Positions 1 to 35,097 of a stretch of 35,097 bases of DNA are shown in pieces. The stretch is from positions 1-35,097 of the forward strand of contig CAIXPS010000168.1 of assembly GCA_903921365.1 (NCBI GenBank), in the 5' to 3' direction. The position numbers were made by a program, and so were the translations under genes. Each line of letters starts with the position of its first letter. Position 1 is the first letter of the stretch. This DNA is from an uncultured bacterium. Its GTDB lineage: Bacteria; Chloroflexota; Anaerolineae; J036; Brachytrichaceae. A model generated the notes under the pieces. It saw nothing but the letters and a program-made list of their open reading frames with translations, was not told the origin of the DNA and searched no databases.

Positions 1-1
1 C

Positions 2-334
2 GCGCGGGCGATCATCCTGAAACGATGGGAGACGAATATCGTCTTTGATGGTTTCCCGCAGATCGGGCTGCTGGTGGAAGTGCAGCCCGCGCTACAGACC
101 CCGTTCACGGCAGAAATCAAAACAGTGGTCGACCGATCCCGCATGGCGCTGCTGCAGAATGGCGCCGTCCTGCTCGTGTCCTATCATCCCCAAAATCCAG
201 CGCGCATCAGCATCGCGGCGTTGCCCGACCCTCTTGGGTCGCCCGACTCTCTTGGGTCGCCCGACTCTCTTGAGTCGCCCGACTCTCTTGAGTCGCCCGA
301 CCCTGCCACGCTCCCGGAACCACCAGAAGAATAA
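2..334 (+). CDS. C-terminal part of an unrecognised protein with PDSLGS-type repeats
   Basis: The frame is open from the left edge and ends at TAA 332-334, so only about 110 C-terminal residues are visible and the start lies outside the window. The first part (around WETNIVFDGFPQIGLL and VEVQPALQTPFTAEIK) looks like a small folded beta-rich domain, but I do not recognise the family. It is followed by four to five tandem six-residue repeats (PDSLGS/PDSLES) and an acidic tail ending EPPEE. The repeats are encoded by an 18-bp DNA repeat described separately. The function is unknown. The frame is supported by the in-frame, well-kept repeat and by continuity from the edge. Confidence 0.55.
   Translation, partial: ARAIILKRWETNIVFDGFPQIGLLVEVQPALQTPFTAEIKTVVDRSRMALLQNGAVLLVSYHPQNPARISIAALPDPLGSPDSLGSPDSLESPDSLESPDPATLPEPPEE
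224..304. repeat. 18-bp tandem repeat, each unit a hairpin, inside a coding region
   Basis: There are four complete 18-bp units (starting at 224, 242, 260 and 278) plus a partial fifth. Each contains a 6-bp stem with a TCTT loop: CGACCC-TCTT-GGGTCG in unit 1, CGACTC-TCTT-GGGTCG in unit 2 and CGACTC-TCTT-GAGTCG in units 3 and 4. The change from C-G to T-A through a G-T intermediate keeps the stem paired. The units encode the PDSL(G/E)S repeats of the overlapping protein. Confidence 0.85.
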
Positions 335-405
335 GTCCCGCAACACCCGAAAACCGTCTGACAGTGCGTTTAGCTCAGTGTATCAACTTTCATGCGCCCG
401 TTTTT

Positions 406-450
406 ATCCCTGCAAGGGATATTTACTTTTAGGTGAAAATGCATTAAAAG
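406..450 (+). promoter_or_regulatory. Promoter with palindromic operator-like element (copy 1)
   Basis: The palindrome ATCCCT-GCA-AGGGAT (406-420) is followed directly by ATTTACTT. A -35-like TTTACT (422-427), a 17-bp spacer and a -10-like TAAAAG (445-450) follow. The same palindrome and -35 arrangement occurs again at 1079-1123. The predicted transcript would start near 457 and give a leader of about 38 nt before the ATG at 495. The two-copy conservation is direct sequence evidence; the promoter function is inferred. Confidence 0.55.
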
Positions 451-494
451 TCATACACAACGTTCAGTTACGATGTTTGAAGATGGGAGTCAAG

Positions 495-869
495 ATGAAA
501 ATGAGCAAATCCAGCCAGATAAAGCTTGAGAAAATGCCTATCGTGGATAATGATGGGAACGTTTATGTGCTGAGCGTGTTTAGCAATGCTGTCTACAAGT
601 ACACCGCAGACGGCAAGTTCGCCATGAGCTTCGGAAACGGCGCAAGCGAACTGGACGACTTCGACAACGCTGACGCCTTCGCGGTCGACCACATGGGCAA
701 TGTATACATTTCCGAATCAGACCAGATTCACTTCTTCCTCCCGGACGGGCGGTTTGTGCGCCGATTTAACGCAGACACACTGGCGGTCGAAGCGCCCGAG
801 GCTGTAAGTGTCTGGAGCGTGGGCTCATCTGCGGCCAACCTGTGGTCTTCCTACCCGCTTGTGGCGTAA
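495..869 (+). CDS. Short NHL/beta-propeller-repeat protein, probable remnant
   Basis: A 124-residue product containing about two NHL-type beta-propeller blades: DNDGNVYVLSVFSNAVYKY followed by a TADGKF turn, then DHMGNVYISESDQIHFF followed by a LPDGRFVRRF turn. Functional NHL propellers usually have five to seven blades of about 45 residues and are often secreted, whereas this one has too few blades and no signal peptide. It is therefore probably a truncated remnant, or a very small derivative. ATG 495 was chosen because GGGAG lies 5 nt upstream; the reading frame extends further upstream but without repeat-like sequence. The gene follows the copy-1 promoter element, so it may still be expressed. 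It is unrelated to the partial gene before it. Confidence 0.5.
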   Translation: MKMSKSSQIKLEKMPIVDNDGNVYVLSVFSNAVYKYTADGKFAMSFGNGASELDDFDNADAFAVDHMGNVYISESDQIHFFLPDGRFVRRFNADTLAVEAPEAVSVWSVGSSAANLWSSYPLVA

Positions 870-1049
870 AGCAGTGCTGGCTGGTATTGAGAGCGGGTGC
901 GTGTTCGTGTCATATGTGTGCGTCTACGTGGCCAGCGATAGTGATTAACATGCGACACTCGTTCATACTCTGGACCGTTTTTAACTGGGTGAATTTCACT
1001 TCCCGGCGCGCACGCGTCGCGATGAAACTCGGCCAACGCAACATACACG

Positions 1050-1078
1050 AAACCGGCTTTTGCATCTAAGCCAGTTTT
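1050..1078 (+). terminator. Weak intrinsic terminator-like hairpin
   Basis: The inverted repeat AAACCGGCTT (1050-1059) and AAGCCAGTTT (1068-1077) pairs with one mismatch around an 8-nt loop and runs into TTTT. It lies in the gene-free stretch 870-1158, just before the copy-2 promoter element, where it could end transcription of the NHL-repeat gene. The U tract is short, so confidence is modest. I see no convincing gene in 870-1158. Confidence 0.35.
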
Positions 1079-1123
1079 ATCCCTATAAGGGATATTTACT
1101 TCCACTCTCTGGGTAGGTATAAA
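1079..1123 (+). promoter_or_regulatory. Promoter with palindromic operator-like element (copy 2)
   Basis: The palindrome ATCCCT-ATA-AGGGAT (1079-1093) is followed directly by ATTTACTT, as in copy 1. A -35-like TTTACT (1095-1100) is separated by 17 bp from a good -10 box, TATAAA (1118-1123). The transcript would begin about 30 nt before the ATG at 1159. The identical position of the palindrome against the -35 box in both copies suggests one regulator binding at two neighbouring promoters. Confidence 0.65.
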
Positions 1124-1158
1124 TAAGAAGTGGGGGGATTTTCTCTCAAAGTGCGTAT

Positions 1159-1848
1159 ATGAATACAGGAATGAATACTAACATTCAGTACACAGCCGAC
1201 ATCGACAACGTCAAGGAAGTCATCCTGTATGGCGGCGCTGACCTGGCCTACTGGCAACAGACGCTGGCGCCTCTGGGATTGGAACCGGTGAGTCACGAGG
1301 GCAGCGCGCAGATGTTACTCAGCGTGACGGATTTGAAGTACATGGGCGTGAGGTTCAACGAGTTCACCCTCTCGGTGCTGGTCGCAGCAAGCGGTAACCG
1401 TCCGTCGGGCTATTACCTGGCACACGCCTACAACACGTCGGGGTTGTTCGCCTTGATGGAACGCGCCTTCTTCTCGACACCCTATTACCACGCCAGCATC
1501 GAACTTAAAGACACCGTGCCGGCGTCATTTTCGTTGCGCGATGGATCAGGCGTAGTGCTCTCGGCCATGTTCGGTGGCACAACCGCTGCGAGGACAGAGA
1601 TTGGAGTGTGGGAAGGGCCAATCTACCTGCCGATGCGGGTGAGCAATGGCGGCGCCACGAAGCTGTTTTATGCCAGCCTGGGCGGCGAGACTGCTATCTA
1701 CCCGTTCTCGCCAGCGGACACATTCCGCGTGCAATCGCCGCAGCCGCGCCATGCGCTGCAAATGCTGGTCGAGTCGCACTTCACCCCGTTCGAGTGGCGC
1801 ATCTGCTCAAACGCAAAGCACAAGAAATCTAAAACCTACGCGTCGTGA
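1159..1848 (+). CDS. Hypothetical protein, possibly acetoacetate-decarboxylase-like fold
   Basis: A 229-residue soluble protein without a signal peptide or membrane segment. The stretch around LKYMGVRFNEFTLSVLVA, then SGYYLAHAYNTSGLFALMER and later AMFGGTTAARTEIGVWEGPIYLP, recalls the beta-barrel ADC-like superfamily (acetoacetate decarboxylase and relatives) in length and in its central hydrophobic strands. I cannot place the Schiff-base lysine of true acetoacetate decarboxylases, so no reaction is assigned. The start is ATG 1159; ATG 1171 is an alternative, and neither has a strong ribosome-binding site. It is preceded by the copy-2 promoter and ends 5 bp before the convergent FGE-like gene. 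Confidence 0.6.
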   Translation: MNTGMNTNIQYTADIDNVKEVILYGGADLAYWQQTLAPLGLEPVSHEGSAQMLLSVTDLKYMGVRFNEFTLSVLVAASGNRPSGYYLAHAYNTSGLFALMERAFFSTPYYHASIELKDTVPASFSLRDGSGVVLSAMFGGTTAARTEIGVWEGPIYLPMRVSNGGATKLFYASLGGETAIYPFSPADTFRVQSPQPRHALQMLVESHFTPFEWRICSNAKHKKSKTYAS

Positions 1849-1853
1849 CGTCT

Positions 1854-2720
1854 TTACCCTGCCAGCATCACGACCCGGAATCCCGTGCTGTCGTACTTCC
1901 CGGTCGGGCTGTAACTCTCGCGGCTGGCGCTGCGGACGCCGCGACTGCCGATGATGAACCCGCCGCCGCGCACCGCGCGCCATTCGTCGACCTGCTGGTT
2001 CTCACGGCCGTCATCGGCGCGATAGGGGTAGGCCTTGAGCAGGCTGCTTGTCCAGTTGCGCACGTTGCCGGCCATGTCGGCGACGCCGTATGGACTGTCG
2101 CTCTGTGGGCTGTACTGACCCACCACAACCGTGTCGCGCACGTTGTTGTTGAAGTTGATCCGTTTCGCATCCGGTTCTTCATTGCCCCATGGATACTTGC
2201 GCCCGTCGGTTCCACGCGCCGCCTTTTCCCATTGCGCTTCGGTTGGGAGCCTGACGATGCGCCCGGTTATCTCGCTCAGCCACTGACAGAAGGCAATGGC
2301 ATCCTTCCACGACACATTCACCACAGGATGCAGGCCTTTGCCAGGCGGCATAAACCATGTCCTGCCAGTGGCCTGCACAAATGCCGCATACTGTGCGTTG
2401 GTCACGTCATACTTGCCAATGTAGTACTCGTCAAGAGTCACTGTCGTCTGAGGTTTCTCAATCGCCAGCGCATCTCCCTCGTTGTCGCCGCTGCCCATCA
2501 GAAATTCGCCGGCGGGGATGTGCGCCAATTCGAAAGTTACATTCGGCGCGAGAGTAATCATCACGCCGTCCGAAGCTGTTTTCGTCAGGGCGGCGCTCAA
2601 TGGCGTGACCGTTGGCGACAGCGTTGCGGTTGGCAACGGCGCGACAGTCGGCGCGGAGGCGCCTCCGCAGGCAGAGAGCAATATTGTTATGATGAAGAGA
2701 AGTTTTAGTTTTGTTTTCAT
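1854..2720 (-). CDS. Lipoprotein with FGE/SUMF1-type domain lacking catalytic cysteines
   Basis: A 288-residue protein. The N-terminus is a lipoprotein signal (MKTKLKLLFIITILLSACGG, lipobox LSAC), followed by a short T/P-rich linker and a full formylglycine-generating-enzyme (SUMF1) C-type-lectin-like domain from about residue 65. Family marks are IPAGEFLMGS, VTNAQYAAFV, PVVNVSWKDAIAFCQWL, RLPTEAQWEKAARG, YPWGNE, GVADMAGNV and RGGGFIIG. True FGE has a catalytic cysteine pair shortly after the RGGS motif; here that stretch (RGGGFIIGSRGVRSASRES) has no cysteine. The protein is therefore probably a non-catalytic binding or scaffold member acting outside the membrane. AGGA lies just upstream of the ATG. 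It is convergent with the preceding gene. Confidence 0.85.
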   Translation of the reverse strand: MKTKLKLLFIITILLSACGGASAPTVAPLPTATLSPTVTPLSAALTKTASDGVMITLAPNVTFELAHIPAGEFLMGSGDNEGDALAIEKPQTTVTLDEYYIGKYDVTNAQYAAFVQATGRTWFMPPGKGLHPVVNVSWKDAIAFCQWLSEITGRIVRLPTEAQWEKAARGTDGRKYPWGNEEPDAKRINFNNNVRDTVVVGQYSPQSDSPYGVADMAGNVRNWTSSLLKAYPYRADDGRENQQVDEWRAVRGGGFIIGSRGVRSASRESYSPTGKYDSTGFRVVMLAG

Positions 2721-2876
2721 TCAGTCCTGTATGTTTGCTATTATCGTCCCGTAAATGTCAGGAGTGCCTGAAAGTTGAATGACGGTTTAGCGACGTTAAT
2801 CCACAATCATCACCATGCGCGTTTGGCGCAGCGGTGTTTTTCGAATAGAGTAAGATTTAGTTGTGCAAGGAGTGAA

Positions 2877-3953
2877 ATGAATAAATTGTTCACCAGGCAT
2901 CCAGGTATGATTCTCGCCCCGGCCACGGCAGTGCTGGCTGTTTTTGTGATGGCATGCGGCTTATTGGGCTCCGGGTCGTCCGCGACGCCGGATGCCGCGA
3001 CGGCGCCCGCACAATCCTCTCAGGCTACGAAATCGCCGGCCGCAACCACTGCGCCGGCCGAGACTAAGCCTAAGTCAGACACGCCGACCAAAGCTGCGTC
3101 AGCGTCATCGGGCGGCGCGCAGACTGGCGGCGCCGAGGCGTACTTTGGCGACATGGTGGAACAGGATGGTTTTACGTTGTCTGCTATTGAGGTCAGCGAC
3201 CCCGCCAAGGTTAACCAGGACTACAAGATCAAGAGCGGCAAGCGCATCATCGCGATACACTTTGCAGTCGGTAATACCGCGCTTGAAAAACTGAAGGTGC
3301 AACCACTCAACTCCGCGCCGCTGGATGACGCCGGCAATGCCTACCCGCCCGAATTCACCGCGCTGGATAGTGAGATACCGGTAATTGAACTACAGGCGGG
3401 TGAGCATGCCGATGGGTGGATGGGTTACAGCGTCCCGGCTAACGCGAACATCGTCGCGTTCAGGTACACGGTTGATATTGAAGCGCCCAAATACGTCACA
3501 GTCAAGCTGCAGGCTGCGCCAGCGGGTCACGCGCCGATCAAGGCGATGACACAGCGCACACCGCCGAAACTCGCCAAGCTGGGCGCCAAGGTCGAGGCCA
3601 ATGGGTATTCGTTGCTGGCCGCTGGCTTGGCTGACCCGGCCACGCCCGGCATCCTCTATAAACCCGTCGACGGTATGCGCCTGGTGTCGGTGGATGTGGC
3701 GGTGAGCAATGTGTCGTCAGCCGACAAGCTGTTCGTCAACCCCATGTACTTCGTGCTCGTCGATACGACTGGCATGGTGTACACGTCTGAACTGGGCGGT
3801 GTGAGCGATCAGATCGAGGCCGTCGACCTGACTCAGGGACAGCTCCAAGCGGGCAAGGTGGCCTTCGTCGTTCCGAATGATGTCAAGCTGGAAAGCATTC
3901 GACTCGCCCCATTCCTGCGGCTCGACTTCACATTACAAGGCGGGTTGAAGTAG
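2877..3953 (+). CDS. Lipoprotein with two DUF4352-like Ig-fold domains
   Basis: A 358-residue protein starting at ATG 2877, preceded by AAGGAG; the frame opens further upstream but without a binding site. The signal peptide ends in the lipobox VMAC (Cys near residue 22), so it is predicted to be lipid-anchored on the outer face of the membrane. A stalk rich in Ala, Thr, Pro and Ser runs to about residue 80. Two related beta-sandwich domains follow: the first has EQDGFTLSAIEVSDPAKV and KRIIAIHFAVGN, the second has EANGYSLLAAGLADPATPG and GMRLVSVDVAVSN. These match the DUF4352/telokin-like extracellular domains of uncertain function. It is a standalone gene, convergent with the methyltransferase that follows, with only 2 bp between them. 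Confidence 0.8.
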   Translation: MNKLFTRHPGMILAPATAVLAVFVMACGLLGSGSSATPDAATAPAQSSQATKSPAATTAPAETKPKSDTPTKAASASSGGAQTGGAEAYFGDMVEQDGFTLSAIEVSDPAKVNQDYKIKSGKRIIAIHFAVGNTALEKLKVQPLNSAPLDDAGNAYPPEFTALDSEIPVIELQAGEHADGWMGYSVPANANIVAFRYTVDIEAPKYVTVKLQAAPAGHAPIKAMTQRTPPKLAKLGAKVEANGYSLLAAGLADPATPGILYKPVDGMRLVSVDVAVSNVSSADKLFVNPMYFVLVDTTGMVYTSELGGVSDQIEAVDLTQGQLQAGKVAFVVPNDVKLESIRLAPFLRLDFTLQGGLK

Positions 3954-3955
3954 AC

Positions 3956-4591
3956 TCAGTTTGCGTACTTGTATCCCACTACGGAATAGTTCGATTTGCG
4001 CGTGAGCGTCCTGCCATCATGGAGGGTCATCTCCCTGAATCCACTGACGTGCAGGAGTGCGACGACTTCGGCGCCTGAGTATGGCCTGAACTCCGTATTG
4101 CCGGTTTCATCGGGCGAGGCTTTGGGTAGGAACGTGACGACCAGCATTCCGCCTGGCTGGAGGACGCGCAGGATTTCACCCAGCGCCTTCAGCGGTTCGG
4201 GCCAGAAGTAGAGCGAATGGATGCTGAAGGCTTTGTTGAATGCGTTCGCCTCAAGCGGCAGCTTGGCGGCATCGGCCAGGCGCAGGTTAACGCGCCCTGC
4301 GTTGATCGCTGCCGCATTGCGTTTCGTCGCTTCGGCCACCATTGTCTCTGAAAAGTCAACGCCCGCGATTAGCCCCTGCGTCACCACCTCCGCAAGTCGC
4401 CCGATCGCATATCCACCGCCAAAGCCGATTTCGAGGATGCGGTCATTGGGCATGGCGTTGAGCAACTCGACCGTCCAGTTGTTTTCGGGCGCATGCTGTT
4501 CGATCATCTTGGCGCCGATGTAGCGGCCAAGGATTCCACTGGGGCGTCGATATTGTGGATCAACCAAACGAGTGAGAATGCGCTTAAGCAT
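3956..4591 (-). CDS. Class I SAM-dependent methyltransferase
   Basis: A 211-residue soluble enzyme with a Rossmann-type methyltransferase core. Motif I is ILEIGFGGGYAIGRL (around residues 52-66). The acidic residue ending the second strand is in GVDFSETMV, the motif II/III region is DAAKLPLEANAFNKAFSIHSLYFW, and the post-core motif is LRVLQPGGMLVVTFLP. This is the Methyltransf_11/UbiE-like type. The substrate cannot be read from sequence, and neighbours give no pathway clue. The start at ATG 4591 has no strong Shine-Dalgarno sequence. Confidence 0.88.
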   Translation of the reverse strand: MLKRILTRLVDPQYRRPSGILGRYIGAKMIEQHAPENNWTVELLNAMPNDRILEIGFGGGYAIGRLAEVVTQGLIAGVDFSETMVAEATKRNAAAINAGRVNLRLADAAKLPLEANAFNKAFSIHSLYFWPEPLKALGEILRVLQPGGMLVVTFLPKASPDETGNTEFRPYSGAEVVALLHVSGFREMTLHDGRTLTRKSNYSVVGYKYAN

Positions 4592-4686
4592 CGTGACGTT
4601 ATTGTAAGTCCAGCGCGGTTAGGGTAGACTTCCGCTGGATAAAAGCTGCGGCAGCCGCAACCCTGAAAGGGAAGCCGTCTGTCGTC

Positions 4687-5271
4687 ATGGGAGTGTGTTC
4701 AGTGGAAGTTTATGAAGCAATTCTAAGTCGCAGGAGCATCAAGCATTTTACAAGTGCGCCTGTGGAAGTCGCGGCGATTGATCGCGCCCTGGCGGCAGGC
4801 ATCTGGGCGCAGAACCACCACCTGACCCAGCCGTGGCGTTTCAGCGTGCTTGGGCCGCAGGCGCACCGCGCGCTGGCGACGGCGAATGGCGCTGTGGCTG
4901 CCGAAGCCGTCCAGGTGGGCGATGACGCGATGCGCGAACGAGTGCGCGCTGGCGCGGAGGCGAAGTATCTGTCTAAACCGCTGATTGTTGTCGTGTCGTG
5001 TGTGTTGCATGGCAGCGAACTAGATCGGCGCGAGGATTTTGCGGCGACGTGTTGCGCTATCCAGAACATCCAGCTGGCGGCGTGGGACGAAGGGCTGGGT
5101 ATGCAGTGGAGCTCGAACAACATGACTCGCCACCCGCGCGCGGCGGCTTTGCTGGGGATCAATCCGGCCGAAGAAGAGATCATCGCGTTTCTCTACTTCG
5201 GATATCCGGCCGAGACGCCTCCAGCACAGCCGCGCAAAGCGCTGGATGACGTGACGCGCCGCTTACCCTGA
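4687..5271 (+). CDS. Nitroreductase-family FMN oxidoreductase
   Basis: A 194-residue protein of the nitroreductase/flavin-reductase family, which uses FMN to reduce nitro, quinone or related substrates with NAD(P)H. Visible family features are the N-terminal YEAILSRRSIKHF, which supplies FMN-phosphate-binding Arg/Ser residues, the segment AAGIWAQNHHLTQPWRFSVL, and the C-terminal LGINPAEEEIIAFLYFGYPAE followed by a P-rich end. The length is usual for the family. A GTG at 4702 preceded by GGGAG at 8-nt spacing may be the real start, which would make the protein 189 residues beginning VEVYEAILS. Physiological substrate unknown. Confidence 0.88.
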   Translation: MGVCSVEVYEAILSRRSIKHFTSAPVEVAAIDRALAAGIWAQNHHLTQPWRFSVLGPQAHRALATANGAVAAEAVQVGDDAMRERVRAGAEAKYLSKPLIVVVSCVLHGSELDRREDFAATCCAIQNIQLAAWDEGLGMQWSSNNMTRHPRAAALLGINPAEEEIIAFLYFGYPAETPPAQPRKALDDVTRRLP

Positions 5272-5385
5272 CCAGTATGATTGTGTCACGAAGTGACGCT
5301 TGCCGCGCGTTTTGCCCGCCAGGTGGCTTTACGAAAAGTGGCAATGGTGCAACAATAACCGCATTGCTTAAGTGGGAGGCTTGAA

Positions 5386-5844
5386 ATGTTGAAAACTAAA
5401 TTCGTCCGGATTGTGATAGTAGCGCTTATCAGTCTATTTGCCTTTAGTGCAGTTGCGCCTGCCTATGCTGCGGCTCCTGCCGCCGACGCCGCCGCAAGCG
5501 GCAAACGCATCGTTGTGTATCTCAATCAGCAGCGTTTGTACGCGTACAGCGGCAACACGCTGGTGACTTCGATGGCCGTGCATGCAATCGGCACCAGACG
5601 CGGTAACTTCAGCGTACAGAATCGGTTGTCGCTGGTCAACTCAATCGTGCGCGGCTGGCGTCTACCTTACTGGATGGGGATCTACTATGTCGGGCGCATC
5701 CAAAACGGAATCCACGGCCCGGAATATCTTATCAATGGCGGGATGGCCTTTAACTCACTGGGATGCGTAGTCATCCTGACCAAGGCCAACGCCGCATGGT
5801 TGTTTAACTGGGCGCCCGTAGGCACCCCGGTGCTCATTCGCTAA
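5386..5844 (+). CDS. Secreted L,D-transpeptidase (YkuD domain)
   Basis: A 152-residue protein with a clear signal peptide (about residues 1-28, cleavage after AYA) followed almost directly by a minimal YkuD domain. L,D-transpeptidases make 3-3 crosslinks in peptidoglycan or attach proteins to it, using a catalytic cysteine. Here the signature is H110 (IHGPEYL) followed by S-L-G-C127 (NSLGCVVIL), consistent with the HXX14-17[S/T]HGChN-type motif although the usual His after Ser-x-Gly is replaced. GGGAGG lies upstream of ATG 5386. Its TAA overlaps the stop of the convergent pseudogene that follows. It points to a peptidoglycan-containing cell envelope. Confidence 0.88.
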   Translation: MLKTKFVRIVIVALISLFAFSAVAPAYAAAPAADAAASGKRIVVYLNQQRLYAYSGNTLVTSMAVHAIGTRRGNFSVQNRLSLVNSIVRGWRLPYWMGIYYVGRIQNGIHGPEYLINGGMAFNSLGCVVILTKANAAWLFNWAPVGTPVLIR

Positions 5845-6310
5845 AGCACCATCACGCCATTGCGAGGGACGTCGTGGAACGCGTAACCGGCGAGCGGCTC
5901 GGAGCATACCATGCGCAGATCGGAATCGGCGTGGTAGCGCATCTGATAATAGGCAGGGGCGCGCGAGTAGCGACACACGACGTAGAGATGGGAACGGTCG
6001 ATCAGCCGCTCACATACGGCTGATTGTGGGCAATCTCGCGCCGGTCTTTATCAAAGCTAGCGCTGCGAGCGTGGATGGCGTATGCGCGCGAACGTGGCGC
6101 GTCAGTCAATGTAGCAGCATCCTCCCAGATCGGATGCAGTGACTTGTGCACCGCCCATGTATTCTCCGGGCGCATCCACGCAATACCCCAACCGTCGCGC
6201 TGGCTTTCGCCATCAACCGACCGACTCTTGCGACAGATTTCCGAGAAAGACAGAAACAACTCGGTCGGGTCGAACCCATCCGGCGCATGAACAAGCAATA
6301 AACGGCACAT
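5841..6310 (-). pseudogene. Class II glutamine amidotransferase gene with internal deletion and frameshift
   Basis: The N-terminal part (6310 down to 6002) starts MCRLLLVHAP, giving the Cys2 nucleophile of class II (Ntn) glutamine amidotransferases, and continues through QRDGWGIAWM, AIHARSAS and AHNQPYVSG before a TGA at 6002-6004. A different frame then encodes what looks like the C-terminal end of the same family (from LIDRSHLYVVCRYS through MVCSEPLAGYAFHDVPRNGVMVL), ending at 5841-5843. The middle of the protein, which should hold the HNG segment and about 100 residues, is missing, and the two parts are in different frames. A deletion-born pseudogene is the simplest reading. It is convergent with the L,D-transpeptidase, and their stop codons overlap. 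Confidence 0.75.
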
Positions 6311-6988
6311 GATCTATGCCGGCAATCATATTGTGATTCAACTAAGTTCACACATTCCAGATTACAAGGTGATCGTATAGTAATCGTAGGATTTCTAAGT
6401 GATGCGGTTGTGAAGGTAGAAACGACTTAGAAAACACTTATTGGAGCGGCTGTGCTTAGCGCTATGGTTGTCTCATTACATAGCAAACAGATGTTGTTTA
6501 CTGCCGAGAATTGCGCCGAAATGGGGTTGTTCATTGACCTTTTGTTCCTTTGCTTACGAATCTATTAGAGTAACAGGGTCTAGACATTCAACCGCCGTCC
6601 TGTATTTCATTGCAGTTTAATTAAAACGCTTGGCATTCTCTAAGTGAGTTGTTGGCAATACAAATGATATAAGCAAAAGTTCGTATTGACTTGTGACCCA
6701 CGCAGACTAAGAATATAGGCATTGATAGCTATGAAGCGTTAGCGCTCGTCCGCCAGGTCGAAGCATCTTGATAGATGATACAAGATCGACCAGAGATGCA
6801 GCGCAGATTAGTTGATTGGATCAGGTTCAGAAGCATTCTGCAGGCTGTTGTTGTTGGATAGTTGTTGCACTGGTCTGTTTGAAACACGCGTGTGGGTTAG
6901 CAGTCGCTCCTGAACACTACGATTTTATTGGCGCTTGTTATCGGATAAACCTTATCTGTTGCCATGTCTGCGCGCCTGGCGCCCAGGC
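6311..6988. other. AT-richer intergenic stretch upstream of the Tad locus
   Basis: About 680 bp without a credible gene on either strand; its base composition is visibly more AT-rich than the flanks. It contains a possible promoter at 6686-6714 and a small inverted repeat, ATCTTG (6765-6770) with CAAGAT (6781-6786). These could be the regulatory region of the Tad operon. No tRNA-like or other RNA fold was seen by eye. Confidence 0.5.
6686..6714 (+). promoter_or_regulatory. Possible promoter of the Tad operon
   Basis: TTGACT (6686-6691), a 17-bp spacer and AAGAAT (6709-6714) match the sigma-70 consensus in 5 of 6 and 4 of 6 positions. This gives a long leader before the tadB start at 6989, and the inverted repeat at 6765-6786 lies in that leader. 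No experimental support, and other weak matches exist in this AT-rich stretch. Confidence 0.35.
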
Positions 6989-8053
6989 ATGGCCAAAGTG
7001 AGACTCGCAGTGGACACATTTGGACAGCTCATTAGATCGCCGGACTCAGCAAGCTTGGTGATGCTCATTCTTGCGCTCGCCATTGGCCTGGGCGTATTCA
7101 GTGTGCTGTTTGGTCTAATCTCACCGGCCCGAGGAAAGCCGCGCGAGAAAGTGGTCGTCGTCAGCCAGCAACAGTTAGGTTTTATTCAACTGCGTCTCGA
7201 AAAGGCTCAAATCGAAGTTTCCCCAGCGGAATACATCAAGCGCAGCCTGATGTTTGGCATTCCAGTCGGGATCGTGCTCTTTCTGCTGATTGGATCGGTC
7301 GTGTTGTTTGGCGTTGGTATTCTGACCGGGTTCATGATCACCTGGACCAATCTCGAACAGGAGCGTGACCGCAAGATGGTTCGCTATACCAAGCAACTGG
7401 CCAGCGCCTGCGACACCATCCGCACCGCTTACGGCGTCAATCCCTCATTGAAGAAAGCGCTCGAAGCGGTGTCCGAGTATGGCCAGTCACCGGTGAAGGA
7501 AGATTTTCATGAGATTCTCCTTGCGGCCAGCCAGGAACAGTTGGTGGAAGGGTTGAACGCTGTGGCCGAGCGGCGCGCGTCCATCGTATTCGACACTGTC
7601 GCCACCAGCCTGATCCGAGCCAGTGAAGCCAGCGGTGAAGTGAACGAGATGCTCGCGCGGCTAGCCGATTCCACACGCCAGAACACCGCCGCATTTGAAG
7701 AGGCGATTACCAGCCAGTTGAATGCCCGTTCCAGCATCACCTGGGGCACTTATGGCCCGTGGTTGATCTTCTGCCTGTTTCGCGTCATGACGTTAGTGAT
7801 GTCCGCGTCGGCCACTGGCCAGATGTTTGGCCCGCTGGCCAGTTTCTATGGGACGCTGACGGGCAACATTGTGGCGCTTATTGCTGCGTTGATCTCGATC
7901 TTCGTCTATCGAAATGCCACACAGATTTCGCAGCGCGGTCTGGTGGTGCAACGTGTCTCGGCGACAGCGCCGATCGTTCTGAGCGGGCAAAAGCCGCTTT
8001 CGGGTCAATCTTATGGCAGCCACTTAAGCGCACAATCACGCGTTATCGGTTAA
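6989..8053 (+). CDS. tadB: TadB-like inner-membrane platform protein (T2SSF domain)
   Basis: A 354-residue membrane protein when started at ATG 6989 (MAKVRLAVDTFG); the frame runs upstream to 6935 but without similarity or a binding site. The order is an N-terminal membrane helix (LVMLILALAIGLGVFSVLFG), a linker with a second hydrophobic hairpin (SLMFGIPVGIVLFLLIGSVVLF), a cytoplasmic helical T2SSF/GspF domain (from KMVRYTKQLASACDTIRTAYG through LARLADSTRQNTAAFEEAI), then two C-terminal membrane segments. TadB together with TadC forms the membrane platform on which the TadA ATPase drives pilus assembly. It is the first gene of the locus, followed 13 bp later by tadC. Paralogous platform proteins of type II secretion are the alternative, but the whole neighbourhood is Tad-like. 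Confidence 0.85.
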   Translation: MAKVRLAVDTFGQLIRSPDSASLVMLILALAIGLGVFSVLFGLISPARGKPREKVVVVSQQQLGFIQLRLEKAQIEVSPAEYIKRSLMFGIPVGIVLFLLIGSVVLFGVGILTGFMITWTNLEQERDRKMVRYTKQLASACDTIRTAYGVNPSLKKALEAVSEYGQSPVKEDFHEILLAASQEQLVEGLNAVAERRASIVFDTVATSLIRASEASGEVNEMLARLADSTRQNTAAFEEAITSQLNARSSITWGTYGPWLIFCLFRVMTLVMSASATGQMFGPLASFYGTLTGNIVALIAALISIFVYRNATQISQRGLVVQRVSATAPIVLSGQKPLSGQSYGSHLSAQSRVIG

Positions 8054-8066
8054 TGCGAGTGTAATC

Positions 8067-9035
8067 ATGCAGGAACTACTCATCATCTCAATCGCTATCG
8101 GCGTGTTTATGCTGTTTCTCGGACTAGCGACGCCAGCATCCCGCAAGACAGACATTTTCCGCGCGGCACAACTATCGCGCCAGTTTCGCCCACGCAGCAT
8201 TGGCAAGAGCAAGACCTTCTCGGTCATCACCAGGGTCGGTGTTCGCCGCGCGCTCGCCGACGACAGCACGAATAAGAAGTACCTGATCCTGCTCAAACAG
8301 GCTAACTGGTACTGGGAGCAGGGCGAACCGACTATGCCCAACATGAAGGCGCCTTTCTGGAACCTCGAATCGATGTGGGGCGAGAAGATTTTCGGCGGAG
8401 TGGTGTACGGCGGCCTCGTGGCCATATTTGTCCTTGTGATCGGGTTCATGTTTTTGCTGATTGGCAAGGCCGGCAGCATGCTGCCCTTCATCATCGCGGC
8501 GGTTATATTTGGCGCCGCGGTCGGGTTCTTTGCCTTTAGCATGCCCGACGACTCTGTCAAGTCGGTGGCCGCGCGGCGTCAGCGGATGCTGGGGCTGGAA
8601 ATGGGCTACCGCATCCCGGAGTTGCGCAGCGACGTCATGTCGGGCAACACGATTCAGCGAGCCATCCGCAACATGGCGCTCCGACCGGGCGGCCCATTCG
8701 TCGAGGAGCTGCGTCGGGCAGTTGCCGTATTGGACATTACTAAGGACGACGTCCTGGCGATGGATCAATTGATCGAACGCAACGAGGGCAATGAATTGCT
8801 GGCCGAGTTTGCCAATAACCTGAAGATGGTATCGCGTCAGGGCGGTCAGATCAGCCCGGTGTTGAACGTGCTGGCTGATCTGGCGCAGCAACGCCTGCGC
8901 CTGAATATCCAATCGCAGGCGCGCCGCAATCTTCAGGAAATGACGCGCCCGATCGGCATCAGCAGCCTCATGGTTACCACGCTATTGATCATCGTCCCGG
9001 CCATCGTCGGGGTGATGGGGAATATCGGTGGGTAA
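8067..9035 (+). CDS. tadC: TadC-like inner-membrane platform protein (T2SSF domain)
   Basis: A 322-residue membrane protein. It has an N-terminal helix (LLIISIAIGVFMLFLGLA), a central pair of hydrophobic segments (GGLVAIFVLVIGFMFLLIG and MLPFIIAAVIFGAAVGFFAF), a cytoplasmic helical T2SSF domain (MGYRIPELRSDVMSGNTIQ onward to LADLAQQRLRLNIQSQARRNLQEM) and a final membrane helix (SSLMVTTLLIIVPAIVGVMG). The helical domain and its position directly after tadB identify the second platform subunit. ATG 8067 follows the tadB stop by 13 bp. It probably dimerises with TadB and contacts the TadA ATPase (tadA is far downstream at 20088). Confidence 0.85.
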   Translation: MQELLIISIAIGVFMLFLGLATPASRKTDIFRAAQLSRQFRPRSIGKSKTFSVITRVGVRRALADDSTNKKYLILLKQANWYWEQGEPTMPNMKAPFWNLESMWGEKIFGGVVYGGLVAIFVLVIGFMFLLIGKAGSMLPFIIAAVIFGAAVGFFAFSMPDDSVKSVAARRQRMLGLEMGYRIPELRSDVMSGNTIQRAIRNMALRPGGPFVEELRRAVAVLDITKDDVLAMDQLIERNEGNELLAEFANNLKMVSRQGGQISPVLNVLADLAQQRLRLNIQSQARRNLQEMTRPIGISSLMVTTLLIIVPAIVGVMGNIGG

Positions 9036-9080
9036 CGGGATATATGAGAACAGCACATCAGGCAGGTGATTACAAGAACG

Positions 9081-9290
9081 ATGAATAGGTCAGTGATGAT
9101 TTGGATGATGCCTTACTACCGGGTGATGAGCGCGATTCGTCGCGCACTCGAACGCGGCGATGCCGACAGCTCTGGCTCGACGCTGCGGGTTATGGGCATC
9201 GTGGTGATTGTGCTGGCAGTAGTCGCACTACTCGGCTCGGCAGTTTTTCACGTCGCCAACACAGCGCTTGTTCAGCTCGCGACAAAGTAG
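9081..9290 (+). CDS. Small single-helix protein, candidate Flp-type pilin
   Basis: A 69-residue protein (84 bp upstream of it the frame is closed; GTG 9066 is an alternative start). It has a short basic/polar N-terminus, an acidic patch (ERGDADSSGS), one strong hydrophobic helix (LRVMGIVVIVLAVVALLGSAVF) and a short tail (HVANTALVQLATK). Flp pilins have the same plan and size, with a prepilin peptidase site just before the helix. Here the canonical G/xxxxEY cleavage motif is absent, although G-S-T-L lies at the right place. Its position right after tadC supports a structural pilin or minor pilin. AGGTG lies 11 nt before ATG 9081. Confidence 0.5.
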   Translation: MNRSVMIWMMPYYRVMSAIRRALERGDADSSGSTLRVMGIVVIVLAVVALLGSAVFHVANTALVQLATK

Positions 9291-9299
9291 CGTATAGCC

Positions 9300-9767
9300 A
9301 TGCTCAACACAGAAAACGGCAGCACAACTGCCTCGCAACAAGTGAAGCGACTATGCCGGGCGGCGGAGTCAGGCAATCAGGACGGCGCCTTCTCGGATGT
9401 GATGTACATGCCGATTTTGATCGCGTTGCTGTTGTTTGGCCTGGTGATGGCGATGGTGGGATTCTGGCGCATCGGCGCCAGCTATGCCACGCAGCGCGGC
9501 GCGCAGGTCGGCGCGGTAGCGCCCGACAACGGCAGCGCAGCTCAGTCGTCGGCATGGCAGGGCTGGACAAATTCAACCACCGCGCCCGGCAACTATGTGG
9601 TTGACCCGCAAATTCGCAGCTCGCACGCATCGATGAATACCTTCGTCATTTTCGAATATATGGGACTGGGGCCATGGCAATTCTCAATCAGCGCGCAGAC
9701 GCGCAGCCGCGCAGAACGTTTTTATCCGGGCGCGCCCGTGTGCACCATTAGTGGTTGTGATGATTAA
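9300..9767 (+). CDS. TadE-like pseudopilin 1
   Basis: A 155-residue protein with a polar N-terminus of about 38 residues, one hydrophobic helix (MPILIALLLFGLVMAMVGFW) and an extracytoplasmic part with RIGASYATQRGAQVGAV, the helix-proximal pattern of TadE/TadG-like pseudopilins. It ends with a Cys-containing tail (VCTISGCDD), which may form a disulfide. Such proteins are minor pilins that initiate or cap Tad pili. It lies 9 bp after the small pilin candidate and 12 bp before the next TadE-like gene, clearly in one operon. The family assignment rests on architecture and context rather than strong motif matches. Confidence 0.6.
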   Translation: MLNTENGSTTASQQVKRLCRAAESGNQDGAFSDVMYMPILIALLLFGLVMAMVGFWRIGASYATQRGAQVGAVAPDNGSAAQSSAWQGWTNSTTAPGNYVVDPQIRSSHASMNTFVIFEYMGLGPWQFSISAQTRSRAERFYPGAPVCTISGCDD

Positions 9768-9779
9768 GGCGAGGAAGAT

Positions 9780-10241
9780 GTGACCAGGCAGAACGCGTTG
9801 AGACGCAATCTGGCGCGACTCTTGCGCCAGCTGGAGCGCGGTGAGGATGAAAGCTTTGAGTTCACCGCGTTGATCACGCCAATCATGGTGCTGCTGATGA
9901 TGATCGCTTTTGCCGTCCTGGTGCGATCTTCTCAGATGCCGGCCTGGACAGCCGCGAGCGAATGCGCGCGCGCGGCTATTGCGACGCTCGATGAAGAGAT
10001 CGGGCGCGCGCAGGGTCTGACGGCGGCCTATGATTCGCTGAACGGCAGCTTCGTACGAGCCTCGACTGGCTCGGTCAGCATCAACGGCACCTGGACCCCC
10101 TTTAGTAACGTGACGTGCACTGTGACCTACGACATTGATGTATCGGGCATAACGTTCTTTGCGGATTTGACCGGCGGCAGAGTGCCAGTCACCGCAGTGG
10201 TGACCATGCAGGTAGAACCGCATAAGTCACGGTGGCAATAA
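9780..10241 (+). CDS. TadE-like pseudopilin 2
   Basis: A 153-residue protein starting at GTG 9780 with a purine-rich GGCGAGGAAG just upstream. A basic N-terminus with the acidic patch ERGEDESFE precedes one membrane helix (TALITPIMVLLMMIAFAVLV). The following MPAWTAASECARAAIATL is the amphipathic continuation seen in TadE-like pseudopilins, and the rest is a beta-rich domain (NGTWTPFSNVTCTVTYDID). The two cysteines could pair outside the membrane. The Glu-Phe residue pair just before the helix resembles a pilin N-terminal region. The stop codon abuts the next gene's start. Confidence 0.65.
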   Translation: MTRQNALRRNLARLLRQLERGEDESFEFTALITPIMVLLMMIAFAVLVRSSQMPAWTAASECARAAIATLDEEIGRAQGLTAAYDSLNGSFVRASTGSVSINGTWTPFSNVTCTVTYDIDVSGITFFADLTGGRVPVTAVVTMQVEPHKSRWQ

Positions 10242-10793
10242 GTGAGCATTGCCATGAAGATCAAATCTTCCTTGAACCGCATGGGGCGCAACTCCCTCAA
10301 TATTGCGAACCCGGCAGTCTGTCCGGTTTTGCGGCGTGAGGTAAAGTCGCTGGTCAGGCAGGCCGAAACAGGGCTGAGCGTGACCGTTCAGGCGATTTAT
10401 TACATCCTGCTCCTGTTTATGTTTTTCGCGGTGGTTTATGACATTGGCAACGCCGGTAATGTGAGTGTGATTGCTACCAATGCGGTGCGCGTGGCCGCGC
10501 AGGACGCCGCCAAACACATTGATGAGCAGGCGTTCATCGAGCGGCAGGAGGTTCGCCTCAGTTCCGACGCGCTCGGTCGCGCGCAGGATGTGGTCAACGG
10601 ACTGACGGGCGGCAATGTGACGATTCTGCAAGTGAAAGTGACCAGCCTGCAAACGCGCGATGTCATCATGATACTGGGTCATGCCCACGCTGCCTTGCCG
10701 GTCATGGGCGCGGTTTTTGGAATCAACGATGTCATCATCCCGGTTGAGGCGTACGCCGAACCGGCCTACGGCATCAGCCTGGAAGGTCAATAA
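10242..10793 (+). CDS. TadE-like pseudopilin 3
   Basis: A 183-residue protein starting at GTG 10242, immediately after the previous stop, so translation is probably coupled. About 47 polar residues (with QAETGLSVTVQA before the helix) precede one hydrophobic segment (IYYILLLFMFFAVVYDIG), followed by NVSVIATNAVRVAAQDAAKHI, the helix-proximal pattern of TadE/TadG proteins, and a C-terminal extracytoplasmic beta-rich part. It is the third member of the pseudopilin set. Its precise role (shaft, tip or initiation) cannot be read from sequence. Confidence 0.65.
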   Translation: MSIAMKIKSSLNRMGRNSLNIANPAVCPVLRREVKSLVRQAETGLSVTVQAIYYILLLFMFFAVVYDIGNAGNVSVIATNAVRVAAQDAAKHIDEQAFIERQEVRLSSDALGRAQDVVNGLTGGNVTILQVKVTSLQTRDVIMILGHAHAALPVMGAVFGINDVIIPVEAYAEPAYGISLEGQ

Positions 10794-10809
10794 GTTTGAG
10801 GAAATCAGA

Positions 10810-11859
10810 ATGAGACCGAGAGGATACAAACCAGTGATGGTGCAACGGCGCCACAACCAGCCGAAGCCGGTCTTTAGTGAGCGTCGCTATGGCAGGTCAG
10901 CGATAAAGCGTCTTACCCCATTGTCATGGTTCCTCATTGTAGTGGGGATCTTCGTCCTGATTGGCGCGGTCTTACTCGTGATCGGACGCATCAACGACAG
11001 CAATTACCGCAGTATGTTGTTGTCCGAGCGTCTGGGTGAGACGGTGACGCCCCTATCCAATGTTGCGGTGGCGCGCGCGGCAATGGTGAATACCACTCCC
11101 TTGCCCGGCGAGACGGTAATTGCGGCCACTGAACCCACTGCCGTAATGACGATAACGCTTACAGCTGCGCCTTCGGCGAGGGTCGTTCAGGAGACGCCCC
11201 CGACTGCCCATCCGGCAGTCACTCCCCTGCCAACCATTGAGCAAACGGCGACACTCTCCGACTCGGCGGCGGCGCCGACGCCGGTCAAAGTCACTCTTGG
11301 CGGCGGCGGGTCGGCGCATATTTCATTGCCAACGGCGGTCTACGCGCAGTCCCAGCCCGTGTCCGGGCCGACACCGGTCGGCGGCGCGCCCTGGGCTGCG
11401 CAACTGGTGCGCCAACCCGACGGCAGCCTGATCGCTCCGCCCGAGGTCGTTGCGAAAGCCGAATTAGATATCAGCGGCTATTACACAGAAACGCGTGATC
11501 TGGCCATGGAAGACTATCTGGCCAAACGCGACAAGATTCTGGCGAGGTATTTTACGGGTGACGCGTTGAAGGACATGCAGGACCAGGAGAAAAAGCGCAC
11601 CCAATACGAACGCAATCGGGCCGGGACCGTCACCATCATCGCGCGCAGTTTTACGCTCGATGGCTACACTGCCAAAGCCGGCATCTATCTGCGCAACTGG
11701 GTCACTGATGACTATGACGTCAGCGCCAAAACCTTATTGCGCAAAGACGTGGCGCACCCGGATATCCTGATCGTGATGACTATCACGTATGACAAGACAA
11801 GCGGACGCTGGATGTACTCGGCGCTTGCCGACATTGGCGACCTGAAACCAAAGCCATGA
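10810..11859 (+). CDS. Single-pass membrane protein with T/P-rich linker, Tad-locus associated
   Basis: A 349-residue protein. ATG 10810 is chosen because TTTGAGGAA precedes it and it follows the previous gene by 16 bp. A basic cytoplasmic N-terminus (about 35 residues) precedes one membrane helix ([22 protein letters not shown]). A low-complexity stretch rich in Thr, Pro and Ala (about residues 75-240) leads to a folded C-terminal domain of about 115 residues (from [19 protein letters not shown] to the end). The C-terminal domain lies outside the membrane. I do not recognise its family. It is translationally coupled to the next gene through ATGA, suggesting that the two products work together, perhaps as a surface-exposed stalk linked to the pilus. 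Confidence 0.6.
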
Positions 11860-13889
11860 ACCACAACTCACCTCTTACGAATAAACAACAACGCAACCGG
11901 CTGCTGGGTGTGCTCGCGTTGCTGGCTGGACTGGCGCTGTTCTGCGGCTTTATCGGATATGCCTGGAATGAACCTGCAAGCGCCGCGAAGATAGTGGCGT
12001 ATGGAATTACGATAACACCCGTGCCTACTGATGAAGGCGGCATCATCGGCGTGATCGTAGGCGGCAGCACCACGACGTACACACCGTTGCCTAATCCCAC
12101 CGATATGGTGAGAACCCTCACTGCTGCCGCAGCGTCGCCCACGCACGCGCCGACGTACACACCGTTGCCGACAAATACACCGTTACCGACGGATACGCCG
12201 ATTCCAACAAATACACCACTTCCCACGAACACGCCGACGAACACTGCCACACCAACAAACACTGCCACGTCGACATCCACCCCGTCGCGCACGCCTACGC
12301 GCACGCCGACCGCATCACGCACGCCTACAAGCACGCCAACCATTACACCCGGCCCATCCCCCACGCCGACGAGCACATCAACGCCATCGCGCACGCCGAC
12401 GCCATCGCGCACGCCGACCGCCACTCTGACGCGCACGGCGACGCCGTCGCGCACGCCGACATCAACGCGCACACAGACGCCAACAATCACGCCTGGGCCG
12501 TCACCCACGCGCACGCCTACACCCACGCGCACGCCAACCAGAACACCGACATCCACGCCAACGACGATTCCATCGCCGACAATGACGCCCACGCCGATGA
12601 ATACGGCTACCCCGGCGCCAACGGACACGCCAGCGCCGCCAACCCAGACGCCAATGCCGACGGATTTACCCTTGCCATCGCCAACCCCGGTGCTGCAGCC
12701 CACCAATACACCTGCCGCGAATCGCTTCGAGTACACGTGTCAACTCGGTTCGTCTGATGGCGCAGGGCACTCCTGTGCCGACGGATATTATGGCATCACC
12801 TACGAGTCTCGCGGCGGCACATGGTGGCCGATCGCGTCCTACTGCATGTCGGCGGCGCAATGTGAACAACCTATCGGGCAGGCGCTGGACCAATATGACT
12901 ACCTGCCATGTGTGCCAATGCTTACCGCTAACGGCATTCTGTTGCAGTGCAAGCCAAGCGGTGTGATACAAACTTGGAACGTGCGCGCCGAGGTCAATAC
13001 ATCGTGCCCGATCAACGAGGTATTGCGAGCCCCGTACCCGCGCGCGATGGTCAATGTCGATACGAACTTCATCCTGCAACCAAAGGATTACAACAGCGAA
13101 GGCGGCATCAATAGCTCGCCGCAAAGCCCCTTCAATCTGAGTGATTTTATCGATGCCGATGGCAACCCCACTGCGGCAGGCTATGATGCAGGCGTCTGGA
13201 AGGATCTGATTCTGATCATGCGCAGCAAACGCTTCCAGGGCGGTGAGGATTGGTTTGGGATGACGGCGCCAAAACCACAGTGGATATTTGAGGATCGCGC
13301 CTGGAATGCGGGCACAGCCAAGTACGCGCAGCAGCAGGAAGGCCCCCTGGCTTCGTTTAACTACCAGACATCGAGCGCCGGGTTGGCGACGGCATTGGGG
13401 CGCGCGTTTGACCCATACACCAAGATCCCGGCCGACAACTACACGCTGCCCTCGTATAACGTCGTTATGAAAACCTATTGCGGTCACGAGTGGAAAGTGC
13501 AAGTCACGCTCTCACAACGTTTCTGGCACAAAGTGGGTTCGTGCTACGCCACCACACTTTACCCCGACGGGTCGACTTATGTGCCGGCGGGAACTTCGAA
13601 TGAAGGCTGTGCGGCGGGGTATGTCGCCCCTGGAAACTATGTGTATCAATGGGCGGACCAGGTGACCGACTGGGCAGGCATCGACCTGAGGTTGATGGGA
13701 CGCTCCACCAGCTATGACATGCGCACCAAGACAAAGTCGGGAGGCATTTTCAGCAACTCCCAATACTGGGACACGCCTGACGGCGTCTGGGTGCCGGTCG
13801 TTGAAGTTCAGTCGGTGTTGCGCGACAAGTGCGTGCAGGACGGTTCGTGCGATCCACCGGTTGCGGAGCCCGACTCGCTAAACCCGTGA
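11856..13889 (+). CDS. Membrane-anchored protein with very long Thr/Pro stalk and Cys-rich exodomain
   Basis: A 677-residue protein overlapping the previous gene by 4 bp (ATGA). A short N-terminus is followed by one membrane helix ([23 protein letters not shown], about residues 13-35). Residues of about 70-290 are an almost pure Thr/Pro stalk ([17 protein letters not shown] and [13 protein letters not shown] types), expected to be extended and probably glycosylated. The C-terminal 385 residues form a domain with at least nine cysteines and many aromatic residues, including a region with [18 protein letters not shown] and [10 protein letters not shown] do not recognise the domain. A role as a wall-spanning surface display or adhesin partner of the Tad pilus is inferred from position only. 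Confidence 0.6.
12070..12717. repeat. Degenerate minisatellite encoding the Thr/Pro stalk
   Basis: Roughly 650 bp built from degenerate repeats such as ACGCCGAC, CACGCCTAC and ACACCGTTGCC, encoding TPT/TPS-rich protein. Repeat sections recur (for example two nearly equal blocks encoding [14 protein letters not shown]-like and [15 protein letters not shown]-like text at about 12335 and 12477). Such arrays vary in length by slippage or recombination. The mirror-image open frame on the minus strand is a by-product of this composition. Confidence 0.8.
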
Positions 13890-13935
13890 TGACCCACATA
13901 CGGTCAGGCGGCGTCCAGACAGGGATGATGAAGCT

Positions 13936-16467
13936 ATGACGATTATTACAAGGATAGACCAACGGCGAATGGGACGGACGCGCGCGCGCCACGCCGGAGT
14001 ATTGGCGGCGTTGTTTGGCGCATTGCTCAGCGCACTCATCGCGCATCCCACAGCACAGGCGCAACAACCTGCCCCGCAGGGCCTGAACAATGTCGACATC
14101 GTTCTGATCCTAGACGAGTCCGCATCGATGTGGACGAAAAATGACCCGCCGATCGGCGATGGGGCGACTCAGAAGAACCTAGGCTGGCGCATCGCGGCCA
14201 TTAATCAGCTGGCCGGCGCATTGGCGACTGACCAATCAAGCACACACTATCAGTTCGGGTTGATCTTGTTTGGCGGCACGTCAAAAGTGGTATTCCCACT
14301 GCAGCCAATCGATACCCCGCAGGCGCAGGCTGCGCTACAGCAGGCGATCAAAGATAACCACAAGGATATGGGCTCCACCAACATCCTGCCCACGCTGCAA
14401 CTGGCGAAAGAGGAATTGGATAAAAGCAGCGTTCAGAATGCGAAGAAACAGGTGATCTATCTCTCGGATGGCGTGTGTGAGCCAGTGCCTCTGACCACGA
14501 TCCCACAGCGGCGCGCCTGCGAAGACGGCGTCCGCCAGGTGCTGCAAAGGGACTTTCTAAAGGCCGGTGGGATTGCAATCAGCACAGTGGCATTAACCTT
14601 CGATGCCTGGGCGCCCGACCCACTCCTGGCCGGCGCAAATTTAAAGAACCTGTGGCAGGAAATCGCGTTAAAGACTGGCGGCGACTATTACGAAGCCGCG
14701 CAGGCCGAGGGCGACCTTGTCGCCATCTTTGCAAAGATTCAACGGCGTCTGTTCGGTCTGCCCGATCAACCCGCTCCTGTGACGGCAGTCTCGCCGGGCG
14801 AACAACCCTTTGCTCTGCCCGCCAACCTGACGCAGGCAATCTTTACCACGGTGAAGAATGATCCAGCCATATCTTCAGTAATCATCCGGCCTGATGGAAC
14901 AACAGTAAAGAGCGCCGACGCCGGCGTCAAGCAAGTCGCGGGCGGGCTGGCTCAGAGCACATCGATTCTGCATCCTGCCGCTGGGACTTGGCGAATCAAG
15001 AGCAATGGCGCGGGCAAGGTGACGACGATCGATATACGTGATACCCGAATTATCCAGATTCCTGATGTGCAAGATGTGCAACCGGTATTTTCGCTCGATG
15101 TGGCGTCGCCCGCCCGGCTGCACCCTCAAAATAAACCACTGGAGATACGCGCGCGGGTGCTCAACGCCAATCGCGTGGCGCAAACCGTCCCGGACTTCAA
15201 GGTCGTCGTGACGCTCCCAAACGGTGCGCAGGCGACACCCGCGTTGACCGCATCCGGGTCGTATTACACGGCGCTGCTCCCCGACACAAGCAAAACCGGC
15301 GTGTACACGCTGGCGTTCAGCGCCAAGCCGGGCGGCATGGCGTTGGCCGAACAACGCACAGTCAATGTCCAGCCGATTCCATGGCTGAAACTCAGTGCGC
15401 CACAGTCCGGCGTCGACTACAAGGGTGTTGTGCCGGTGCAAGCACAGGTGCTATTGGGCGCAGCACTGATGGGCGCGCTCCAGCCCGGCGAGCAATTGCA
15501 AGTGGTCGCCCATCTCATCAACGTCAATGGACAGGAAGTCGATATAAACGCGCTGCGCACCACCGGCAGCAATGGTTATAGCACAACGCTGCTGACGAAC
15601 GACCCAGGCTCATATACCGCGCGCCTCACGCTGGCCTACGTCACTGCCGGCGGGGATAAGTACGAAGACAGCGCCGAGGTTGCCGTTTCGGTGCTGCCCG
15701 GCGCGCCTGCTGCTCAGGCCGGCGCCATTGGCACTGCGGCGCCTCCATCGCCAACGTCGACGATCGCGCCGGCGGCGCCGACAGTCGCAGTTCCCGCTGA
15801 GGCAACCCCAACCCAGTTCAGCCTGTTTGGCAATGACTTGACGCCGATCTACATCGCGATTACTTTCCTGGGCGTAATCATGTTGTTGACGCTGATCGTC
15901 ACGATTTTCCAGGTGAACGCGTTGAATGGGATCAGGAAAGTTTTCAACAAGTCGGTGGAACTTCAGGACATGATCGTCAAGGCCTGGCACGTGCGCGAGG
16001 TGAATGCGCAACTCACGGCTGAGGCGGGCTGGAAACCGGTTGTGGATCAACTCGTCGCGGATGCCATGCAGGAGTCGATGTCGATCGATAGCAGCGCGGG
16101 CATCCTTGACCTTACGACCGAGCCCAGCCCGAAGTTTACGCTACTGACCCGTGATGGACGGCAGGTGGTCTTCACCACCGATCCATGGGCGATGAAGAAG
16201 ATGCACCTGATCCAGCGCGGCGACAAGGTGATCGACATCTCCGCCCTGTCGCGCGTGACACATCTTGACGCCGGGTTGCTCTGGATGTGCATGCAGGACA
16301 AGCGCAATCTGCCACATGTGGCCATCCCGGCCAATGCGCACTGGTTTATCGTGATGCGCGCTTCTGACGCTCGGGGCTACTCGACTAATACCGGGTTGTT
16401 GCGACCTGGGAGTGTGCCGTTCCTCGAACAACTTCCGGCGCCGCCTGCCACGGGGGATCGCGCATGA
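13936..16467 (+). CDS. Secreted, membrane-anchored von Willebrand A domain protein
   Basis: An 843-residue protein. The signal peptide ends AQA (about residue 42); ATG 13969 would give a shorter, more typical leader. A vWA domain follows with a MIDAS motif D60-E-S62-A-S64 (LILDESASM) and the later metal-site segments GSTN and LSDG. Next come about 330 residues of beta-rich repeats, a T/P/A-rich linker, and a C-terminal membrane helix (YIAITFLGVIMLLTLIVTIF, about residues 637-657). About 180 cytoplasmic residues end the protein. vWA domains bind ligands through a metal ion and occur in Tad-associated TadG-like proteins and adhesins. The ATGA overlap with the next membrane gene suggests a complex. 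It is the best candidate in the locus for a surface ligand-binding protein. Confidence 0.82.
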   Translation: MTIITRIDQRRMGRTRARHAGVLAALFGALLSALIAHPTAQAQQPAPQGLNNVDIVLILDESASMWTKNDPPIGDGATQKNLGWRIAAINQLAGALATDQSSTHYQFGLILFGGTSKVVFPLQPIDTPQAQAALQQAIKDNHKDMGSTNILPTLQLAKEELDKSSVQNAKKQVIYLSDGVCEPVPLTTIPQRRACEDGVRQVLQRDFLKAGGIAISTVALTFDAWAPDPLLAGANLKNLWQEIALKTGGDYYEAAQAEGDLVAIFAKIQRRLFGLPDQPAPVTAVSPGEQPFALPANLTQAIFTTVKNDPAISSVIIRPDGTTVKSADAGVKQVAGGLAQSTSILHPAAGTWRIKSNGAGKVTTIDIRDTRIIQIPDVQDVQPVFSLDVASPARLHPQNKPLEIRARVLNANRVAQTVPDFKVVVTLPNGAQATPALTASGSYYTALLPDTSKTGVYTLAFSAKPGGMALAEQRTVNVQPIPWLKLSAPQSGVDYKGVVPVQAQVLLGAALMGALQPGEQLQVVAHLINVNGQEVDINALRTTGSNGYSTTLLTNDPGSYTARLTLAYVTAGGDKYEDSAEVAVSVLPGAPAAQAGAIGTAAPPSPTSTIAPAAPTVAVPAEATPTQFSLFGNDLTPIYIAITFLGVIMLLTLIVTIFQVNALNGIRKVFNKSVELQDMIVKAWHVREVNAQLTAEAGWKPVVDQLVADAMQESMSIDSSAGILDLTTEPSPKFTLLTRDGRQVVFTTDPWAMKKMHLIQRGDKVIDISALSRVTHLDAGLLWMCMQDKRNLPHVAIPANAHWFIVMRASDARGYSTNTGLLRPGSVPFLEQLPAPPATGDRA

Positions 16468-17603
16468 ATCTGGCTGTGCTGGCGACGCTATGCGTTGCAG
16501 TTTATGTCGTATTGTTTCTGCTTGGCAATGCCTATAGCATTCGCACAGGCTGGAAAACACCGCGCGGCACCGAGGACACCGACTGGGTGCTGCGGCGCAA
16601 CGTGGCCTTTGCCCTCGGGTTGATCGCCAGCGTGCTGTGCGCGGTAGGCAGTTGGCTGTGGGTGACTGGCGTGACATCACAGCTTGTCGCAGCCGGCGAA
16701 GGGGCGCTGCTGGCCGCTACCGGCGCAAGCGACCTGCGCCGCTTCCATCTGCCGTTGCCATTCACGATGGGCGGCATCGCGATCGCCATTGCGGCGGCGT
16801 TCGCCATGCGGACGCCGCTATTCGTCATGCTGTTCGGGCTGGGATGGGCGCTTGCGCTCATCTTATTACATGCCGTCCTCTCGAAAGGATCGATGCAGCT
16901 GGGCGACCACATCGCGACGATCTGGATTGCGCTAGTGGCGCCCTTCAATGGCATGCTGGCGTTGCTTGCCGGCGACATGGCCAATGTCATCCTCGCGCGC
17001 GTGAAAGGGCTTAAAGGCAAGAAGGTCGCCGCCGCCGGGACATGGCTGATTGTGTGCGCTGCGCTGGTCGGTGTGCCGTCATACGTAACCTGGTCGCGCT
17101 CCGTGGGCGGCTCTGTGAGCGGGATTATGGCTGTCGAACCCGAACAGGAACCGTGCACCTTTGAAGAGGGCGTCATTGAACACGAGTGCTCGCTCGCGAC
17201 AGTGGTGGATCGCGTGGATGGCATTTCGACGGGCGGCGCGCTGGCGGCATTTGCCCGCTGGCAGACGCCGTCGACGGATGCGCTGATCACGCTTACGGTA
17301 TGGGCTGGCGATACTACTGCGCGCGTCATTCTGGCGGAACCTGGGCCGGCGCGCAAGGCGGCGGCGCAACAGGCCGCGCTGATCGTGGAACGTTATGCCG
17401 CGCTAGCTCACCAGATGACGCTGAGCCAGGATTCCGAAGTCGCCGAAGCACTCGATGACCTGGCGTTGGCGCTGGATCAGTATGATGTCGACGGCGTGGG
17501 CAAAGCCAGCGCGCGGCTGCGGAACGAGCGCGAGCGGTTGATGGCGCTGATCATACCAACCAGCACCGTCGAACCGGCATCGAAATTCTCAACAGGTCCA
17601 TAA
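16464..17603 (+). CDS. Polytopic membrane protein partner of the vWA protein
   Basis: A 379-residue protein overlapping the vWA gene by ATGA. The N-terminal half has about six hydrophobic segments, for example LAVLATLCVAVYVVLFLLG, VAFALGLIASVLCAVGSWLW, PFTMGGIAIAIAAAFAM, PLFVMLFGLGWALALILLH and TWLIVCAALVGVPSYVTW. A positively charged loop (RVKGLKGKKV) precedes the last. The C-terminal part (about 150 residues) is soluble and helical and holds two cysteines close together (EQEPCTFEEGVIEHECS). I do not recognise the family. Its coupling to the vWA gene implies that the two products are made in fixed ratio. A gap of 166 bp to cpaB follows and could hold a second promoter, though none is evident. 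Confidence 0.65.
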   Translation: MNLAVLATLCVAVYVVLFLLGNAYSIRTGWKTPRGTEDTDWVLRRNVAFALGLIASVLCAVGSWLWVTGVTSQLVAAGEGALLAATGASDLRRFHLPLPFTMGGIAIAIAAAFAMRTPLFVMLFGLGWALALILLHAVLSKGSMQLGDHIATIWIALVAPFNGMLALLAGDMANVILARVKGLKGKKVAAAGTWLIVCAALVGVPSYVTWSRSVGGSVSGIMAVEPEQEPCTFEEGVIEHECSLATVVDRVDGISTGGALAAFARWQTPSTDALITLTVWAGDTTARVILAEPGPARKAAAQQAALIVERYAALAHQMTLSQDSEVAEALDDLALALDQYDVDGVGKASARLRNERERLMALIIPTSTVEPASKFSTGP

Positions 17604-17769
17604 TATGTTCAAAGCGACGACGTTGTCATTACCGTGGCGTAACAGACGAAAACATAGCGAAATTACGCTAGGTTACTGATTGTCAAACGCAAGGTTGCAG
17701 GCAATAAATGAGCAGCCTTTGGCGCTTGCGGCGATTTGCAGCGGTTATTAGGCAAAGTGGAGTCATCAC

Positions 17770-18666
17770 ATGCGAAAGATATTTGTAATCCTTGGAGCGA
17801 TCATTGCCCTGTTGGCGGCAGGCGGTGTGTATTTGTTTATGCAACTGAGCCGCCCATCCGTCACTGAGGTGCCAGTCGCGGCCAGCGAGATTATCGCTGG
17901 AACGGTGCTCAACTCGAGCTTGTTCAGAATCACGCGCGTTTCGAACATTGAGCCCGAAGCACTGGCGAAGTGGGTCACGCTCAATGAATGGCGCATGGCG
18001 GAGGGCAAAGTGTCAACCTCCGATATCCACGAAGGCTTCCCGGTTGCCAAGGTGCAGATCGACCCGGAATCCACGGCGGAAGGCGAGAAGCGCCTGTCCA
18101 TCGTGCTCACCGGCACGAAGGAATACTATGCCGTGATTCCCACCAGCCCGAACGAGGTTGGCAACTTCGTGCAGACCGGCGACCGCGTCGACCTGTTTAT
18201 CTCGCTCGGCAGCATGGACAAGCGCGATGTCATCGAAATCTCGCCGAACACCGCCGCGCCGGCTGCTGGCGGGACAACCGCTGGCACGACGCTGACCCAT
18301 ACCGAGACTCCGGTCTCGAAGCTTGTGATGCAGAACATGGTAGTGATTCGTGTGGAGCGCGACGCGGCCAAATCGAGCGGATCAAGCAGCAACCAGACGG
18401 CCGGCCAGACCACCTATACCCCCGGCGATGTCAAGCGCCTGTATGTGAAGGTAAACCGCGATCAGGCTGAAGTCCTGAACTTCGTGGTGAACTCGGGCAA
18501 GCGCAGCATTATGGTGCGCGCCTACACCGCGGACAACGAGAACGTGCCCACCGACGGCGTCACATGGGAAGACTTCGCGCGCTGGTTCTTTGCGCAACGC
18601 GGGACTGCGACCGTCCAGCCGTTTGATGCGGCCAGCCCTTCGAAACCAGCGACATCCGGTAAATAA
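17770..18666 (+). CDS. cpaB: CpaB/RcpC-like pilus assembly protein (SAF domain)
   Basis: A 298-residue protein with an N-terminal membrane helix (IFVILGAIIALLAAGGVYLFM, residues 4-24). A SAF domain follows (from about VPVAASEIIAGTVLNSSLF to EGFPVAKVQI), then a core domain with AVIPTSPNEVGNFVQTGDRVDLF, the CpaB-family signature around GDRVDV. A Ser/Thr/Gly-rich insert (about residues 160-215) and a C-terminal stretch with RLYVKVNRDQAEVLNFVV complete it. CpaB/RcpC belongs to the envelope-spanning part of Tad machines. In diderms it works with the secretin; no secretin gene is seen here. GGAG lies 9 nt before ATG 17770. Genes tadZ and tadA follow at once, so this is probably one transcription unit. 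Confidence 0.88.
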   Translation: MRKIFVILGAIIALLAAGGVYLFMQLSRPSVTEVPVAASEIIAGTVLNSSLFRITRVSNIEPEALAKWVTLNEWRMAEGKVSTSDIHEGFPVAKVQIDPESTAEGEKRLSIVLTGTKEYYAVIPTSPNEVGNFVQTGDRVDLFISLGSMDKRDVIEISPNTAAPAAGGTTAGTTLTHTETPVSKLVMQNMVVIRVERDAAKSSGSSSNQTAGQTTYTPGDVKRLYVKVNRDQAEVLNFVVNSGKRSIMVRAYTADNENVPTDGVTWEDFARWFFAQRGTATVQPFDAASPSKPATSGK

Positions 18667-18693
18667 CCAAAACATCTATGAAGGAGGAATGGA

Positions 18694-20070
18694 ATGACCG
18701 TTGAGAAAAAATTCCGATTGTCGATCGGTTATCACAATTCATCGGATGTTGAGGAACTGCGCGATGCGCTGACCGAGACCGATATCAAGGTAATGAGCTA
18801 TGACCAGGATGCACAACGCTGCTTCGATAACGCCATCCGCCTGGAAGCCGATATCGTGCTCATGTCACCTGACTGCCTGGGGTATCGCACAGCGATCCTG
18901 CAGGATTTGCTGTTTTATCGCGCCCGTCCAATTCCGGTGATCGGCTGGACGGATGCGCGCACCGATGACGGCCGAAATATGATGGCCAACGGGGCGGCCG
19001 GCTATATTACGCTCCCGCTCGACGGTGTGCAAACCTCAAAGTTTGTCAACATGGTGCACGAGGTGATCGATCGCGAACGCAGGCGCCGCGCACAGGGCGA
19101 AATATCGCTCGCAACGCGCGACACAGTCCCCGACGCAAAAGGAACATCGTGGCAGAGTAAGGTCATTGCCGTGTATGTGCCCAAAGGCGGCGGATCGCAC
19201 CGCACCACCACTGCCGTCAACCTGAGCGTCGTGCTCAGCCACCTGACGATGGGCAACCAATCCACCCTTCTACTCGACTTCGACCAAACCAAGGGTGACT
19301 GTCACACCATGCTGGGCTACATTCTGTCCAGCGAGATGCAAATCGCGCTGCAGCGCAACTTGCGTGTGATCGAGCGCGGGTTGTACGATCTGATCATCAA
19401 CGCCGGCGTGCGCTACCCGATGCAAGGCACATCGGTCATCACGCTCCAGATGATCCGCAATTACCTGGTGGACTCGCCCGCAATACCCGAATCGCAACTC
19501 GACTTCCTGCCCGGTCTGATGCGCCCAAGCGACAACGGCTCAATGGAGTTTGGCAATCGCAAGATGATCCTTGAGATGGCGCGCACCCTGATCCAGCAGG
19601 TGCGGCGCGCGTACTCCTTCGTGGTGATTGACCTGGGGCAGGACTTCTCCTCCCCGCTGCACGAGGCCGCTATCCGTGAGGCCGACGACATCCTCGTCAT
19701 CGTTCCGCCATTGATGACCGCCGTCCTCGACACGCGCTATGCATTGCAAAGCCTGGAGCGCTACTTCGGCGACCTGAATCGCTTCCGGTTGCTCACCACC
19801 GGCTTCGACCCCGGCTTCGGGCTGACAGAGAAGGAGATGGTGGACATGCTGGGCCTGCCGCTGGTAGCCACCATCCCGTTCGATCCGATGGTGGCGGCGC
19901 AGTCCGTCAACTCCCATACCCCCTATGTGCTGACCGACCCCGGACCGCTGGGAACTGCGATGCGCGCGCTGGGGGCAATGTATCTGCCGCATTTGAAGGA
20001 AGTATTCAAGCCGAAGAACAAGTCCATCAGCAATTTCTCTATCAAGCGATTGTTCATCCGCCAGGCGTGA
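18694..20070 (+). CDS. tadZ: TadZ/CpaE-like pilus localisation ATPase with degenerate Walker A
   Basis: A 458-residue protein. The first 130 residues form a receiver-like domain (through EADIVLMSPDCLGY, PIPVIGWTDARTDDG and GAAGYITLPL). A MinD/ParA-type ATPase domain begins at about residue 157 (KVIAVYVPKGGGSHRTTTAV) and contains LLLDFDQTKGDCH and FVVIDLGQDFSSPLHEAAIREADDILVIV. TadZ/CpaE proteins place the pilus machine at the cell pole or septum. The usual deviant Walker A KGGxGK(S/T)T is changed to K164-GGGSHR-TT, with the signature Gly-Lys pair missing. ATP binding may thus be weak or absent, as reported for some CpaE/TadZ relatives. A strong AAGGAGG precedes ATG 18694, and tadA follows 17 bp after its stop. 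Confidence 0.87.
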   Translation: MTVEKKFRLSIGYHNSSDVEELRDALTETDIKVMSYDQDAQRCFDNAIRLEADIVLMSPDCLGYRTAILQDLLFYRARPIPVIGWTDARTDDGRNMMANGAAGYITLPLDGVQTSKFVNMVHEVIDRERRRRAQGEISLATRDTVPDAKGTSWQSKVIAVYVPKGGGSHRTTTAVNLSVVLSHLTMGNQSTLLLDFDQTKGDCHTMLGYILSSEMQIALQRNLRVIERGLYDLIINAGVRYPMQGTSVITLQMIRNYLVDSPAIPESQLDFLPGLMRPSDNGSMEFGNRKMILEMARTLIQQVRRAYSFVVIDLGQDFSSPLHEAAIREADDILVIVPPLMTAVLDTRYALQSLERYFGDLNRFRLLTTGFDPGFGLTEKEMVDMLGLPLVATIPFDPMVAAQSVNSHTPYVLTDPGPLGTAMRALGAMYLPHLKEVFKPKNKSISNFSIKRLFIRQA

Positions 20071-20087
20071 ACGAAAGGAGATGAACT

Positions 20088-21563
20088 GTGTTTCGCAAGA
20101 GTGACAAACCCGCACCAATCCCGGCATGGGACCGCACCAGTGACTTTACGCCAGAGCCGGCGGCTCAACCGGCATTTGCCAAAGCGACAAACACGGCAAA
20201 CACGGAGAAAAATAAGGAAGTCAGCGCCTATGATCTAGTGGTTGAGGATGTTAAGAACGAACTGAAAACCAGCCGGCGTCTGGCTGCGAGCGCTTACGAA
20301 AACCCCACCGATGAGGACTATGCCACAGTGACTGAGGTGGCGCGCCGTCTGATCACCGCCTATAACATCAACGCTCCGACGCGCGGCCAGCCATTGCTGG
20401 TGGAAGGGCCTGAGAACGAAACTGCTGCTGAATCCGAGCGCGTCGCCAAACGAATCACCGAGGATGTGCTGGGGTGGGGGCCGATCGCGCCATACATGGA
20501 AGATACGAAGGTCGAGGAAATCTTCGTCAACGGTCACAACCACATATACATACAGTACGCCGGCGAGGTGGCCGAGGAAGTGACCACGGCATTCCGCAGC
20601 GAGTATGCGTTGCGCATGTTCATCAATAACAAACTCGACTATGGGGCGGGTGGGCGCGGCGTCACTGTGAAGACCCCGTGGCGAGATCACCGCCTGCGCG
20701 ACGGCAGCCGCGTTCATGTGATCATGGACCCGTTGGTGGCGAACCTGGGGTATGGGGGCATCGCCATTACTATCCGTCGCTTCCGCAGTGTGGCGCGCGG
20801 GTTGGACGACATGGTGAATCTGGGCAGCATCAACCAGCAGGCCGCGAACTTTTTGCGCGCGGCGGTGAAGGCACAACTGAACATGTGCGTTTCCGGCGGC
20901 ACCGGCACCGGCAAGACTACCTTCATGCAGGTGTTGACCAGTGAAATCAGCAAGAAGGAACGCGTGATCACCGTGGAGGACACGCCCGAACTGCAACTCG
21001 CGCACATTCCCAACTGGGTGGCGTTGATCACCCGCGAGAAAGCCGAAGGGATTGAAGCGGTGACGATGGCAGACAATGTGCGCCATTGCCTGCGCATGCG
21101 CCCCAAGCGCATCATCCTCGGCGAAGCGCGCGGGCCTGAGATGATCGCCATTCTGGAGGCGATGAACACCGGCCATGAAGGTTGTATGTTCACCGTGCAC
21201 GCTGACGACGCCTACCGCACCTTGCAACGCGTTGAAACGTTGTATTTGAAGGGCGGCATGGGCAATGTCCCACTGCTGGCCATTCGGCGCGAAATCGCGC
21301 AGGCGCTTAATCTGATCATCAACCTGGGCGTGTTCCGCATGCCCGACGGGCGTGAGGTGCGCCGCGTGAAGGAAATAAATTATGTCACGGGAGGCGTTGA
21401 GGGCGAGTCGATCACGCACGAGCCGATCTTTGCCTGGACATATCCGCGCGGTGAACCAGAATTCACTGGTCGCCTTGAATACACGCACGCCACACCCGCA
21501 GCGTTGATTCGGAGACTCGAAGACCGTGTCAGCGGCTGGCGTTGGGCGCGCGAAGTAGGCTAG
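20088..21563 (+). CDS. tadA: TadA/CpaF secretion ATPase
   Basis: A 491-residue hexameric traffic ATPase of the VirB11/CpaF type that powers Tad pilus extension and possibly retraction. GTG 20088 is chosen for its AAAGGAG at proper spacing. An N-terminal helical region (residues to about 130) leads to the all-alpha/beta N-domain (with ILEDVLGWGPI-like text, TKVEEIFVNGHNHIYIQYAG). The RecA core carries Walker A GGTGTGKTTFMQ (about residues 270-281), TVEDTPELQL, the Asp/His-box area MRPKRIILGEARGPEMIAILEAMNTGHEGCMFTVHADD and the CpaF-type C-terminus. It closes the operon and is separated from tadB and tadC by about 11 kb, unlike the classical tadABC order. The gene order suggests a rearranged locus. 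Confidence 0.93.
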   Translation: MFRKSDKPAPIPAWDRTSDFTPEPAAQPAFAKATNTANTEKNKEVSAYDLVVEDVKNELKTSRRLAASAYENPTDEDYATVTEVARRLITAYNINAPTRGQPLLVEGPENETAAESERVAKRITEDVLGWGPIAPYMEDTKVEEIFVNGHNHIYIQYAGEVAEEVTTAFRSEYALRMFINNKLDYGAGGRGVTVKTPWRDHRLRDGSRVHVIMDPLVANLGYGGIAITIRRFRSVARGLDDMVNLGSINQQAANFLRAAVKAQLNMCVSGGTGTGKTTFMQVLTSEISKKERVITVEDTPELQLAHIPNWVALITREKAEGIEAVTMADNVRHCLRMRPKRIILGEARGPEMIAILEAMNTGHEGCMFTVHADDAYRTLQRVETLYLKGGMGNVPLLAIRREIAQALNLIINLGVFRMPDGREVRRVKEINYVTGGVEGESITHEPIFAWTYPRGEPEFTGRLEYTHATPAALIRRLEDRVSGWRWAREVG

Positions 21564-21743
21564 CCCTTATACCGGAGCAAGGGGTTCCACTTGGCATCTG
21601 GTCAAGATATCACGCCTGCGCTGGGAGGCCAAATGCGCTATTGGCGGCCCACGATTGACGTCCGACGCAATAGCCGCTGGAGCGATGAGAGTGCGTGGGC
21701 CGACAAGACGACCGACGCCTGATGACTCTGATGACTTTTTCGC

Positions 21744-21778
21744 TTGACAAAAACACTTACGTGTGTGATGCTTATTAT
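21744..21778 (+). promoter_or_regulatory. Possible promoter upstream of the patatin-like gene
   Basis: A perfect -35 hexamer TTGACA (21744-21749) precedes TATTAT (21773-21778), but the 23-bp gap is longer than normal. A small palindrome, ACAC-TTAC-GTGT, sits between them. A regulator that shortens or twists the spacer would be needed for efficient use, so this is a tentative call. The 21564-21816 gap holds no recognised gene. Confidence 0.3.
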
Positions 21779-21816
21779 GTGTATTGCATGGGTATACAGC
21801 GATTCGTTAAACGATT

Positions 21817-22926
21817 ATGAATATGAAACCTCTTCGTCAGAATGTGGCGCTCGCGATTGACGGTGGCGGAATCAAGGGGCTGGTGGTAGCACAGGCGCTG
21901 ATTGCGTTGGAAGAGGAACTCGGCGGCGGTCCGCTCATTCAACATCCTCAGATCAAAATCCTGGCAGGGACATCGACTGGCGCGATTATCACGGCGGGCA
22001 TTGCCATGGGGATGAAGGCTGCAGACATCGCCAGTGCTTATCTGCGCCTGGGTCAGGAAGTCTTCCCGCCGCTGACGCCGCCCATACTTCCCAAGGTGAT
22101 TCAGCAGGCTGACGAATTCCTTCACGCTCTGTTTCAGTCCTCCTTATATGGCAACGAGAAGTTAATTGAGGTTTTGAAGTCGATTATCGAACAAAACACT
22201 GGCGATGCTGAGTTGACGCTGGAACAGTTGAACAAGAGGCTGGGGCCTGATAAGACGTTGATCCTCACGACGGTCAACATCACTGAGCGTCGCACCCGTT
22301 TTCTCAAATCCTACAAGCCGGATAACGGGGATTGGCGTTTATGGGAAGCGATTCTGGCGTCCTCATCTGCGCCGCTTGCCCTGCCGGTCTGGCCGCGCCT
22401 TGATGCGCCGGGAAAGCGCGTCTACTACACCGATGGCGGCGTCGGCAGTTACGGCAATCCAGCCTATGTCGTAGCCCAGGAAGCGGTCGTATTTCGCGGG
22501 TGCGCGCCGGAGGATGTAAGCGTCTTGAGTTTTGGCACAGGTTGGTTGAATAGCGACAATTTTGAGAAAGAGAATGGCGACCCAACCGGCTGGCATGGGT
22601 TGCAATGGGCACAAAATGCCCCCGGTGTGGCACTCGGCGACGTCGTGCGCGCTCAATCGCTCGATATCATTGAAGGCATCGGAAACAGCAAGTTTGACTT
22701 CCGCCGTTTCCAGTTCGCGCTTGAAAAAGATATTAACGCGGATGCGTTCGGCGACGATGCAACCTATGCCTTCATGAAAAAGCTGGGAGACGACATGGGC
22801 GACCGCATCCGCAACAACCAGTTTGCGCCCAATCCAGATCCTCAGTACGATCCGGAAGGATTGCACGATGGCCTGAACAACTATCGCGCCGCCAGAAAAG
22901 TCGCCAGGAATATCCGCGTGAAATAA
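21817..22926 (+). CDS. Patatin-like phospholipase
   Basis: A 369-residue soluble enzyme with the complete patatin catalytic dyad. The oxyanion-hole motif is D15GGGIKG, the nucleophile elbow is G51-T-S53-T-G55, and the catalytic Asp lies in YYTDGGVGSYGNP (about residue 206). Patatin-like enzymes hydrolyse acyl esters of phospholipids, with roles in lipid turnover, effector toxicity or defence. No CD-NTase, sensor or other defence partner is adjacent, so a general lipase role is as likely as a defence role. There is no signal peptide. It is convergent with the operon end on the minus strand (33 bp between). The start could also be ATG 21823. Confidence 0.9.
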   Translation: MNMKPLRQNVALAIDGGGIKGLVVAQALIALEEELGGGPLIQHPQIKILAGTSTGAIITAGIAMGMKAADIASAYLRLGQEVFPPLTPPILPKVIQQADEFLHALFQSSLYGNEKLIEVLKSIIEQNTGDAELTLEQLNKRLGPDKTLILTTVNITERRTRFLKSYKPDNGDWRLWEAILASSSAPLALPVWPRLDAPGKRVYYTDGGVGSYGNPAYVVAQEAVVFRGCAPEDVSVLSFGTGWLNSDNFEKENGDPTGWHGLQWAQNAPGVALGDVVRAQSLDIIEGIGNSKFDFRRFQFALEKDINADAFGDDATYAFMKKLGDDMGDRIRNNQFAPNPDPQYDPEGLHDGLNNYRAARKVARNIRVK

Positions 22927-22959
22927 TCGATCCGGGTCACGCCCAAATCACCAAACTGC

Positions 22960-23502
22960 TTATCCACCCACCCGCGCGCGCAACGCGGCGAAGTTGCGTA
23001 TGAATTTATCAGGATCGCGTTTCAGGCTTTCCCGCTCAACGCGCGGCAGGATGTTGGCAAATGCACTCTCAAGTTCCACCATGTTGATCTGTTCGGAGCG
23101 CAACATCGCCAGAATGTCTTCGTAATCGCCCTCGCGCCCGCGCTCGATCTTGCTCAAAGCGGTGCTGTACAGGTCAAAGTGAAACACATCCACCTGCCCG
23201 AACCGCCCGACGAATTTGGCGCGTTCTTTCCATCCTGCTGGCAGGGGGATAAAGTCGCCCGGGGACGCCAGCTCGATGTTGATCTGCATGTCTTCTTTTA
23301 ATCGCCGTATCACGCGCGAAAATTCGGCTTCATGCTCGTCCGCAACCTCGTAGCTGATGTCGATATCGAGCGACTGCTGGCGTAAACCTTCATAGACTAG
23401 CGTCGTGCCGCCGACCAGGTACAATCGCGCCGGATAGTGAAACTCGATCCCCAGTTTAACGAGGAAGTAGTGGACGCGCAGGCGGTCAATGGGTGGGCGC
23501 AT
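22960..23502 (-). CDS. Nucleotidyltransferase-fold protein (DUF6036/AbiEii-like)
   Basis: A 180-residue protein with the nucleotidyltransferase-fold signature: LYLVGGTTLVYEGL (G31-G32) followed by QQSLDIDISYE (D46-x-D48), then a third acidic site in QVDVFHFDLYS. A C-terminal helical part (ERGREGDYEDILAML) matches the DUF6036 and AbiEii-like proteins, some of which are toxins or antitoxins that modify tRNA or proteins. The start ATG lies inside the end of the upstream partner (17-nt overlap), so the two are translated together. They are the last genes of the ilv-leu operon by spacing. Whether this one is a toxin is not shown by the sequence. Confidence 0.75.
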   Translation of the reverse strand: MRPPIDRLRVHYFLVKLGIEFHYPARLYLVGGTTLVYEGLRQQSLDIDISYEVADEHEAEFSRVIRRLKEDMQINIELASPGDFIPLPAGWKERAKFVGRFGQVDVFHFDLYSTALSKIERGREGDYEDILAMLRSEQINMVELESAFANILPRVERESLKRDPDKFIRNFAALRARVGG

Positions 23503-24037
23503 GGTTTTCAGGTTGCGGCGTCGCTGTGACCATCATCACTCGATTGGGCGCACACGGTTGATTGCTGATCAGATCAATCACCTGCTGGTACGATGACCAG
23601 TCATTATAGACGCTGCGGTCACACAATAATCGCAGCCCGTATTCGCCGTGCATCAGGTCGGGTGAGGGCAGGTCGAGTTCCGTTGTGAATCTTTCGGGGA
23701 TGAGCGGCGTCTCACCAAACTGCAGGCGCAGGTGCGTGCGCCACAACCGCTGCAGGTACATCGCAGCCACATATTGCTTGCGCAACTCAGCCTGTTCAGC
23801 GCTGCTAAACGTCGCGTCAAGGGCGGCGGCGCGTTCTGCCAGATCCGGATGGACGAGAAAAAGACCTGCCAGCGCAAAGCGCAGCCGCGCATCCTCGGCG
23901 CGCGCGATCCCTGCGATCAGCACATCATCGCTAAGCGCCAATTCGTCGCCGTGCGGGGTAGGAGTGAGGTAGCACACGCCCCGCAGGTGCAACCCCGCCA
24001 CCAGATCGTCACGCGTATACGCTGTCGCGTTTGTCAT
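23486..24037 (-). CDS. Helical partner protein of the nucleotidyltransferase
   Basis: A 183-residue protein starting at ATG 24037 (MTNATAYTRDDL); the frame opens 18 codons earlier, but that start would overlap leuD. It appears largely helical (AEDARLRFALAGLFLVHPDLAERAAAL; AELRKQYVAAMYLQRLWRTHL) with no membrane segment and no known motif that I recognise. Its stop overlaps the downstream nucleotidyltransferase start by 17 nt, and it begins only 10 nt after the leuD stop. The genetic layout resembles two-gene toxin-antitoxin pairs, where the first gene encodes the regulatory partner. Function unproven. Confidence 0.6.
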   Translation of the reverse strand: MTNATAYTRDDLVAGLHLRGVCYLTPTPHGDELALSDDVLIAGIARAEDARLRFALAGLFLVHPDLAERAAALDATFSSAEQAELRKQYVAAMYLQRLWRTHLRLQFGETPLIPERFTTELDLPSPDLMHGEYGLRLLCDRSVYNDWSSYQQVIDLISNQPCAPNRVMMVTATPQPENHAPTH

Positions 24038-24047
24038 GCGCCCCGTC

Positions 24048-24641
24048 CTAACGGACTCCTGGGAGTGACTCGAACGCGGTAATCTTGTCATCCATCGTCA
24101 GCACGTAGCCGATCTCGTCAATGCCGTTGAGCAGGCAAGTCCTTGAAAATCCGTCAATCGGAAACTGAACCTTGCGACCATCAGGCAAAGTGAGCATCTG
24201 TGCGTTGAGATCGATGGATAGTGCGGTATCCGGGTCTTCTTCGCACAGGCTGAACAACTGCGCATGCGTGTCTTTGTCCACGATGATCGGCAGCAGCCCG
24301 TTTTTCAGCGAGTTGTTGCGGAAGATGTCGGCGAAGGAGGTGCTGATCACGGCGCGGAACCCATATCCGGTCAACGCCCACGGCGCGTGTTCGCGCGACG
24401 ACCCGCAGCCAAAGTTATCGCCCGCCAGCAGGATGGCGCGCCCTTTGATCTCGGGCTGGTTCAGGATGAAATCGGGCTTGGGCGTGCCGTCGCCGTCGTA
24501 GCGCCAGTCGGAGAACAGGTTGTCGCCCAGCCCAACCTTATCGGTGACTTTTAGGAATCGCGCCGGGATGATCTGGTCGGTGTCCACGTTCTCGTTCGGG
24601 AGCACGACGATCTTGCTATTAAATGCTGTGTACTTGTCCAT
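24048..24641 (-). CDS. leuD: 3-isopropylmalate dehydratase small subunit
   Basis: A 197-residue subunit that with LeuC isomerises 2-isopropylmalate to 3-isopropylmalate in leucine synthesis. It shows the swivel-domain marks NVDTDQIIPARFL, the hallmark GDNFGCGSSREHAPWAL (about residues 71-87), and FADIFRNNSLKNGLLPI. The length is typical. ATG 24641 is chosen for GGAGG at 8-nt spacing; the frame continues upstream through leuC but without similarity. It lies 14 nt after leuC, and the partner gene of the nucleotidyltransferase starts 10 nt after its stop, so it is not the operon's last gene. Confidence 0.95.
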   Translation of the reverse strand: MDKYTAFNSKIVVLPNENVDTDQIIPARFLKVTDKVGLGDNLFSDWRYDGDGTPKPDFILNQPEIKGRAILLAGDNFGCGSSREHAPWALTGYGFRAVISTSFADIFRNNSLKNGLLPIIVDKDTHAQLFSLCEEDPDTALSIDLNAQMLTLPDGRKVQFPIDGFSRTCLLNGIDEIGYVLTMDDKITAFESLPGVR

Positions 24642-24655
24642 AAATGCGCCTCCGA

Positions 24656-26086
24656 TTATCTCAGCATTCCAAACGGGACTCCGAGCAGTGTGCGCACATC
24701 TGTAACGACGCCGGTGACTGCCGATGCTGCGGCGGTGAGTGGACTGGCCAGGAAGGTGCGCCCGCCCTTGCCCTGCCGCCCTTCGAAGTTGCGGTTGCTG
24801 GTGCTGATGGCGTACTGTCCCGGCTGGAGTTGGTCGCCATTCATTGCGATACACATGCTGCACCCGGCCTCGCGCCACTCTGCGCCAGCCTCAGTGAACA
24901 CGCGGTCGAGTCCTTCGGCTTCGGCCTGCTTCTTCACCTGCGCCGATCCAGGCACAACCATGACGCGCACGGTGGGGCTCACGCGCCGCCCCTTTAACAC
25001 AGCCGCTGCATCGCGCAGGTCGCTGATGCGCGAGTTGGTGCAACTGCCGATGAAGACGACGTCAATGGCCTGTCCCAGCAACGGTTGATTCGGCTGTAGC
25101 GCCATATAGCCCAGTGCTTTGGTCAACGCATTGCGCTGGCTCAAGTCACCGATTTGCGCGGGATCGGGCACGCGCCCGGTGATGCCGATACCCATGCCCG
25201 GATTAGTGCCATAGGTGATCATCGGCTCAAGCGCATCCGCGTCAAGCGTGAAGGTCGCGTCGTACCGCGCGCCTTCATCGCTGGGAAGGTTGCGCCACGC
25301 GCTCACGGCTTTGTCCCAGTCCGCGCCTTTAGGCGCAAATTCGCGCCCCGCGATGTATTCAAAGGTCGCGTCATCGGGCGCGATCATGCCGGCGCGCGCG
25401 CCGCCCTCGATGCTCATGTTGCAGACGGTCATGCGCTCTTCCATGCTCAAGCGCCGAATCGCAGCGCCGGTGTACTCAAACACAAAGCCGGTGCCCGCGC
25501 CAATGCCGTACTTGGCAATGATCCCCAGGATGATATCCTTCGCCCCCACGCCTTTCTGCAAGGCGCCATCGACGCGCACCTGGGCAGTGCCGGGTTTGCG
25601 TTGCAGCAGACACTGCGTCGAGAGCACCATCTCGACTTCGCTCGTGCCGATGCCGAATGCGAGCGCGCCGAATGCGCCGTGCGTGCTGGTGTGGCTATCG
25701 CCGCACACAATCGTCATGCCAGGCTGCGTCAAGCCCAGTTCCGGCCCGATGACATGCACGATGCCCTGTTTCTCGATGTTCTGGCGCAGCCCGTAAAGCG
25801 TGATATTGAAGTCGGCGGCGTTCTTCTCAAGCTGTGCAATCTGCTTCGCCGCCATCTCGTCCATGATCGGCAGGTCGCGACTGTAGGTCGGGATGCCGTG
25901 ATCCATCGTGGCGAAGGTGCGGTCGGGACGGCGTGCTTGAATGCCGCGCTTGCGCAGCCCTTCGAACGCCTGCGGTGATGTCACCTCGTGCACCAGGTGC
26001 AGATCGATATACAGGACAGCCGGGCTGCCGGGGTCTTGCGCAACCACGTGCGCGTTCCAGATTTTTTCAAAAAGGGTCTGAGGCAT
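24656..26086 (-). CDS. leuC: 3-isopropylmalate dehydratase large subunit
   Basis: A 476-residue aconitase-family enzyme, with the length of standard LeuC. The [4Fe-4S] cluster ligands are all present: C349 in GSCTNSR, and C409 and C412 in GCSMC. Other signatures are the substrate-site stretch [21 protein letters not shown], the ATMDHGIPT start region, and [20 protein letters not shown] near the end. ATG 26086 ([14 protein letters not shown]) is the family start; the frame continues upstream to 26296 but overlaps the methyltransferase. It begins 7 nt after the methyltransferase stop. Catalyses the second step of leucine synthesis with LeuD. Confidence 0.96.
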
Positions 26087-26093
26087 GATCTCT

Positions 26094-26852
26094 CTAGTTT
26101 CCTGATAGCCGTTTCCGGCCTCCAAATACTGCCAACTCGAATATTTTAAAGAAACAGTCCACATCCGTAAAGCCAATCTCGCGCAGCCATTCGCATTGAT
26201 CTTCAACAGGCGCGAGGATGTTTGCTTTCTTGTCTTCCCGGTAATAAAACTCACTGGCAATTTGTTCGCGCGTGAGCCCGGACCCCTTGCGGTCATGGTG
26301 CTTTACCAGTGAATCGATGAAGCACTCGTCAAACAACGTTTGGCCCCACGCGGTGTGTGACGCCACGTGTTCCATGTTTACAAACACCCCGCCAGGGACG
26401 AGCAGGTCATGGATTTCTCTGTAGACGCGGCGTTTACGCTCATCGGGTTGATGATGGATCGAAAAACCTGAGACAATGGCATCAAATGGCCCATAGGCGC
26501 TGACCATAGTCGCCCAGGCGGGGTCTCCATAGTCAGCCTGGATGAAGGACAGTTGTGACGCGCGCGTCTTCAGCCGTTCGCGCGCAGCCTGCAACATCGG
26601 CTCAGAGAAGTCCAGCAATACCCCGTTGCTCCGGGGAAATCGCCCCAATAAGGCCGCACCCAGTACGCCATCCCCGCAACCGATGTCCATAAAGCGCAAT
26701 GTTTCCGTCTGCGCGCCGATGCCGGTCTCGACCATGCGCACCATGACGTCGAGTTGCTCGGATTTAAATGGTATTACGGTGCTCACGCTGCTCAGATATT
26801 GGCTCACAATATCAGCGGACAGCCAGACTTTATCGTCACGTTCAGATGACAT
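26094..26852 (-). CDS. SAM-dependent methyltransferase embedded in the leucine operon
   Basis: A 252-residue class I methyltransferase. Motif I is [17 protein letters not shown], followed by [16 protein letters not shown], then [11 protein letters not shown], the motif IV region [13 protein letters not shown], and [20 protein letters not shown] precedes ATG 26852. It is separated from leuC by 7 nt and from the membrane gene by 23 nt, so it is an operon member, yet no methylation step belongs to leucine synthesis. Its C-terminal [25 protein letters not shown] is typical of small-molecule methyltransferases. The substrate is unknown. A second, less similar methyltransferase lies at 3956-4591. 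Confidence 0.88.
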
Positions 26853-26875
26853 TGTTAACCTCCCTGTTGACCTTA

Positions 26876-27358
26876 TTATTTTGCATTATTCAAAGCCATC
26901 GTCAGCGCTACTGTGACTGCGAAACCGGCGATCGGCGCTGCGATCGCAATAGTCGCACACAGCGCGCCGCGAACCTTCGCCGGGCGCTGCGATCGCATGA
27001 TCAGCAGGCAAATCAGCGTCGCAAGCAGACCGACGATGATGCCGGTAATTTGTCCGAAGGTGACGATGGTGGTGGTGATAAACGGCAGACCGATCAACAG
27101 ATACTGCGGCGTGGTAAGCGCTGGAACCAGGTCAACCCAGTCCTCGTTGTACCAGACGCGCGGCACAAGCTCGAACATGCCCGACCGCACCTCCAGTGTG
27201 CCGCTCTGGATCGGGTAGAACGTGCCCGTCGCGCCACGAGCGCCGTGGTGCGACGGGCTAACCGGCCGTCCATTGATGGTTATCTTTACTTTCCCGCTGA
27301 ACAGCGAGCGATCGAGGCTCACCTTCTCGTTCTTGCCGGTTATGAATGTATATTTCAT
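26876..27358 (-). CDS. Small membrane protein in the leucine operon
   Basis: A 160-residue protein. The first 85 residues are polar and beta-rich (TFITGKNEKVSLDRSLFSG, KVKITINGRPVS). Then come three hydrophobic segments: QYLLIGLPFITTTIVTFGQITG, IIVGLLATLICLLIM and ALCATIAIAAPIAGFAVTVALTM. A basic loop (RSQRPAKVRG) between the second and third suggests it faces the cytoplasm. I do not recognise the family. It starts 6 nt after leuA and is followed by the methyltransferase, so it is co-transcribed with leucine genes. A transporter role is possible but not supported by motifs. Confidence 0.6.
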   Translation of the reverse strand: MKYTFITGKNEKVSLDRSLFSGKVKITINGRPVSPSHHGARGATGTFYPIQSGTLEVRSGMFELVPRVWYNEDWVDLVPALTTPQYLLIGLPFITTTIVTFGQITGIIVGLLATLICLLIMRSQRPAKVRGALCATIAIAAPIAGFAVTVALTMALNNAK

Positions 27359-27364
27359 CTATGG

Positions 27365-28975
27365 CTACTTGCTGCTTGCAGGCGCGTTTTGCTTGCGGCG
27401 CAAACCCTTGTTCAGCGCCGACAGGTACGCCTTACCGCTGGCGCACATCGTGTCGGTGTCGGCGCTGCGCCCGCTGTACAGATACTTCTTGCCATTGTCG
27501 TCGGTCATCTCGATCCGCATCGTCACGTCGGCGATGGCGTCGATGCCCGCAGTCACGGCGTGCACGTGGAATTCGGTGAGATGCGCTTCAGTGCCGGTGA
27601 TCCGATTGATGCAGTTGCAAATCGCATCCACCGGTCCGTTGCCCAGTGCGGCGTCCTGATGCGCTTCGCCTTCCTCATCCAGCAAACGCACGCTGGCCAC
27701 CGGCACGTTACCCGTGCCCGTGGTCACGCTGAGCGTGTCGAGTTTATAAACCTCGTTGACGTTCTCATACTGATCGGCCACCAGCGCTTCGAGATCGGCC
27801 TCCGTGACCACTTTCTTCTTGTCGCACAGCACCTTGAAGCGCGTGAAGGTCTGATCGAGTTCTTCGCGCGTCAACTCGTAGCCCATTGTCTTGAGCCGTT
27901 CGCTGAATGCGTGTCGTCCGCTGTGTTTACCCAGCACGAGGTTGGTCTCGGTCCAGCCCACCGTTTCGGGACGCATGATCTCGTAAGTCAACGGGTTCTT
28001 CAACATGCCATCCTGATGAATGCCGGCCTCGTGCGCGAACGCGTTCACGCCGACGATGGCCTTGTTTGGTTGCACAGCGATCGACGTCATCGCGCTCACC
28101 ATCTTGCTGGTGCGCACCAATTGGGTCGTATCAATGTTGGTCTTCAGATTGCCATAGACCTGCTTGCGCGTGTGCAACGCCATGATGACTTCTTCGAGCG
28201 AAGTGTTGCCGGCGCGCTCGCCGATGCCGTTCATCGTCACTTCCACCTGGCGCACGCCGGCGCGAATGCCTGCCAGCGTGTTGGCAGTCGCCAATCCCAG
28301 ATCGTTGTGACAGTGCGCCGAGATGATGACGTTCTCGATCCCCGGCACGTTCTTGACGATGCCTTCGATCATTGCGCCATACTCGCCGGGCGTGCAATAG
28401 CCCACCGTGTCAGGTATATTCAACGTTGTCGCGCCGGCCTTGATCGCAATCAACAGCACCTGCCACATAAACTCAGGGTCGCTGCGGCCAGCATCCTCCG
28501 GCGAGAACTCCACATCGGCGCACAGGCTGCGCGCATGCGACACCATATCGCCGACCATCTCGATACAGTCATTGCGCGAGATGCGCAGTTTGTGCTGCAG
28601 GTGGATATCACTGGTGGCGAGGAAAGTGTGAATACGCGGCTTCTTCGCCCACTGCACCGCCGCCCACGCGCGGTCGATGTCCATCTTGTTCGCGCGCGCC
28701 AGCCCGGCAATCACCGGGGCGGTGTCTGTCTGGCCAATATCCTGCGCCAGGCGCGTAACGGCCTCAAAATCTCCTGGCGAAGCAATCGGGAAGCCGGCCT
28801 CGATAATATCGACGCCCAGCCGGGCCAGTTGACGGCCGATCTCTAACTTCTCGGCCAGGTTCAGGGTTGCGCCCGGCGACTGCTCGCCATCGCGCAACGT
28901 GGTGTCAAAAAACAATACTCTGTTGTTATCGATAGTCGGGGCAGACGCCCCAGCTTTAACGTCGCTGTCATTCAT
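27365..28975 (-). CDS. leuA: 2-isopropylmalate synthase
   Basis: A 536-residue enzyme catalysing the committed step of leucine synthesis: acetyl-CoA and 2-oxoisovalerate give 2-isopropylmalate. The N-terminal TIM barrel has the [15 protein letters not shown] start (residues about 24-38), [20 protein letters not shown] with metal-binding His residues, and [12 protein letters not shown]. The linker region contains [16 protein letters not shown], and the C-terminal LeuA allosteric domain (about residues 400-525) is present, so leucine feedback inhibition is expected. Length and signatures are those of the long LeuA1 type. GAGGAG lies 8 nt before ATG 28975. A 153-nt intergenic region with inverted repeats separates it from ilvC. 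Confidence 0.96.
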
Positions 28976-29020
28976 AACGAGAACTCCTCACGAAGGGATG
29001 AGATATGAAGCAAGAATTAT

Positions 29021-29110
29021 GAATTATGAAACTAAACGTCACCGCAGGTTCATACTTCATAATTTCCTTGGAGGTTGGAGAGTCACTTACGATAATCCCC
29101 AACCTCCAAT
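29021..29110. repeat. Two inverted repeats between ilvC and leuA
   Basis: AATTATGAA (29022-29030) with TTCATAATT (29056-29064) and TTGGAGGTTGG (29068-29078) with CCAACCTCCAA (29099-29109) could each form a hairpin in the ilvC-leuA mRNA, the second with an 11-bp stem and a 20-nt loop. The short GGATTGGAGGTTGGGG and GAATTATGAATTATGAA motifs look like simple-sequence repeats of a type often seen in intergenic DNA. A short minus-strand frame from 29064 (MKYEPAVTFS...) ends inside the leuA start codon region and could couple translation. A role in uncoupling leuA expression from ilv is possible but unproven. Confidence 0.6.
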
Positions 29111-29128
29111 CCCCAATCTCTCTCTTTC

Positions 29129-30151
29129 TTACGCGCCGCCTTGCCCGGGCATAACCTCCTTGGGGTTCAGCCACGGCATCATCCGGCGCAGTTCAATGCC
29201 CACATGTTCGATCTGATGATCCATGTCGCGCTTGCGCATCGCATTGAAGTTCGGTCGCCCCTGCGCGTTTTCGTCAATCCAGTCCTCGGCAAATGCGCCA
29301 GTCTGGATGTCGCTCAGGATCGACTTCATTTCTTTCTTGGTCGCTTCAGTGACGACGCGCGGCCCGCTCACGTAATCGCCATATTCGGCGGTGTCGCTGA
29401 CGGAGAAGCGCATGTAGTTCAGGCCGCCTTGATAGAACAGGTCAGTGATCAGCTTCAGTTCGTGCATGCACTCGAAATACGCAACCTCTGGCTGATAGCC
29501 GGCCTCGACCAATGTCTCGAAGGCGGCCTTAATAAGGTGCGATACGCCACCGCACAGCACAACCTGTTCGCCGAACAAGTCGGTTTCAGTCTCTTCAGCA
29601 AAGGTGGTCTGCAACACGCCGGCGCGCGTGCCGCCGATGCCCTTGGCGTAGGCAAGAGCGTTCTCAAGCGCATGCCCGCTGGCATCCTGATACACGGCGA
29701 CAAGACAGGGCGTGCCTGCCCCATCCTGATAGGTGCCGCGCACGCGATGGCCGGGCGCCTTGGGCGCGATCATCGTCACATCAACGTCCTGGGGGGGGAC
29801 AACCTGGCCGTAGCGGATGTTGAACCCGTGCGCCCACATGAGCGTCTTGCCGGCGGTCATGTATGGCGCGACCTGCTCGCGGTAAACGGCGGCGGCCGGG
29901 ACATCGGGAACCAGCATCATCACGAAATCGGCAGCCTTGGCCGCTTCCGGGATGCTCATCACGGTCAACCCGGCGTCCTGCGCCTTCTTGACGCTCTTGC
30001 TGTTCTCCGGCAGGCCGACGATGACGTTGACGCCGCTGTCGTGCAGGTTCAACGCATGCGCGTGCCCCTGGCTGCCAAAACCGATGACCGCCACTGTCTT
30101 GCCTTTTAGCAAGTCGAGATTCGCATCCATATCGTAAAAAACTGTTGCCAT
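29129..30151 (-). CDS. ilvC: Ketol-acid reductoisomerase
   Basis: A 340-residue class I KARI that rearranges and reduces acetolactate or acetohydroxybutyrate with NADPH in valine and isoleucine synthesis. The nucleotide-binding fingerprint is [16 protein letters not shown], and the cofactor loop [14 protein letters not shown] has serines that usually favour NADPH. Other marks are [37 protein letters not shown], the metal-site stretch [20 protein letters not shown], and [23 protein letters not shown]. The length is that of class I. Operon position is third after ilvB and ilvN. A hairpin and a tandem repeat lie in the 139-nt gap upstream. Confidence 0.96.
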
Positions 30152-30195
30152 TTTGCTCCTGATCTTCCTGTGATATTGAGTTAAGTATCGCTTAC

Positions 30196-30231
30196 CGGAG
30201 TACTCTCCGCCAGTGCGGAGTACTCTCCGCC
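30196..30231. repeat. Tandem 16-bp hairpin repeat between ilvN and ilvC
   Basis: Two copies of CGGAGTACTCTCCGCC (30196-30211 and 30216-30231, 20-bp period); the second copy with its flank forms GCGGAG-TACT-CTCCGC, a 6-bp stem with a 4-nt loop. The core GAGAGTACTC (minus strand) is identical to that of the repeat at 34512-34565, but the outer stem bases differ in a compensatory way. Position in the ilv-leu message suggests mRNA structure or a mobile palindromic repeat. Confidence 0.8.
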
Positions 30232-30243
30232 CAGTTCGCTAAT

Positions 30244-30272
30244 AAAAAGTGAGCAAGTTCCAACGAACTTGC
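30244..30272 (-). terminator. Hairpin with U-rich tail after ilvN
   Basis: On the minus strand GCAAGTTC-GTTG-GAACTTGC (30272 down to 30253) forms a perfect 8-bp stem, and ACTTTTTATT follows 3 nt later. This resembles an intrinsic terminator directly after ilvN and could lower expression of ilvC and the leu genes relative to ilvBN. The gap between stem and U tract and the moderate GC content suggest partial rather than full termination. Confidence 0.45.
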
Positions 30273-30290
30273 CCACCGATTCATGTTCTC

Positions 30291-30866
30291 TTACGGGTGT
30301 GAATGACCGTTGCTTGAAAAAGCAACGTCATCCTGATCGGGGACGACGTGCGCTGCGCCACGCGTCATCGCGACGCGCCCGGTGCGCACGACTTCCAGAA
30401 TACCGTAATCGTTCAGCACGTTTAGAATGCCGTCCACCTTCTCTTCATCGCCGACCATCTCGATGATCAACGTGTCCGTCTTGACGTCCACCACGCGACT
30501 CTCAAACATATCGGCCAATTGCTTGATTTCGCTGCGCTTCTGCGTATTCTCCACGCGCACCTTGATCAATGCCAGTTCGCGCACTACCGTTGGTAAATGG
30601 GTGACGTCCTGCACGTCGATGACGTTCACCAGCTTGTACAGGTTGCGCTCCACCATCGCCGCACTGGTGCGGCTGGCGTCGACCACGATGGTCATGCGGG
30701 ACACCTTGGGGTCGTCGGTTGTGCCGACGGCCAGGCTGTCAATGTTAAAGTTGCGGCGGCGGAACAGGCTGGCGACACGGTTGAGGACGCCCGGCTTGTT
30801 CTCCACCAAAGCTACGAGGGTATGTTTCTGCGCTGTCTGCCCTGAGGCGGCGTGATCTACTAACAT
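30291..30866 (-). CDS. ilvN: Acetolactate synthase regulatory (small) subunit
   Basis: A 191-residue small subunit that binds valine and activates the IlvB catalytic subunit. The N-terminal ACT domain (HTLVALVENKPGVLNRVASLFRRRNFNIDSLAVG, about residues 15-48) carries the NKPGVLxRV effector-binding pattern. The ALS_ss C-terminal domain runs from about VRELALIKVRVENTQKRSEI to LNDYGILEVVRTGRVAMTRG. It is about 20-25 residues longer at the C-terminus than minimal IlvH. The spacing to ilvB is 12 nt. The start is ATG 30866 with AGGAGACCAAAGAA upstream. Confidence 0.95.
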   Translation of the reverse strand: MLVDHAASGQTAQKHTLVALVENKPGVLNRVASLFRRRNFNIDSLAVGTTDDPKVSRMTIVVDASRTSAAMVERNLYKLVNVIDVQDVTHLPTVVRELALIKVRVENTQKRSEIKQLADMFESRVVDVKTDTLIIEMVGDEEKVDGILNVLNDYGILEVVRTGRVAMTRGAAHVVPDQDDVAFSSNGHSHP

Positions 30867-30878
30867 TTCTTTGGTCTC

Positions 30879-32612
30879 CTACTTAATCGCATCCATGCCA
30901 GTGCCGAGCGCAGCGGGTTGACGGCGAGTCATCTCGTCGAGCGCCTTGCCGGGCATCACCATCGGGAACACGTTCATCTCGGGTTCCACCACAAATTCGC
31001 ACAGCACCGGGCCGTCAGTGGCGCGCGCTTCGGCAATAATCTGGCGCATCTCGCTCTGGGTGGTTGCGCGCAGACCCTTGATGCCATAGGCGTCGGCCAG
31101 TTTCTGGAAGTTCGGCGTCCACATCTGGGTTTGTGAATAGCGTTTGTTGTGTATCAGATCCTGCCACTGGCGCACCATGCCCAGGAAGTGGTTGTTGATA
31201 ACCGCAATCTTCACGTTGAGCTTTTCCTGCACCAGCGTGGCTAATTCCGGAATGCTCATCTGGAAGCCGCCATCGCCGGCCACCGCCCACACCTCATCGT
31301 CGGGGCGACCCAGCTTGGCGCCGATCGAGGCAGGCAGTGCAAAGCCCATTGTGCCCAGGCCGCCGCTCGTGATGAGCTGATTCCTGCGCGTGTGCTGGAA
31401 ATACTGCGTCTCCCACATCTGGTTCTGACCAACGTCAGTGGCGATGGTGCATTCACCCTTGGTCGCTTCCCAGATGCCGCGGATGACATGCGGCGCGAGC
31501 AACATGTTGTCCGGCAACTCCTGCGCCAGCACATCCCGCGACTTGGTGTCATCGCGCCAGGCGTTGATCGTCCCCACCCAGTCCTTGTGACTGCCATTCG
31601 CCACCTGCGGGATCAGCGCCTGCAACACGCTCTTCACGTTGCCGACGATGCCGACATCAGTTGGAACGTTCTTGCCGACTTCGGCAGCGTCAATGTCCAC
31701 ATGGATCACCTTGGCGTTCTTCGCATACTGCGCAAGGTTTCCCGTGACGCGGTCGTCGAAGCGCATGCCAAGGGCAATCAGCAGGTCGGCATTGGCGATT
31801 GCCATATTCACGTAAGCCTCGCCATGCATCCCCATCATGCGCAGGTTGAGCGGGTGATCCTCTGAGAGCACACCAATTCCGAGCAGCGTCGTCGCGACCG
31901 GAATGCCGGCTTTGTTGATCAACTCGCACAGTTCGCCGTGCGCGCCGCCGTGTTTGATGCCCTGACCAGCCAGGATGATTGGCCGCTTTGCGGCGTTGAT
32001 CAGTGTCGCTGCATCGGTTACCAGCCCCGGTATGTTTTGCTTGTGCATCGGTTTAATGGCGCGATAGCCCTTCAGCTTGACGCTGGTGATGGGCTCATAT
32101 TCCACCGTCTGCTGCTGCACATCTTTACAGATATCAATGAGCACGGGGCCGGGGCGGCCGGATCGCGCAATGTAAAACGCCTCAGCCAGCACCTGGGCCA
32201 GTTCCTTCACATCGGTGACCAGATAGTTATGCTTTGTGACTGGAATCGTGACGCCGGTGACGTCTGTCTCCTGGAACGCATCGGTGCCAACCAGATTCGA
32301 CGATACCTGACCGGTGATCGCGACGATTGGAGAGGAATCCATCATTGCGTTGGCCAGGCCGGTAACCAGATTGGTTGCGCCCGGGCCGCTTGTCGCCATG
32401 CACACGCCGACTTTGCCCGTAGCGCGGGCATACGAGTCTGCCGCCAGTGCGGCGTTCTCTTCGTGGCGCACCAGCACGTGCCGAATGCGGTCTCGGTAGT
32501 CATACAAAGCGTCATAGGCAGGCAATATAGCCCCGCCCGGATAGCCGAAGACCAATGTGGCGCCTTGTTGTAACAACGTCTCCCAGATAATCTGTGCTCC
32601 TGTTAGCTTCAT
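30879..32612 (-). CDS. ilvB: Acetolactate synthase catalytic (large) subunit
   Basis: A 577-residue thiamine-diphosphate enzyme condensing two pyruvates, or pyruvate and 2-oxobutyrate, in branched-chain amino-acid synthesis. The catalytic glutamate E51 is in VRHEENAALAADSYARATG. The TPP/Mg motif is GDGGFQMSIPELATLVQEKLNVKIAVINN. FAD-binding and central-domain signatures include RPIILAGQGIKHGGA and ALGMRFDDRVTGN. AAGGAGAG at 8-nt spacing precedes ATG 32612. It is the first structural gene after the attenuator, 56 nt downstream of the terminator U tract, and heads the operon. Confidence 0.96.
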   Translation of the reverse strand: MKLTGAQIIWETLLQQGATLVFGYPGGAILPAYDALYDYRDRIRHVLVRHEENAALAADSYARATGKVGVCMATSGPGATNLVTGLANAMMDSSPIVAITGQVSSNLVGTDAFQETDVTGVTIPVTKHNYLVTDVKELAQVLAEAFYIARSGRPGPVLIDICKDVQQQTVEYEPITSVKLKGYRAIKPMHKQNIPGLVTDAATLINAAKRPIILAGQGIKHGGAHGELCELINKAGIPVATTLLGIGVLSEDHPLNLRMMGMHGEAYVNMAIANADLLIALGMRFDDRVTGNLAQYAKNAKVIHVDIDAAEVGKNVPTDVGIVGNVKSVLQALIPQVANGSHKDWVGTINAWRDDTKSRDVLAQELPDNMLLAPHVIRGIWEATKGECTIATDVGQNQMWETQYFQHTRRNQLITSGGLGTMGFALPASIGAKLGRPDDEVWAVAGDGGFQMSIPELATLVQEKLNVKIAVINNHFLGMVRQWQDLIHNKRYSQTQMWTPNFQKLADAYGIKGLRATTQSEMRQIIAEARATDGPVLCEFVVEPEMNVFPMVMPGKALDEMTRRQPAALGTGMDAIK

Positions 32613-32667
32613 GTCACTTCTCTCCTTTTGTTCTGATTTTGAACCCGGTCCTGCCAGTCAAACGGGC

Positions 32668-32699
32668 AAAAAAAAAGCCCTCCATTTAGGAAGGCTTTT
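32668..32699 (-). terminator. ilv-leu attenuator terminator
   Basis: On the minus strand AAAAGCCTTCC (32699-32689), loop TAAAT and GGAGGGCTTTT (32683-32673) form an 11-position stem with one mismatch, running into nine consecutive T residues (32676-32668). It is a textbook intrinsic terminator, 20 nt after the leader-peptide stop and 56 nt before ilvB, so it must be bypassed for the operon to be expressed. Its 5' arm overlaps the segment that pairs with 32739-32745 in the antiterminator. Confidence 0.92.
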
Positions 32700-32746
32700 A
32701 TCTTTGTGAGCAGGCGCTTTAGTGAATCTGCGCCGCCGTCCTAAAC
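32684..32746 (-). promoter_or_regulatory. Antiterminator pairing of the ilv-leu attenuator
   Basis: On the minus strand TTTAGGA (32745-32739, inside leader codons 25-27) is complementary to TCCTAAA (32691-32685), extended by a G-U pair. Forming this 7-8 bp helix uses the 5' arm and loop of the terminator and so excludes it. Upstream, GTCCT/AGGAC (32772-32768 with 32742-32738) could sequester the same segment when the leader is fully translated. This gives the 1:2, 2:3 and 3:4 alternatives typical of attenuators. Confidence 0.75.
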
Positions 32747-32817
32747 GAAACCAGCTCCTGTCTGCTAAGGACTAGGAGCGAGATAACAATAATGACGACG
32801 ACTAATACTAAATGCAT
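32719..32817 (-). CDS. Branched-chain-rich leader peptide of the ilv-leu operon
   Basis: A 32-residue ORF that begins MHLVLVVVIIVISLLVL and continues SRQELVSFRTAAQIH before TAA. Residues 3-17 contain six Val, five Leu, three Ile and a single Ser, all three amino acids made by the downstream operon. The peptide itself is not expected to have a cellular role; its translation measures charged Leu, Val and Ile tRNA. Stalling in this codon block leaves the segment at 32738-32746 free to form the antiterminator, while full translation favours the terminator at 32668-32699. The start lies about 20 nt after the predicted transcription start, with AGG 8 nt upstream as a weak binding site. It is analogous to IlvL of enterobacterial ilvGMEDA, but unrelated in sequence beyond composition. 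Confidence 0.88.
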   Translation of the reverse strand: MHLVLVVVIIVISLLVLSRQELVSFRTAAQIH

Positions 32818-32842
32818 GATATGCCTGTTAACTGATGGGTCG

Positions 32843-32871
32843 TTTATACACGAGGCGCTGGGGATTGTCAA
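32843..32871 (-). promoter_or_regulatory. Sigma-70 promoter of the ilv-leu operon
   Basis: On the minus strand TTGACA (32871-32866) is a perfect -35 box, the spacer is 17 bp, and TATAAA (32848-32843) matches the -10 consensus in 5 of 6 positions. The transcript would start near 32836, leaving about 19 nt before the leader-peptide ATG. A strong constitutive promoter followed by an attenuator fits control mainly at the attenuation step. Confidence 0.85.
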
Positions 32872-32969
32872 GCCGCTGACTCATCATTTTCATCATACTC
32901 ATCATTACTTCTTTCAACCCACCCCTGCGAAGGAGTAGCTGGCGGGTGTAATATCCGCACACCGCACCT

Positions 32970-32989
32970 GGCCGACACGCGGGTCGGCC
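32970..32989. terminator. GC-rich hairpin downstream of the beta-helix gene
   Basis: GGCCGAC (32970-32976) pairs with GTCGGCC (32983-32989) around a 6-nt loop. It sits between the end of the minus-strand beta-helix gene and the ilv-leu promoter and may end transcription of the former, although no U tract follows. Confidence 0.3.
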
Positions 32990-33094
32990 TCTACGTCATT
33001 CACCCATGCAGCGACGGCCTCGTGTGGCTACCTGATGTGGCGCATGCAGTCTATACGGTCTAATTGCTTAATCTTCATCATTCAATGGCACGGG

Positions 33095-34236
33095 CTATTT
33101 CGCCACGAGTGGGATCATTGCCCGGCACGAGTCGGGGCCGAACTCGCCGGTACTGAAACCGAAAAATCCACTAGATTCCACGGCCGTAAGGCACAATCCC
33201 GATCCAGGCGGGAGTTGCAGCGACCAGTTCCCGTTGACATCCACCAGTGCCGTTCCCAGGGAGTTGCGTCCTTCGGGATTGCCGGCTTTCGTGAGCGCCA
33301 CAGCATACACCTCGACGCTGTACGACGCGAAAATTCCACCACTGTTGAATCCAGTCCCGTTAACAGTCGTGATGATGCCATTGCCGCTGATGGAAGTAAT
33401 GCGCGGTGTTGTGACCGGGATGACATGCAGATCAGCGCCCTTCTGGCCATCCCCGTACATTCTCAGGTTCGACCAGTGATTGGCGATCGCTCCGTCACGT
33501 TCATCGATCCCGTTCGAGAGGTTATTAAAAATCAGAGTCCCGCTGATATTGTTCAGTTCCGTGTTAGCGCCGCCAAACTGGATGCCGTTAGCGTGGTTGC
33601 CGTCCGCCTGACCGCCGGTCACGCTGTTGGCAGTGGCGCCGTCAATAATGTCGATACCATTTGCAATATTGCCCTCAGCATAGGGATGGTCAATCGTGTT
33701 ATTGCGCGCCGCGTCGATCAGCAATCCGTTTTGCTGGTTCTGGATCAGCAGATTTGCGCTGACGGTGTTCGTGGTCGTGTTAGCGCCAACGATGGCAATG
33801 CCGTTCTTCACGCTACTGTAAATGTCGTTATGCTGCGTAGAAGCGCCACCGCCAGGCTGCTCAATGGCCGATTCAGACCAGTGGCGTCCGTGCCACCGGC
33901 GACCAGCAACAACGCTTCACGCAACGTCAAAGTGCTATTCGAAGTAGTATCGTCACCTGCGCTGTTCACGATGAAATTGCAACCCGCAGTCTGCGGTTTG
34001 GCAGGTGACGGCGCTCCTGCCTGTGTTGTTGTCCCATGAGCCAGCGCAACACAGCAGGCAATCGCCAACCCGATGCAGAAGCCTGTGCGGCGTGTATTGC
34101 CGCGACCGGGCTTGATCACAAGTAACGCGCGACTTACGACGATGATTATTTCATTGCTTACTATCCGACAACTGATGACATTTGACATTGTTTTTTGCTC
34201 ATGCATCCTGTAATGCTTCGCAATCGATAATGTCAT
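33095..34236 (-). pseudogene. Frameshifted secreted right-handed beta-helix protein gene
   Basis: Two overlapping minus-strand frames encode consecutive parts of one protein type. The upstream part (34236-33808) has a secretion signal (GFCIGLAIACCVALAHGTTTQAGA) and the domain CNFIVNSAGDDTTSNSTLTLREALLL, which matches CSLREA-type N-termini of surface beta-helix proteins, then stops at a TGA. The other frame (readable from about 33885, GTG at 33811) gives GGGASTQHNDIYSSVKNGIAIVG and about seven beta-helix rungs with N-x-G-I-x-(I/F/L) repeats, a beta-sandwich tail and a C-terminal IPLVAK. The usual middle part is absent, so a deletion as well as a frameshift is likely. Alternatively the GTGA overlap couples two genes, but then the second product would lack a signal peptide. 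The true start is uncertain (ATG at 34236, 34206 or 34188). Confidence 0.65.
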
Positions 34237-34511
34237 ATCCGCAGGGGATATAAATAGAGGGATAAAAAAGGCACATGCAGAGTGCAGCTACGCGCGTTCA
34301 CCCATGCGCAGTCCCTCTCAACCGGCTTCGAGCCTCCCATACTGCAAGTCACCCCTGCGAGGGTTGAATGCCATGAGCCTGCACCTGCCAGATACCCCTC
34401 GCAGGGATGCGACGCGAAATCCCCCGCGAGGAAGGCACCTATGACACCCAGCCTAAATTGCCAAACGCAAAAAAGGACGCACCAAGGACGTCCTGTTAGG
34501 AGTGGCTATTT
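34237..34511. other. Gene-free stretch with a long inverted repeat
   Basis: No credible gene. CCCTGCGAGGG (34353-34363) and CCCTCGCAGGG (34396-34406) form an 11-bp inverted repeat with a 32-nt loop; related CCCTGCGAAGG sequence appears at about 32929 and a looser copy at about 34430. At 34240-34255 there is a degenerate match to the palindrome of 406-420 (on the minus strand ATCCCCTGCGGATAT), just upstream of the beta-helix gene start. Confidence 0.5.
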
Positions 34512-34565
34512 ACTGAGAGTACTCAGTTTTACTGAGAGCACTCAGTTTGCCTGAAGGTACTCAGT
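34512..34565. repeat. Three tandem hairpin units with 19-bp period, downstream of rpsT
   Basis: The units are ACTGAGAGTACTCAGT (34512-34527), ACTGAGAGCACTCAGT (34531-34546) and CCTGAAGGTACTCAGT (34550-34565). The first two form 6-bp stems (ACTGAG/CTCAGT) with 4-nt loops. The core GAGAGTACTC is shared with the repeat at 30196-30231. They lie 17 nt downstream of the rpsT stop (minus strand) and may act as its transcript end, although on that strand A residues rather than T residues follow. Confidence 0.8.
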
Positions 34566-34581
34566 CCGAGCGCCAGCTGGC

Positions 34582-34854
34582 TTACTTCTTTGCAGTTGCT
34601 TTGTTCAGCAGCTTCATCAGGCGTGACTTGCGGCGCGCGGCGTTGTTGGGATGAACGACGCCCTTGCCCGCGGCGCGGTCAAGCGCGCTGATCGCCTTGA
34701 TGATCTCGGTCTTTGCCGTTGCGAAATCTTTCTCCGCGACAGATGCACGGGTATTCTTGACATAGGTGCGCGCGCGCGAGCGATGCAGGCGGTTAAAAAT
34801 CGCCTTGCGCGCGCTGTTGCGGATGCGCTGTTTGGCTGAAAGGGTATTGGCCAC
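34582..34854 (-). CDS. rpsT: 30S ribosomal protein S20
   Basis: A 90-residue basic helical protein that binds 16S rRNA early in 30S assembly. It shows the family start MANTLSAKQRIRNSARKA and the middle NRLHRSRARTYVKNTR, the GKGVVHPNNAARRKSRL stretch and a Lys-rich end (LLNKATAKK). Length and motif order are those of S20. GAGGAG lies 8-10 nt before the ATG. It is a single-gene unit, as in many bacteria, with a palindrome upstream (34884-34902). Confidence 0.96.
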   Translation of the reverse strand: MANTLSAKQRIRNSARKAIFNRLHRSRARTYVKNTRASVAEKDFATAKTEIIKAISALDRAAGKGVVHPNNAARRKSRLMKLLNKATAKK

Positions 34855-34883
34855 GAAATTAGCTCCTCAAATGATCACACAAT

Positions 34884-34902
34884 GTTGCAACGCCGTTGCG
34901 AC
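34884..34902. promoter_or_regulatory. 19-bp palindrome upstream of rpsT
   Basis: GTTGCAACG-C-CGTTGCGAC is palindromic with one mismatch per half-site (8 of 9 positions pair). A second small hairpin, CGTCAA-TATC-TTGACG, follows at 34902-34917. On the rpsT strand the palindrome lies in the 5' region 30-48 nt before the start codon, overlapping a TTGACG-like -35 candidate. It may be an operator or leader structure. Confidence 0.45.
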
Positions 34903-35052
34903 GTCAATATCTTGACGCCACCCGACTAGCTGAGAGATTCTACCGCAAAGAGCGTGGTTCGTCCAGTTGAGGTTTTATGCGGGGTATACCGCAGATTCGT
35001 GGGTAACTTTTCGGCGACTGGGGGAGAATAGGAGAACGGAGGGTTGACAAGC

Positions 35053-35097
35053 ATGGGAAAGGCAGTAAAGAGTCGAGTACAAAGGCGTGAGGAGTTC
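35053..35097 (+). CDS. Possible gene start at the right edge
   Basis: ATG 35053 follows GGAGGG at 35039-35043 with about 9-nt spacing and is open to the window edge for 15 codons (MGKAVKSRVQRREEF). The good binding site and basic N-terminus suggest a real coding region, but it is too short for any family assignment. Confidence 0.35.
   Translation, partial: MGKAVKSRVQRREEF

Follow-up and report, generated by a model that had tools for sequence, protein, structure and literature searches.

The ilvB locus and the leader that precedes it

The window, i.e. the whole stretch of 35,097 nucleotides that was analysed, carries on its minus strand a set of genes for the synthesis of branched-chain amino acids (BCAA). 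From ilvB onward everything lies on this strand, up to and including two further ORFs without assignment located after leuD. The genes, and a terminator-like site found among them, are as follows:

30879-32612, minus strand: ilvB, acetolactate synthase large subunit
30291-30866, minus strand: ilvN, acetolactate synthase small subunit
30248-30277, minus strand: terminator-like hairpin of 13 pairs with a TTTTATT tail, directly after ilvN
29129-30151, minus strand: ilvC, ketol-acid reductoisomerase
27365-28975, minus strand: leuA, 2-isopropylmalate synthase
26876-27358, minus strand: ORF of 160 aa to which no identity was assigned
26094-26852, minus strand: class I methyltransferase, substrate not assigned, between leuA and leuC
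24656-26086, minus strand: leuC
24048-24641, minus strand: leuD

The longest ORFs of leuC and leuD extend into their neighbours; most of this overlap disappears when the genes are counted from the points where homology begins, residues 71 and 80 of these ORFs, respectively. Neither tRNA genes nor Rfam RNAs were found in the window. Upstream of ilvB, the following elements are present:

32866-32871, minus strand: -35 hexamer TTGACA, separated from the -10 hexamer by 17 nt
32843-32848, minus strand: -10 hexamer TATAAA, the leader start codon being 25 nt downstream
32719-32817, minus strand: leader peptide ORF MHLVLVVVIIVISLLVLSRQELVSFRTAAQIH, 32 codons and a stop
32767-32811, minus strand: control codons 3-17, 14 of these 15 being Leu, Val or Ile
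32754-32779, minus strand: intra-ORF hairpin GCTCCT(14 nt)AGGAGC, with compensatory changes
32764-32772, minus strand: strand 1, GTCCTTAGC, in the loop of the intra-ORF hairpin
32734-32747, minus strand: strand 2, CGTTTAGGACGGCG, 5' arm of the antiterminator, within the leader ORF
32719-32721, minus strand: leader stop codon
32684-32696, minus strand: strand 3, AGCCTTCCTAAAT, 3' arm of the antiterminator and, at the same time, 5' arm and loop of the terminator
32668-32699, minus strand: intrinsic terminator, with covariation, made up of the hairpin at 32699-32673 and the T9 tract at 32676-32668

The preliminary description of this DNA had reported the TTGACA-17-TATAAA promoter, the 32-codon ORF with its 14 Leu, Val or Ile codons, and a terminator with a T9 tail before ilvB, and all of these were recovered at the same positions. 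The complementarity between TTTAGGA (32745-32739) and TCCTAAA (32691-32685) was recovered as well; the pairing exists, but its extent had been given too short, the actual antiterminator being formed by the whole of strand 2 with strand 3. The terminator hairpin counts 11 pairs, was also found by an independent search and lies 56 nt upstream of the ilvB start codon. Among the ORFs of 12-60 aa on both strands of the 35-kb window, the leader is the sole case having at least 13 Leu, Val or Ile residues out of 15. The region therefore offers the components of an attenuator: a promoter, a short ORF before the first biosynthetic gene, a terminator between this ORF and that gene, a run of codons for the amino acids produced by the pathway, and an antiterminator that excludes the terminator by sharing its 5' arm.

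Conservation, covariation and control codons

The nearest named relatives of the organism are Thermoflexales / Candidatus Roseilinea, in the class Anaerolineae, which bears out its earlier assignment to Chloroflexota. An ilvB-like match was obtained in 27 of the 28 genomes of the window's family, and in 25 the gene is a true ilvB whose upstream region could be read; an ORF equivalent to the leader, rich in Leu, Val and Ile, is found at every one of these 25 loci. TTGACA and a -10 element, with a spacer of 16-18 nt and at least 11 of 12 matches, accompany it in 24 of the 25 members. In many relatives the start codon lies only 11-13 nt past the -10 hexamer, and the leader mRNA is for this reason probably near-leaderless, with almost no 5' UTR. 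An alignment of the ilvB upstream regions of relatives had been suggested as a check on the attenuator; in this alignment the composition of the ORF, the alternative pairing and the terminator are all conserved and co-vary. A loss of the ORF composition or of the alternative pairings in relatives, named beforehand as evidence against attenuation, was not encountered. In one relative (Thermoflexales S140_20, L029), ilvB is preceded by a tandem of two Leu/Ile-rich leaders, each with a terminator and each looking complete.

In the 25 family leaders, 96.9% of the cells of the antiterminator are paired, and its covariation score was reached in 1 of 500 shuffles and in none of the slid versions. When the intra-ORF hairpin, the 1:2 pairing and the terminator were considered jointly for the same leaders, the score was reached in 0 of 500 shuffles. 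Strand 1 complements strand 2 in the window's family, with 82% of the cells paired and double changes at two pairs. Both alternative states were also scored in 13 leaders from Chloroflexota families other than that of the window: 500 of 500 shuffles were beaten by the terminator state, with double-sided changes at 10 pairs, and likewise by the antiterminator state, with such changes at 9 pairs. When the strand 2:3 duplex was compared with dinucleotide shuffles, 88 of 106 elements ranked at the 5% point of the shuffled values or lower. The 1:2 pairing of the window's family is, on the sequences compared, not general. A 1:2 pairing of control codons GTCGTCGTC with GACGGCGGC behind strand 2 was predicted by folding without a ribosome; in a synonymous-recoding test its mean rank was 21 of 100 in the window's family (modest support) and 49 of 100 over the phylum (no support), and we do not propose it as general.

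The position of the control codons was followed in 96 distinct leaders. Counted from where strand 2 begins, Leu, Val and Ile reach a fraction of 0.61-0.95 between -51 and -21 nt, then drop to 0.32 at -15 and to 0.03 at -12; the stop codon is situated at a median of 25 nt past this start. With such a placement, a stall at any of the control codons would keep strand 2 accessible, and a ribosome that has come to the stop codon would cover or abut it. The placement of the codons is thus that of an attenuator, the masking from the stop codon being only partial in a simple footprint model. The choice of codons is also biased: relative to the downstream genes, the leader core avoids CTG (0.10 vs 0.46) and GTG (0.04 vs 0.48) and is enriched in CTT (0.46 vs 0.06) and ATT (0.60 vs 0.25). 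Since Ala and Pro keep G-ending codons in the same stretch, a general base bias does not account for the avoidance of CTG and GTG. The theory of selective tRNA charging predicts that control codons should be biased (PMC1183508). The leader located before a citramalate synthase gene, cimA (L169; TIGR00977, 693 bits), reads AAIIIGII, with Ile as its sole BCAA. Citramalate synthase serves isoleucine synthesis only, and this one case goes in the direction expected for a coding adapted to each gene.

These data also bear on a different interpretation, in which the ORF would encode a conserved small membrane protein having its own terminator and the complementarity would be incidental. The 15 hydrophobic residues followed by Arg do look like a transmembrane helix, but the core of the 96 leaders, made up of 82% Leu, Val and Ile, contains only 0.6% Phe and 0.2% Met, far under the usage of membrane helices, and the restriction of the cimA leader to Ile does not fit such a protein either. 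Moreover, the C-terminal half is kept as RNA strands and not as peptide, the antiterminator co-varies across families, and the edge of the Leu/Val/Ile stretch before strand 2 is not expected from a constraint at the protein level. We regard a membrane protein as extremely improbable and retain attenuation as the function of the leader.

Proposed mechanism and extent of the controlled transcript

We propose that the element is, very probably, a classical ribosome-mediated transcription attenuator located upstream of ilvB and sensing charged Leu, Val and Ile tRNAs. The transcript would begin just past 32843 and have a very short 5' UTR, if any, ahead of the leader ORF that the ribosome enters. 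The intra-ORF hairpin (32779-32754), whose 3' end lies 7 nt upstream of strand 2, is by analogy with trp likely to be an RNA polymerase pause hairpin, and it would probably hold the polymerase until the ribosome comes. The outcome would then depend on the ribosome: (i) a shortage of charged Leu-, Val- or Ile-tRNA would stall the ribosome on codons 3-17, leaving strand 2 (32747-32734), at least 20 nt ahead, free to pair with strand 3 (32696-32684), a pairing that would block the terminator and lead to the transcription of ilvB and the following genes; (ii) with Leu, Val and Ile in good supply, the ribosome would translate across strand 2 as far as the stop codon (32721-32719), and the pairing of strand 3 with strand 4 would stop transcription at the T tract near 32668; and (iii) if no ribosome is present, strand 2 would be bound by the upstream leader sequence, termination being the default.

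In folding calculations with a ribosome on the control codons, before the synthesis of strand 4, the probability of the strand 2:3 pairing is about 1. It is 0.01 without a ribosome, owing to the pairing of strand 2 with the upstream leader sequence. With a ribosome at the stop codon and strand 4 absent, the outer 9 pairs of 2:3 still form in the simple footprint model, with a probability of 0.97, so that termination in the fed state would have to rely on steric hindrance, on kinetics and on strand 4 emerging at once. According to this model, fed-state termination is the weakest step of the proposed mechanism.

How far the control would extend along the genes was also considered. The preliminary description had presented them as an operon of roughly 10 kb, which holds for their collinearity, but the hairpin at 30277-30248 after ilvN makes a single transcript less certain. 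One 10-kb transcript is plausible. It is also possible, although we think it rather unlikely, that a working leader governs ilvB and ilvN alone, ilvC and the leu genes being uncoupled by this hairpin or by promoters of their own. The hairpin, with its 13 pairs and its TTTTATT tail 97 nt ahead of ilvC, could end or lower the read-through between ilvN and ilvC. Against such an uncoupling, all the genes are collinear and no promoter-like site above chance was found on the minus strand between ilvN and leuA. The number of terminator-like sites in the gene region is not above that of shuffled sequence.

Distribution in Chloroflexota and relation to known systems

The spread of the element was followed with a covariance model, R2, built from other families with the window's family left out. 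In the window's genome the site in the window is the single match (E 3.4e-9); no second copy of the attenuator was found there, the next match having an E of 0.1. Among 400 evenly drawn Chloroflexota genomes, 73 contain R2 matches, and 59 of the 71 sites examined precede ilvB, ilvD, ilvE or cimA or sit within such an operon; the weak sites L157, L189 and L190 resemble chance matches. R2 is strict. Of 53 Chloroflexota loci, 52 showed a leader before ilvB, ilvD-ilvB or ilvE-ilvB in a composition scan (at least 10 Leu, Val or Ile out of 15 within 3 kb upstream of ilvB), and the opposite strand of these 140 kb, taken as the antisense control, gave 0. At loci that begin with ilvD or ilvE, it is before this gene that the leader stands. 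In all, the mechanism is seen in about 20 Chloroflexota families. Among the carriers of the element is a cultured relative, Leptolinea tardivitalis (L046/L194). The Leu/Val/Ile attenuator first put forward for the organism of the window is supported, and it belongs to the phylum rather than being peculiar to one genome.

Outside Chloroflexota, the Opitutae (Verrucomicrobiota) have a related leader before ilvD, for example MNLSVALVALITVVLAILATDPNTHGRLAKATSS, with conserved Ile, Val and Leu and a terminator, located about 1.9 kb upstream of ilvB (L036, L037, L042, L045, L048, L049, L052, L059, L064 and L070). Upstream of ilvB at three loci of Acidobacteria (L051, L054, L073) there are Leu/Val-rich leaders whose ends read LRSIRPPGGSGI or resemble it, accompanied by a hairpin and by a terminator; these look-alikes were not recovered by R2 and were left out of the counts. 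Other arrangements were noted. One family (f43; L154, L171, L176, L179) has two attenuators about 900 bp apart, and at L171 a gene for a PucR/CdaR-like HTH regulator lies between both, the second attenuator being directly before ilvB. At six loci (L017, L018, L021, L022, L038, L043) the attenuator is separated from ilvB by another terminator-like hairpin, which follows a conserved GGCAANGNNGCC motif and lies about 80-250 nt before ilvB; it gave no Rfam match in L018 or L043.

Six T-boxes were found in the window's genome, at trpE, leuS, serS, valS, thrS and alaS (genes read from the translated sequence), and the T-box model RF00230 (stem I, specifier, T-box antiterminator) has no match in the window. 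Leader peptides and T-boxes had been presented at first as alternatives used by different bacteria: the Leu/Val/Ile leader is indeed present here, but T-boxes coexist with it in the same genome. In this genome, direct tRNA sensing would thus serve the aminoacyl-tRNA synthetases and trpE, and ribosome stalling the synthesis of BCAA. T-boxes at ileS and trp genes of Chloroflexi were already known (PMC2494555). At one locus (L159, genome G325) a full T-box with its own terminator (246-455) and a Leu/Val/Ile attenuator (591-721) stand in series before ilvB.

This locus, together with the ppGpp riboswitches and T-boxes that regulate ilv genes elsewhere according to the literature, could suggest that the element is a riboswitch binding a protein or a metabolite, with the ORF as a passenger. 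We consider such a reading extremely improbable, since no Rfam family reached threshold in the window, nor in 20 other loci save for the T-box of L159, and since the alternative states share short helices without a conserved unpaired core. Even with permissive in addition to gathering thresholds, the Rfam scans returned only chance matches at the level of terminators, apart from that real T-box. Ribosome-mediated attenuation remains our reading of the element. At the scale of the phylum, we lean slightly towards the view that control of BCAA synthesis by leader-peptide attenuation is ancestral to Chloroflexota and nearly universal among them, that Opitutae have a related form, that T-boxes at aminoacyl-tRNA synthetases run beside it, and that one homologous RNA was carried to ilvB, ilvD, ilvE and cimA, re-coded for each product and once stacked behind a T-box.

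Leader-peptide attenuation as a type of switch has been known since E. coli. A check of the literature had been recommended before calling the present leader new: no account of leader-peptide attenuation in Chloroflexota was found in open-access full texts, the scope of this search, but the kind of mechanism is itself known. Judging from these texts, it is the lineage and the RNA family that appear new, and the element is absent from Rfam 15. A survey of 2010 named leader peptides in Proteobacteria and Actinobacteria only, apart from a Firmicutes case that it added itself (PMC2965389); amino-acid leader peptides are described overall as mostly proteobacterial and actinobacterial, with a few in Firmicutes (PMC2965389, PMC1262725, PMC9413887), and Chloroflexi were considered too sparsely sequenced for judgement (PMC4833913). 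Short uORFs of this kind are easily overlooked by annotation. The natural set of about 100 leaders offers a direct test of the theory of control-codon placement and choice, and the presence of the attenuator and T-boxes in one genome allows two sensors of tRNA charging to be compared within one cell.

Among known systems, the T-box (RF00230) likewise senses tRNA charging and governs amino acid genes by termination, but it binds uncharged tRNA directly, without translation. The enterobacterial ilvGMEDA, ilvBN and leu leaders share with the present element Leu/Val/Ile control codons, competing 1:2, 2:3 and 3:4 helices and codon bias, but have no homology with it: the Rfam model Leu_leader (RF00512) matches only the terminator part in the window, at 25.7 bits (E 0.0022), below its gathering threshold of 50 bits. 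The ilvB-OMG and Leptospira ilvB motifs are rare ilvB-linked RNAs that were reinterpreted as BCAA uORF attenuators (PMC10272879); their peptides, unlike those described here, are also Thr-rich, and no ilvB motif was matched significantly in Rfam scans of the window and of relatives (ilvB-OMG possibly not being in the library). A caution for the present reading comes from a look-alike ilvB leader of Streptomyces coelicolor, in which codon mutations were reported to be without effect (PMC1262725). The Actinobacteria ilvBNC attenuators (Corynebacterium ilvB-II motif, PMC10272879; Mycobacterium tuberculosis ilvB1, PMC13236596) also comprise a BCAA-rich uORF, an antiterminator competing with an intrinsic terminator just before ilvB, and a start codon that lies close to the 5' end of the transcript or lacks a ribosome-binding site. 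In Corynebacterium glutamicum the leader is made without such a site, according to a reference listed in PMC10272879, and for M. tuberculosis ilvB1 the same logic of stalling versus arrival at the stop codon was proposed, with experimental support (PMC13236596). The Chloroflexota element differs from these in sequence and helices, has a much longer control run (14/15) and a conserved intra-ORF hairpin, and is found at ilvD, ilvE and cimA as well.
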